Assembly: GCA_028277445.1 (NCBI GenBank)
Contig: JANQGG010000048.1
Span: 1-38,690 of the forward strand
Source: Chloroherpetonaceae bacterium
GTDB taxonomy: Bacteria > Bacteroidota > Chlorobiia > Chlorobiales > Chloroherpetonaceae
Direction: 5' to 3'
Length of the DNA: 38,690 nucleotides
The notes below the pieces were generated by a model. That model ran no database searches and was not told the DNA's origin. It saw nothing but the letters and a program-made list of their open reading frames with translations. Numbering within the stretch: the stretch's first letter is position 1; each line of letters opens with the position of its first letter. The translations under genes were made by a program, and so were the position numbers. Below are positions 1 to 38,690 of this stretch, one piece after another.

Positions 1-125
1 CTCAGAAAATGCCAATTTGGTTGAGATGCTGAAAACAAGTTCAGCATGACTAGAAAATGAGTGTCATTTTCTGTTTGTTTATTGTCAAATATTTGAGCTC
101 GCTTTGAACGACCGATAAAATCGGT
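1..125. repeat. Cluster of three small hairpins
   Basis: Three inverted repeats lie in tandem before the first gene. ATGCTGAA (26-33) pairs with TTCAGCAT (40-47) around a 6-base loop. AGAAAATGA (52-60) pairs perfectly with TCATTTTCT (64-72) around GTG. ACCGAT (111-116) pairs with ATCGGT (120-125) and is followed by TTGATTTT. The first resembles short dispersed palindromes found between genes in many bacteria; the third could end transcription from a gene left of the window. Function is inferred only. Confidence 0.5.
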
Positions 126-131
126 TTGATT

Positions 132-160
132 TTGGCACAATCCACAGAGATTTGTAAATT
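132..160 (+). promoter_or_regulatory. Putative sigma70 promoter of the PspC gene
   Basis: TTGGCA (132-137), a 17-base spacer and TAAATT (155-160) form a plausible -35/-10 pair. Transcription would start near 167, giving a leader of about 17 bases before the ATG at 184. Confidence 0.4.
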
Positions 161-183
161 CATCCACTTAATAAACTGCTCTC

Positions 184-381
184 ATGGTGAAGAAACTTTT
201 TAGATCACGTTCGAACCGAATGATCGCCGGCATTTGCGGAGGAATGTCTGCGTATTTCAACATTGATGCCACTCTGATAAGGATCGGCTATGTGCTGCTT
301 GGTGCATTGACTGCGTTTGTACCATTACTGATTGCCTACATTGTTGCCTGGTTTATTATTCCTGAAGAAACTGATCAATAG
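184..381 (+). CDS. PspC domain protein
   Basis: This 65-residue protein is a single PspC domain. The basic N-terminus with RSRSNRMIAGICGGMSAYF is the typical start of the domain, followed by one long hydrophobic segment (about residues 33-59) that anchors it in the inner membrane. PspC-family proteins take part in envelope-stress signalling (phage shock response) in Proteobacteria; small stand-alone PspC proteins such as this one are common in the FCB group and their exact role is less clear. It lies 30 bases before the TPR protein gene on the same strand and is probably co-transcribed. The ATG is preceded by no clear Shine-Dalgarno sequence. Confidence 0.88.
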   Translation: MVKKLFRSRSNRMIAGICGGMSAYFNIDATLIRIGYVLLGALTAFVPLLIAYIVAWFIIPEETDQ

Positions 382-411
382 ATCGTTAATTGTTTAATTC
401 TTAACAGCATT

Positions 412-1104
412 ATGCAAAAACCTAAACCACCTGTTTCAGCCCATTCGGATGATGATAACTTGTTATCACGAATAGATGAATTGCTTTTTTATGCTCAAAC
501 GCACAAAAACATGTTGATTGGCGTCGGTGCTTTCATTGTTATTATGGCAGCCGGTATTTTCTTTTACAACAATCAAAAAATTGCCCAAAACGAGAAAGCC
601 GCTAATGCGGTCGCTAAAATTCTTCCAACGTTCCAGGGTGAAAATTATGATGTGGCCATTTATGGCGACGCTGCTACAATGGGTTTGCTAGAAATTACCC
701 AAACCTATACCGGAAAGGATTATTCGGATATTGCCAATCTTTATCTTGGTAAAGCTTTTTTTGAAAAAGGTGTGTATGATTCGGCTTTGATGGGCTTTCA
801 GAATGTTTCTTCCGGCAGCGGTATAACCCATGCGATAGCGCTGGCAGGCGAAGGTGCATGTTATGAAGAACAAGGGAAATTTGAAAAAGCGGCCGGATTA
901 TTTAAAAACGCTGCACAAAGCACTGAAAATACCATCTTAAAACCGCTATATTTTTCCGATGCATCGCGCAATTACGAACTTTCCGGTAATATCTCCGAAG
1001 CCATTGCCCTTCAGGAAATTTTATTAAAGGAATTTACCAATTCCAAACAAGGCCAAAACGCCAAGATGGAAATGACGCGTTTAAAGAGTCTTCCAACCCC
1101 TTAA
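412..1104 (+). CDS. Membrane-anchored TPR protein (YfgM-like)
   Basis: The 230-residue product has an N-terminal cytoplasmic tail, one transmembrane helix (about residues 34-52) and a periplasmic region made of tetratricopeptide-like helical repeats, for example around residues 105-200 (YLGKAFFEKGVYDSALMGF, then a similar unit with ACYEEQGKFEKAAGLF). The layout resembles YfgM-type proteins, which sit at the Sec translocon with periplasmic chaperones. That comparison rests on architecture only. The gene precedes two peptidyl-prolyl isomerases by 10 and about 660 bases on the same strand, which fits a role in folding or quality control of exported proteins. Confidence 0.75.
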   Translation: MQKPKPPVSAHSDDDNLLSRIDELLFYAQTHKNMLIGVGAFIVIMAAGIFFYNNQKIAQNEKAANAVAKILPTFQGENYDVAIYGDAATMGLLEITQTYTGKDYSDIANLYLGKAFFEKGVYDSALMGFQNVSSGSGITHAIALAGEGACYEEQGKFEKAAGLFKNAAQSTENTILKPLYFSDASRNYELSGNISEAIALQEILLKEFTNSKQGQNAKMEMTRLKSLPTP

Positions 1105-1114
1105 GGCCATTGGG

Positions 1115-1714
1115 ATGAAAAGGCTACAGGTTTGGATTATCGTGATTGCTGCCACACTGGTTTGGGCTTCTGCAAGCGGATGCCTGCAAACTCGATCTAC
1201 CCACCAACCTTCGGTAAGCGACAGCGCTGTTCAATATATTATGGAAACGCCTTATGGCAACATCACCCTTGAACTTTTTGATGATACCCCCTTGCACAAA
1301 GCGAACTTTATCAAACTCGTCGGCGAGGGTTATTATGAAAACACTGCGTTTCACCGGGTGGTGCCGGGGATTTTAATTCAGTGCGGCGATCCCAATACTC
1401 GCGATCGGAAGATGCGTGAGCTTCATGGCCGGGGCGGTCCTGACTATACGATTCCAAATGAAGCCTGGCATCCTCATATGAGGGGTGTTATCGGTGCCGC
1501 GCGATTTGGGGACAAAAAAAACCCGAAGCGCGAATCTTCAGGAAGCCAGTTTTTTATAAACCTGGTTCATAATTATTACTACGATAGCTCATATACGGCG
1601 TTTGGAAAAGTGATCAGCGGTATAGAAGTGGCCGATAAAATATCAACTGTGCCGCGCGATGCGCTTGAAAACCCAATGGAAGCCATCACGATTTCCATAT
1701 ATCCCGTTGATTAA
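1115..1714 (+). CDS. Cyclophilin-type peptidyl-prolyl isomerase, predicted lipoprotein
   Basis: This 199-residue cyclophilin catalyses cis-trans isomerisation of prolyl peptide bonds. A hydrophobic signal segment ends in ASGC with Cys23, so it is probably a lipoprotein exposed to the periplasm. The cyclophilin core keeps the catalytic FHR (from ENTAFHRVV) and the SSGSQFFIN motif with the Gln and Phe of the active site. Within the usual GFMIQGGD motif the sequence reads GILIQCGD, so the aromatic residue that lines the proline pocket is replaced by Ile. The gene starts 10 bases after the TPR gene and is followed by a second cyclophilin; the two are clear paralogues that differ in predicted location. 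Confidence 0.9.
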   Translation: MKRLQVWIIVIAATLVWASASGCLQTRSTHQPSVSDSAVQYIMETPYGNITLELFDDTPLHKANFIKLVGEGYYENTAFHRVVPGILIQCGDPNTRDRKMRELHGRGGPDYTIPNEAWHPHMRGVIGAARFGDKKNPKRESSGSQFFINLVHNYYYDSSYTAFGKVISGIEVADKISTVPRDALENPMEAITISIYPVD

Positions 1715-1764
1715 TTTTTTGTATGTTGCAATCATTCTTTTATAACCATTAAACTCTATTCATT

Positions 1765-2253
1765 ATGGCGCAACAGTATCTGCTTAAAACATCCCTGGGG
1801 GAAATCACCCTTGAACTCTTTGACGACACCCCACAGCACCGCGATAACTTTGCCAAGCTCGTTTCGGAAAAGTATTATGATGGCATTCGTTTCCATCGGG
1901 TGATCAAGGGATTTATGATCCAGGGCGGCGATCCGCTTTCACGCGATGATTCCAAGCGCCATATGCATGGCACCGGCGGACCTGATCATCGCGTCCCGGC
2001 TGAAATCAAACACTCAAACAAACGTGGCACACTTGCGGCTGCGCGTGATAATAATCCGCAAAAGGCCTCATCCGGCAGTCAGTTCTACATTAACCACGCC
2101 GATAATCTGTTTCTGGATAACGAATACACGGTTTATGGCAAAGTTCTCAGTGGCTTGGATGTGGTGGATAAAATTGCGGTCGTAAAAACCGACCAAGCCG
2201 ATAACCCGATTGAAGCCGTTACCATAGAATCTGTGACGGTTGTTGAGGTGTAA
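1765..2253 (+). CDS. Cyclophilin-type peptidyl-prolyl isomerase, cytosolic
   Basis: The 162-residue product is a complete single-domain cyclophilin without a signal peptide. It keeps the canonical active-site motifs FHRVIKGFMIQGGDP and SSGSQFYIN and the family's normal length. It shares long stretches with the lipoprotein cyclophilin just upstream (ITLELFDDTP in both), showing a tandem duplication in which one copy gained or lost an export signal. The gap of 50 bases and a strong terminator after the stop suggest it is the last gene of this group. Confidence 0.92.
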   Translation: MAQQYLLKTSLGEITLELFDDTPQHRDNFAKLVSEKYYDGIRFHRVIKGFMIQGGDPLSRDDSKRHMHGTGGPDHRVPAEIKHSNKRGTLAAARDNNPQKASSGSQFYINHADNLFLDNEYTVYGKVLSGLDVVDKIAVVKTDQADNPIEAVTIESVTVVEV

Positions 2254-2282
2254 GGTTTTTCTACCGAATGAATGATGATAAT

Positions 2283-2320
2283 AAAGTGAAGTCACCATCA
2301 TGGGCGCTTCACTTTTTTTT
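2283..2320 (+). terminator. Intrinsic terminator after the cyclophilin genes
   Basis: AAAGTGAAG (2283-2291) pairs with CTTCACTTT (2307-2315) around a 15-base loop and is followed by a run of T to 2320. Confidence 0.8.
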
Positions 2321-2459
2321 ACATTCATTTCAAAAACATACTATATTATAAAAGTCATCCAAATCACATTTGATTGTAATTTTTATTTAGTTTTCCCTGA
2401 AATCTTGATACATGATTTACTTGTTATACTTTTTAGTAAATTTCTAAAAAAGTAGTGAT

Positions 2460-2678
2460 ATGCATACCATTCAGTTAAAAATAAATGATAAAGTCTACGA
2501 TAAATTCCTTTGGTTATTGAGTAAATTTACTAAGGATGAGATTGAGATTATCAATGAAGAACAAGATTTCATTTCAACGCAAAAATATTTGCAGAAAGAA
2601 CTGGAGGAAATTGAAAACGGACAAGCCAAATTTATTTCCCAAAAGGAAATGGAAAAGAGATTGGATCAAACTATCTAA
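2460..2678 (+). CDS. Probable antitoxin of a ParE/RelE-type module
   Basis: This 72-residue protein is small and highly charged, with a predicted helical C-terminal half rich in Glu and Lys (EKELEEIENG region). I do not recognise a named DNA-binding fold in it. The call rests on position: it lies 3 bases before a ParE/RelE-like toxin gene, in the usual antitoxin-first order. Similar small partners appear with Bacteroidota/Chlorobiota ParE proteins. The preceding 140 bases are AT-rich and hold a TATACT sequence (2425-2430) that could be a -10 box. Confidence 0.65.
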   Translation: MHTIQLKINDKVYDKFLWLLSKFTKDEIEIINEEQDFISTQKYLQKELEEIENGQAKFISQKEMEKRLDQTI

Positions 2679-2681
2679 ACA

Positions 2682-2969
2682 ATGAAACTTGTTTATAAGG
2701 AATCATTTGTTGAAAGGCTTGAACATCAAATAAAATATATTTCACAAGATAACCCCACTGCTGCAAAGAATTTCAAAAACGAACTTTTAAAAAGAATAAA
2801 AGTAATCCCTAAACAACCTCTTTTATTTAGGAAATCAATTTATTTCAACGACGATTCAATTCGAGATTTGATATTTAAAGGCTACACAGTCGTTTTCAGG
2901 ATTAATCCCGATCTTGATCAAATTGAAATTTTTGGCCTTGTTAAATTTCAGGAGAATCCAACCGACTAA
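2682..2969 (+). CDS. ParE/RelE-family toxin
   Basis: The 95-residue product has the RelE/ParE superfamily pattern: an N-terminal helix pair (FVERLEHQIKYISQDNPTAAKNF), followed by the beta-sheet core containing RDLIFKGYTVVFRIN, which matches the R-x-L/I-x-x-x-Y-x-V-x-Y/F-R-I signature. Members either cleave mRNA at the ribosome or poison gyrase; sequence alone does not decide which, though the missing catalytic His of ribosome-dependent RelE types leans towards ParE. It starts 3 bases after the presumed antitoxin and the pair stands alone between two terminated units. Confidence 0.8.
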   Translation: MKLVYKESFVERLEHQIKYISQDNPTAAKNFKNELLKRIKVIPKQPLLFRKSIYFNDDSIRDLIFKGYTVVFRINPDLDQIEIFGLVKFQENPTD

Positions 2970-3080
2970 AAAAAAGGCAAGCTTACACCCGTTTTTAACT
3001 AGCAGCTTTGTGCCTAACCCAAATAACCTGCCTTTCTCTTTATAGATCATTTCTCAATGGACAAAAATCTTACAAAATAC

Positions 3081-3108
3081 TTGCATGAAATCCTGAAACC
3101 ATTATAAT
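3081..3108 (+). promoter_or_regulatory. Sigma70-like promoter of the YggS gene
   Basis: TTGCAT (3081-3086), 16 bases, then a perfect TATAAT (3103-3108). The predicted start near 3115 gives a 30-base leader. Confidence 0.6.
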
Positions 3109-3144
3109 TAGGTTTAAACTAATAATGCTCAGAATTACAGATAC

Positions 3145-3834
3145 ATGGGAAGTATTGCACAAAATTTAGCTGAGATTCAAGAAGAGATATCAAACGCATG
3201 TTTGCGTGCAGGTCGCGAGCCCAATGCGGTAAAACTGATTGCGATTTCAAAGAAAAAGTCGGCAGAAGCGATTTTGGACGCTTATCAGGCCGGCCAGCGT
3301 GATTTCGGCGAAAATTACGTCCAGGAATTTCTGGCTAAAAAACGCGATCTCCTTTTAGCCCAATGCCAAATCAATTGGCATTTTACCGGGCATTTGCAAT
3401 CCAATAAAATCAAATCGGTTATCGATCAGGTATCAATGATCCAAACCATCGATAAGCTTTCCACAGCCGAAGCCGTTTCCAAACGTGCTGAACAAGCGGG
3501 GCTAACTATGCCAATTCTAATGGAAGTGAATATTTCCAACGAATACAGTAAAAGCGGTTTTGATCCCGATGAGGTTTTAAGCGCGGCCGATTCCATTTCA
3601 GAACTTCCTCATGTTGAACTCCATGGGCTTATGACCATTGGTTCACCTGACCTGAGCGTTGTTGGCATGGAATTTTATCACATGCGTAAGCTACTTGAAG
3701 AGGTGGCCAAAAATTCACCCAATCCCGATAACGTTTGCGAGCTTTCGATGGGAATGAGTCAAGATTATGATATTGCCATTCAGGAAGGCGCCACCATGGT
3801 TCGTATCGGTACTTCAATTTTTGGCGCGCGTTAA
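3145..3834 (+). CDS. yggS: PLP homeostasis protein, YggS family
   Basis: The 229-residue protein is a single TIM-barrel PLP-binding protein of the YggS/PROSC/YBL036C family, which controls free pyridoxal phosphate rather than catalysing a known reaction. The PLP-binding lysine is Lys36 in IAISKKK. Other family marks are DFGENYVQEF, WHFTGHLQSNKIK, the EVNIS strand, and the C-terminal LSMGMSQDYDIAIQEGATMVRIGTSIFGAR phosphate-binding segment (pattern seen at residues 200-229). Length is normal. It is followed by a DivIVA-like gene and an aminotransferase; yggS next to divIVA is also common in Gram-positive genomes. Confidence 0.94.
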   Translation: MGSIAQNLAEIQEEISNACLRAGREPNAVKLIAISKKKSAEAILDAYQAGQRDFGENYVQEFLAKKRDLLLAQCQINWHFTGHLQSNKIKSVIDQVSMIQTIDKLSTAEAVSKRAEQAGLTMPILMEVNISNEYSKSGFDPDEVLSAADSISELPHVELHGLMTIGSPDLSVVGMEFYHMRKLLEEVAKNSPNPDNVCELSMGMSQDYDIAIQEGATMVRIGTSIFGAR

Positions 3835-3996
3835 GAAATTGGTTTCGGATCAATTGTTTATAGAATTTTTTTCTCCTTTAAAGAATTTTTTTTCCTATTT
3901 CCAAAATCGTATTTATTTATACGCTTAAAAGCTGTATTTTAACGCTTTAATACTGAATGGTTTTGATTTTTAAATATTAAGCGTGTCCGATGTGAT

Positions 3997-4815
3997 ATGA
4001 AACTTACCCCGATCGACATAAAGAAGCAAGAATTTAAGCGTACGCTTCGTGGCTATGATCATGTAGAAGTCGATGCGTTTCTTGAAACACTTTCCAGCCA
4101 ATGGGAGCTTTTACTGAATGAAAAAGCCGGTATGGAACAACGCATCCGCGACCTCGAAATGGAGATTCAAAAATTCAAACAGGTCGAAAATATGCTTCAT
4201 CAAACTTTAGCCCAAGCCCAGCAGTCTTCAACATCAACGGTTGAAAACGCAAAAAAAGAGGCTGAGATCATCAAGCACGAAGCTCAGGTTGAAGCAACCC
4301 GAATGATAGACAATGCAACCACGAAGGTAGAAACCATCAATCAAAACATTCAACATTTACTGCTCCAGCGTCATGAAATCATCAGTAAGTTGAAGATTTT
4401 ACTTTCATCTCAAATGGAGCTGTTGGATTCATTACAAAAGGATAGTGAAAACGCTATTCACATTAATACCGATTTGAAAAATGAGTCGCCTAATCCATCC
4501 AATGGGCAACTAGAGTCCACAAACATCGAGCCGATTGAACTTAAAGAATCAGGCTTGGAAAAGATAGAATCCATACCGTCAAAGCCTGATGCCAAATCCG
4601 ATCCGGACAATTTTTTTGAACCGATAAGCTCGGGTAATCAAACAAAACCCGAAGATTTGCCAACCACTCAAAGAAGTGATAAGCCTTTAGATTCCGACCA
4701 AAATTCACTATCTTCGCAAACGACTCGAATAGAAGTACCGTTAGAAGAACCCCGTAAAAAAACTGCGCCTTCTCGAGATTTAAATATTGATGATATTCTT
4801 GATAGTCTGGAATAA
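3997..4815 (+). CDS. DivIVA domain protein
   Basis: The 272-residue protein begins with the DivIVA membrane-curvature domain: MKLTPIDIKKQEFKRTLRGY followed by DHVEVDAFLETL. A coiled coil covers about residues 35-155, and the C-terminal third is acidic, low-complexity and probably disordered, ending in a conserved-looking short helix (DLNIDDILDSLE). DivIVA proteins gather at curved or polar membrane and recruit cell-division or growth factors. Its presence in a Gram-negative FCB genome fits known Chlorobiota members. It lies 40 bases before the aminotransferase gene and 162 bases after yggS. Confidence 0.88.
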   Translation: MKLTPIDIKKQEFKRTLRGYDHVEVDAFLETLSSQWELLLNEKAGMEQRIRDLEMEIQKFKQVENMLHQTLAQAQQSSTSTVENAKKEAEIIKHEAQVEATRMIDNATTKVETINQNIQHLLLQRHEIISKLKILLSSQMELLDSLQKDSENAIHINTDLKNESPNPSNGQLESTNIEPIELKESGLEKIESIPSKPDAKSDPDNFFEPISSGNQTKPEDLPTTQRSDKPLDSDQNSLSSQTTRIEVPLEEPRKKTAPSRDLNIDDILDSLE

Positions 4816-4855
4816 GCTGAAAATCCATTTGTAACTGCAACCAATAACTATACTC

Positions 4856-6106
4856 ATGAATCACAATTCTTTGCACCATACGAACTATTATCCTGCTGAA
4901 CGCGTCGAAAACTATAAATATGCTATTCGGAATATAGTTGCGGAAGCAAAAAAGATAGAAGCACAGGGTCGTAAAGTCACTTACCTAAACATCGGTGATC
5001 CAATTTTATACGGATTTCAACCGCCGGAAGAATTTATAGAAGCCAAAATTCGCGCGCTTCGCGATGGTCATAATGGCTATGCTCCTTCAACCGGTGTTCC
5101 TGAAGTTTTGGAAACAATTGCCAGCGAAGCTCATAACCGTGGTTTTCATACCACACCCGATGATATTGCCATTACTTATGGCGCATCCGAAGCTGCCGAT
5201 TTAATCTTAACCGCCCTTTTGGAACAGGGTGATGAAATTTTAGCGCCTTGCCCAAGCTATCCGCTTTATACGGCAATTATCACAAAATTAGAAGCGGTTG
5301 AAGTGCCATATCATCAAATGCCCGAAAGCATGTGGCAGCCCGATACCGACGAAATTGAAAGTAAAATTACCAAGCGAACACGGGCTATTATTATCATAAA
5401 TCCCAATAATCCGACCGGTGCGCTTTATCCAAAAGAAACCCTGGAGCGGATTATCGAAATTGCCCGTAAGCACAAGTTGGTGGTGATTTCCGATGAAGTT
5501 TACCATCGACTGACGTATGAAAACAAGCATATACCCATTGCAAGCCTTGCCGGAAATGATGTGCCCGTTTTTACCATTGAAAGCGTTTCAAAAAATTACA
5601 TGGCTCCGGGATGGCGATTAGGCTGGATGACGATAACCAATGCTCATTTGGTGAATGATTTAAAACGCGCTATTTATAAACTTGGCGATGCACGCCTATG
5701 TGCGCCAAGCGCTTCTCAATATGCGGTCAACGAAGCCATTCACATTAAGCCCGAATATACCCAGCATGTTATTTCCAGGCTGCGTGCTCAGCGTGATTTA
5801 ACGTTCAAAGCTTTGAATAGCATTGAAGGTATTTCATGCAATAAGCCCGAAGGCGCTTTTTATGCGATGCCAAAAGTGGATTTGCAGACTACTGATTTTG
5901 ATAATGATGAAGACTACATTATCAATTTGTTGAACAGCACAGGCATCCTTTATGTTCATGGCTCAGGTTTTGGTATGGATCCTAAAGACGGATTTTTCAG
6001 ATTGGTGTTTTTACCTGATACCGATACGCTGGAAGATGTTTATCAACGAGTTGCTGATTTTCAAATTAAATTTCGTGAGTCTAAACTTTCAACGCTTAGT
6101 TTATAA
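4856..6106 (+). CDS. PLP-dependent aminotransferase (class I/II, AlaA-like)
   Basis: The 416-residue enzyme has all fold-type I aminotransferase marks: NIGDP near residues 45-49, Tyr and Asn at the cofactor site (INPNNPTG, 181-188), Asp213 of ISDEVYH, the Schiff-base Lys246 in SVSKNYMAPGWRLGW, and a C-terminal FRLVF motif with the carboxylate-binding Arg. It best resembles the alanine/aspartate aminotransferase group that includes E. coli AlaA. Substrate cannot be fixed from sequence. It is 23 bases before the purine nucleoside phosphorylase gene, probably in one transcript. Confidence 0.9.
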   Translation: MNHNSLHHTNYYPAERVENYKYAIRNIVAEAKKIEAQGRKVTYLNIGDPILYGFQPPEEFIEAKIRALRDGHNGYAPSTGVPEVLETIASEAHNRGFHTTPDDIAITYGASEAADLILTALLEQGDEILAPCPSYPLYTAIITKLEAVEVPYHQMPESMWQPDTDEIESKITKRTRAIIIINPNNPTGALYPKETLERIIEIARKHKLVVISDEVYHRLTYENKHIPIASLAGNDVPVFTIESVSKNYMAPGWRLGWMTITNAHLVNDLKRAIYKLGDARLCAPSASQYAVNEAIHIKPEYTQHVISRLRAQRDLTFKALNSIEGISCNKPEGAFYAMPKVDLQTTDFDNDEDYIINLLNSTGILYVHGSGFGMDPKDGFFRLVFLPDTDTLEDVYQRVADFQIKFRESKLSTLSL

Positions 6107-6129
6107 ACCAATAAAAAAACCAACTTCAG

Positions 6130-6957
6130 ATGAGCGATTTAAGACAAAAAATCCAGGAGGCCATTAAACACATACGTACCAAAACCCAGGAAAACTATCC
6201 GATTGGCATTATTCTTGGTACCGGGTTAGGCGCGCTAGCTAAAGAAATTGAAATCGATTTTTCTTTGGACTATGGCGATATCCCATATTTTCCGATATCT
6301 ACCGTAGAGTCGCACCAGGGTCGATTGATTTTTGGCACCTTGGCCGGTAAAAAAGTTGTTGCCATGCAAGGCCGCTTTCACTTTTATGAAGGCTACACCA
6401 TGCAGCAAATCACGTTCCCGGTTCGCGTGATGAAATATTTGGGCGTTCAAAAACTCTTTATTTCAAACGCTTGTGGCGGTTTGAATCCGCAATATCGCAA
6501 AGGTGATATCATGATCATTGATGATCATATCAACCTTTTGGGAACAAATCCATTGATTGGGCCAAACGATGCAGAGTTAGGCGATCGTTTCCCTGATATG
6601 AGTCAACCATACTCCAAAGAGCTCATAGAATTGGCAGAAGATGTCGCTATGGAAAACAAGATTAAAGTTCATAGAGGTGTGTATTTAGCATTATCGGGGC
6701 CAAATCTGGAAACGCGTGCCGAATATCGTATGCTTCGTATCCTGCAAGCCGATGTGGTTGGCATGTCAACCGTACCGGAAGTGATTGCTGCTGTTCATCA
6801 GGGCACGGAAGTATTTGGCATTTCTATCATTACCGATGAATGCTTTCCGGAATCATTGGTACCCGTAAGCATCGAAGAAGTTGTTGAAGCAGCCAATATG
6901 GCTGAACCCAGCATGACCGTTATTTTAAAAACAGTTATTGCACGGGTGAGCGTTTAA
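6130..6957 (+). CDS. Purine nucleoside phosphorylase, trimeric type
   Basis: The 275-residue enzyme cleaves purine nucleosides with phosphate to free base and ribose 1-phosphate. Family marks are GTGLG (30-34), SHQGR (61-65), the RFHFYEGY segment, NACGG (113-117), GPNLETRAEYR with the base-binding Glu194, and GMSTVPEV. Where human PNP has Asn243 this protein has Asp236 (SIITDEC). In human PNP an Asn-to-Asp change at this position is known to allow 6-aminopurines, so adenosine-type substrates are possible here. It ends the aminotransferase unit and is followed by a strong terminator; mtnA of methionine salvage lies 0.9 kb downstream. Confidence 0.93.
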   Translation: MSDLRQKIQEAIKHIRTKTQENYPIGIILGTGLGALAKEIEIDFSLDYGDIPYFPISTVESHQGRLIFGTLAGKKVVAMQGRFHFYEGYTMQQITFPVRVMKYLGVQKLFISNACGGLNPQYRKGDIMIIDDHINLLGTNPLIGPNDAELGDRFPDMSQPYSKELIELAEDVAMENKIKVHRGVYLALSGPNLETRAEYRMLRILQADVVGMSTVPEVIAAVHQGTEVFGISIITDECFPESLVPVSIEEVVEAANMAEPSMTVILKTVIARVSV

Positions 6958-6985
6958 TTTATTGAAACGCTGATAGATACTAAAC

Positions 6986-7010
6986 AGGGGTGTTAAAACG
7001 CCCCTTTTTT
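6986..7010 (+). terminator. Intrinsic terminator after the PNP gene
   Basis: AGGGGTG (6986-6992) pairs with CGCCCCT (6999-7005) around TTAAAA and is followed by TTTTTT. Confidence 0.85.
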
Positions 7011-7165
7011 ATTGGAACAATTCTTTTTTTAACAACTTTTATTCATCCCCACTTATTTATATCTTCTTTTTGACTTCACGCGATATTGTTGCTTTTTCAA
7101 TTAATTCTAACATTACTGAATTAATTTAAGCCGTATTTATTTCCTGTATTCAAAACTGCCTTCCC

Positions 7166-7729
7166 ATGACCATAATCGATCTTTGGACACGATATAAATC
7201 CTGGCTTAGGTACAATGTCCCAAAATCCTTTCGTGGTTTTAAAAAAGGGGCTTCAACGCTTCAACTATCCAGAGTTCAAAAAAAGCTGGGGATCAATTTT
7301 ACGGATGATGTTCGTGAGTTTTATCAAATTCATAACGGCCAGGTGCAGCGTCGGATATTACTATTCAACGAATCTGAGCTATTATCTTTTCAATTGATGA
7401 TCTTGGAATGGGCACATTGGAAAGAGCTTCACGATGATGGCGAGTTCAACCATTTGAAAAGCGAAAGTGATCCGGAAGTTCAACCTGTTTGGTGGGATAA
7501 GAACTGGATTCCATTTACCGATAACGGCGCTGGTGATCATTTGTGCATTGACTTCAATCCTACCGCCAAGGGTAAATACGGTCAAATTATATCGTTGTAT
7601 CACGATCAATCCTATCGTGAAAAAGTAGCCGATTCGCTTTATGAGTGGTTTTTCAATTACATTAACGACTTGGAAAAAGGCCATTACGTGTTTTCCAAGC
7701 AGACCTGTTCAATTTTAAAAAAACAATAA
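7166..7729 (+). CDS. SMI1/KNR4 family protein
   Basis: This 187-residue protein has the SMI1/KNR4 (SUKH) fold: an N-terminal helix, LGINFTDDVREFYQIHNGQ, a central KNWIPFTDNGAGDHLCIDFNP strand-turn motif, and a C-terminal helix starting ADSLYEWFFNYI. SUKH proteins often serve as immunity proteins to secreted toxins, but many stand-alone versions have no known toxin. No toxin gene lies next to it. It stands as a single gene between terminators. Confidence 0.87.
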   Translation: MTIIDLWTRYKSWLRYNVPKSFRGFKKGASTLQLSRVQKKLGINFTDDVREFYQIHNGQVQRRILLFNESELLSFQLMILEWAHWKELHDDGEFNHLKSESDPEVQPVWWDKNWIPFTDNGAGDHLCIDFNPTAKGKYGQIISLYHDQSYREKVADSLYEWFFNYINDLEKGHYVFSKQTCSILKKQ

Positions 7730-7740
7730 AACAGGCTTCC

Positions 7741-7766
7741 AATACTTCTTACTGAGTATTTTTTTT
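7741..7766 (+). terminator. Intrinsic terminator after the SMI1/KNR4 gene
   Basis: AATACT (7741-7746) pairs with AGTATT (7755-7760) around an 8-base loop and runs into TTTTTT. Confidence 0.75.
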
Positions 7767-7827
7767 GGAAATATTTACGTTTCCCTCCTCTTTTTGTAAC
7801 TTCAAGCCATCAGTAACACACCAACAT

Positions 7828-7856
7828 TTGACTTACAGTTTTTCAAACCATAATAT
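7828..7856 (+). promoter_or_regulatory. Sigma70-like promoter of mtnA with almost no leader
   Basis: TTGACT (7828-7833), 17 bases, TAATAT (7851-7856). Only 10 bases separate the -10 box from the ATG at 7867, so the predicted transcript begins about 3-4 bases before the start codon. Confidence 0.55.
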
Positions 7857-7866
7857 TTATTCATCT

Positions 7867-8961
7867 ATGATTGATGCTATTTCATTTGATCAGAATCGTA
7901 TCAAATATCTCGATCAGCGATTTCTGCCATTAAAAGAAACCTATGTTGATACGAATGATTATTTAAGCGCTATTGAAGCGATCAAAACTTTAGCCGTGCG
8001 GGGTGCGCCTTTAATTGGCATTGTTGCCGGATATACGGTTGTTTTAGCCGTTCAAAATTATGAAGGTAAAAAGAAAGATTTCAAAGCCTACTTTACTAAA
8101 ATTATTGCTGAAGTTGAAGCATCCAGACCAACTGCCGTAAATTTGTTTTATGCAACCGCCCGGATGAAAGCCGTTTTCAATAATCATTTCGAAAACTCGC
8201 AACTTCCCGAATTTAATGAGTTGATTTTAAAGGAAGCGCGCGCTATTCATGAAAAAGAGATCCAAAATTGTGAGGATATGGCCCGTTTTGGCGTTGAACA
8301 AATCAAAAAAGATTTGGGCCACATTCTAGCCGAACGAAAACTCAATGTACTAACCCATTGCAATACCGGAACGCTTGCAACCGGCGGACTAGGCACAGCG
8401 CTTGGCGTCATCAAAAAAGCGTATCAGGAAGGATTGATTAATTGCGTTTATACGGCCGAAAGCCGTCCGCTTCTTCAAGGCCTTCGCTTAACCGCTTGGG
8501 AACTTGAGCAAGAGCAAATTCCATTCTTTTCGCATGCCGATTCATCATCCGGGATTTTAATGCAACGCGGTAAAGTTGATTTTGCCATTGTTGGCGCTGA
8601 TAGAATCGCTGCTAATGGTGATACAGCCAATAAAATCGGTACATTTAACCATGCCGTTTTGTGTCATGAACATGGATTGCCATTTTACATTGCAGCGCCT
8701 TTATCAACCATTGATACTACCATTCCGGATGGTACGCATATCCCGATTGAAGAACGCAATGGCGATGAACTTCGCAGCATTTATGGCCGCCAGGTTGCAA
8801 CGGCTTCAACGCCTGTGGTTAATTATGCGTTTGATATGACCCCAGCGAAATTTATCCGCGGCATCATTACCGAAACAGCCGCCTTGAGTGCCGACTATGT
8901 TCAAGCCATCAATTCAGCTTTTGAATCCTCAAATTCAGCAACCGTTGGTTCTTCTTGTTAA
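7867..8961 (+). CDS. mtnA: S-methyl-5-thioribose-1-phosphate isomerase
   Basis: The 364-residue enzyme converts methylthioribose 1-phosphate to methylthioribulose 1-phosphate in the methionine salvage pathway. Family marks are VRGAPLIG (44-51), THCNTGTLATGG with catalytic Cys165, and IVGADRIAANGDTANKIGT with catalytic Asp245. These separate it from the eIF2B regulatory subunits of the same superfamily. The frame stays open upstream to a TTG at 7765, but the ATG at 7867 is preferred because MIDAISF.. aligns with the family start and because a good promoter ends at 7856. No other salvage gene is adjacent. Confidence 0.94.
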   Translation: MIDAISFDQNRIKYLDQRFLPLKETYVDTNDYLSAIEAIKTLAVRGAPLIGIVAGYTVVLAVQNYEGKKKDFKAYFTKIIAEVEASRPTAVNLFYATARMKAVFNNHFENSQLPEFNELILKEARAIHEKEIQNCEDMARFGVEQIKKDLGHILAERKLNVLTHCNTGTLATGGLGTALGVIKKAYQEGLINCVYTAESRPLLQGLRLTAWELEQEQIPFFSHADSSSGILMQRGKVDFAIVGADRIAANGDTANKIGTFNHAVLCHEHGLPFYIAAPLSTIDTTIPDGTHIPIEERNGDELRSIYGRQVATASTPVVNYAFDMTPAKFIRGIITETAALSADYVQAINSAFESSNSATVGSSC

Positions 8962-8996
8962 CGTTTAAATTGCTCGTTCATATTTAAAACAAGAAA

Positions 8997-9018
8997 GGCA
9001 GGCTCAAAAAAGCCTGCC
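8997..9018. terminator. Hairpin downstream of mtnA
   Basis: GGCAGGCT (8997-9004) pairs with AGCCTGCC (9011-9018) around six bases. No T-run follows on the plus strand, so termination is only likely, not certain. Confidence 0.45.
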
Positions 9019-9411
9019 CATAACCATTTGGTTCTAATCGCAATTCAGGAATTGCCACTACATATGGTCGTTTGACCTTATTTTATGGAAAGCGGGCATT
9101 GAGCTTGACGAAATGCTTGTGCTGAGCGTACGAAGTACCGATTTTGAAAATTATGTTCCCTTCGGCAGCGTTTCGGCAGGCTCCTCTCTCAGGGAACAAT
9201 AATGTTTTCATTGGAAACCATGTGTGAACTGGTTTCAGTATTGTTTCAGGGTCTCAGATACTTGGAGAATTGTTAGAGATGTTGAAACTCAGCCTTACAC
9301 GAGTTTTTTTGTCAATTCCTTGATTTTTCTTTTTCTGCTTTGGAAAAATTGCCCGCACAATCTGACACTGGATTTATAATAAACTCTATTTAATTTCTTA
9401 TTAAATAATCA
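9019..9411. repeat. Gene-free stretch with dispersed-repeat-like sequence
   Basis: No gene is seen here. Bases 9100-9210 hold sequence of the kind scattered between genes in this genome: GTTCCC (9151 region) and GGGAAC (about 9194) bracket CTTCGGCAGCGTTTCGGCAG. Similar words (CCTTCGGCTTCGCTCAGGAC) recur near 38510. The rest is AT-rich. Confidence 0.4.
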
Positions 9412-9990
9412 TTAATCAATAAACAACAGTTGCGCTTGAATAGAAAATCCTTTGATGACTTTTGAATTGATAACGCCATCTTTCATGACAGAATGTAGCA
9501 ATTGGTAGTTGTTTTCTTTGAGCGTGTATATTTCAACGTATTCATTTTCGGGATCAACAATCCAATATTCTTTCACGCCATACTTTTCATAAATCGTTTT
9601 CTTTTTCACCCGATCATTCTTTTCCGTTGATGGCGATAAAATTTCAACCAACATATCCGGCGATCCCTGAATATTATCTTCTGTTATAATGTCGGAGTTT
9701 TCATTAGAAATAAAAATAATATCAGGCTCAACCACATTATTTTGGCTTAATATCACATCAAATGGCGCAACAAAAACTTTACCAATTTTATTCTTTTTAA
9801 GAAACAATGAAATTGCCACAAAAAGATTGCCAATAACCACTTGATGTTTGGTTTTTGGGGAAGGCGTCATTTGAAGTTCTCCTTCTAAAATTTCATACCG
9901 TTTGCCGTCGTCGGGCAGTAAGGTGTATTCCCAATAGGTGAGGTCATGTTTTTTTGAGAGATAATCTACAACAGGTTCCAGGATTGCCAT
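9412..9990 (-). CDS. Uma2 family (DUF820) nuclease-like protein
   Basis: The 192-residue product belongs to the Uma2 family, which has the PD-(D/E)xK nuclease fold. It shows YEILEGEL near the N-terminus, NVVEPDIIFI with the metal-binding Asp, LVEILSPST with the catalytic Glu, and a following Lys in the KKKTIYEKYGVKEYWIVDP segment. Members are abundant in cyanobacteria and some Chlorobiota and Chloroflexota genomes, and a role as transposon-derived or DNA-repair endonucleases has been suggested but not settled. The gene stands alone, convergent to mtnA. Confidence 0.9.
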   Translation of the reverse strand: MAILEPVVDYLSKKHDLTYWEYTLLPDDGKRYEILEGELQMTPSPKTKHQVVIGNLFVAISLFLKKNKIGKVFVAPFDVILSQNNVVEPDIIFISNENSDIITEDNIQGSPDMLVEILSPSTEKNDRVKKKTIYEKYGVKEYWIVDPENEYVEIYTLKENNYQLLHSVMKDGVINSKVIKGFSIQAQLLFID

Positions 9991-10064
9991 AAATACAAAG
10001 GTTTAATTTTCACAATATCATAAGTTTTACGAAAGGAATCAAAACGGGTTTTTTATCCATTTTA

Positions 10065-10093
10065 AAACCAAAAGGCCGGCATTTCCGCCGGCC
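10065..10093 (-). terminator. Terminator of the type IX-secreted protein gene
   Basis: GGCCGGC (10074-10080) pairs with GCCGGCC (10087-10093). Read on the minus strand the stem is followed by TTTTGGTTTT. It lies 60 bases past the stop at 10156. Confidence 0.75.
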
Positions 10094-10155
10094 CCATTTC
10101 ATAATTCAAAATTAAGAATTCATAATTTATCGTACATCATCTATCATTCATCATT

Positions 10156-13086
10156 TTACTTCATCAGCATCATCTTCATGGTTTTGCTGAAGCCTTCCGT
10201 ATTCAATTGGTAAAAATACACGCCACTGGTAAGGTTTTTAGCATTAAATTTAACTGTGTTGTTGCCCTTTGTGGCATTGATGGCTTCGTTATATACAACC
10301 CGGCCAAGAATATCAAATACCTTTAATCTAGCGAATCCGGCTTTTTTCATGGTAAAGTTTATCGTAGTGCTTGGGTTAAACGGATTCGGGTAATTTTGCG
10401 CCAATTCGTAGTTTTCAATTATACCTTCATCATTATCGCCAAAGTTAATTTCAACCACTTTAGGATGACGATGCTCCAAACCACTGTAATCGACGCTGAT
10501 GAGCGCATATTCATAGGTTTCACCTTCAACAACCGATTGATCTGTAAAGGAATAATGGTGCGCATTAATAGATGTTCCCTGCCCTTTCAAGGCTTCGTTT
10601 TGTTTATAACTGGCAAGTTGATTGCCATTTCTGGATACAATAAAGCCAAGGTTATCCGTTTCGGTTTGGGTTACCCAGTTTAGTTTTGCCCCTAAAGATG
10701 TCGCTTTTACGGTAAATTCTGCAATTTCAACCGGTAATGGATTGTCCGAGCCTCCGCCAACAGCAAAATCAGAAAACCCAGTTAATCCGGTAACGGTAAT
10801 GTTTGGATTTGCATATGAATGAGCAAAGCCATCATTTTTCAGATCTGCCCATGGTTGCCCATCGCCATCACGCTTAAGAATACTAAGGGTACTAAAATCA
10901 CTAATACCCGATATTCCGGTTAAATCCAAGGTAATATTGTAGATCATGCCACTTAACCCATCATTTGTAATCGTCCAGAATTTATCTTGCGATATATTTT
11001 CAATCGTTGGCGGCAACAAGGCTGATCCGGGATTGGCTCCCACGACGACATTTATGGAACCATCCGTACCGGAACCGGTTGTCAGATTAATTGTTATACC
11101 GGTTGAACCAAACGTTTGAGAACCAGTTTGGCCACTTAAAAATGCAATGACTGTTGAATCACTTTGAGAAGATGATGTGGTAGCTGTTGCAATTTTTTGA
11201 GAAGAACTGGAAAAAAAAGTTCCTGATTTTCCATAAACGGTATAGTAATACGCAGTATTTTCAGATAAGCTTGTAACCTGAGTATTTAGATTAGATCCTT
11301 CATAAACAATCGCGCCATCAACCGGAGAACCGGAGGATGAACCTTGTTTTTGAAGCACACGAAACTCGGGGCTATTACCATTCCAATTTAAATCAATGGT
11401 TGAGGTGGTTTGATTCGTCGCAGCAAGACTGCTTGGATCCGGCACAATAGGATCAACACTTAAAATGGCCGTTCCCCATGCCCCTGTTTCACCGGTATGT
11501 CCTAAATCACCAGTAGCGGTTGTTTTTGCATATTCATTAAACACCCAAAACGAGTTATCTACAGGATCAATCGCAACCGATGTATAATCACCCCAACGGT
11601 TTCTGGAACCACTAAACGCCCGATAATATGGTGCTTCGCCGACTTTAACCGTCATGGTTGAACCAAATGATGAGGAATCAGCCGGCATATACGCGTAATA
11701 AGCGCCAGCATATATTGATGAGTTGGAAGCGCTAAACCCAATCACAGCATCGCTCCACTCATTAACAGCGATCGATGGGAAAAAGGTATATGTCCCAACG
11801 CCTAAATCCTCCGCACCAACTTCACCCTGAGTATCTAATGAAAGTGTGGCTAAATTTTGCGTACTGATTTTAAACCAACGTGCTGTTGCTTGACCGGCAT
11901 CAGTTCCTGAACTTGGCAAATCACAGGCTGCTACCCATAAAACGCTATCTCGCCACACGGCATTTAAAGTACGCCGGTCATTAACTTCAATAGTTTGAGC
12001 CGAGCCCAATTGTGGAGCATCAGGCAAACTAACTGATGTATTAGTTATATCTCCAAGAAAAACATATTGCAAATTGTAGGTTGGTGAGCCCGAAAGTGGG
12101 TTTAAGATTTGGATAAGCTGCAAATACTCATTGGTGCCATCATTAATTCCACTGTATCCAATAATAAATGTTGAAACACCTGTTTGAGATCCGAACATAT
12201 GAGCGGGCTGCAACGTGACATCTAAAGCGCCAGTAGCAGTGACAGGATCATGCATATAGGTTGTTGCTGAACTTCCTGCATAAAAACCACCTGAAGTCCC
12301 TTTATCGATGGCTATTAAACGTGTTCCAAGCAATCCTGAACCTGAAAATGGGAAATAGTTCCCCGTGATATATACCGCCTGGTTATCAACAGCAAATCCT
12401 GGATAGTCGAACCACCCATCAGTTCCAGTAAAATTTTGTTTAACATCAAATCGAGCGCCATACCAACCTTGGGTGGGATCGCCGGTTTGAGAGACCGCAA
12501 CATACATAAAAGAGGTATCCGGCGAATATGTTTTTTCAAGCGTTACAACTACAAAACGATCTTCATATTGGTCGTAAATGACTTTGGGATCAAACGTATT
12601 GGTGAGCGCGCCAAAAAAACTTTTCAAGCTCATGGAAGCCAATTGCGAGCCGGATTTTGTATACCACTCGATGGATGTATTAACAACAAGAACAACGTGA
12701 TCCTGACCTGTTGCTGAACATGGATCCGGAGGAATATTGTAAAATCCTCCTCGTGCTGCATTGGTATCAAAATCAATGGTCGTAAAACTTGTTCCCATGG
12801 TTTGATAAGCTGCCCCTTGTGACTTCATCGGAAGACTGGCCGGAATTTGTTCACCCGAACCATGGCTTGGAAGAGTTTCTTCACTGACACGAATCCCCTG
12901 AGTCATAACATTTGGCTGACTCCCTACAAACTTTTTCCCAACAATTGGCTTAATGCCGCCTTTTGTTGAATAGTTAACATGGGACTCTGTTGGATTTGTA
13001 GCAGCAAATGAAGAAGTCATAAATACTGAACAATTCAGCAATAGAATTGCTAAACATGTCCGAGAAATCTGATAGAAGTGATTCAT
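10156..13086 (-). CDS. Secreted protein with fibronectin III and type IX sorting domains
   Basis: The 976-residue product starts with a signal peptide (1-28, ending SSFA). The large N-terminal part (about 100-540) looks like a beta-propeller-type extracellular domain with KVIYDQYEDRFVVV, WFDYPGFAVDNQAVYIT and an RNRWGDYTSVAIDP motif. A fibronectin type III domain follows (about 548-635), then beta-sandwich segments, and a C-terminal sorting domain (about 895-976) with QNYPNPFNPSTTI and GVYFYQL, the signal for export by the type IX secretion system and anchoring at the cell surface. The ATG at 13086 is chosen over an in-frame start at 13152 because it puts the signal peptide at the N-terminus. 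Enzymatic function is not evident. It is downstream of recJ but has its own palindrome and terminator. Confidence 0.88.
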   Translation of the reverse strand: MNHFYQISRTCLAILLLNCSVFMTSSFAATNPTESHVNYSTKGGIKPIVGKKFVGSQPNVMTQGIRVSEETLPSHGSGEQIPASLPMKSQGAAYQTMGTSFTTIDFDTNAARGGFYNIPPDPCSATGQDHVVLVVNTSIEWYTKSGSQLASMSLKSFFGALTNTFDPKVIYDQYEDRFVVVTLEKTYSPDTSFMYVAVSQTGDPTQGWYGARFDVKQNFTGTDGWFDYPGFAVDNQAVYITGNYFPFSGSGLLGTRLIAIDKGTSGGFYAGSSATTYMHDPVTATGALDVTLQPAHMFGSQTGVSTFIIGYSGINDGTNEYLQLIQILNPLSGSPTYNLQYVFLGDITNTSVSLPDAPQLGSAQTIEVNDRRTLNAVWRDSVLWVAACDLPSSGTDAGQATARWFKISTQNLATLSLDTQGEVGAEDLGVGTYTFFPSIAVNEWSDAVIGFSASNSSIYAGAYYAYMPADSSSFGSTMTVKVGEAPYYRAFSGSRNRWGDYTSVAIDPVDNSFWVFNEYAKTTATGDLGHTGETGAWGTAILSVDPIVPDPSSLAATNQTTSTIDLNWNGNSPEFRVLQKQGSSSGSPVDGAIVYEGSNLNTQVTSLSENTAYYYTVYGKSGTFFSSSSQKIATATTSSSQSDSTVIAFLSGQTGSQTFGSTGITINLTTGSGTDGSINVVVGANPGSALLPPTIENISQDKFWTITNDGLSGMIYNITLDLTGISGISDFSTLSILKRDGDGQPWADLKNDGFAHSYANPNITVTGLTGFSDFAVGGGSDNPLPVEIAEFTVKATSLGAKLNWVTQTETDNLGFIVSRNGNQLASYKQNEALKGQGTSINAHHYSFTDQSVVEGETYEYALISVDYSGLEHRHPKVVEINFGDNDEGIIENYELAQNYPNPFNPSTTINFTMKKAGFARLKVFDILGRVVYNEAINATKGNNTVKFNAKNLTSGVYFYQLNTEGFSKTMKMMLMK

Positions 13087-13145
13087 AATTTTCTCGATTT
13101 TGTTATTTAAAGCGGAGGGAATAGTAAAAGCAGCAGATACCATGC

Positions 13146-13167
13146 CTAACATGGCTTAACATGTTAG
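13146..13167. promoter_or_regulatory. 22-base inverted repeat upstream of the secreted protein gene
   Basis: CTAACATG (13146-13153) and CATGTTAG (13160-13167) are perfect inverted arms around GCTTAA, 60 bases before the start codon at 13086. The length and spacing fit an operator for a dimeric regulator. No T-run follows, which argues against a terminator. Confidence 0.45.
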
Positions 13168-13185
13168 TTTTTGGAATTTACCAAT

Positions 13186-13208
13186 AAACGTTGTTCTTTG
13201 AAACGTTT
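13186..13208 (-). terminator. Weak terminator-like hairpin after recJ
   Basis: AAACGTT (13186-13192) and AACGTTT (13202-13208) form a 7-base stem with a 9-base loop just past the recJ stop on the minus strand, followed by ATT-rich sequence. Confidence 0.3.
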
Positions 13209-13216
13209 TCGCATTA

Positions 13217-14914
13217 TTAAATCCACAAATCCTTGATTTTAAGTTGTAAGGATTCTCTGCCGTTCCAGGTGTTTTCGTCGATGGTATAAACCATATCAAA
13301 TGACGAATTCATAGTATTTAACCTATCAAACCATTCCGGCATGTTAAAGCCAATGGCATCGAAGACATTGCCCAATTCATCGCGAACCGAACATTTAATG
13401 TGCGCATCTTTTAAAAGTTTGGGCGGGGTCATGAGTTTAAGCGATCGCGTGAGAAAAACCGGCCGTTGATTTCTTGGGCCAAATGGGGAAAACTGCTTTA
13501 AAACACGATAAAATTTAGCGGTGATCTGTTGAAGGGTAATTTCGGCATCTATCCGAAGCTCAGGCGTTTGCAAATCAATATGAAATTGTTTTTCGCAAGC
13601 CTCATCAAAAGCTGTTCGGAAGGCATCCAACTGCTGGGGTTCAAGGGTTAAACCTGCTGCAAATTCATGCCCGCCGTATTGCAGCAAATGCTCTTTGCAA
13701 TCGGCAAGGGCATCATAAACATTAACACCTTGCACGCTTCGCACCGATCCTTTCAACACGCCATCAGAACCGGCTAAAATAACGGTTGGGCGATAGTACT
13801 TTTCAAGAATTCGTGAGGCTACAATACCAATTACCCCAATATGCCACTCTTCTTTAAACAATGTGAGCGATGAGTGGTAGTTATGGGCTGCCACTTCAGC
13901 CATCCGATCAGCTTCTTTGAAAATGTCCAAATCTACTTTTCTGCGCTCGGTATTGATCTCTTCAAGCTTCATGGCATACTCACGGCTCTCAGACTCGTTT
14001 GAAGCAAGCATCCATTGCACAGCCTCATTGGCATGATTCATTCGTCCGGCAGCGTTTATCCTTGGGCCGATGCCAAAGACAATAGAAGAACTGGAAATGT
14101 TGGCGAGATCAAACCCACAGACTTCGGCCATCACTTTAAAATTGTTACGCGGACTGGTTTTGATGCGTTCCAGTCCAAAAACCATCATTGCACGATTTTC
14201 GCCGGTCATTTCAACGATATCGGCGGCGATGGCCAGGCTAACAAAGTCCAAGTAACTCAGCATATGTTCAACAGGCATATCCAAACTTTCACCAACAGCT
14301 TGCAGTAATTTATAAGCCACCCCGCATCCGCATAAATCCTGATACGGGTAGGTTGAATCTTTTCGTTTCGGATTTAAAATCGCCAGCGCTTCGGGCAAGT
14401 CTTCGGGTTCATGATGATCACAAATGATAAAATCGATCCCTTTTGCCATGCTTTCAGTCACTTGAGCATTGGCGCGAATGCCGCAATCCACAGAAATGAT
14501 AAGATTTACCCCCGAATCAACGGCATGTCGGATACCCTGATCCGAAACGCCATACCCCTCTGTATGCCGGTCGTTGATGTAATAGCTGACCTCGGCGCCG
14601 ATACTTTGAAAGAAAAGCATCAACATTGCCGTGCTTGTGGTGCCATCCACGTCGTAATCACCATAGATCATTATTTTTTCCCTGTTCTCAATTGCTTTTC
14701 TCGCCCGTTGAAGGGCCTTATCCATATCATTCATTAAAAGCGGTGAATGCAAATCGGTAACGGTAGGACGAAAAAATGCCTTCGCTTCATCGAATGTGGT
14801 AATGTCTCTATTCACTAACGCTTTTGCGATTGGCTCGCTTACATTGATCGCTTCTGATAGACGCTTTACCTGATCGGGGTCTGGCATTTGAACGCTCCAA
14901 CGAAAATTCCTCAT
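13217..14914 (-). CDS. recJ: Single-stranded-DNA-specific exonuclease RecJ
   Basis: The 565-residue protein is a 5'-3' single-strand DNA exonuclease of the DHH phosphoesterase superfamily used in recombination and mismatch repair. The metal-binding motifs are complete: GDYDVDG (85-91), SVDCG (142-145) and the signature DHH at 166-168, plus GPRINAAGRM of the DHHA1 part and an OB-fold C-terminus. The length is normal. It is transcribed divergently from fbp, whose start is only about 120 bases away. Confidence 0.96.
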   Translation of the reverse strand: MRNFRWSVQMPDPDQVKRLSEAINVSEPIAKALVNRDITTFDEAKAFFRPTVTDLHSPLLMNDMDKALQRARKAIENREKIMIYGDYDVDGTTSTAMLMLFFQSIGAEVSYYINDRHTEGYGVSDQGIRHAVDSGVNLIISVDCGIRANAQVTESMAKGIDFIICDHHEPEDLPEALAILNPKRKDSTYPYQDLCGCGVAYKLLQAVGESLDMPVEHMLSYLDFVSLAIAADIVEMTGENRAMMVFGLERIKTSPRNNFKVMAEVCGFDLANISSSSIVFGIGPRINAAGRMNHANEAVQWMLASNESESREYAMKLEEINTERRKVDLDIFKEADRMAEVAAHNYHSSLTLFKEEWHIGVIGIVASRILEKYYRPTVILAGSDGVLKGSVRSVQGVNVYDALADCKEHLLQYGGHEFAAGLTLEPQQLDAFRTAFDEACEKQFHIDLQTPELRIDAEITLQQITAKFYRVLKQFSPFGPRNQRPVFLTRSLKLMTPPKLLKDAHIKCSVRDELGNVFDAIGFNMPEWFDRLNTMNSSFDMVYTIDENTWNGRESLQLKIKDLWI

Positions 14915-14970
14915 AATGCTGCTGTGAATTGTTTTTTGATTTGATGTTCACCGGTAAATATTTAACTTGG

Positions 14971-14998
14971 TTGATGTTTCTTTCTTTTGCACTAAATT
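14971..14998 (+). promoter_or_regulatory. Putative promoter of fbp
   Basis: TTGATG (14971-14976), 16 bases, TAAATT (14993-14998). The predicted start near 15005 leaves a leader of about 28 bases containing a GGAG Shine-Dalgarno (15022-15025) seven bases before the ATG. Confidence 0.45.
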
Positions 14999-15032
14999 CG
15001 TTTACCAACTAACCAAATTTTGGAGATTTTTT

Positions 15033-16070
15033 ATGGGTGACCTCATTACTATTGAAAGGCACATCATTGAACAACAATATAACTACCCTCATGCAACCGG
15101 TGAATTAACCAAACTCCTGCACGATGTATCGTTTGCCGCAAAACTGATCTGGCGACAAGTTACACGGGCCGGCCTGGTTGATATTCTTGGCTCGGCGGAT
15201 GAAATAAACGTTCAGGGCGAAGAAGTCAAAAAATTAGATTTATTTGCGAATGAACAATTTATTAAAGCCATCGGTCACCATGGCCGTTTCGCCGTTATGG
15301 CCTCCGAAGAAAATGAAGATATCATTTTCCCGCCAAAAAATAAGTATGGTAATTATGTGCTTTTGTTTGACCCGTTGGATGGCTCTTCCAACATTGATGC
15401 CAATGTAAGCGTTGGCACCATTTTTTCAATTTTCAAGAGAAAATCAACAAGCGAAGAAGCCACTCTGGAAGATTGTCTTCAGGCAGGCATTCATCAAATA
15501 GCCGCAGGGTATGTCATTTACGGCTCTTCAGCCATGCTTGTTTTTACAACCGGCAATGGCGTTCATGGTTATACCCTGGATCCGACCATTGGCGAGTTTT
15601 TACTTTCTCACCCGAATATCAAAACCCCAAAACAAGGTAAAATTTACTCATTAAATGAGGGCAATTACCGATATTTAGATGACGGTGTCAAAAAATACAT
15701 CAAGTATTTACAAATGGATGATAAAGAAACCCACCGTCCGTATTCCGGTCGTTATATCGGGTCGTGCGTGGCCGATTTCCACCGCAACCTGCTGTATGGC
15801 GGCATTTTCCTTTATCCCAGAAGTAAAAAAGCTCCTGAAGGAAAGCTTAGGTTGATGTACGAAGCCAATCCACTTGCGTTTATTTGCGAGCAAGCCGGAG
15901 GGCGAGCCAGCGATGGCAAAAACCGTATCATGGAAATCCCGCCTAAGAAATTGCATCAACGAACGCCTTTATTTATCGGTAGTGAAGACGATGTTAAAAT
16001 TGCCGAAGAATTTGAACAAGGTCTCAGGGATATTGAACTGGATGAAGAACTGTGTCCGCCAAATCACTAA
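15033..16070 (+). CDS. fbp: Fructose-1,6-bisphosphatase class I
   Basis: The 345-residue enzyme hydrolyses fructose 1,6-bisphosphate to fructose 6-phosphate in gluconeogenesis and carbon fixation cycles. It shows the acidic pair EE at 92-93, the metal-binding [10 protein letters not shown] (113-122), [21 protein letters not shown] and GGIFLYP with the downstream [19 protein letters not shown] segment of class I enzymes. The ATG at 15033 is chosen over an in-frame start at 14967: it has a good GGAG ribosome site, and homologues start close to this point. A bidirectional terminator follows. Confidence 0.95.
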
Positions 16071-16082
16071 ATTTTCATTATC

Positions 16083-16112
16083 AAAAAACCCGCCTGATAA
16101 GCGGGTTTTTTT
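16083..16112. terminator. Bidirectional terminator between fbp and the lipoprotein gene
   Basis: AAAAAACCCGC (16083-16093) pairs with GCGGGTTTTTT (16101-16111) around CTGATAA. The A and T tracts make it work for both converging genes. Confidence 0.9.
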
Positions 16113-16146
16113 AGGTTGGCTGAATTTAATGATTTTGCCAAGGTTC

Positions 16147-16533
16147 CTATCGTTTCTTGAAATCACCCAAACTGATTTTATGATCGCCAATACCTACAGG
16201 CTCAGCTTTTCCGTTAAAAACCAGGACCCCTTTAATACCACAATCTCCTGCTCCAGTACCTACAGCCATAACTTCTACAGTAATATTTCTTTTAAAATCA
16301 TAGTCAGCTTTTTTGACATCAAATTCCAACTCGCCGTCTTCAACTTTAACGGTAGCATTCGTATTCTGCTTTCCGTTTTGCTTGACTAATATCTGAAAAG
16401 AAACGCCTTCACAATCTTCTAAACCAAGTTTAACCTGACCATCATCTTTAATGATCATATCATTACAGCCTGATAGAAACAGGGCAACCAACAGTGCAAA
16501 AATTTTCCATTGCAATTTTCCAAAAAAATACAT
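16147..16533 (-). CDS. Small predicted lipoprotein, function unknown
   Basis: The 128-residue product begins with a short hydrophobic signal and the lipobox LSGC (Cys23), so it should be lipid-anchored in the envelope. The mature part is about 105 residues, has two further Cys residues (LEDCEG and GDCGIKG) that could form a disulfide, and looks all-beta. The start at 16533 is supported by AAAGGAG placed six bases before the ATG; an upstream in-frame ATG lacks this. I do not recognise the family. It lies 44 bases after the membrane protein gene and may be co-transcribed with it. Confidence 0.7.
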   Translation of the reverse strand: MYFFGKLQWKIFALLVALFLSGCNDMIIKDDGQVKLGLEDCEGVSFQILVKQNGKQNTNATVKVEDGELEFDVKKADYDFKRNITVEVMAVGTGAGDCGIKGVLVFNGKAEPVGIGDHKISLGDFKKR

Positions 16534-16577
16534 AATCATCTCCTTTCGATAAGGTTTAACAACTTCAACGCTGCGCC

Positions 16578-17126
16578 TCATTCGTGGGGCAAAACGGGTG
16601 CGGATGAACGCCCATTTTTTACAGTAGTTTCATCTTTAAGCAGGCGATAACGTAATGATTGACTATATATAAATAAGAATGCCGTTGTTCCAAAATTGAG
16701 CGACAACCAAATCCAGAAAATCAGTTTCGATTTTTCGTTTGGCCATAGCACTGCTACACAAGCTACAAGTATTAGAATTGTAAGAATTGGAACCGCGTAG
16801 GTGGCAAATGGGTCTCGTCTTTGCCCAACCCACGCCTCCCATTTGGATTCGTGCGTATTTGGAGCATGGGCTCGGATGAAACTGCCAATTCTCTTTATGC
16901 CATAATCTTCACCAAGGATATACAAATCGAAACATATCGAAACAAATGGGACGATATATAGAATTAGCGCCAGGTCTATCTCCTTCGGTAACTTAGCTGC
17001 GCCAACAGAAAACAATGCTCCAACAAAAAGGAACTTGCGAATATTAAAGTCGCCTCGACGTTTTTGACTTTCTATTTTCTCTTTGTGCATTCTCTCCAGG
17101 AATGCATCCATTTCTTTATCACACAT
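16578..17126 (-). CDS. Polytopic membrane protein, function unknown
   Basis: The 182-residue protein has a charged cytoplasmic N-terminus (about 1-30), two hydrophobic segments (about 31-45 and 50-70), a conserved-looking loop (GEDYGIKRIGSFIRAHAPN, then WEAWVGQRRDP), and two more membrane segments (about 108-127 and 133-153). I have seen this kind of loop in uncharacterised membrane proteins of several phyla but know of no function. It precedes the lipoprotein gene on the same strand. Confidence 0.65.
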   Translation of the reverse strand: MCDKEMDAFLERMHKEKIESQKRRGDFNIRKFLFVGALFSVGAAKLPKEIDLALILYIVPFVSICFDLYILGEDYGIKRIGSFIRAHAPNTHESKWEAWVGQRRDPFATYAVPILTILILVACVAVLWPNEKSKLIFWIWLSLNFGTTAFLFIYSQSLRYRLLKDETTVKNGRSSAPVLPHE

Positions 17127-17314
17127 GATGTTCCTTTACTTCATATTAATTAGATTTTCCCGCCTAAACCGTAAATTTTTTTGTGAGGTCCAAAAAAATT
17201 TCAAACGGATACAAGCTTTACTCGTGATTTGGGGCATTTGAATCATGGGTTCAACTTAGCGTAAAGGGTTTAAAGGCAAAATCAAGGAAAGTCTCTATGC
17301 ATATCAGTTGCTTT

Positions 17315-19228
17315 CTACTCCCTGTACCTGACGTGCTTATCTATAAATTGTGTAATCGTTGAAAACACCGTTTCTTTTGTTTTTGGTTTTGCTAAATTTT
17401 TTTCATTCAAGAATTCGGTTTCTACCAAGCCGCCATTTTTCTTAACAATCTTTATATAATTGTTCATGGATTTTTCCTTTTCCTCACCGAGTTGGGTTTG
17501 ATCATAAATCATCAGCAATGGCCGATACAGGCTATCGGCAGCAAATTGGGGTGAGATCGACCTTAAAAAATCACCATCTATTTCCGGATCGCCATATTCA
17601 TGATGAAGTATTTTGCTCAGATGAGGTTTTCCCGTCTTTAGCATTGCACGAAGATCCATATAGCCGTTAATGCTAATGGCCGCGGCCCACGAGCCCGAAT
17701 CCGACGAAGCAACATGATGCGAAAGAAAACCGCCGTACTCACACCCCAGGGCAACAATTTTACCTGGATCGGCTAATCCTGATTGAGCCACCCAATCTGC
17801 TGCTTTTATAGCATCATGAATTGCGATGAGTCTTTTTTTCCCGTTATCAGCATTTAAATACGCTTCTCCATAACCGGCAGACCCTCGAATTGCCGGCACT
17901 AAAACCGCAAAATTCTGGGAAATTAAATATTGGATCAAGGGTTTAAATTCCTTTTTCAAGCCGCTTGAAGGATTGCTCTGAAAAATAACCACCATCGTTA
18001 AGCTGCTATCCACTTTTGAGCCTTTCGGCATAAAAAGCAACCCTGGGATTTCTGCTCTATCAAACGAGATATAGCTCATTGTTTGGGGCTTGACAAAATC
18101 CTTCGCCGATAAACCGGCCAAATTAAATCGACTGATAGCTGTTTGTTTTTTGGTTTTCGGATCAAACAAAACGGTTTGTGAGGGATTGGTAGCATTTGAA
18201 TACGTCAGAATAAACGTTTGACTATCCGCTGTAAAACCAACTTTAACCAAATCGTGGGCGTCTTCAATTTCTATGTTTCGGCGTGTTTTTAGATTCTGGA
18301 TCACCGTATGATAATTCCCATCATCCAAAAGCGAATATGTGAAATACTTGCCATCATTGGACAAATTAAAATTGGTTAAACATGCATCGCCAAGATCAAT
18401 CGGACTTAATTTCCCTCTAACGATCTTTCGTCGCCGTTTCACCAATGTCATTAACGCCAAAGTTTTTTGATCACGTTTATAGGTTGTTGCGGTGTAAAAA
18501 CCTTTGCCATCGGGCGTCCAGTTGCCGCCTTCGTAACGGGCTGCAACTTTTTTATTGGTTAATTGTATTTGCTTAAGCGTTTTGGCATTAACTAAAAACA
18601 AGTGATTGGAAATCTGTGGATTCCCTTTTGAGATCAAAACATAACTGCCTTTTGGTGAAAAACTGATGGGTTCTATTTGTTGATTTTCTGCGGCGATAAG
18701 CGTGTGCTTCAGGGTTTTCAAATTTATGAGATACGCATCAAGAACATTTGGTTCACGCTTATTTGAAGCATAGGCCAAAAATGCCCCGTCTCTGGAAAAT
18801 GCTTTTAAAATAAACGTGGCATTGGGATTATCCGAAAGCGCTTTTAAATGGTAACCAAAACGATCTAATTTGTATAACTCATCATTACCGAGATCATTAC
18901 GAACCGTGATAACAAGCTCGGTTGATTTTGGGATCCATTTCATATCCACCACATCCTGATCAAAAAAAGTGATCTGGCTCGGAAACGGATTCTGGATATC
19001 ATAAACCCAAACTTCGTTTTTGCCGGTGATATTCCACAAAAATGCCACATAATTGCCATCATCTGAAATTTCAGAAGCATGCGTTTGCTGAATTAATGAA
19101 AATTGCCGGGCGAGATTTGGTTTATCGTTAGCATTGCTCTTTTGGGGAATACATACCAGTAATGTGCACACCGTTAGGTAAAACCAACATGCGGTTCTTA
19201 AACGTGGTAAGCCTGGTTTTTGACTCAT
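17315..19228 (-). CDS. Prolyl-oligopeptidase-like (S9) protein lacking the catalytic triad
   Basis: The 637-residue protein has a signal peptide (about 1-34), an N-terminal beta-propeller of TolB/WD40-like repeats (about 40-375) and a C-terminal alpha/beta-hydrolase domain of the S9 family (about 390-637). The fold marks are clear: VLVPAIRGSAGYGEAYLNAD, IHDAIKAADWVAQSG and AAAISINGYMDL. The nucleophile motif G-x-S-x-G-G reads GCEYGG (495-500), with Glu497 in place of Ser. The Asp region reads MIYDQTQLGEEKEKS instead of HGxxDxxV, and the GHGF region of the catalytic His reads NEKNL. All three catalytic positions are thus altered, so it is probably a non-enzymatic binding or scaffold protein outside the cytoplasm. 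The reading frame is intact. Confidence 0.85.
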   Translation of the reverse strand: MSQKPGLPRLRTACWFYLTVCTLLVCIPQKSNANDKPNLARQFSLIQQTHASEISDDGNYVAFLWNITGKNEVWVYDIQNPFPSQITFFDQDVVDMKWIPKSTELVITVRNDLGNDELYKLDRFGYHLKALSDNPNATFILKAFSRDGAFLAYASNKREPNVLDAYLINLKTLKHTLIAAENQQIEPISFSPKGSYVLISKGNPQISNHLFLVNAKTLKQIQLTNKKVAARYEGGNWTPDGKGFYTATTYKRDQKTLALMTLVKRRRKIVRGKLSPIDLGDACLTNFNLSNDGKYFTYSLLDDGNYHTVIQNLKTRRNIEIEDAHDLVKVGFTADSQTFILTYSNATNPSQTVLFDPKTKKQTAISRFNLAGLSAKDFVKPQTMSYISFDRAEIPGLLFMPKGSKVDSSLTMVVIFQSNPSSGLKKEFKPLIQYLISQNFAVLVPAIRGSAGYGEAYLNADNGKKRLIAIHDAIKAADWVAQSGLADPGKIVALGCEYGGFLSHHVASSDSGSWAAAISINGYMDLRAMLKTGKPHLSKILHHEYGDPEIDGDFLRSISPQFAADSLYRPLLMIYDQTQLGEEKEKSMNNYIKIVKKNGGLVETEFLNEKNLAKPKTKETVFSTITQFIDKHVRYRE

Positions 19229-19254
19229 GATGATACGGGTGATTACGTTTTTTT

Positions 19255-19285
19255 ATAAATAAAATCCTCTCAAAATTGAGAGGAT
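19255..19285 (-). terminator. Terminator of the Gld-like transporter operon
   Basis: ATCCTCTC (19264-19271) pairs with GAGAGGAT (19278-19285). On the minus strand it is followed by TTTATTT, and it lies 55 bases after the DUF4340 gene. Confidence 0.75.
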
Positions 19286-19340
19286 AATTTAGCACGATTT
19301 CAAACACATTCAAACTGACTCGTGATATCAAACACAAGCC

Positions 19341-20660
19341 TTAGTTTTCAGCGAGTTCTTTTTTACCGACATCCAATATCTTAAAGCTTTCGCCGGGAAT
19401 TATATAATACCACTTTGCAAACCGCTGATTGAGTTCAAGCGCTTTCTGTTTTCCCTGCTCAACCTCTTTTTGCCAGCTCTCATAGGCAAGGTTTATGCTC
19501 TTATTTCTTTTATCATTCGCGTTCCAGAGGCTATCGGGCTTTGTTTTAAAGTCCATATTATCGGGTTTTGCAGGCTCCTGAAACATCGTATCATCAAAAT
19601 TAGCCGTAATGAACAAAAACCGGTTTTCTTCAGGTTTATTGCTATCACGGATTTCACCCAGAACCATCTCACCAAATCGCAAGGTATAACGCACGCCCTC
19701 CGTGGTCTTAAATTCCAGCTCGCCTTCATTGGATAACAAATCGCCATTTCGCGTAAAATAATAGCCTTTGCTTTGCAGAGAGAGCATATCTTCCTGGGAT
19801 ATTTTAATGCCTGACTCGGATGCGGTTAGATTATCGGATAATCCCTGCGGTTTTGGCCGAACGCCAACAATTGTCATTTCATCCAACGCTTTCAAAAGTT
19901 TTTCAACTTGCTCAGAGTTTGCATTTTGCACCTTGCCGCGTTTGGCTCGAAGCATCCATTTCTCATCGTTCTTGGATAACATTAATTCTTCGCGCTGATT
20001 GACTGAACGCGTTCTTTCATTAATGGAGTAATCCTTAATCATTACTTCCGAAATGGCCGTCTTTTCAACCTGAAGCAAATCGGTATCGATCCAATCCTTA
20101 AACGCCGTACTGATTTTAAGCGGCACTTTGGCTGTAAAAACCTGCCTTTTTTCCGGCTCTCTGACATAATAAAGATCGGATTTATTCTGCAGCGCTTTCC
20201 CAATAATGATATCGGCCAACGCTTTATCGTTTTGGTTACGAACCGTAATTCGCATGCCTCTGCCTTTTGCCGTTGATTCATCCAAAGGATCCACGACGCC
20301 CAATTCTTCAAATTCATTCGGGTTAGCCGTTCTAAATTCTTCTTTTTCCATCGCAATCATCAACGCGGCAGTTTTCGACAATTGCTCTTTACCATCGGCC
20401 GGGTAGTTGTAATCCGATGGAATTACCCACAAATTTTCTTTGAAAACCACTTTAAACGGCTTTGCTGAAGCAGTCTCTTCATCATAAGCGACAACTTCCA
20501 ATGAAGCTGCAGTATTTGGATCTTTGAAATCCGGGAAAAAACGCTCGCCAACTTCAGCCAAAAGATCGGGAGTTGAAGATTTTGGCAAGCTTATAAACGC
20601 AAGAACGGCTAAAACAAGCGCTACGCCTACAAAGCTTAATGTCTTTTTTAATTCATTCAT
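19341..20660 (-). CDS. DUF4340 domain protein of a Gld-like ABC exporter
   Basis: The 439-residue protein has one N-terminal membrane helix (about residues 7-26) and a long extracytoplasmic region of DUF4340 type, with motifs such as LWVIPSDYNYPADGKEQLS and DIIIGKALQNKSDLYYVR. DUF4340 proteins nearly always accompany an ABC-2 transporter with a GldG-type subunit. That is the case here: the gene lies 39 bases after the GldF-GldG fusion on the same strand and is the third gene of the operon. The transported or remodelled substrate is unknown. Confidence 0.88.
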   Translation of the reverse strand: MNELKKTLSFVGVALVLAVLAFISLPKSSTPDLLAEVGERFFPDFKDPNTAASLEVVAYDEETASAKPFKVVFKENLWVIPSDYNYPADGKEQLSKTAALMIAMEKEEFRTANPNEFEELGVVDPLDESTAKGRGMRITVRNQNDKALADIIIGKALQNKSDLYYVREPEKRQVFTAKVPLKISTAFKDWIDTDLLQVEKTAISEVMIKDYSINERTRSVNQREELMLSKNDEKWMLRAKRGKVQNANSEQVEKLLKALDEMTIVGVRPKPQGLSDNLTASESGIKISQEDMLSLQSKGYYFTRNGDLLSNEGELEFKTTEGVRYTLRFGEMVLGEIRDSNKPEENRFLFITANFDDTMFQEPAKPDNMDFKTKPDSLWNANDKRNKSINLAYESWQKEVEQGKQKALELNQRFAKWYYIIPGESFKILDVGKKELAEN

Positions 20661-20699
20661 AGTTTAGCTTTATTTGCTAAGAGTTATGGTTTAGAATGG

Positions 20700-23366
20700 T
20701 TAATTACTTTTGCGACGGCGTGAAAGCGCCATGCCCTCTTTTTCACGTTTTTTACGACGGATATAAATCCAGATTCCCATACCAAAAACAGGAACCGGCG
20801 GCAGCAATACCGCCATAAGTTTTATGCTGCTTTGAATGGCTCGAATCTTTGCTTGCATATCCTGAAGGCTTTGCTCAATCTTTGATTTCTTTTCGGCTTC
20901 GATTTGCGTTTTTATGGCCTCAAATTTGTTGGACTCAACTTCCTGAATGTTTCGCGCCATCATGTTTTTACTTTGTTCATCCAGATCCGTTCGTTCCGAT
21001 ATTGCCTGCACTTTTTTATTTAACCGAGCCTGCGCCTCATTTAATGCTTGCTGAGCTTCCGCTTCGGCTTGTTTTTCATCGTTTCGTCGTTGTTTTGCAA
21101 AACGAAACATCTGCGTTTCCAATGCCTTTAATGTCCGATGCTGCGTGCGTTTTTTCCTGAGTTCAATAAACGACTTATCACCAACCAGGTAATCCATACA
21201 ATTGAGGAAAAATGAGACATTATCAAAATTCAGGTTTTGATAACCGGCTTTGCGGATTTCAAAAAATTGACCGGAAATAAAATCAATATCAGCAACCGCA
21301 ATCACATTTATTGACGCGCTATCTTTGGCAACCTTTTCTTCAGAATCCGATATGTGTGCGGCCATTGTGTATTGAACGCCGGTAGGTTGATGAGCAACAT
21401 ATTGGCTGGGAAGAATCTGCGTGCCGAAAAAGCTTCGCTGAACCATTTGGTTGTAACTGACCCGGCCGGTTACATTACCGGTTTGTAATAACGGCGTGAA
21501 TTTGTAGCTAACCGTCGGCGATTCTTCAAAAAATCCCGGATAGAGCAATACAACTTCCTGCAAACCGCTGGTTGATTCAAATTCAGTATTAAACGCCTTT
21601 GGATTTTTATTTCCCTCGCCAACAAAAACAACTTCAGGCGGTAGAGCAGCCAGTTGAGGATGAGGATTGTAACCATCCCATACGATTTCTGACGGCATCC
21701 AATGCACGCCAATATCATTCATGAATTTGGAAATGTTTCCTTTCGGTTTTGGCTGCGGCCCGCGGCTTCGCATCATTGGATTTACATCAGCACCGGATTT
21801 TTCCATCGGCGAAAGCGCTACTTTTTCCATGAGCAACGGATCACTAAGCACCAGAGTTGGCATACCATTTTTTATAGCCTGAAGCGCATTATTCATTTCA
21901 TTTTGAGATAATGCCGAAGGCAATACCACAAGCATCCCATCCAATTCCTCCGTGATTGGAACATCGGCGGAGATTTCAATGACTTCGAACTGCTTTTTTA
22001 ATTCACTGACCACCTGCCATTCGGGCAAGGTTTGAAAGGTTTCGTAATTTAATCCGCCAAAAATGTTTGCCGCTGTTTTCAGCACCCCGATTTTTTTCCG
22101 GCTCGACTCCGAAACAACCCGTATGCTTCGGATCAGTTCATATTCAACCGGCAATCCGGGATCAAAAAACTTAATGACATGCTCTTTTGCGCCGGATGTG
22201 AAGGCCAATCCCATAAACATCTGTTTGCTGGAGGTTTGCATGCCTGCAATGCCCATTGTTTCAATCGGCGCGATATTGTAATGCTTATTGGCATGTCTGG
22301 CTTCCTGGCTATAGGGTTCGGTGTCAATAATCCGAACCTGAACATTCCCTCCCGAAACTGCCTGGATTTCTTTTAAAAATCCAATAATATTGGTTCGGGT
22401 TTGAACCATTGACTGCGGGACATTCGGACTCAGGTAAGCATGAACAACTACGGGGGTTTTTGTATCCAGTTCGCTTAGAATAGTTTTGGTTTCATCAGAC
22501 AGAGAATGCAAACCTTCGGCAGTGACATCGGCTCTGAGATCAAAACTGTTAAAAATGACATTTAAACTGCTGATTGAAAGAAACAATGCCGCAAACCGAA
22601 TGGCGAAATGCTTTGGATAGGTTAAACCATCAGCTGCTTTCGGCCAGTGACGGCGGCCTAACAAAACCGTATTTAAATACAAGCCTAACAGCGCAATCGA
22701 TACAAAGTAAAATAGCCCTGAAAAACTTAAGACACCCCGCGAAAAATCTTCAAAATATCGCCACATGCCAATGTCATAAAAAAACCGGCCGGTATCGGCG
22801 CCAAAAATGCTCATCAATACATCTAAATACACCAATGCGCCTACGAACAAAATGCCCAATACAAAGGCAATCGTGGCATTGGGCGTTAACTGAGAAGCCA
22901 CTATCCCAAACGCAATCAAGGCCGCGCCCATTAAAAAGTAGCCCATGTAATTGGCAAACATTAAGCCGATATCGGGGTCGCCTAAAAACATCAGCACCAC
23001 AACATGACTCAGCGAAAGCAACAGCGAAATGCCATAGATGCTTAACACGGAAAGGTATTTGCCCAGCGTGAGTTCGATATCCGATGCCGGCATGGTAAGT
23101 AAAAGCTCATCGGTGCCTTGTTTGCTTTCGCTCGACCATACGGCCATGGTTATTGCCGGAATAAAAAATACCAGCAACAACGGGAACATATCATTTAACT
23201 GGCTTAAGTTGGCCAGGTTATGCAAAAAAAAGCGTTCTTGCCAAAATGCCGCGCCGGCGCTGATAAAAATGAACAGGGTAATAAAAACATACCCGGTTGG
23301 ATTGGTAAAAAACAATTTTAAATCGCGCTTTAATAACGCTTGTATGATCATTGTATTGAGTTTCAT
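20700..23366 (-). CDS. GldF-GldG fusion: ABC-2 permease joined to ABC auxiliary domain
   Basis: The 888-residue protein combines two subunits. Residues 1-240 are an ABC-2 type permease with about six membrane helices, starting with the amphipathic LLKRDLKLFFTNPTGYVFIT typical of GldF. Residues about 250-890 are a GldG/DUF4350-type auxiliary part: a membrane helix, a large extracytoplasmic domain (LRADVTAEGLHSLSDETKTIL, then IGVLKTA and GMLVVLPSAL), a coiled coil (about 745-845) and a final membrane helix followed by a basic tail. In Flavobacteria GldF and GldG are separate and required for gliding. Fused forms occur in other phyla. The ATPase gene is 14 bases upstream. Confidence 0.9.
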   Translation of the reverse strand: MKLNTMIIQALLKRDLKLFFTNPTGYVFITLFIFISAGAAFWQERFFLHNLANLSQLNDMFPLLLVFFIPAITMAVWSSESKQGTDELLLTMPASDIELTLGKYLSVLSIYGISLLLSLSHVVVLMFLGDPDIGLMFANYMGYFLMGAALIAFGIVASQLTPNATIAFVLGILFVGALVYLDVLMSIFGADTGRFFYDIGMWRYFEDFSRGVLSFSGLFYFVSIALLGLYLNTVLLGRRHWPKAADGLTYPKHFAIRFAALFLSISSLNVIFNSFDLRADVTAEGLHSLSDETKTILSELDTKTPVVVHAYLSPNVPQSMVQTRTNIIGFLKEIQAVSGGNVQVRIIDTEPYSQEARHANKHYNIAPIETMGIAGMQTSSKQMFMGLAFTSGAKEHVIKFFDPGLPVEYELIRSIRVVSESSRKKIGVLKTAANIFGGLNYETFQTLPEWQVVSELKKQFEVIEISADVPITEELDGMLVVLPSALSQNEMNNALQAIKNGMPTLVLSDPLLMEKVALSPMEKSGADVNPMMRSRGPQPKPKGNISKFMNDIGVHWMPSEIVWDGYNPHPQLAALPPEVVFVGEGNKNPKAFNTEFESTSGLQEVVLLYPGFFEESPTVSYKFTPLLQTGNVTGRVSYNQMVQRSFFGTQILPSQYVAHQPTGVQYTMAAHISDSEEKVAKDSASINVIAVADIDFISGQFFEIRKAGYQNLNFDNVSFFLNCMDYLVGDKSFIELRKKRTQHRTLKALETQMFRFAKQRRNDEKQAEAEAQQALNEAQARLNKKVQAISERTDLDEQSKNMMARNIQEVESNKFEAIKTQIEAEKKSKIEQSLQDMQAKIRAIQSSIKLMAVLLPPVPVFGMGIWIYIRRKKREKEGMALSRRRKSN

Positions 23367-23380
23367 AACGATATCACTGC

Positions 23381-24127
23381 TTAAGATTCCTGGGTTTGCC
23401 CGGATTGGGTTAATCGATAAAAGGCCTCATCCAGACTTTCTTCTTGCATGAGGTCTGCCGGAGGGCCGTCAAAAACTAGCCGTCCTTCATTGATCATGAT
23501 AACACGGCTCGAAACCGCCTCAACTTCCTGCAAGATATGGGTTGAAAGCAGGATTGTTTTGGTTTCGCCTAACGATTTGATGTTGGTTCGGAATTCTCTG
23601 ATTTGATTCGGGTCCAAACCGGCCGTCGGTTCATCCATAATCAGAACTTTAGGATCATGCAACAGAGCTTGCGCCACGCCCACCCTTTGGCGAAATCCTT
23701 TTGATAATCGCCCAATGGGTTTATCCAAAACCTCGGTTAAATTGTTAAGCTCGGAAACATAAGAGACGCGCTCTTTAAGCTCATTACCGCTCAAGCCTCT
23801 GACTTCGCCAAAAAATTCAAGCAATTCAGCCGGTGTCATTTCAGGGTAAAGAGGGCCGTTTTCGGGTAAATACCCTACATGTTTTGAAGCCTCCAGTCTT
23901 GATCGCACAACATCGTGTCCGGCGATAAACGCCTCACCCTCGCTTAGCGACATAAAACCGGTCAGTATTTTCATCGTTGTTGATTTCCCTGCGCCATTCG
24001 GCCCTAAAAATGCAACAACTTCACCTTGTGAAATCGAAAACGATATATCTTGAATAGCCACAAACGACTCATAATATTTACAGAGATTCCTGGCTTCAAT
24101 CATTATTCCGGATGTTTTTGCAGCCAT
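23381..24127 (-). CDS. ABC transporter ATP-binding protein (GldA-like)
   Basis: The 248-residue ATPase carries Walker A GPNGAGKST, a Q-loop region, the signature LSKGFRQR, Walker B VLIMDEPTAGLDP and the H-loop STHILQEVE. It drives the ABC-2 permease encoded 14 bases downstream and is the first gene of the three-gene operon with the GldF-GldG fusion and DUF4340 proteins. The closest functional comparison is GldA of the gliding machinery, made on operon content. An internal ATG eight codons later is a possible alternative start. Confidence 0.93.
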   Translation of the reverse strand: MAAKTSGIMIEARNLCKYYESFVAIQDISFSISQGEVVAFLGPNGAGKSTTMKILTGFMSLSEGEAFIAGHDVVRSRLEASKHVGYLPENGPLYPEMTPAELLEFFGEVRGLSGNELKERVSYVSELNNLTEVLDKPIGRLSKGFRQRVGVAQALLHDPKVLIMDEPTAGLDPNQIREFRTNIKSLGETKTILLSTHILQEVEAVSSRVIMINEGRLVFDGPPADLMQEESLDEAFYRLTQSGQTQES

Positions 24128-24176
24128 GTTTATAACGCTTTATGGTTTAATTCTTTAAAATAACAGTTTAACCTAT

Positions 24177-24203
24177 TTGATTTCAATCAGTTAGTGCTAT
24201 AAT
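24177..24203 (+). promoter_or_regulatory. Extended -10 promoter, divergent from the ABC operon
   Basis: TTGATT (24177-24182) and a perfect extended -10, TGCTATAAT (24195-24203). The spacer is 15 bases, short for a -35 but acceptable with an extended -10. The predicted start is near 24210. Confidence 0.5.
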
Positions 24204-24209
24204 CCACAA

Positions 24210-24436
24210 TATAAAATGCGGACAAATTTAATGGTCTTTCTGAAAAAAGGCAAGGGCTTATTAATGGAAATTTTTAAACGTCAATCATCTTTTGGGTTTA
24301 CTTTCTGTAGTTTTCCAAAATTTTTTAATCCCAAATCAGTCAATAGAAATCAAAAAAAACTCCCTCATCTAAATCTTCTCCCTTCCAATGACGGATGAGT
24401 ATCAGCTATAACAAGGGGTTGCAACCCCTTGTTTTT
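24210..24436 (+). ncRNA. Candidate short transcript, small RNA or 60-codon gene
   Basis: A predicted promoter at 24177-24203 and a palindromic terminator at 24410-24436 bracket about 225 bases. Within them lies an open frame of 60 codons (24216-24398), starting about six bases after the predicted transcript start and ending 11 bases before the terminator stem. The putative peptide is basic, with no recognisable domain, and its codon pattern is not convincing. So this may be a small RNA, a small-protein gene, or chance. It is transcribed away from the GldA-like ATPase gene. Confidence 0.3.
24410..24436 (+). terminator. Perfect palindrome with T-run
   Basis: AACAAGGGGTT (24410-24420) continues through GCAA into the complementary half, making a perfect 24-base palindrome to 24433 followed by TTT. 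It would end the candidate transcript, but similar palindromes are also common dispersed repeats. Confidence 0.55.
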
Positions 24437-25046
24437 GAAGCTACATTTGCCAGCATAGGAAAAATTCGTCATTTCTTATTTGTGTTTTTGGCTTCCATTG
24501 CCAAAAATTTGTATTGGGTGACCTCTTTTCCCTTTCCCAAAGGGAGAGGACCGGAGTGAGGGGATAAAATTTTCATATGTAAGAAAAACTTATTACTTAA
24601 CAAGTTAATGACACATATCTCTAAGTTTATTAAAAATAATAGCTTATAAGAAGTTTTTTATTAATGCAAGGCCATGCTCACATTATTAATTCGGCGTTTT
24701 TACAATAACATTATATACACACCGGATCAATATTAACTTGCACTGATCCATTCGGTGAGAGTATGATCATTTTTATGGATTGTTATAATAATAATGATTA
24801 AAAAGGCTCTACTCTGATCATGCCCTGGTTTAGTCGGAGCATCCAGAAGCTGGAGTATTTTTTTGCCATTTTGCTGGATCACCCGGATAAACCGGGTAAT
24901 GACATTAAGGTAGACGAAAAAGGAGCATGCCGAAACGACAACGAAAGAAACGCTATAGACAAAATTGATGCTTCGGCGCCGCTCAGCAAGCGCTCCCATT
25001 GCAAAAAATTGATCCTGAATAAATACCTTGATCTTTTTTGAAATGC
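24437..25046. repeat. Gene-free stretch with several repeat-like elements
   Basis: I see no credible gene in these 610 bases. CCCTTTCCCAAAGGGAGAGG (around 24528-24550) followed by a GAGTGAGGGG word resembles a short intergenic palindrome widespread in bacteria. CACCGGATCA (24719 on) and TGATCCATTCGGTG (24744 on) form an imperfect inverted repeat. Around 24875-24903, CTGGATCACCCGGATAAACCGGGTAATGAC (shown here as the arms ACCCGG and CCGGGT) is another dispersed-type hairpin. Two frames crossing this region in opposite directions are explained by these repeats. Confidence 0.4.
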
Positions 25047-25859
25047 TTAAACCTGCCCTTTTGGAAATTCAGGAAATAAAATTCGCTCCAGGAAAACGGT
25101 TTTGCCGGTTTCTGCATCAATTTTAATCACCATTGCACACAAATGCACATCATCGGTTGCGCATTCATATTTTCGTGGGGTTTGGTACACAAACCGATCA
25201 ATCGCCGGTTTAGCCACCATGCCGATAACCGAGTCGTATGGCCCTGTCATCCCAACATCGGAGCAATACCCCGTACCGTTTTTTAAAATGCGCTCATCGG
25301 AGGTTTGGACATGCGAATGCGAACCCATAACAGCAGAAACTTTTCCATCCAAATGCATGGCCAGGGCAATTTTTTCAGCCGTAGCTTCCGCATGCATATC
25401 CACAAGGATATAGGGGGTTTCCTGACGAATTTTTTCAACCACCCAATCGGCAGTTCTGAACGGGCAATCAATCGTTTGCATAAACGTGCGGCCTTGCAAA
25501 TTCACAACGCCAATTTTACCCATGCCATCAGGCAGTTTAAAAATGCCATATCCCGTGCCATAAGTTCCTTTTGGATAATTCAACGGACGCAAAATGGTCG
25601 AGTCTTTTTTTAGGGTATCGTGAAATTTAAAATTATCCCAAATATGATTGCCGCCTGTTATAACATCAACGCCAACTTCCCGCAATTGCGATAGAATTTC
25701 CACACTCATGCCTTTGCCTTTGTAGGCATTTTCACCATTGCAAGTGACAAAATGGATATCGTACTTTTGAATGTAATTCCTGAGTAATTTGGTAACGATA
25801 TCAACACCTGGCTGACCGACAACATCGGCCATAAAAAAAACATTTATGGTCTTCGGCAT
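25047..25859 (-). CDS. ymdB: YmdB-family metallophosphoesterase
   Basis: The 270-residue protein belongs to the TIGR00282/YmdB family. These proteins have 2',3'-cyclic nucleotide phosphodiesterase activity and affect late adaptive responses in Bacillus. Metal ligands are visible: Asp12 (FFMADVVG), Glu43 and Asn44 in CNGENA, Asn71 in GGNH, His156 in DMHAEAT, and His181/His183 in GSHSHVQT. Length is normal for the family. The gene stands alone, divergent from the site-2 protease gene with about 220 bases between them. Confidence 0.93.
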   Translation of the reverse strand: MPKTINVFFMADVVGQPGVDIVTKLLRNYIQKYDIHFVTCNGENAYKGKGMSVEILSQLREVGVDVITGGNHIWDNFKFHDTLKKDSTILRPLNYPKGTYGTGYGIFKLPDGMGKIGVVNLQGRTFMQTIDCPFRTADWVVEKIRQETPYILVDMHAEATAEKIALAMHLDGKVSAVMGSHSHVQTSDERILKNGTGYCSDVGMTGPYDSVIGMVAKPAIDRFVYQTPRKYECATDDVHLCAMVIKIDAETGKTVFLERILFPEFPKGQV

Positions 25860-26081
25860 GTTAAGAGTGATTTATAAATATTTTAGCATCCATAACCTTT
25901 AGCTTAATCATATTTGCTAAAAGCCAAAATTATATTTTGGGATTTTGTTATCTTTTTCGTTTTTGTTTGCGCTCATGTAGCAGCCTGCATTTCTTCAATT
26001 GAGTTTTAAATGTACAGGTTTTTTTAGTAAGCATAAAACCAGATTTATAAGAAATTATTGAAATTGAAACTTCGGATTTTT

Positions 26082-27164
26082 ATGAGCCAGTTCAATCCTT
26101 ATGATAAATCATTTGATGAGTTTTCAAAAAACACGCCTAAACCGTTTTTATCCCGAATAGGTAAGCAAAATTACCCGTTTCATATCCTTCTGTTTGTCAT
26201 CACATTCTTTACCACCACGTTAGCCGGCACATTCTGGATCGGCAAACCCAGTTCGTTTGAAGATATCAATCTGCTGAAACAGAACTTTCTGAACGGATTG
26301 CCGTTTTCAATATCGCTCCTGCTTTTTTTAAGCGTTCATGAATTCGGCCATTTCTTTGCATGCATGGCTCATTCGGTTCGGGCAACATTGCCATTTTATA
26401 TTCCCATGCCCCCGATTACATTTATCTTAAACATTGGAACATTTGGCGCGTTGATCCGCATCAAAGAACGCATTCCCAGTTCAAAAAGCTTATTTGATAT
26501 TGGCGTTTCCGGCCCGATTGCCGGATTTATCATTGCATTGGGACTCCTGGTTTATGGCTTTACCCACCTGCCCACGTATGACTATATCTATGCCATTCAC
26601 CCTGAATACCTTGAGTTGGGCTACATTCCCGAGCCAACGCCAGGTACATTAGTTACCGGAAAAAATTTATTATATCTGATTTTGGAAGAGCTTTTCCCAA
26701 GCCCGTACCTGCCGCCCATGCACGAAATGTATCACTACCCGTTTTTATTTGCAGGCTGGCTGGGCACGTTTGTAACAGCTTTAAACTTACTCCCGGTCGG
26801 TCAGTTGGATGGCGGGCATGTCATTCACGCCATGTTTGGCGGCGCCATCCACCGCAAGATTGCCAAAACCTTTCTTTGGGGAATCGTTGCTCTGGGCTTG
26901 CCCACCTTTTTGGAATGGCTGATTGCCCTTCTCTCACTCATTATTGGATTTGAGTTTGGAGGCTTGCCTTACCCGGAGTGGGTTCGGTTGATCTCATGGC
27001 CAAGCTGGATTCTATGGGCGTTCATCCTCGCTAAAGTTATAAAAATTGAACATCCACCGGTTTTAAACGAGCATCCATTGGACACAAACCGTCAAGGTAT
27101 TGGATGGGTGAGTATTTTGATTTTTATTTTAAGTTTTACGCCCGTGCCTTTTATCATTGTTTAA
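26082..27164 (+). CDS. Site-2 protease family intramembrane metalloprotease (M50)
   Basis: The 360-residue multi-pass membrane protein carries the zinc-binding HEFGH (86-90) and the third-ligand motif LNLLPVGQLDGGH (235-246). It resembles the EGY/FtsH-like group of M50 proteases without a PDZ domain. Substrates of such proteins are usually membrane-bound regulators; none is next to it. The ATG at 26082 is preferred over a TTG eight codons earlier. Its stop lies 13 bases before the folP ATG. Confidence 0.92.
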   Translation: MSQFNPYDKSFDEFSKNTPKPFLSRIGKQNYPFHILLFVITFFTTTLAGTFWIGKPSSFEDINLLKQNFLNGLPFSISLLLFLSVHEFGHFFACMAHSVRATLPFYIPMPPITFILNIGTFGALIRIKERIPSSKSLFDIGVSGPIAGFIIALGLLVYGFTHLPTYDYIYAIHPEYLELGYIPEPTPGTLVTGKNLLYLILEELFPSPYLPPMHEMYHYPFLFAGWLGTFVTALNLLPVGQLDGGHVIHAMFGGAIHRKIAKTFLWGIVALGLPTFLEWLIALLSLIIGFEFGGLPYPEWVRLISWPSWILWAFILAKVIKIEHPPVLNEHPLDTNRQGIGWVSILIFILSFTPVPFIIV

Positions 27165-27177
27165 TCTTAAGCCTCCT

Positions 27178-28083
27178 ATGACTCCAGAACCACTCGTTTT
27201 TGACGGCCATACCCTTGATTTCAGTACCGGCGCTAAAGTGATGGGCATTTTAAACATCACGCCGGATTCGTTTTATGATGGCGGCACATTTCACTCATCC
27301 ACCACTTCCGAAGTGTTCCTGGAAACCATTATCGATTCGGCCAAACGCATGGAAAAGAACGGTGCAGATATTCTGGATATCGGCGGTGAATCCACTCGGC
27401 CGGGCGCTGATCCCTTAAGCACGGAGGATGAGCTAAACCGGGTTATCCCGGTCATTTCAGCGCTTACGCCGCATGTTTCCATTCCAATATCCATCGATAC
27501 CTATAAAGCCAGGGTTGCCGAAGAAGCGCTTAAAGCCGGCGCAAGCATGGTGAATGATATTTCAGGATTTCGGTTTGATTTGAACATGGCCGGCGTTTGC
27601 AGCCAATACAACGCACCGGCCATTCTTATGCACGCTCCTAAAAAGCCCCGTGATATGAACTGGAGCTACCAGGAAAAAACTAGCGCTAAAAACATATTTG
27701 AAGAAATATCCGAGTACTTTGAAGACACGCTCAATATGGCTTCAAACGCAGGCGTTTCCCACATCATTCTTGATGTTGGTTTTGGTTTTGGTAAAACTTT
27801 GGAAGAGAATTACCAATTGCTGGCGCATTTGGATCAGTTTTCCAAATTTAATAAACCTCTCCTGGCCGGGCTATCACGAAAATCGTTTATCGGAAAAGCC
27901 ATTTCAAAACATCCCGAACATATTGCCGCGCCCACAGAGCGATTATTTGGTACGGTTGCTTCAAACACCATTGCCTTACTCAATGGCACGCATATCTTGC
28001 GCGTTCATGATGTAAAACCGGCCGTTGATGCCATTCGGGTTGTTGCGGCATTAAAAAATGCCGGGGGAATTGAACATCGCTAA
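27178..28083 (+). CDS. folP: Dihydropteroate synthase
   Basis: The 301-residue enzyme condenses p-aminobenzoate with hydroxymethyl-dihydropterin pyrophosphate in folate synthesis. The TIM-barrel motifs are complete: MGILNITPDSFYDGG, DIGGESTRPGA, ISIDTYKARVAEEAL, MVNDISGF, DVGFGFGKT, LLAGLSRKSFIG and the C-terminal RVHDVKPA. The ATG at 27178 is chosen over an upstream in-frame TTG that would overlap the protease gene. It is followed 46 bases later by cdaA, an association also seen in Chlorobiota. Confidence 0.95.
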   Translation: MTPEPLVFDGHTLDFSTGAKVMGILNITPDSFYDGGTFHSSTTSEVFLETIIDSAKRMEKNGADILDIGGESTRPGADPLSTEDELNRVIPVISALTPHVSIPISIDTYKARVAEEALKAGASMVNDISGFRFDLNMAGVCSQYNAPAILMHAPKKPRDMNWSYQEKTSAKNIFEEISEYFEDTLNMASNAGVSHIILDVGFGFGKTLEENYQLLAHLDQFSKFNKPLLAGLSRKSFIGKAISKHPEHIAAPTERLFGTVASNTIALLNGTHILRVHDVKPAVDAIRVVAALKNAGGIEHR

Positions 28084-28129
28084 ATATTGCTTAGATTTAC
28101 GCCCAGTCAACCCTTTATAACTTGTACTG

Positions 28130-28930
28130 ATGATTGAGATTTTCCGAATCGGATTTCTGGAGTTTACACTGCTCGATCTGCTGGATATCAGCATTGTCAG
28201 CTTTATGCTCTATAAAATGTACCAGTACATGAAAGGGACCATTGCCGCCCAGATCTTTGTGGGATTGCTGGTGATTTTACTAGGTTCGGCAACGGCCAGT
28301 TTTTTCAACCTCTCATCGCTGGATTGGATTTTTAGCCGGCTGACAAGCATCTGGTTTATTGTATTCGTGATCCTGTTTCAACCTGAAATTCGCCGGCTGC
28401 TTTTATTTTTGGGCCAAAACCGTATGTTTGGAAAACTTTTCCAGGCAAGCAGCGATGAAACCACCAACGAGGTTTTAGCGGCCATTGATGATCTGAGCGA
28501 CGCACATTACGGCGCTTTGATCGTGTTTGTTCGAAATACCGGCTTAAGACTTTACATTGAAACCGGCGAGCAGATCAATGCGCAGGTTTCACGGCGGCTT
28601 TTGGGTTCGCTCTTTTACCCGAACACGCCCCTTCATGACGGTGCGGTGATCATCAAAAATAAAACGATCGAGGCGGCGCGCTGCATTTTGCCGCTCACTC
28701 AAAACGAAAACATTTCGGAATCGTTTGGCATGCGTCATCGTGCGGCGTTGGGAATATCGGAAATCTCAGATGCTTTTGCGATTGTGGTTTCCGAGGAAAC
28801 CGGTCGGATATCGGTAGCAGAAAACGGTCAGTTGTTTAGCGGCTTAAGCCTGCCGGAGCTTCGTGAGCGCCTCACCGAAGCCCTCAGCGAAAAACCCATC
28901 ATGACTACCCCTGAACTGGCGCAGAAATAA
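28130..28930 (+). CDS. cdaA: Diadenylate cyclase CdaA (DisA_N domain)
   Basis: The 266-residue membrane protein makes cyclic di-AMP from two ATP. Three N-terminal membrane segments (about 12-31, 38-58, 72-84) precede the cyclase domain. The catalytic DGA (170-172, in HDGAVII) and RHR (202-204, in MRHRAALGISE) motifs are intact, as is the NTPLHDG loop. The usual partner CdaR is not adjacent. Encoded just after folP on the same strand. Confidence 0.95.
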   Translation: MIEIFRIGFLEFTLLDLLDISIVSFMLYKMYQYMKGTIAAQIFVGLLVILLGSATASFFNLSSLDWIFSRLTSIWFIVFVILFQPEIRRLLLFLGQNRMFGKLFQASSDETTNEVLAAIDDLSDAHYGALIVFVRNTGLRLYIETGEQINAQVSRRLLGSLFYPNTPLHDGAVIIKNKTIEAARCILPLTQNENISESFGMRHRAALGISEISDAFAIVVSEETGRISVAENGQLFSGLSLPELRERLTEALSEKPIMTTPELAQK

Positions 28931-29040
28931 TTTGCAGTTACGAATCTTGCCGAAGACTTTTACGAAAAAAAAGAACTTAACCGGTGCGTCCCTATTTAAT
29001 TAAGCAAAAAATCACCTTGCGTTATCCATTTTAAACATTA

Positions 29041-29430
29041 ATGCCAAAGCTGATTTTAAAATACATGTTATTGATTGAGGTAACGGGAGTTATATGCCTC
29101 CACTCTCTAACCCCTCATTTGCACCACGGCGAAATGAGCGATAAAGCGCATCGGTTTTGGCACAACCAAGAAAATCATATACTGACGATCATTGGCTCGA
29201 TTTTTCATGATGAATCGACTCATTTTTTGATCATTCCAAATTTATCTACTCCTCTTAATAAAACACTCAGCAAATTATGGTTGAGTAATTTCATTTGCGA
29301 CGACGATTTTAATCTTATCAATAATACCCGATATGGTTGTATTTTTCTAAATCAAAAAACGCATGTCTTCCATGATTGCACGAAAACATCTTGTGGATTA
29401 AGAGCCCCGCCCAAAAATCTTAATTCATAA
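29041..29430 (+). CDS. Small exported protein with His-rich and LRAPP motifs
   Basis: This 129-residue protein has a hydrophobic N-terminal segment (about 5-23, a signal peptide or anchor), a histidine cluster directly after it (HLHHGE), Cys residues at FICDDD, DCTKTSC, and a C-terminal GLRAPP. In Bacteroidota, short exported proteins with a His cluster and a C-terminal LRGPP motif commonly precede heavy-metal efflux genes. The similarity suggests metal handling but is from memory and modest. It lies 34 bases before a DUF2231-like gene, likely the same transcript. Confidence 0.6.
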   Translation: MPKLILKYMLLIEVTGVICLHSLTPHLHHGEMSDKAHRFWHNQENHILTIIGSIFHDESTHFLIIPNLSTPLNKTLSKLWLSNFICDDDFNLINNTRYGCIFLNQKTHVFHDCTKTSCGLRAPPKNLNS

Positions 29431-29464
29431 AAGATAGATTTTCTAACCTAAAAAAATTAAAATC

Positions 29465-30019
29465 ATGGACGCTACTCACATTCACTTAATTTTAACGCAT
29501 GTTCCAATTGTTGGAACGCTTATCGGAATTGGAATTTTGGCTTACGGCTACTTTTCAAAAAATGACGATATCAAAAAAGTATCCTTAATGTTGTTATTTT
29601 TGATGGCTTTGGTTACCATCCCGGTGTTCGTATCGGGAGAAAAAGCCGAACATTCTGTTGAGCATCTTGCCGGCGTTTCAGAAGTATTCATAGAAGAGCA
29701 TGAAGAACTTGCCGAAAAAGCAATTTGGTTAATGGGACTGATGGGATTGCTGTCTATTTCAGGATTTATTGCCTTGCAAAAAAATCTTCCATTTGCCAGA
29801 ATTCTTACAATGTCTACGTTGGTTGTTTCACTCCTAACATTTGGGATATTTGCTAAAGTTGGCAATCTGGGCGGTCAGATCAGGCACTCTGAAATCAGAG
29901 ATAAGGCTCAAACAATGGATGAACAAAAAGAGCCGGAAATTGAAAAAAATGCTGATGATGATGACGAAGACGATGAAAATGAACAGAAAGAAAATGACGA
30001 TTTGGATAATCATCATTAA
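29465..30019 (+). CDS. DUF2231-like membrane protein with acidic tail
   Basis: The 184-residue protein starts with DATHIHLILTHVPIVGTLIG, the motif that opens DUF2231-type membrane proteins, and has about four membrane helices (12-28, 40-57, 90-105, 112-131). A soluble tail from about residue 145 is strongly acidic (runs of Asp and Glu) and ends in His-His, which could bind cations. Proteins like this often sit in metal-resistance clusters of Bacteroidota; together with the preceding His-rich protein this suggests metal sensing or transport, as inference. A terminator follows. Confidence 0.7.
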   Translation: MDATHIHLILTHVPIVGTLIGIGILAYGYFSKNDDIKKVSLMLLFLMALVTIPVFVSGEKAEHSVEHLAGVSEVFIEEHEELAEKAIWLMGLMGLLSISGFIALQKNLPFARILTMSTLVVSLLTFGIFAKVGNLGGQIRHSEIRDKAQTMDEQKEPEIEKNADDDDEDDENEQKENDDLDNHH

Positions 30020-30023
30020 TTTA

Positions 30024-30056
30024 AAAAGAAAAGGGGCTCAGCGTCCCTTTTCTTTT
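30024..30056 (+). terminator. Intrinsic terminator after the DUF2231-like gene
   Basis: AAAAGAAAAGGG (30024-30035) pairs with CCCTTTTCTTTT (30045-30056), a 12-base perfect stem with a 9-base loop. Confidence 0.85.
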
Positions 30057-30178
30057 AGTAATTTAAATTGAACGATTAGCACGTTATGTTATGTTCTATT
30101 TTATTTTCACTAACACCTGATGTATAAAGTAACAATACATGCATTGTCTCTTGCTTTCTGCCTCACAAACTATCCTCT

Positions 30179-30254
30179 CCCTAATAAATCACCCGACGGG
30201 CCGAAAGTCGTTTTTAAGCCGTCGACGCGACTATAATTTTGCCTATGTTTAGGC
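30179..30254 (-). other. attC-like site 1, after the thioesterase gene
   Basis: On the minus strand it starts GCCTAAA, overlapping the thioesterase stop, and ends ATTAGGG. Inner arms CGACGGC (left) and GCCCGTCG (right) pair. Length 76 bases. Confidence 0.55.
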
Positions 30255-30704
30255 AGTTTGCGTGCTCAACGCTACAAACTCACCGCTCAACCTGCCTACA
30301 ACTTGCTCCTTGTGCTCTAAAACTGACTTAACGGTTACTCTACCTTTTCCACGGCGCGCCAACATGCGAGTGAAGGTTGCCCAGCCTTCAATGTGCTCCA
30401 TTGAGGCTTTTGCTGTAAAATCGCCAAATATAGGTTTTTCGTATTCCATAGCGCTTCGCTGAATCACCAAGTGTATGTCGTTGATACCTTCATCGCTCAA
30501 ACGCATTTGCAGAAGAGACCATGCCGCAAGAATGGCGAGCGCTGAAGCGCTGCCTCCAAAAACAGTTTCGCGGTGATTGATATTAGGCGCTAGCGGAGCA
30601 CGCAAGACAACGGCGTCTGTACTTACTGAAACAACTGAGACTTCCATCGCCTTAGATAGAGGAATATTGTCGTGAAGGTATTTCTCAAATTCAGCTTGTG
30701 ACAT
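30249..30704 (-). CDS. YiiD C-terminal type thioesterase (hotdog fold)
   Basis: The 151-residue protein matches the thioesterase domain found at the C-terminus of E. coli YiiD/FabY, a hotdog-fold family presumed to hydrolyse acyl-CoA or acyl-ACP. Marks are VVLRAPLAPNINHRETVFGG, where the Asn-His pair and GGS are conserved, followed by SALAILAAWSLL and a C-terminal sheet ending SGEFVAL. It is a complete single-gene cassette: a short 5' end just after attC-like site 2 and site 1 overlapping its stop. A second, truncated copy lies at 31618-31803. Confidence 0.85.
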   Translation of the reverse strand: MSQAEFEKYLHDNIPLSKAMEVSVVSVSTDAVVLRAPLAPNINHRETVFGGSASALAILAAWSLLQMRLSDEGINDIHLVIQRSAMEYEKPIFGDFTAKASMEHIEGWATFTRMLARRGKGRVTVKSVLEHKEQVVGRLSGEFVALSTQTA

Positions 30705-30714
30705 TTTTTCTTCT

Positions 30715-30844
30715 TTTTAACGCAGAGTTCAGCAGCGGCACGCTCGACGGCACAAAACGTCAATAAGCCAATAACTTACAACCCACCACCAAACGAAAAA
30801 ACCAGCTCTGATACCGCACAGTCCGGCGCAGCGCCTTATTAGCC
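30715..30844 (-). other. attC-like site 2, after the PIN partner gene
   Basis: On the minus strand it begins GGCTAAT, overlapping the partner-gene stop, continues AAGGCGCTGCGCCGG, and ends CTGAACTCTGC then GTTAAAA. Both inner words are typical of attC arms. Length 130 bases. Confidence 0.6.
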
Positions 30845-31048
30845 CTCTTTATTAATATTTTCATCATAAGCTTTTGCCGCATAAAAAATTTCATCGACGG
30901 TTTTTTCCATCCAAAGATTCCGTTGCCATTCTGTATAATCAAAATTTTCTCTCAAAATCAGGCTTATAAATTTTTCAGTTTCGACAATATTTAACTTCTC
31001 GCGGAGCGCTTTCATGCCTTCATACATTATTATTGTATCTGTTCTCAT
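30839..31048 (-). CDS. Small partner (probable antitoxin) of a PIN-domain toxin
   Basis: This 69-residue helical protein overlaps the end of the PIN gene by four bases (ATGA), so translation is coupled. It contains KLNIVETEKFISLILRENFDYTEWQ, a pattern I associate with small proteins that accompany PIN-domain genes whose products start with YLDNCC. Toxin-first order is unusual for type II modules but occurs. No DNA-binding motif is evident. Antitoxin function is inferred from pairing. Confidence 0.6.
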   Translation of the reverse strand: MRTDTIIMYEGMKALREKLNIVETEKFISLILRENFDYTEWQRNLWMEKTVDEIFYAAKAYDENINKEG

Positions 31049-31489
31049 TTTTCCTCCAGCAGACTAATGAACTCCAGCGGATTTACCACTTTGATTTCTT
31101 TTAAACACGTTGCTTTTTTCATAAGAATTTTATCCGTTGTAAGAAAATAGTCACTTTTTGCCTCAATTGCGCATACCAAGTGAAGTGAGTCTTTTGGTTG
31201 TAATCTATATAATTTTTGTAACCCATTTGCATTATTTCTTATTGTTTCTGAGGCTTTAATATTTACAGCAGATATTGGCTCCCATTCTTTTATTGATTCT
31301 CTTCTTTGTTTGCTTGTAAGGATTTGCTGAATTTTCAAAATCTAAAATAAAAGACCAAACAAGTTCTATTTCGTTGTTTTTAATACAATTCTGAACAAAT
31401 ATTTTGGCTTCAGTTTCAAGTCTGATTATTTCATAAGTTTGGTTATCATAAGGCCTGTTAAAACAGCAATTATCCAGATATATCCGCAT
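31045..31489 (-). pseudogene. PIN-domain toxin gene with a single-base frameshift
   Basis: Two overlapping frames together make one PIN protein of about 147 residues. The first part (from 31489) has MRIYLDNCCFNRPYDNQTYE with the first catalytic Asp and runs to LDFENSANPYKQT. The rest continues in the next frame as RRESIKEWEPISAV and keeps LQPKDSLHLVCAIEAKSDYFLTTD with the other acidic residues. The switch needs one base skipped in ACAAAGAAGAG near 31300. This is a one-base insertion, a sequencing error, or a frameshift site. The remaining sequence is well preserved, so the loss is recent. PIN toxins are metal-dependent RNases. Confidence 0.75.
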
Positions 31490-31602
31490 TTATTATTTCC
31501 TCAACCCGATTGAAGTCTCCTATTATTTTCTAACCAGAGATTTAATAAAATGTACTCAAAATTCCGAATAGCTATTTTGCTCTGTGCAAGTGTTGTTCAG
31601 AA

Positions 31603-31630
31603 GGCTAACGTAAAGCGTCAGCTGTAAAGT
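31603..31630 (-). other. attC-like site 3, 3' remnant
   Basis: On the minus strand CAGCTGACGCTTTAC runs into GTTAGCC. Only the distal arm of an attC is left, joined directly to the truncated thioesterase frame. Confidence 0.4.
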
Positions 31631-31803
31631 ATTGCCAGCGCTGAAGCGCTACCTCCAAATACGGTTTCGCGGTGATTGATATTAGGCACTAGCGGAGCAC
31701 GCAAGACAACGGCGTCTGTGCTTACTGAAACAACCGAGACTTCCATCGCCTTAGATAAAGGAATATTGTTGTGAAGGTATTTCTCAAGTTCAGCCGGTAA
31801 CAT
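31618..31803 (-). pseudogene. Truncated duplicate of the YiiD-type thioesterase
   Basis: The first 58 codons match the thioesterase at 30249-30704 almost residue for residue (NIPLSKAMEVSVVSVSTDAV, then APLVPNINHRETVFGG, SASALAIL) and then stop after YS. The DNA match covers about 31632-31820 against 30530-30721 with few substitutions, including the noncoding TTTTTTCTTCTTTTTAAC, and ends at the predicted attC recombination point. The missing two thirds include most of the fold, so the product is unlikely to work. The reading end runs into an attC remnant. Confidence 0.85.
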
Positions 31804-31813
31804 TTTTTCTTCT

Positions 31814-31914
31814 TTTTAACGGGCTGCGGATAAGCTGCTTGAACGCGCTCCAAGATTACCCTTTTCCGAAAAACAGTCGCGTGTTCACGCGTCAGTTTAA
31901 TGCGCGTCTTAGAT
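31814..31914 (-). other. attC-like site 4, after hicB
   Basis: On the minus strand ATCTAAG begins 11 bases after the hicB stop; the site continues ACGCGCATTAAACTGACGCG and ends AGCTTATCCGCAGCCC, GTTAAAA. Arms with GTGAACACGC and GCGCGTTCAAG pair in part. Length 101 bases. Confidence 0.6.
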
Positions 31915-31925
31915 AGCCAAACATG

Positions 31926-32246
31926 CTAATTTAATTTTTGCAATGTATCAATAACCCATTTATTAATACTTTTTCCTTCTCGCGCTGCCTTAATGTAAAT
32001 ACGATGATGAAGATCAGGACTCATACGAATGACAAATTTACCTGAAAATGGTTTATCAGGTTTCTCATCTCTTTCTTCACAAAACGCAAGATAGTCATCT
32101 ATTGAATCTCGGAAAGCATTTTCAATTTCATCTACACTCCATCCCTGGAATGTAATCACATCTTTTGTATCCAAAACTTCACCATGAAATAGTTTAGCTT
32201 CATCATCATAAGTTACATACCCTGAGTAGCCTTTATATTTTAGCAT
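31926..32246 (-). CDS. hicB: HicB family antitoxin
   Basis: The 106-residue antitoxin has the partial-RNase H-like HicB domain (YKGYSGYVTYDDEAKLFHGE, DVITFQGWSVDEIENAFRDS) and a C-terminal ribbon-helix-helix DNA-binding part (GKFVIRMSPDLHHRIYIKAA, then GKSINKWVIDTL). It neutralises HicA and should repress the operon through the palindrome at 32507-32525. Its start overlaps the hicA stop by one base (TGATG). Confidence 0.93.
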   Translation of the reverse strand: MLKYKGYSGYVTYDDEAKLFHGEVLDTKDVITFQGWSVDEIENAFRDSIDDYLAFCEERDEKPDKPFSGKFVIRMSPDLHHRIYIKAAREGKSINKWVIDTLQKLN

Positions 32247-32503
32247 CAGTTTACTCCTGCTTCGTTTAAAAATCTTCTCATTGATCTAAGAGCGCCTTTA
32301 TCTGTTTCTTTCCTACGATGAGGCCTATGAAAGACCGCTCTCACTCCATTTAAATAAATGCGTACTCTAGATCCTTTCCCTTCAGATAACTCAGCCCCTA
32401 AGGCAATAAGTAAATTTTCTATATCACTCCATTTTACACCGGAACGGGTTGGTTCATGGAAAATATCATCTAGAATCTTTTTGTGTTTCTTGCTTAGGTT
32501 CAT
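32246..32503 (-). CDS. hicA: HicA family mRNA interferase toxin
   Basis: The 85-residue toxin is a double-stranded-RNA-binding-like HicA protein. It has SDIENLLIALGAELSEGKGS followed by RVRIYLNGVRAVFHRPH and the C-terminal KGALRSMRRFLNEAGV. This is the longer HicA subgroup in which GSRVR replaces GSHxx and the catalytic His is presumably in FHRPH. The ATG at 32503 is preferred; an in-frame ATG eight codons upstream (32527) would lie inside the promoter and operator palindrome. Order hicA-hicB is the usual one. Cassette bounded by attC-like sites 5 and 4. Confidence 0.9.
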   Translation of the reverse strand: MNLSKKHKKILDDIFHEPTRSGVKWSDIENLLIALGAELSEGKGSRVRIYLNGVRAVFHRPHRRKETDKGALRSMRRFLNEAGVN

Positions 32504-32506
32504 AAC

Positions 32507-32541
32507 GATACTAATATATAGTATCACATCATTGAAGGCAA
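32507..32541 (-). promoter_or_regulatory. hicA promoter with operator palindrome
   Basis: On the minus strand TTGCCT (32541-32536), 17 bases, TATATT (32518-32513), then only 9 bases to the ATG. GATACTA (32507-32513) and TAGTATC (32519-32525) form a perfect inverted repeat over the -10 box, a likely HicB operator. Confidence 0.6.
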
Positions 32542-32556
32542 ATTATTATAGAGGCT

Positions 32557-32662
32557 TTCTAACAAGTACATCACCCACGCGGAACTCGTCGATGGTTTGA
32601 CTTTGCGAGAGACTGGCTCTAAAAAGACGCCGATTCCGCGTCGTGCACATGTTTTGTTAGGA
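32557..32662 (-). other. attC-like site 5, after the DUF4062-GalT gene
   Basis: The clearest of the sites. On the minus strand TCCTAAC begins 16 bases after the gene's stop and GTTAGAA ends the site. The arms CACGACGCGGAA (left) and TTCCGCGTGGGTG (right) pair with small bulges, as in attC L boxes. Length 106 bases. Confidence 0.7.
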
Positions 32663-32678
32663 TGTAAAGTACCGAAGA

Positions 32679-34574
32679 CTAAAGTAAAAAGTTATTTACA
32701 ATTGTATTTGATTCTAGAGAGAGTTCTTGTTTCACAATAGGCAGTTTTTCCATTATAGTCTCAAAAGTATCCTCTGGAAATTTGTCAACAACATAGAGCA
32801 AATTTAATTCAGATACTGCAAAATCGACCTCTCGAGTAATGAATGAGAATATTGATCGAAAACCATTTGACTGCATATTAAATGGCTCAGCGATCATAAC
32901 TTCATTGAAGCTATGTATTCCAATTTTCTTATATATTTTCGTAACCAAATATTCACATTGAGATAGTGATTCAATTTCCTTCACATTGAGTGACAAGAAA
33001 TTGTTGGAATTCCTCCTTTTGACAATTACTTGTAATTCATGAATAGCAATTTGACCAAAAGGAATATAGAGCATAACATTGGAATCTTCCCAAATAACAT
33101 AATGGCGTGATCGCAGAGCCTCCATATAATCTTCCAAGTAATCTATACCGCTTTTATCGTATGAAGCACATATTTCTGAAAGGTGATCACCGATATTAAA
33201 TGCGCCCTTTGCAAATCCCCAAATTTGCTTATGGACATGCTCAATACTTGCGCCTGCTGATGTTCTTGTTTTTTTGCCAAGAACAAGATGTTTAATTGAT
33301 GAATTAAAACCAAAAAGTATTCCCGCTGAGCCATTTAGTTGATTATTGTCATATTCACTTTTTAAGTGTTTAAATATTTGTAAATTCATTTTTAATAAAT
33401 GTTCTTCTTGAACATCCTCCCAAGAATGTACTGGATCATTAGGGAATGTTAAATAGTGAAAAAATGCACCATAAGGAAAATCATTGGCCATAACAGTTGT
33501 ATCGTTCGTAGTTGCAGAATGGATTTTACGATAATATTTAAAATTGGGATTACAGAATTTGCAGTTTTTCTGTTTTAGTTGTTCTGAGGCCGATGGATTT
33601 TTAGCAGCTATTTTCTTTACGAGATCGCTGGGATCATTAGCATGGATATGGTCCACAACAGCAGGTTCGGTTACGAGTTCTGCTAATACCATGCGAATCC
33701 ATTCATCTTCTTGTTCCAAAATGAATGGGTACATTTTCTTAATTTTTTCTAAATTTATTGATTTTAGATGATCTATTGCTTCAGGCTCTCCCTCTGTTCT
33801 CAGATTTCTAGTTAATCCTACTTGTATTTCAAAGGGTCGGACAGGATCCCTTGTTATAAATACTTTATTTTCTAAGGGATTATTTTGAGAATCACGCCCT
33901 GGTGTGGTACCTATTACTAATCGATAAAAGTGAGGTGCGTTTGAGGGGTGAAATGATGAATATTTATTTGTGTTTGGGACATTTAGTTGATCAACATCAT
34001 TAAATTCTAATTCTGCAATTTCTGTTCTTTGGGAGGGTGCAATGGGTGGTAGGGATTCATTGAGTTCGTCTATTGATATAGCAAGATGTTGGCCTACTAA
34101 ATCTGAGAATTCTTCAAGTTCGCTAAAAGTAGCAATTACACCTGCACCTTCTAATTCTTTTTTAAAAGTCAATACTTTATTCATCTGCTCTATTTCCTCA
34201 AACTTTTGAGGCATAAATGGCCTTTGACAGAAATAAAAAAGAATTTTTTTATTGGCTTTATCAGCTTTCCATTCAGAAAAGGCATTCCTAAATTCTTCTT
34301 CAGTACCAGAATCAGCGATGCCTGTTGGTTTGCCGAACCATTTCCACATTATACCAATGAATATATCGAATTGACCAATTTGTTGATTAATCACTTCTTG
34401 GGGCCGGCCCATTCCAGGTACGAATATCTCCCAACCCTTAAATTCAATATAAATATTTCTTCCGCTGTAAACAGAATTCAAATTATCAATTATTTTTTTA
34501 ACTCTCTCTCGCTCCATATCGACGTCATGTGGCGATGCTACGAATATTCTAATTTTTCTCGTATTATTTTCCAT
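32679..34574 (-). CDS. DUF4062-GalT/HIT-like fusion, candidate defence protein
   Basis: The 631-residue protein joins two modules. Residues 1-175 are DUF4062 (IRIFVASPHDVDMERERVKK, WEIFVPGMGRPQEVINQQI, DIFIGIMWKWFGKPTG, GTEEEFRNAF), a TIR/Rossmann-like domain usually attached to STAND NTPases. Residues about 205-610 resemble galactose-1-phosphate uridylyltransferase: CKFC (338-341) like its zinc site, HYLTFPND (373 on), and the active-site motif GASIEHVHKQIW (441-452), matching GCSxPHxHGQ of GalT with His446 and His448. A second HIT-like lobe follows (VMLYIPFGQIAIHELQVIVKR). A strong GGGAGGTG Shine-Dalgarno (34582-34589), seven bases from the ATG, is unlike most genes in the window. It forms a one-gene cassette. 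Nucleotide transfer or hydrolysis is inferred; a defence role is speculation from the DUF4062 and island context. Confidence 0.8.
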   Translation of the reverse strand: MENNTRKIRIFVASPHDVDMERERVKKIIDNLNSVYSGRNIYIEFKGWEIFVPGMGRPQEVINQQIGQFDIFIGIMWKWFGKPTGIADSGTEEEFRNAFSEWKADKANKKILFYFCQRPFMPQKFEEIEQMNKVLTFKKELEGAGVIATFSELEEFSDLVGQHLAISIDELNESLPPIAPSQRTEIAELEFNDVDQLNVPNTNKYSSFHPSNAPHFYRLVIGTTPGRDSQNNPLENKVFITRDPVRPFEIQVGLTRNLRTEGEPEAIDHLKSINLEKIKKMYPFILEQEDEWIRMVLAELVTEPAVVDHIHANDPSDLVKKIAAKNPSASEQLKQKNCKFCNPNFKYYRKIHSATTNDTTVMANDFPYGAFFHYLTFPNDPVHSWEDVQEEHLLKMNLQIFKHLKSEYDNNQLNGSAGILFGFNSSIKHLVLGKKTRTSAGASIEHVHKQIWGFAKGAFNIGDHLSEICASYDKSGIDYLEDYMEALRSRHYVIWEDSNVMLYIPFGQIAIHELQVIVKRRNSNNFLSLNVKEIESLSQCEYLVTKIYKKIGIHSFNEVMIAEPFNMQSNGFRSIFSFITREVDFAVSELNLLYVVDKFPEDTFETIMEKLPIVKQELSLESNTIVNNFLL

Positions 34575-34625
34575 TAATATTCACCTCCCTAATAAGGTTA
34601 TTTTAAAGGTTTATTAACGAATTAA

Positions 34626-34672
34626 TCTTAACGCCGCAAATCAGCGGCGCCGCTGTATTTGCCTTGTTGTGC
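34626..34672 (-). other. attC-like site 6, after the methyltransferase gene
   Basis: On the minus strand GCACAAC AAGGCAAATA leads into the perfect palindrome CAGCGGCGCCGCTG, then ATTTGCGGC and GTTAAGA. It begins four bases after the stop. At 47 bases it is short for an attC, but arm sequence and symmetry are typical. Confidence 0.6.
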
Positions 34673-34675
34673 GTT

Positions 34676-35380
34676 TTACAAAATTGGATTTAATCTTGCT
34701 AAAAATCCGCCCTCTTCAGTATTAATGAGTTTCTCTACAGACCAACCACATTCCAAAACATGGGGAGCCAATGTATCAAAGTCTACGTGCAGCCAATGCA
34801 TCCAGGGACCGACGTTTCCTTCAAATGATAAACGGAACTCCTGTTCCCCTGGATATCCTTTGCGGTCTGGGAAAATGGCTGATTCAGGCTCTTTGACAGA
34901 ACTGGGTAGCAACTGGCCGTCTGAACGCAGAAGCCTTTCGCATTTACGGAGTAAGCCCTTTATTCCCTTTAGGGTTTCGCAAATACCAATGTTATGCCCC
35001 AGCATAAAAACTGTATCAAATCGTTCGCCTTCAAAATGTAAAAAATTCTGCTGTCTGGCATCCTTGATTCCGCGTTCTTTCATGATATGTAACGCTTGAG
35101 GACAAATGTCGATGGCTGTAACTTCATAGCCTCGCTTTTCAGGTTCAAGGGCATGAACCCCCAGTTCCTGCCCCAAAAACCAAAATTTGACCCCGGCAAT
35201 TATCAAAAGCATTGTCAGTCTGTAAAAATTCTCCATGAGAGCGGAAAAATACGGAAACCGGCAACGATTTTTTTTGCCGGTCTTGAACTCATGTATAAGC
35301 ACAGCAGATTCATTGCCTCGCCAGTAAGAAAGTAACGCCTGTCCAAAGGGTTCAAGAGGTAACTTGTAAGATTCTCTCAT
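34676..35380 (-). CDS. Class I SAM-dependent methyltransferase with two compensating frameshifts
   Basis: The open frame resembles small-molecule SAM methyltransferases of the type beginning FGQALLSYWRGN and continuing RGYEVTAIDICPQALHIMKERG. In the open frame the SAM-binding motif reads FWFLGQELGVHA, which is wrong. In the neighbouring frame, bases of about 35268 down to 35160 encode SLPVSVFFRSHGEFLQTDN and ILVFGAGTG, exactly the missing family segment. Adding one A in the 8-base run at 35268-35275 and removing one G in the 5-base run at 35158-35162 restores a normal protein with GAGTGVHA. So it is a damaged gene or two homopolymer sequencing errors. An in-frame ATG at 35473 would add 31 residues unlike the family. 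Confidence 0.7.
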   Translation of the reverse strand: MRESYKLPLEPFGQALLSYWRGNESAVLIHEFKTGKKNRCRFPYFSALMENFYRLTMLLIIAGVKFWFLGQELGVHALEPEKRGYEVTAIDICPQALHIMKERGIKDARQQNFLHFEGERFDTVFMLGHNIGICETLKGIKGLLRKCERLLRSDGQLLPSSVKEPESAIFPDRKGYPGEQEFRLSFEGNVGPWMHWLHVDFDTLAPHVLECGWSVEKLINTEEGGFLARLNPIL

Positions 35381-35638
35381 GTCTTGTATTCGCACAACAT
35401 TGATTATATGGTTTCCGCATAAGACGCCTGCGGGTATTCTTTCAAAATTATATAACGTCAATTTTTTCAACATCTTACCCCCAACTTAACCCTTTATGCA
35501 GGCATCTTATACGCATTAGTATAAGACATCTGATCACAGAGCATCTTCAGGGTAATGTAGGCTTAAAAGCTCTAGATTTTAAAATGGATATAGAGGACTT
35601 TCATGCTTTGTTGAGTTCGGGTTTTAACTCTTAAAAAA
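35381..35638. other. Short gene-free stretch before the methyltransferase
   Basis: The only frame here is the 5' extension of the methyltransferase. GCATCTTATACG (35502 on) and CGCATTAGTATAAGACATC (35511 on) contain a partly inverted TCTTATAC/GTATAAGA pair that could be regulatory or a cassette-start remnant. Otherwise nothing is recognised. Confidence 0.3.
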
Positions 35639-35735
35639 ACCTAACGCCTTATTTTAACGAAACTAATCAAAAAAAATAAAATCGGTTTACCCAGAGACTG
35701 CCTAGCTAAAGACATAGCTGTGAGTGGTTCTCACG
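35616..35735. repeat. Direct repeat, copy A
   Basis: About 120 bases repeated with roughly nine tenths identity at 36687-36805, in the same orientation. Shared words include CCTAACGCCTTATTTTAACG and AACTAATCAAAAAAA, TAAAATCGGTTT and GCTAAAGACA. The pair flanks the yefM-yoeB unit and the antitoxin remnant. Confidence 0.85.
35639..35691 (-). other. attC-like site A within direct repeat A
   Basis: On the minus strand GGTAAAC starts and GTTAGGT ends a 53-base segment. GTTAGGT fits the consensus end fully; arm symmetry (CCGATTTTA against TAAAATAAGG) is modest. Confidence 0.4.
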
Positions 35736-35759
35736 CTTGGGGATCATTCTCACCCCAAA

Positions 35760-35934
35760 TCATTTATTAAGCAACCGAATGGTTTTTACGATTTGTTTTT
35801 CATCAATCAATTTATCATTGGCCTATTTGTAAAGTATGCTTGAAATAAACGTTTGATATGGCAGCCCCCTCTTCCTGAGCTTTTCTTTTGATTGATTCCA
35901 GTGTTTGATTATTCAAGCGAAGGGTAATCCTGTT
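35760..35934 (-). pseudogene. Decayed ribbon-helix-helix (CopG/BrnA-like) antitoxin
   Basis: The minus strand encodes RITLRLNNQTLESIKRKAQEEG, then, one frame over, PYQTFISSILYK, a stop, and ANDKLIDEKQIVKTIRLLNK. Put together these match RHH antitoxins of the kind ITLRL...EEGIPYQTLISSILHKYV. The remnant lacks a start codon and has one frameshift and one stop, so it is dead. No toxin partner remains. It sits between attC-like sites 7 and A as its own cassette. Confidence 0.7.
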
Positions 35935-35999
35935 TTAAACGCTGAATAAATTAAGAAACCGGACGCATTTAAATTCTGCATTGAATGCGGTTGTTAGAG
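35934..35999 (-). other. attC-like site 7, after yoeB
   Basis: On the minus strand CTCTAAC begins 13 bases after the yoeB stop, followed by AACCGCATT pairing with AATGCGTCCGGTT, and GTTTAAA ends the site. Length 66 bases. Confidence 0.5.
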
Positions 36000-36012
36000 G
36001 CTATTTTCGAAA

Positions 36013-36306
36013 TTAATAATGATACCTTGCCTGCAGAAAATCAATTCTTTCATTTTGAACAAGATAGACAATTCTATGTTCCTGTGTAAGACGCCTCGAC
36101 CAAGTTCCTGGAGCTAAGTACCTCAAAGGTTCGGGTTTACCGATTCCCTGAAATGGATCCCGCGTTACTTCTTCAATTATTTTAAAAGCACGTAAAGCTG
36201 TTTTTCGATCCGTCTTGATCCAAAATTCAATATCTTCGCGAAATTCTGCTTGAAATACAGCATCTCTGGTTTTCTTTTCACTCTTTTTTTGCTTATTCAA
36301 ACCCAA
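36013..36306 (-). CDS. yoeB: YoeB family toxin
   Basis: The 97-residue toxin is a ribosome-dependent mRNA endonuclease of the YoeB/Txe family. It keeps the family marks GIGKPEPLR, the catalytic-site WSRRLTQEHRIVY and the C-terminal ARYHY with the His-Tyr pair. The N-terminus is about 12 residues longer than usual (MGLNKQKKSEKKTRD before the first strand). It overlaps yefM by 14 bases. It is held in check by YefM. Confidence 0.94.
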   Translation of the reverse strand: MGLNKQKKSEKKTRDAVFQAEFREDIEFWIKTDRKTALRAFKIIEEVTRDPFQGIGKPEPLRYLAPGTWSRRLTQEHRIVYLVQNERIDFLQARYHY

Positions 36307-36571
36307 GTTCTTTCTTAAACTCGTCCAAAGTTGTTACTGGCTCTGTCTCTGAAAGAGCACGATTTAAGGAAGTTAATAACCTTTGCGCATTTTTAGGAGA
36401 GCGCAGCAAGTGAGCCGTTTCCATTAAGCTTGATAACTCAGAAGAAGAAATTAAGGCAACGTCTTCTGCGTTTCGGCGATTTATTAAAACGATCTCTTTA
36501 TCTTCTGATGCTTTTGTCAGAAGATTTGCCAAGTTTGCACGCGCTTGTGAATATGTTGTATGAATTGCCAT
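36293..36571 (-). CDS. yefM: YefM/Phd family antitoxin
   Basis: The 92-residue antitoxin starts MAIHTTYSQARANLANLLTK, the Phd/YefM DNA-binding and dimerisation region, followed by EIVLINRRNAEDVALISSSE and a flexible C-terminus that would wrap YoeB. The start at 36571 is set by homology and by the promoter-operator directly upstream; the frame is open further back but those residues are encoded by the operator. It represses its own operon, probably through the TGTACA pair at 36589-36607. Confidence 0.94.
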   Translation of the reverse strand: MAIHTTYSQARANLANLLTKASEDKEIVLINRRNAEDVALISSSELSSLMETAHLLRSPKNAQRLLTSLNRALSETEPVTTLDEFKKELGFE

Positions 36572-36580
36572 TTTTACACT

Positions 36581-36608
36581 TTTATAATTGTACATGAAAT
36601 ATGTACAA
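36581..36608 (-). promoter_or_regulatory. yefM-yoeB promoter and operator
   Basis: TTGTACAT (36588-36595) and ATGTACAA (36601-36608) are perfect inverted arms with TGTACA cores 13 bases apart. The E. coli YefM-YoeB operator is built on TGTACA cores about 12 bases apart. A minus-strand -35 TTGTAC (36608-36603), 16 bases and -10 TATAAA (36586-36581) overlap it; 9 bases remain to the ATG. Confidence 0.75.
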
Positions 36609-36686
36609 ATTATACAACTAAATAGCAAATCTGTTGCAAAAGAGTGTCTGAGAGTATGGACATTTTTATTTGGCTCATAGAAAATA

Positions 36687-36805
36687 TTCGGGTTTTAACT
36701 TCTAAAAAACCTAACGCCTTATTTTAACGAAACTAATCAAAAAAATAAAATCGGTTTGCCCAGAAACCGCCTTGCTAAAGACAGCACTGTGACTGGTTCT
36801 TATGC
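36687..36805. repeat. Direct repeat, copy B
   Basis: Second copy of the 120-base repeat at 35616-35735, same orientation, about 1.07 kb away. Confidence 0.85.
36709..36760 (-). other. attC-like site B within direct repeat B
   Basis: On the minus strand GGCAAAC starts and GTTAGGT ends a 52-base segment upstream of yefM. It would mark the right-hand limit of the recognisable cassette array. Confidence 0.4.
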
Positions 36806-36923
36806 TAAAGGATAATTGCCTCGAGAAATCAGCGATACTGCGACCATATAAATTGAAAACCCGAATATCAGCTCGGCTGCATGTCTTTGGTTTTGGTTGA
36901 GGGAACGACGTATAAACTACTCT

Positions 36924-38351
36924 CTAAATTGTTGATGTTTGGCGCGCTGCTTTAATTTTATTGAGCGCGTCTTCGTCGAGCTTAAACCCTGCCAATACTA
37001 AAAGGGCAAGAGCAGCCAGCACGGCAGGCAGGTAGGCCACGCCAAATAAAAGGGCTTGTTGTACGGCAGGGGACTGCATTTCATCCGACGGTAGGTTTTT
37101 ATCAAAACCTGCCAGTGAGAGTGCAATACCAATAATCAATGGGCCAAATGCGTGAGTGATTTTTTCAATAAAGCTGTAAAGCGCTGTATATGTGCCTTCT
37201 CTTCGAATACCTGTCACCGTTGCATCGTATTCAATCGTATCTGTCAGCATCGACATCGCTAAAAGAATGTTGCCGGCGGCGGCCATACCTACAAAAACTG
37301 CACGAATCAAGATATAAGCTATGGGCTCGCCAGGTAAGGCCAAAATCCAGCTGATGCAATAAATCACGTAGCTAAAGCCTGCGAACATATAGGTTGAACG
37401 CTTGCCAATATGTTTAGATATTTTGACTAAAACCGGCGTTGCAATGACGGACACAACGGTAACCCCCACATAGAAAAAAGCCATTATTTTCAAATCAAGC
37501 TGTAATGAATTTGTGATGAAAAAGATCATCACCGCGCCAGTAGATGCAAACGCAAGTAACTGGCAGGCTTTAACTGCAAGCAAGCGAAGAAAATGGTTGT
37601 TGCGCATAACTGCAGAAAGATCACCCTTGATGTTAGGAACTGACTCTCCCGCCTCGGTGAATCTAGCGCGGCCTGTTCCAAGGTAGGCTATAAACATGCT
37701 GATAAAAATAATTGCCGCGCCTGATATCCCCAGCACCGCATAAGAAGAAGCCTCATCTCTCCCCATTTCTTCAAGAAAGAAATTGCCCAGGCCACCGGCA
37801 ATAAAGCTCCCGATCATCAAAAATATGACCCTGTAGCTATGAATGGACGAACGCTCGTGATAGCTGTCCGTCATCTCAGCCGGCATGGCCATATAGGGAA
37901 CATTAAAGATTGTATAACCGATGGTATAAATCAACAAAGCCATAAAGACATAACCGGCCGTAATGAGCTGATTTTCAAAGATCGGGGTGGTGAAAATCAT
38001 AGCGACGGAAGCTGCAGAAATGACCGCACCCCAAACCAGGAAGGGTCGCCGCCTACCTATTGGAGTTCTTATTCGGTCGCTCCAATAACCGACAACAGGA
38101 TCACTTAAGACATCCAATAATTTGCTGGCAAAGATAACGGCACCTGCAAGAGCAGGCTCAATTTTTAGCACGCCCACCATGTAGAAAAGGATCAACATGC
38201 TGATGCCGTTTATCAACAGCGCACCACCTAATGCCCCGGTTCCCCAGGCAAGTTTTATTTTTGCGGGAACTGCTAAGACTTCTTCCGTTATAGCTAAGTT
38301 ATTTGATGGCGCTGCACTCGGCATGGGCTTTTTTGGTGCCACTTTCAACAT
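36924..38351 (-). CDS. MFS sugar symporter, GPH (MelB-like) family
   Basis: The 475-residue protein has about twelve membrane helices and the GPH (glycoside-pentoside-hexuronide:cation symporter) signature: KLLDVLSDPVVGYWSDRIRT followed by PIGRRRPFLVWG. The Asp in the DxxSDP region is the usual cation/sugar site. The basic cytoplasmic N-terminus is about 30 residues. Substrate cannot be told from sequence, and no glycosidase gene is adjacent. The codon style and lack of an attC-like site after its stop suggest it lies outside the cassette array. Confidence 0.9.
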   Translation of the reverse strand: MLKVAPKKPMPSAAPSNNLAITEEVLAVPAKIKLAWGTGALGGALLINGISMLILFYMVGVLKIEPALAGAVIFASKLLDVLSDPVVGYWSDRIRTPIGRRRPFLVWGAVISAASVAMIFTTPIFENQLITAGYVFMALLIYTIGYTIFNVPYMAMPAEMTDSYHERSSIHSYRVIFLMIGSFIAGGLGNFFLEEMGRDEASSYAVLGISGAAIIFISMFIAYLGTGRARFTEAGESVPNIKGDLSAVMRNNHFLRLLAVKACQLLAFASTGAVMIFFITNSLQLDLKIMAFFYVGVTVVSVIATPVLVKISKHIGKRSTYMFAGFSYVIYCISWILALPGEPIAYILIRAVFVGMAAAGNILLAMSMLTDTIEYDATVTGIRREGTYTALYSFIEKITHAFGPLIIGIALSLAGFDKNLPSDEMQSPAVQQALLFGVAYLPAVLAALALLVLAGFKLDEDALNKIKAARQTSTI

Positions 38352-38690
38352 ATTTATGGGCTTCTACTGTATCTTCTAGCTTAAAAATTTCAATATCACT
38401 GCTATTATCAAAAAAAGAAAATTCCTATCAGTGTGTTAATTGGAATCTGTCTTTACAATGATGGATTTAAAAATTAAGAACACGCATTCTTACGTGTCAT
38501 TGCCAAATCCTTCGGCTTCGCTCAGGACAGGCTCATGGAAGCAATCCCGAGGCATTTTCTGGATCGCCGCACGCCTTACAGGCTGCTAATAACGAAGTTT
38601 TGTTTTTGTCGCTCCTGCGAAAGCAGGAGCCTATAGATGCCTGCCTGCGCAGGCATGACCTGGTTGGTTGATGAACTTTAAATTAATGAA
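38352..38690. repeat. Intergenic stretch with stable hairpins
   Basis: No gene is seen to the window end. GCTCCTGC-GAAA-GCAGGAGC (38611-38630) is a perfect hairpin with a GNRA tetraloop. ATGCCTGC (38637-38644) pairs with GCAGGCAT (38649-38656) around CTGC. The word CCTTCGGCTTCGCTCAGGAC (about 38510) resembles one near 9155. These look like dispersed intergenic repeats. Confidence 0.55.

Follow-up and report, generated by a model that had tools for sequence, protein, structure and literature searches.

A putative S9C-type pseudopeptidase of the Chloroherpetonaceae that lacks its active-site motifs and is best conserved in the propeller

The locus and its protein

The analysed stretch of DNA (hereafter the window) is a contig of 38,690 nucleotides from a Chloroherpetonaceae bacterium. 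Its reverse strand carries an open reading frame that starts with ATG, has no internal stop codon and encodes a putative S9C-type pseudopeptidase (Table 1). Upstream on the same strand lie genes for a GldA-like protein, a fused GldF/GldG and a DUF4340 protein. The Pfam model Peptidase_S9 (PF00326) matched residues 428-574 (E = 6.5e-20, 72 bits against a gathering score of 22.6), which assigns the protein to this family, and gave 75.1 bits with the orthologue described below. By sequence, the closest relative in the PDB is 5l8s, named amino acyl peptidase there, which aligns with residues 36-633 (E = 4.6e-37). The labels S9A and S9C are used as we understand them, on the basis of motifs and nearest matches.

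Table 1. Positions of the pseudopeptidase gene and its features in the window
Feature	Position	Strand	Remarks
S9C-type pseudopeptidase gene (putative)	17315..19228	-	637 aa
Hydrophobic N-terminus, signal-peptide-like	19127..19228	-	residues 1-34; by sequence reading alone
Beta-propeller	18104..19111	-	residues 40-375; 49% identical to the orthologue
Lengthened basic hairpin, fifth blade	18389..18463	-	residues 256-280, TLALMTLVKRRRKIVRGKLSPIDLG; 80% identical in the orthologue
Alpha/beta hydrolase domain	17318..18103	-	residues 376-637
Lost HGGP motif, now QSNP	17969..17980	-	residues 417-420; from the alignment
Nucleophile elbow GCEYGG	17729..17746	-	residues 495-500; Ser to Glu497, Gly to Cys496
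C-terminal part, apparently nearly relaxed	17318..17638	-	residues 531-637; 23-24% identity; holds the lost Asp and His segments
Lost Asp segment	17474..17512	-	residues 573-585; Gln579 in the Asp column
Lost His segment	17384..17413	-	residues 606-615; two-residue in-frame gap at GH of EGHG
Terminator-like hairpin	19264..19285	-	9 pairs and T-rich tail; between the DUF4340 and pseudopeptidase genes; consensus match

A beta-propeller followed by an alpha/beta hydrolase domain was recovered from S9-chain matches (residues 47-637) and from the strand and helix pattern of an AlphaFold2 model, which was computed from a three-row alignment and is weak (pLDDT 63.3, pTM 0.44). In Foldseek and VIA-align comparisons the model came closest to S9 chains, headed by 5l8s (E = 1.1e-34; Z = 26.9 over 533 residues, with an rmsd of 18.1); the rmsd is probably due to a poorly predicted domain orientation. 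Since the model is weak and the rmsd high, we make no claim on the geometry of pocket or active site. The propeller boundaries were set by us, and the count of seven blades was made by eye on the strands of the same weak model. The NCBIfam TolB model also matched the propeller (residues 54-270, 2e-12), but its 46.8 bits lie far under the cut-off of 343.15, so the protein does not qualify as a TolB member, and it differs from TolB-type propellers in having the additional hydrolase domain.

Both the protein and its orthologue have hydrophobic N-termini (11-residue hydropathy maximum 2.42 and 2.03, respectively), as do the active homologues L041, L064 and L042. Export would thus likely be an inherited trait.

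Loss of the active-site motifs

We aligned 41 sequences, namely the window protein, 38 other S9C-type and two S9A-type proteins, and call a protein active if it is motif-complete by sequence. Matches without a locus (G101 C19 and many weaker ones) were left out. With the two S9A-type rows set aside, each of four active-site motifs was found in 37/37 other S9C-type rows, so the loss in the window protein is not a matter of chance; among the 39 S9C-type proteins, window included, only the window protein and its one clear orthologue are motif-less. At the elbow the actives read GGSYGG or GGSFGG, whereas the window protein has GCEYGG and lacks the Ser nucleophile of GxSxGG. The Asp segment of the actives follows G-x-x-D-P-R-V (D-V-R-V or D-Q-R-V in four), whereas the window protein has IYDQTQLGE against IQGANDPRV in its nearest active-looking relative, L003. 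At the His segment, where actives have EGHG, NEK--NLAK stands against DDEGHGLAK of L003, and the alignment misses two residues in the window protein and four in the orthologue. That is, the segments of the catalytic Asp and His are both replaced or partly deleted. HGGP, which we take to be typical of S9C, is present in the active S9C-type rows but has become QSNP in the window protein and HDGV in the orthologue, and the placement of the window protein beside S9C-type proteins is by phylogeny only. The other three sites of the orthologue read GCGYGG, AEKQQAP and ESA----CGQ. From these losses we infer that the protein lacks peptidase activity.

An earlier, sequence-only reading of this DNA had claimed that the Ser, Asp and His positions of the triad are all changed within an intact frame. 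The 41-sequence alignment bears this out, the frame of the orthologue is intact as well as the 637-residue one in the window, and the HGGP site adds a fourth loss to the three seen before. The accompanying claim of intact fold motifs fails for the C-terminal 107 residues, where identity in the pair is 23-24% and the sequence appears nearly relaxed. Glu497, which had been proposed for comparison among orthologues, is Gly in the one clear orthologue, and we rejected it as a conserved new functional residue.

Could another set of residues have taken over? The window protein contains 13 His residues and the orthologue nine, and 0/13 of the former align with a His of the latter. This is evidence against a conserved His-based substitute triad, which we rejected; the alternative Ser-His-Asp set named in the sequence-only reading as its possible refutation is disfavoured in such a conserved version. 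The residue before the nucleophile is not normally turned towards the substrate, which counts against a rival explanation in which the protein is still an enzyme with migrated catalytic residues (for example Cys496 or Glu497). Since no His is common to the pair and HGGP is lost too, a conserved hydrolytic centre appears unlikely, and the Gly at position 497 of the orthologue likewise speaks against migration. In its favour, Cys496 beside the old nucleophile is derived (Gly in 37/37 actives), common to the pair and the only Cys conserved in it, and an excerpt of PMC10211241 describes pseudoenzymes of other kinds in which residues have migrated. On balance, we regard continued catalysis by migrated residues as very improbable.

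As a separate observation, His 504, 505, 536, 542 and 543 of the window protein lie close in sequence within the dead hydrolase domain; 0/5 are His in the orthologue.

Orthologue and phylogeny

We searched 98 genomes of the class (E up to 1e-25) and a phylum sample of 394 genomes out of a larger group (E up to 1e-40, with at most three candidates scored per genome listed). One clear orthologue was found (44-45% identity, E = 3.5e-173), encoded in a genome of the same family and another genus (G001, one contig of 3,293,456 bases), which we suspect to be Chloroherpeton thalassium. Close orthologues with normal triads would have spoken against the sequence-only reading; the one clear orthologue is triad-less too. 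Among the aligned matches from the class (98) and phylum-sample (394) genomes there was no further triad-less member. A search of a contig collection with two narrow patterns returned one distant S9 match (L037, 18% identity), and viral contigs scanned with both pseudoenzymes gave zero matches. Neither in the window genome nor in G001 did we see an intact S9C-type paralogue with PF00326 in open frames >412 aa, where the sole other match is an oligopeptidase with GGSAGG; a few weak PF00326 matches occur in open frames of 278-412 aa of both genomes.

In the tree, the window protein and its orthologue were grouped with an SH-aLRT of 100, and L003, the nearest active-looking relative (36-37% identity), came next with 97. 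The L003 gene is cut at a contig end, and when its N-terminal half was sought in the same genome (G003), no continuation was recognised. The stem of the pseudoenzymes measures 1.17 changes per column versus 0.44 for the L003 end branch. Since the pair forms one clade beside active-looking L003, a single ancestral loss is the simplest explanation: catalysis would have been lost once, before the two genera split, in the lineage that led to both the window genome and G001, which is the sole further member of the family sampled. Elsewhere in the tree, the active-looking S9C-type homologue L042:1492-3384 has an unusually long end branch (1.31).

Distribution of constraint

The synonymous sites of the two pseudoenzymes are saturated (pS 0.74), so that pairwise dN/dS gave no usable omega and we withhold it. 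We therefore give differences at codon positions 1, 2 and 3 of the pair instead. These amount to 0.43, 0.27 and 0.63 in the propeller and 0.41, 0.27 and 0.59 in residues 376-530, so that both parts look clearly constrained; residues 376-530 are also 51% identical, far above the C-terminal part. In residues 531-637, the values of 0.53, 0.47 and 0.55 suggest a sequence close to relaxed, to which misalignment at 24% identity could add. The protein as a whole evolves faster than GldFG, GldA and the S9A-type oligopeptidase, which share 62-71% identity between these two genomes, versus 44% for the pseudopeptidase.

This fast evolution would suit a pseudogene in decay, as would the four lost motifs, the long stem branch and the nearly relaxed C-terminal part. 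However, the frame is intact in both genera despite saturated synonymous sites, and the codon-position bias is strong in the propeller and residues 376-530. We give decay hardly any credence, the least among the explanations considered.

In active S9C-type pairs the hydrolase domain is generally the better conserved of the two; in the pseudoenzyme pair this is reversed. Identity within the pseudoenzyme pair is 0.49 in the propeller and 0.40 in the hydrolase domain (hydrolase/propeller ratio 0.82). Active pairs at 38-56% overall identity (n = 105) gave ratios of 1.37-2.17, and the minimum over all 630 pairs of 36 actives (L003 left out) was 0.977. Since only two pseudoenzyme sequences were found, the comparison sets one pair against many related pairs; it is telling, short of a formal test. 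Against eight representative actives, the ratios were 1.12-1.69 for the window protein and 0.91-1.71 for the orthologue. That is, the reversal is seen within the pair and much less against actives, and it belongs to evolution inside the pseudoenzyme clade.

These data also bear on the role put forward by the sequence-only reading, peptide binding, which we take to mean binding without cleavage in the former substrate cavity between the domains. In its favour, the two domains are retained in the same order, residues 376-530 are much better conserved than the C-terminal part, and the propeller residues R158 and D164, found in 36/36 active rows that cover them, are retained in both pseudoenzymes. 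But D112, G115 and E117, equally invariant in the actives (36/36), are changed 3/3 in the orthologue and 1/3 in the window protein, and even the two orthologues disagree with each other in the HGGP loop, at the nucleophile and in the Asp and His segments. The best conservation lies on a propeller hairpin instead. The proposal thus keeps some standing, but with the strongest conservation away from the old active site we consider it unlikely.

A basic hairpin on the fifth blade

The best-conserved 25-residue block of the pair comprises residues 256-280 (identity in Table 1); in five active pairs, identity there is 0.05-0.44. Both pseudoenzymes have the pattern LVK-x-RR-x-x-VRGKLSPI-x-LG in this block, and the weak structural model has long strands at 255-265 and 268-276. 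Its net charge is +6 in the window protein and +5 in the orthologue, whereas 36 actives span -4 to +3. In these actives the fifth-blade segment measures 33-39 residues, and in the pseudoenzymes 40. Since two of the actives, L041 and L064, are almost as long (39 residues), charge and conservation are more distinctive than length. The hairpin may serve as a docking surface.

Gene neighbourhood

A further rival explanation makes the protein an accessory of the neighbouring GldA/GldFG/DUF4340 ABC system. The pseudopeptidase gene lies directly downstream of this system on the same strand, and among seven genomes of the order GldFG occurs only in the two that carry the pseudopeptidase, but co-occurrence within one family proves little. 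In G001 the two loci are far apart (GldFG at 0.36 Mb, the pseudopeptidase at 1.94 Mb), and the pseudopeptidase has other neighbours there, namely DUF155, HAD and nitrilase-type genes. In the window, a terminator-like site separates it from the DUF4340 gene; the region holds 14 such sites versus 8.6 in shuffles, so chance matches occur. On the strength of the G001 distance and the intervening site, we rejected an operon with gldFG as the main explanation, and an accessory role in the ABC system appears improbable. Since the neighbourhood is not conserved between the two genomes, the context names no partner.

Three other frames of the window deserve mention. At 20700-23366, a GldF-like permease and a GldG-like auxiliary protein are fused in one ORF of 888 aa (TIGR03518 on residues 9-236 and TIGR03521 on 257-518, both under the curated cut-off), a fusion seen in the window genome and G001 only of the seven order genomes searched. 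The 998-aa product of 10156-13152 matches Pfam only in its C-terminal type IX secretion tail domains. For that of 32679-34574 (631 aa), an N-terminal DUF4062 is the one Pfam match at E up to 0.001.

Discussion

We propose, with a probability of roughly 0.6, that the gene product is an S9C-type pseudopeptidase, exported and triad-less, which has been kept for binding without catalysis in the manner of DPP6 and DPP10, with the binding function borne mainly by the propeller. The sequence-only reading had likewise seen a selectively kept non-catalytic protein, and the triad-less orthologue with its intact frame, the far smaller change at codon position 2 than at 3 over most of the length and the lack of a common His agree with it. 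After the loss of catalysis in the common ancestor with G001, the protein would have been kept for a non-catalytic job that involves mainly the propeller with its basic hairpin and the N-terminal portion of the hydrolase domain. Docking on a partner protein or another ligand is the most likely such job, and the protein would then serve as scaffold or as regulatory subunit.

The S9C acylaminoacyl peptidases, 5l8s and its relatives, have the same two-domain order and are the best match in sequence and structure, but the window protein lacks their nucleophile Ser, Asp, His and HGGP. DPP6 and DPP10 likewise combine a propeller with a dead hydrolase. An excerpt of PMC4350108 reports Ser to Asp in DPP6 and Ser to Gly in DPP10, which Glu in the window protein and Gly in its orthologue resemble, and describes both as acting on potassium channels without catalysis, DPP10 by modulating voltage-gated ones. 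The features of this type, a dead nucleophile position, a kept fold and selection, were all found here at the level of sequence. The acidic/Gly parallel is striking and presumably of independent origin: DPP6 and DPP10 are S9B, animal, single-pass membrane proteins, unlike the window protein, and DPP10 keeps His and Asp in place (same excerpt of PMC4350108), whereas the window protein has lost both and HGGP. More tentatively, and with more doubt than confidence, we suggest that an S9C peptidase was converted into a periplasmic docking protein within one family, with catalysis and the HGGP site discarded and the basic fifth-blade hairpin most constrained; this would parallel, in bacteria and with a new partner, the conversion seen in DPP6/DPP10.

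Pseudoenzymes occur widely, and animals provide documented examples from S9, namely DPP6 and DPP10. Among the open-access literature matches listed, we found no account of a comparable S9 pseudopeptidase from bacteria. Bacterial prolyl oligopeptidases, an S9 branch neighbouring S9C, have been surveyed and, as far as an excerpt goes, showed high triad conservation in all subtypes (PMC4522959). A bacterial S9C-type protein without any active-site motif and with reversed conservation would add a clean example to the S9 enzymes that became binding proteins. A simple analogy with the animal proteins is weakened by fly DPP10, which is reported to digest peptides (PMC4873792, excerpt): in the DPP family, serving as a channel subunit need not preclude activity. 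For members such as the one described here, automatic labels like 'S9 family peptidase' can mislead.

Follow-up and report, generated by a model that had tools for sequence, protein, structure and literature searches.

Full-length and truncated copies of a thioesterase unit in a probable integron cassette array remnant of a Chloroherpetonaceae bacterium

The window analysed here, 38,690 nucleotides long, is the entire contig C29 of a 3.42-Mb assembly (99% complete) of a Chloroherpetonaceae bacterium. From 36.6 to 30.2 kb every gene is on the minus strand, in an array that runs, in order, through YefM/YoeB, a methyltransferase, a DUF4062 protein, HicA/HicB, a short thioesterase, a PIN-like protein with a small partner, and a full thioesterase. 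Its features, given in that direction, are these:

34676..35473, minus strand: methyltransferase cassette gene (PF08241)
34626-34672, minus strand: intact attC site after the methyltransferase gene (R'' GCACAAC, R' GTTAAGA), top score in the window
32679..34574, minus strand: cassette gene with a DUF4062 N-terminus, candidate defence family PDC-S60
32557-32662, minus strand: intact attC site after the DUF4062 gene (R'' TCCTAAC, R' GTTAGAA), second score in the window
31926..32527, minus strand: hicA/hicB toxin-antitoxin cassette (PF07927, PF05534)
31822..31921, minus strand: site B, presumed to be a degenerate attC, separating hicAB from the truncated unit
31814..31820, minus strand: GTTAAAA box at the start of the truncated unit, R'-like, matching GTTRRRY at 6/7 positions
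31618..31821, minus strand: thioesterase unit, truncated, homologous over 31627-31821, with an ORF that stops at 31618 after 61 aa
31603..31627, minus strand: stub ending GTTAGCC, directly past the truncation point, possibly a 3' attC remnant
30839..31489, minus strand: frame-broken PIN-like gene (31256-31489, 31045-31338) plus small ORF 30839-31048
30723..30846, minus strand: site A, presumed to be a degenerate attC, separating the PIN-like gene pair from the full unit
30715..30721, minus strand: GTTAAAA box at the start of the full unit, R'-like, matching GTTRRRY at 6/7 positions
30249..30722, minus strand: full thioesterase (YiiD_C) unit, ORF 30249-30704 plus an 18-nt leader to the G^TTAAAA box

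Of the array genes, 5/7 have a GTTRRR motif in the 40 nt upstream, against 1/26 of the other genes in the window (Fisher p=0.0005; p=0.002 with the two homologous copies counted once). The PDC-S60 match of the DUF4062 protein is confined to its first 180 residues, and the PIN match reaches just 17.2 bits, below the cut-off; the PIN-like gene (31045-31489) is split over two frames, apparently a second broken gene in the array. A 116-nt repeat, ~90% identical between 35616-35731 and 36687-36800, flanks the YefM/YoeB toxin-antitoxin genes and has partial copies at C52:75511 and C16:73615. A plasmid DNA match of the array, found next to a Tn3 transposase in Legionella antarctica, proved to be hicAB coding sequence only and was rejected as a cassette.

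The two thioesterase units form one of only two repeats in the window at the self-BLAST search threshold. Self-BLAST and local alignment pair 30528-30722 with 31627-31821 over 195 nt (92.3% identity, 15 mismatches, 0 gaps, E=3e-75), which bears out the match of about 190 bases, ending at GTTAAAA, described in the initial annotation; a third copy is absent from the genome. That annotation had started the truncated copy at 31618, a position that holds as the end of the stop codon of the short ORF, the homology itself beginning at 31627. At the high-coordinate end, which is the 5' end of the cassette given its minus-strand orientation, the leader is fully identical in both copies, and identity ends past CGTTAAAA at 30722/31821. 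Read on the minus strand, both copies start ...CGTTAAAAAGAAGAAAAAATG, and the bases preceding this shared start are different and unrelated (GCTGAACTCTG in one copy, TTATCCGCAGCC in the other); the 150 nt beyond the breakpoint hold no related alignment, the best being a 13-nt AT-rich match. Integrase cleavage of attC falls between the G and the TT, so that an inserted cassette starts TTRRRY and the preceding base comes from the recipient. As the G is common to all sites, homology at a G^TT crossover is expected to begin at TT; here it starts with CGTTAAAA in both copies, within 1 nt of the expected crossover, the shared C being a 1-nt overrun. The 5' boundary of both copies thus coincides with the G^TT crossover point of an R'-type GTTRRRY box, with the final pyrimidine missing from GTTAAAA. 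A GTTRRR start lies no further than 1 nt from about 0.9% of minus-strand positions, an endpoint statistic that is post hoc. The other end of the homology lies inside the ORF, where after ...GCNATNCTT the short copy continues into TACAGCTGACGCTTTACGTTAGCC, with ~3 nt (CTT) common near the join.

The full copy encodes 151 aa and matches PF09500 (1.3e-41, 142 bits) and TIGR02447 (1.4e-39, 135 bits), both above cut-off. The short copy encodes the first ~58 residues of the thioesterase and then reaches a stop (61 aa in all); its PF09500 match, limited to profile positions 2-57, passes the Pfam cut-off at 63 bits, and it falls below the TIGR02447 cut-off (56 of 97). Over the 58 shared codons dS is 0.28 and dN 0.04, so most of the divergence accrued while both lines were functional genes. 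The copies are not the product of a recent double insertion; they resemble either two alleles or a duplicate of old date. The earlier proposal that the cassette was inserted twice and one copy cut down can stand only for alleles already diverged or an old duplication. Residue 39 is V in the short copy and A in 88/88 homologous sequences, a change that would be expected after function was lost; residue 6 is F in the full copy and L in nearly all homologs. Taken with the silent divergence, this departure in the full copy argues that the short copy is not simply its cut-down descendant.

The nearest homologs found are proteobacterial, at no more than 65% identity (Pandoraea), and YiiD_C proteins of same-order relatives are just 31-37% identical; this distribution suggests that the thioesterase gene was acquired laterally, as expected of a cassette gene. 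In Acidithiobacillus sp. HP-2 a 56%-identical YiiD_C thioesterase lies between attC-like sites, with four more on the contig, and by these sequence signs the family does travel as a cassette elsewhere. That 4.2-kb contig (L054, 1-4241) carries ~six attC-like sites in all and the same transposase-like sequence at both ends. A thioesterase homolog on a Vibrio plasmid had no attC above background, and an independent copy of the exact thioesterase cassette was not found at the DNA level.

We searched for attC sites with our own, uncalibrated scanner, which looks for R''/R' box pairs and arm complementarity and scored 407 candidates in the window. Its top two, 34626-34672 and 32557-32662, each lie exactly between two genes; by score alone the second (16.2) is barely above the next candidate (15.2). 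The second site folds with z -3.89 (0/200 shuffles as good) and the first with z -1.44; a covariance model whose training set includes the first site gives it 32.2 bits on the minus strand and 14.6 on the plus. Built from joined attC arms, this model detects short attC sites only (it missed 32557-32662 despite training on it), and its genome-wide result is uninformative on long sites. Its second genome match, C58:133579, has the appearance of a plain inverted repeat and was discarded. Rfam returned no match.

Sites A and B were described initially as different attC-like sites that the two copies enter at GTTAAAA, a description that the structural evidence does not sustain: their pairing scores (9.5 and 10.5, against a background median of 10.3) are not above background, and shuffled sequences fold at least as well (z +1.20 and +0.04). 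Both retain the GTTAAAA box and some arm-like motifs. In site A the 5' arm, GGCTAATAAGGCGCTGCGCC, is attC-like and overlaps the stop codon of the preceding gene, and the 3' arm is of another type and does not pair with it; decay or a chimeric join is likely in site A, of which the genome holds no other copy. With the attC expected before each copy unrecognisable by pairing or folding, it was too strong to call the duplicate direct evidence that GTTAAAA marks a cassette boundary, although the position of the breakpoint at the box, the two same-strand attC sites and the GTTRRR enrichment all speak for such a boundary. At its 3' end, where a cassette would carry an attC of its own, the full unit shows none on folding (30160-30250, z +1.04), and the truncated unit has there the stub 31603-31627 only. 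As their own 3' attC is missing, possibly through decay, we term these units cassette remnants and not cassettes.

The fold of 31603-31687, which takes in the stub, has a hairpin (z -1.28). Neither the stub nor its flank (31481-31627) resembles the 3' part of the full unit, and the genome holds no further copies of the stub region. We infer that the truncation was a later deletion, which would have fused codon ~58 to the GTTAGCC-ended stub. It is barely conceivable that the integrase itself made the truncation, by recombining attC with a secondary site in the thioesterase ORF and leaving a gene-less cassette that was kept for a regulatory role, for example as a promoter.

No integron integrase scores above cut-off in the whole 3.42-Mb assembly, which thus lacks the complete intI of a complete integron. 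What the genome does contain, on contigs other than that of the array, are pieces resembling the IntI C-terminus on C68, C16 and C63, the best (C68:94929) scoring 102.7 bits and ending in HVLNRGHSGVRSPVDGL, an integron-integrase-like tail. These pieces (C68:94929, C16:80276, C63:2248) are orphan C-terminal fragments that stand without the rest of the gene, and other genomes of the order carry similar short pieces of the C-terminus. A complete IntI (429 bits) is present in the closest relative, G001, and several further genomes of the order also have complete ones; near the one in G001 no attC scored above 15.

With only pieces of an integrase in the genome, the array is best read as a CALIN, a cluster of attC sites lacking an integron integrase. 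We consider it probable that the locus is such a remnant cassette array on the minus strand, holding two diverged alleles of one thioesterase cassette, one of them truncated. Each allele would have been joined to the array by integrase at G^TT, and insertion at different places would leave them sharing sequence from TTAAAA onward, with what lies upstream belonging to two different cassettes; the role of the integrase in these joints is read from their position. Later, probably after the integrase was lost, the deletion would have joined one copy, at ~codon 58, to a 3' stub left from an attC; several attC sites would also have decayed. Against this reading count sites A and B, which neither fold nor score above background, the missing 3' attC of the full unit, the imperfect GTTAAAA, the post hoc nature of the endpoint statistic, the failure to find an independent DNA-level copy of the exact cassette, and the narrow margin of the second attC site in an uncalibrated scan.

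A rather unlikely alternative has the short copy arise by an old duplication of the gene and its leader, without any integron; the GTTAAAA endpoint would then be a coincidence, favoured by a ribosome-binding leader rich in A. In its favour, sites A and B cannot be recognised as attC, and with a shared leader of just 18 nt any copy of gene plus leader would end nearby; yet the array has two well-formed attC sites on the same strand, GTTRRR is enriched upstream of its genes, and the endpoint falls within 1 nt of the box. A recent duplication within the array, by excision and reinsertion with one copy then cut down, would suit copies ~1.1 kb apart in a single array, but dS of 0.28 with dN of 0.04 makes it very improbable, and each copy departs from the homologs on its own (F6 in the full copy, V39 in the short); we reject it on divergence.

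Under the CALIN reading, a natural pair of diverged cassette alleles fixes the 5' boundary of a cassette to the base, and the locus offers a small example of cassette and attC decay after loss of the integrase. Published work already records integrons in Chlorobi (PMC2426708, PMC9024848), a group in which they have received little study and to which the array adds an integron remnant. Pseudogenes are generally considered to be absent from cassettes (PMC11014356), which makes the truncated thioesterase mildly interesting; it is a neat but commonplace relic of an inserted cassette that later underwent deletion, and the general picture of integrons is unchanged.

CALINs have been proposed to be degraded integrons (PMC9024848). 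Like those defined with IntegronFinder (PMC9024848), the array combines at least two attC sites close together, small accessory genes on the same strand and no integrase nearby; it differs in having only two clearly intact sites and several decayed ones, called here with our own scanner. In the integron remnant of Treponema phagedenis, attC sites and cassettes were kept after intI was lost, and the same paper expects some attC sites to have degenerated beyond their typical structure (PMC3607928); the present array belongs to a different phylum and holds one cassette as both a full and a truncated allele. Among the degenerate gene cassettes of Vibrio superintegrons, some gene-less cassettes hold truncated genes that are intact elsewhere (PMC11014356), the clearest case there having lost its gene by premature stops, whereas here the loss came by deletion. 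Both integrase-less cassette remnants and degenerate gene cassettes have been described before, and the present case adds one more.

Follow-up and report, generated by a model that had tools for sequence, protein, structure and literature searches.

A family of probable anti-phage proteins in which DUF4062 or TIR domains are fused to a GalT-type nucleotidyltransferase module

We have identified a small family of proteins, probably anti-phage and so far undescribed, in which an NADase-type domain, DUF4062 or TIR, is fused to a C-terminal module related to galactose-1-phosphate uridylyltransferase (GalT). The member described here lies in a 38,690-nt stretch of DNA (the window) from a Chloroherpetonaceae bacterium (contig JANQGG010000048.1). 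Catalytic residues are conserved in both domains, DUF4062 and TIR are exchanged on one module, and the window gene sits in a mobile cassette. The protein is hypothesized to be a one-gene, immune-type (abortive-infection) NADase gated by its GalT-type module, a reading whose chances we judge to be evenly balanced.

The gene runs from position 34574, where its start codon lies, to 32679 on the minus strand as a single open reading frame (ORF) of 631 aa; the plus strand over 32679-34574 has stop codons throughout. It is present in a single copy in its own genome. A first-pass annotation had placed an ORF here, leaving its strand unstated, and had read residues 1-175 as DUF4062. Both calls hold. 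Pfam PF13271 matches residues 9-98 above its cut-off (28.6 bits against 24.7; E 1.7e-6), and the PADLOC model PDC-S60 matches residues 7-181 (34032-34556; E 2.9e-36) over 177 of its 906 positions, i.e. the first fifth only. Experiments have shown DUF4062 to be a TIR-like NADase that acts as the effector of Swarozyc, an anti-phage system (PMC13174449, a preprint of May 2026). The Klebsiella Swarozyc protein depletes NAD+ upon binding of the phage portal by its auxiliary domain, and E97 is needed for this (PMC13174449). Alignment and comparison with that residue point to Glu94 (34293-34295), in an SGTEEEF motif, as the predicted catalytic glutamate of the window protein, and E94 is kept in every alignable DUF4062 homologue. 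NADase activity is probable here and, because DUF4062 is itself a TIR-like NADase, this domain is the likely effector, a point absent from the first-pass annotation.

Other DUF4062 proteins were seen along the way. In the phylum search, many Chlorobiales genomes encoded long (about 1,000 aa) DUF4062 proteins, and two of those read out (L018 and L019) have P-loop NTPase-like sequence behind DUF4062, as in STAND proteins. The DUF4062 of a 340-aa ORF (L004; G140:C31) is 49% identical to the window's and is followed, by eye, by a second TIR-like nucleotide-binding domain, making it a possible double NADase.

The first-pass annotation had proposed a search for the same domain order elsewhere, and nine further members, with DUF4062 or TIR at the N-terminus, bring the family to ten. 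A scan of 85,000 genomes returned seven loci, two of them already known from the phylum search, and a search of Geobacterales gave two more. Besides the window gene, whose genome is placed in the order Chlorobiales by its relatedness to those of Chlorobium and Chlorobaculum, four members are DUF4062-GalT proteins: one from an Ignavibacteriales bacterium (L021), one from a Geobacter (L022) and two from related Geobacterales (L038, L039). In the remaining five, a true TIR domain stands in place of DUF4062, which the first-pass annotation had not foreseen; these come from Chlorobaculum (L002 and L024, one locus), Chlorobium (L003 and L025, likewise one locus) and Gammaproteobacteria (L023, L026, L027). 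The TIR_2 profile matches the two TIR-GalT members that were scanned (E 1e-17 and 5e-14), and a third gives Foldseek matches to TIR structures. The TIR versions also match TIR anti-phage families and models, and they keep the glutamate at the catalytic position. TIR and DUF4062 occupy the same position on the GalT module, which is 38-44% identical in the TIR-bearing relatives. An NADase-type domain is fused in ten of ten members (in L022 it is joined across a frame break in the assembly), and no stand-alone GalT module was found among members in the genomes searched. In the genomes to which the family model was applied, an empty gap separates the members, at 528 bits or more, from canonical GalTs, at about 40-48 bits.

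Since DUF4062 is a TIR-like NADase (PMC13174449) and its catalytic glutamate is kept as E94, the exchange would replace one NADase type with another. Two NADase types on one constant module suggest a controlling role for the latter. The GalT tree splits the DUF4062 and TIR versions cleanly (support 100/100), and a single exchange is therefore enough to explain the two. In the window protein the GalT module is 52% identical to that of Ignavibacteriales versus 39% to that of Chlorobiaceae, of its own order, a pattern that fits horizontal transfer. The family is scattered over four phyla. Searches of plasmids and phages with tblastn returned DUF4062 parts only, or nothing, and a scan of viral contigs found no member.

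The first-pass annotation had assigned residues ~205-610 to a GalT-like domain and had staked that reading on a match within residues 330-600. A match was found by profile, sequence and Foldseek, placing remote GalT homology at about 335-600 and a GalT/HIT-type two-lobed domain at residues of about 336-605 (32760-33569, minus strand). Residues 205-335 (33570-33962) are instead an extra conserved beta/helical region with an RDPxRPFxIQxGxxRxxR motif, common in alignments to the DUF4062 and TIR versions. Within it, residues of about 285-335 were read by eye as a possible leucine-rich-variant-like helical repeat, for which Pfam gave no match. The window protein matches the NCBIfam galT model (E 8e-4), as do seven of eight family members with the NCBIfam GalT model; it scores 18.6 bits against the curated GalT equivalog cut-off of 448 bits, and a Pfam scan gave no PF01087 match. 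Its top PDB sequence match is the Arabidopsis GalT-like protein 1z84 (E 3.5e-4). An HMM of canonical GalTs, made from the E. coli protein and Ignavibacterial GalTs, picks up the members tested, with listed E values of 3e-7 to 2e-3; conversely, the family HMM picks up canonical GalTs with E down to 6e-14. Two AlphaFold models were generated, both of low confidence (mean pLDDT 51 and 56), and only fold-level conclusions were drawn from them. Their Foldseek matches to GalT have E 1e-7 and 1.7e-6, and every one of the 13 and 19 best PDB hits is a GalT or the GalT-like ADP-glucose phosphorylase; among the top hits, at low rmsd, is 2h39/1z84, the ADP-glucose phosphorylase At5g18200 of Arabidopsis. 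By sequence, profile and fold, the homology is remote yet real and not due to chance.

CKFC (residues 338-341; 33552-33563) would supply the first two zinc ligands, C338 and C341 (E. coli GalT C52 and C55), with order and spacing as in the E. coli enzyme; His383 (33426-33428) would be the third (H115, by hhalign alignment), and HVHKQ (residues 446-450; 33225-33239) would hold the zinc ligand H446 (H164), the nucleophile H448 (H166) and Q450 (Q168). Both motifs given by the first-pass annotation, CKFC from residue 338 and GASIEHVHKQIW over residues 441-452, are confirmed. In the profile alignment, CxxC, NDF, the third zinc-ligand histidine and HxHxQIW stand in register with E. coli C52/C55, N77-D78, H115 and H164/H166/Q168. 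Since the residues for zinc binding and for the covalent NMP-histidine are all invariant across the family alignment, we expect the site to be active, or at least nucleotide-binding, and infer zinc binding and nucleotidyl transfer for the window protein. The second lobe proposed earlier stands as part of a two-lobed fold, but without its canonical histidines: other residues stand at H281, H296 and H298 in all nine aligned members, which makes galactose-1-phosphate an unlikely substrate.

One might suppose that two genes had been wrongly joined, or that there is no true GalT domain, as many loci come from metagenome-assembled genomes and L022 has a frame break. The same order nevertheless recurs in open frames, in independent assemblies, in several phyla and with both NADase types, and the GalT homology is backed in several ways (profile, sequence and fold). 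A chance or assembly artefact is refuted for practical purposes, and we give it a vanishingly small probability.

As the first-pass annotation had it, the window gene has a strong Shine-Dalgarno sequence, a cassette of its own and toxin-rich neighbours. The Shine-Dalgarno region, with AGGGAGGTGA, lies just before the ATG (34582-34597, minus strand). An attC-like site downstream of the gene (CTAACA...TTCCGCG...TTGTTAG; 32556-32663, minus strand) folds back at -21.2 kcal/mol (z -3.5), and another (34630-34683, minus strand; foldback z -2.0), with ends AACAAGGC...GCGGCGTTA, closes the preceding, methyltransferase cassette. By these sequence features the gene is a mobile cassette. Its neighbours are HicAB, YoeB/YefM, a frame-broken PIN gene and the methyltransferase gene. 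No integron integrase scored above the cut-off in the same genome (G000); short, high-scoring C-terminal pieces of integron integrase, in frames of 70-83 aa and apparently decayed, lie on other contigs (C68, 94929-95114; C57, 57554-57763). Two repeats were also observed in the window. A 195-nt repeat (30528-30722 and 31627-31821; 92%) duplicates the 5' part of a YiiD_C thioesterase gene, and a frame-broken PIN gene lies between its copies. Repeats at 35634-35762 and 36704-36831, about 1,070 nt apart on either side of YoeB/YefM, contain GCGTTAGG core-like sites, i.e. cassette boundaries.

Nearness to defence genes, which the first-pass annotation had thought worth scoring, is seen at the window gene with its toxin-antitoxin cassettes; most relatives lie outside defence islands, beside housekeeping genes, namely carB/greA, ahcY, a sugar ABC transporter or a cupin gene together with a glycosyltransferase gene. 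These neighbours are varied, so the homologues are not confined to sugar-metabolism operons, the finding that annotation had said would count against it. The three gammaproteobacterial TIR-GalT genes always adjoin a glycosyltransferase gene and a mannose-6-phosphate-isomerase-like cupin gene on the other strand. The Chlorobaculum and Chlorobium copies are at the same place, facing ahcY, and few Chlorobiales genomes carry TIR-GalT. When the ORFs around the loci were read, no conserved operon partner was found at any member; all are single genes.

Such housekeeping surroundings, and gene positions that are stable inside small clades, would suit an enzyme of nucleotide or nucleotide-sugar metabolism or of stress regulation in which DUF4062/TIR would serve for binding or assembly. 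We consider this improbable. The family is very rare and scattered (2/395, 1/398 and 1/164 genomes in three genome sets), unlike a core pathway, and it keeps the catalytic glutamate in both NADase types while the second-lobe histidine cluster of GalT is lost. No gal operon is found at the members, and PF01087 has no match in six of the ten host genomes, that of the window among them. A role in defence is suggested mainly by the NADase domain and, in the window alone, by an attC cassette set among toxin-antitoxin genes.

In the gated NADase that we propose, the C-terminal module (the extra beta/helical region plus the GalT-type domain) would hold the NADase in check in cis. This module would bind a nucleotide group, supplied by a nucleotide or by a nucleotide-sugar; its histidine could take up that group covalently and then pass it on. 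The state of the GalT site would set NADase activity, and infection would change the ligand of that site. The usual sensor-effector layout favours gating. A gated NADase is further supported by a DUF4062 NADase with E94, the TIR_2 swap, the invariant GalT residues, single genes, the attC cassette and the scattered distribution. Against gating, the complete conservation of catalytic residues exceeds the need of a pure ligand sensor, and only NADase domains are fused, whereas one would expect to see a general sensor joined to nucleases or pores too. The defence-like context at the window gene alone and the low confidence of both structure models also weigh against a gated NADase.

The restriction to NADase domains in all ten members favours coupling to NAD chemistry, as in a two-step enzyme. 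ADP-ribose belongs to the nucleoside diphosphate sugars, the compounds from which GalT-type enzymes form NMP-His. In this scheme, DUF4062/TIR would make ADP-ribose or a cyclic isomer of it. The GalT domain would then act on the product, moving AMP onto its histidine and then to phosphate or another acceptor. NAD+ loss would become irreversible through removal of phage-reusable ADP-ribose, or a signal would be cleared or remade. The rank of ADP-glucose phosphorylase among sequence and fold hits fits such a reaction. Phages can rebuild NAD+ from ADP-ribose and nicotinamide via NARP1 (PMC12774641), which would give the destruction of ADP-ribose a benefit. The scheme leaves infection sensing unexplained, unless residues 205-335 perform it, and we regard it as rather unlikely. 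It is compatible with gating, and the two are not mutually exclusive.

The first-pass annotation did not know this combination as a described system, and in the literature searched we found no paper describing TIR-GalT or DUF4062-GalT, or linking GalT to phage defence. To our knowledge, and in that literature, no GalT-type enzyme has been tied to immunity. Some DUF4062 proteins are stated, in general terms only, to carry further enzymatic domains (PMC13174449); GalT is not named in the main text of that preprint, and its supplement might name it. The effector is of a known kind, an NADase immune effector, and the enzymatic partner is unprecedented. We tentatively suggest, with confidence just short of even, a new NAD-depleting immune class in which a GalT-type nucleotidyl-transfer site works with the NADase, destroying ADP-ribose against NAD+ rebuilding or sensing infection via a covalent nucleotidyl-histidine. 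If active, these proteins would build nucleotidyl transfer into an NADase immune effector and allow a test of whether hosts, by removing ADP-ribose, keep phages from rebuilding NAD+. The DUF4062/TIR swap on one module also lends independent evolutionary support to DUF4062 as a TIR-like NADase (PMC13174449).

Among known systems, Swarozyc shares the N-terminal DUF4062 with its conserved catalytic glutamate, the single gene and the patchy spread. It carries a winged-helix portal-binding auxiliary domain where the window protein has a GalT-type C-terminal module, and membership was rejected for that reason. Membership in PDC-S60 was rejected as well, as the likeness covers the DUF4062 part and the other 700 positions of the model are unmatched by the window protein. 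Thoeris ThsB/ThcB4, retron-TIR and SAVED-TIR resemble the family in that their TIR models match its TIR versions, which keep the glutamate at the catalytic position; the family differs in having no ThsA, SAVED, retron or other partner and in its fusion to GalT. With GalT itself, of the HIT superfamily, it shares the CxxC, His and HxHxQ set, the NDF motif and the two-lobed fold, but identity in the profile alignment is about 17%, scores fall far under curated cut-offs, the second-lobe histidines are missing, and there is an extra N-terminal region, an NADase fusion and no gal operon. An enzyme of a sugar operon was rejected as an explanation on its own, because the neighbours vary and GalT's second-lobe histidines are lost. 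ADP-glucose phosphorylase (1z84/2h39) heads the PDB sequence hits and ranks with the fold hits of lowest rmsd, but it is a plant sugar enzyme that carries no effector domain, and the likeness seen is one of sequence and fold.
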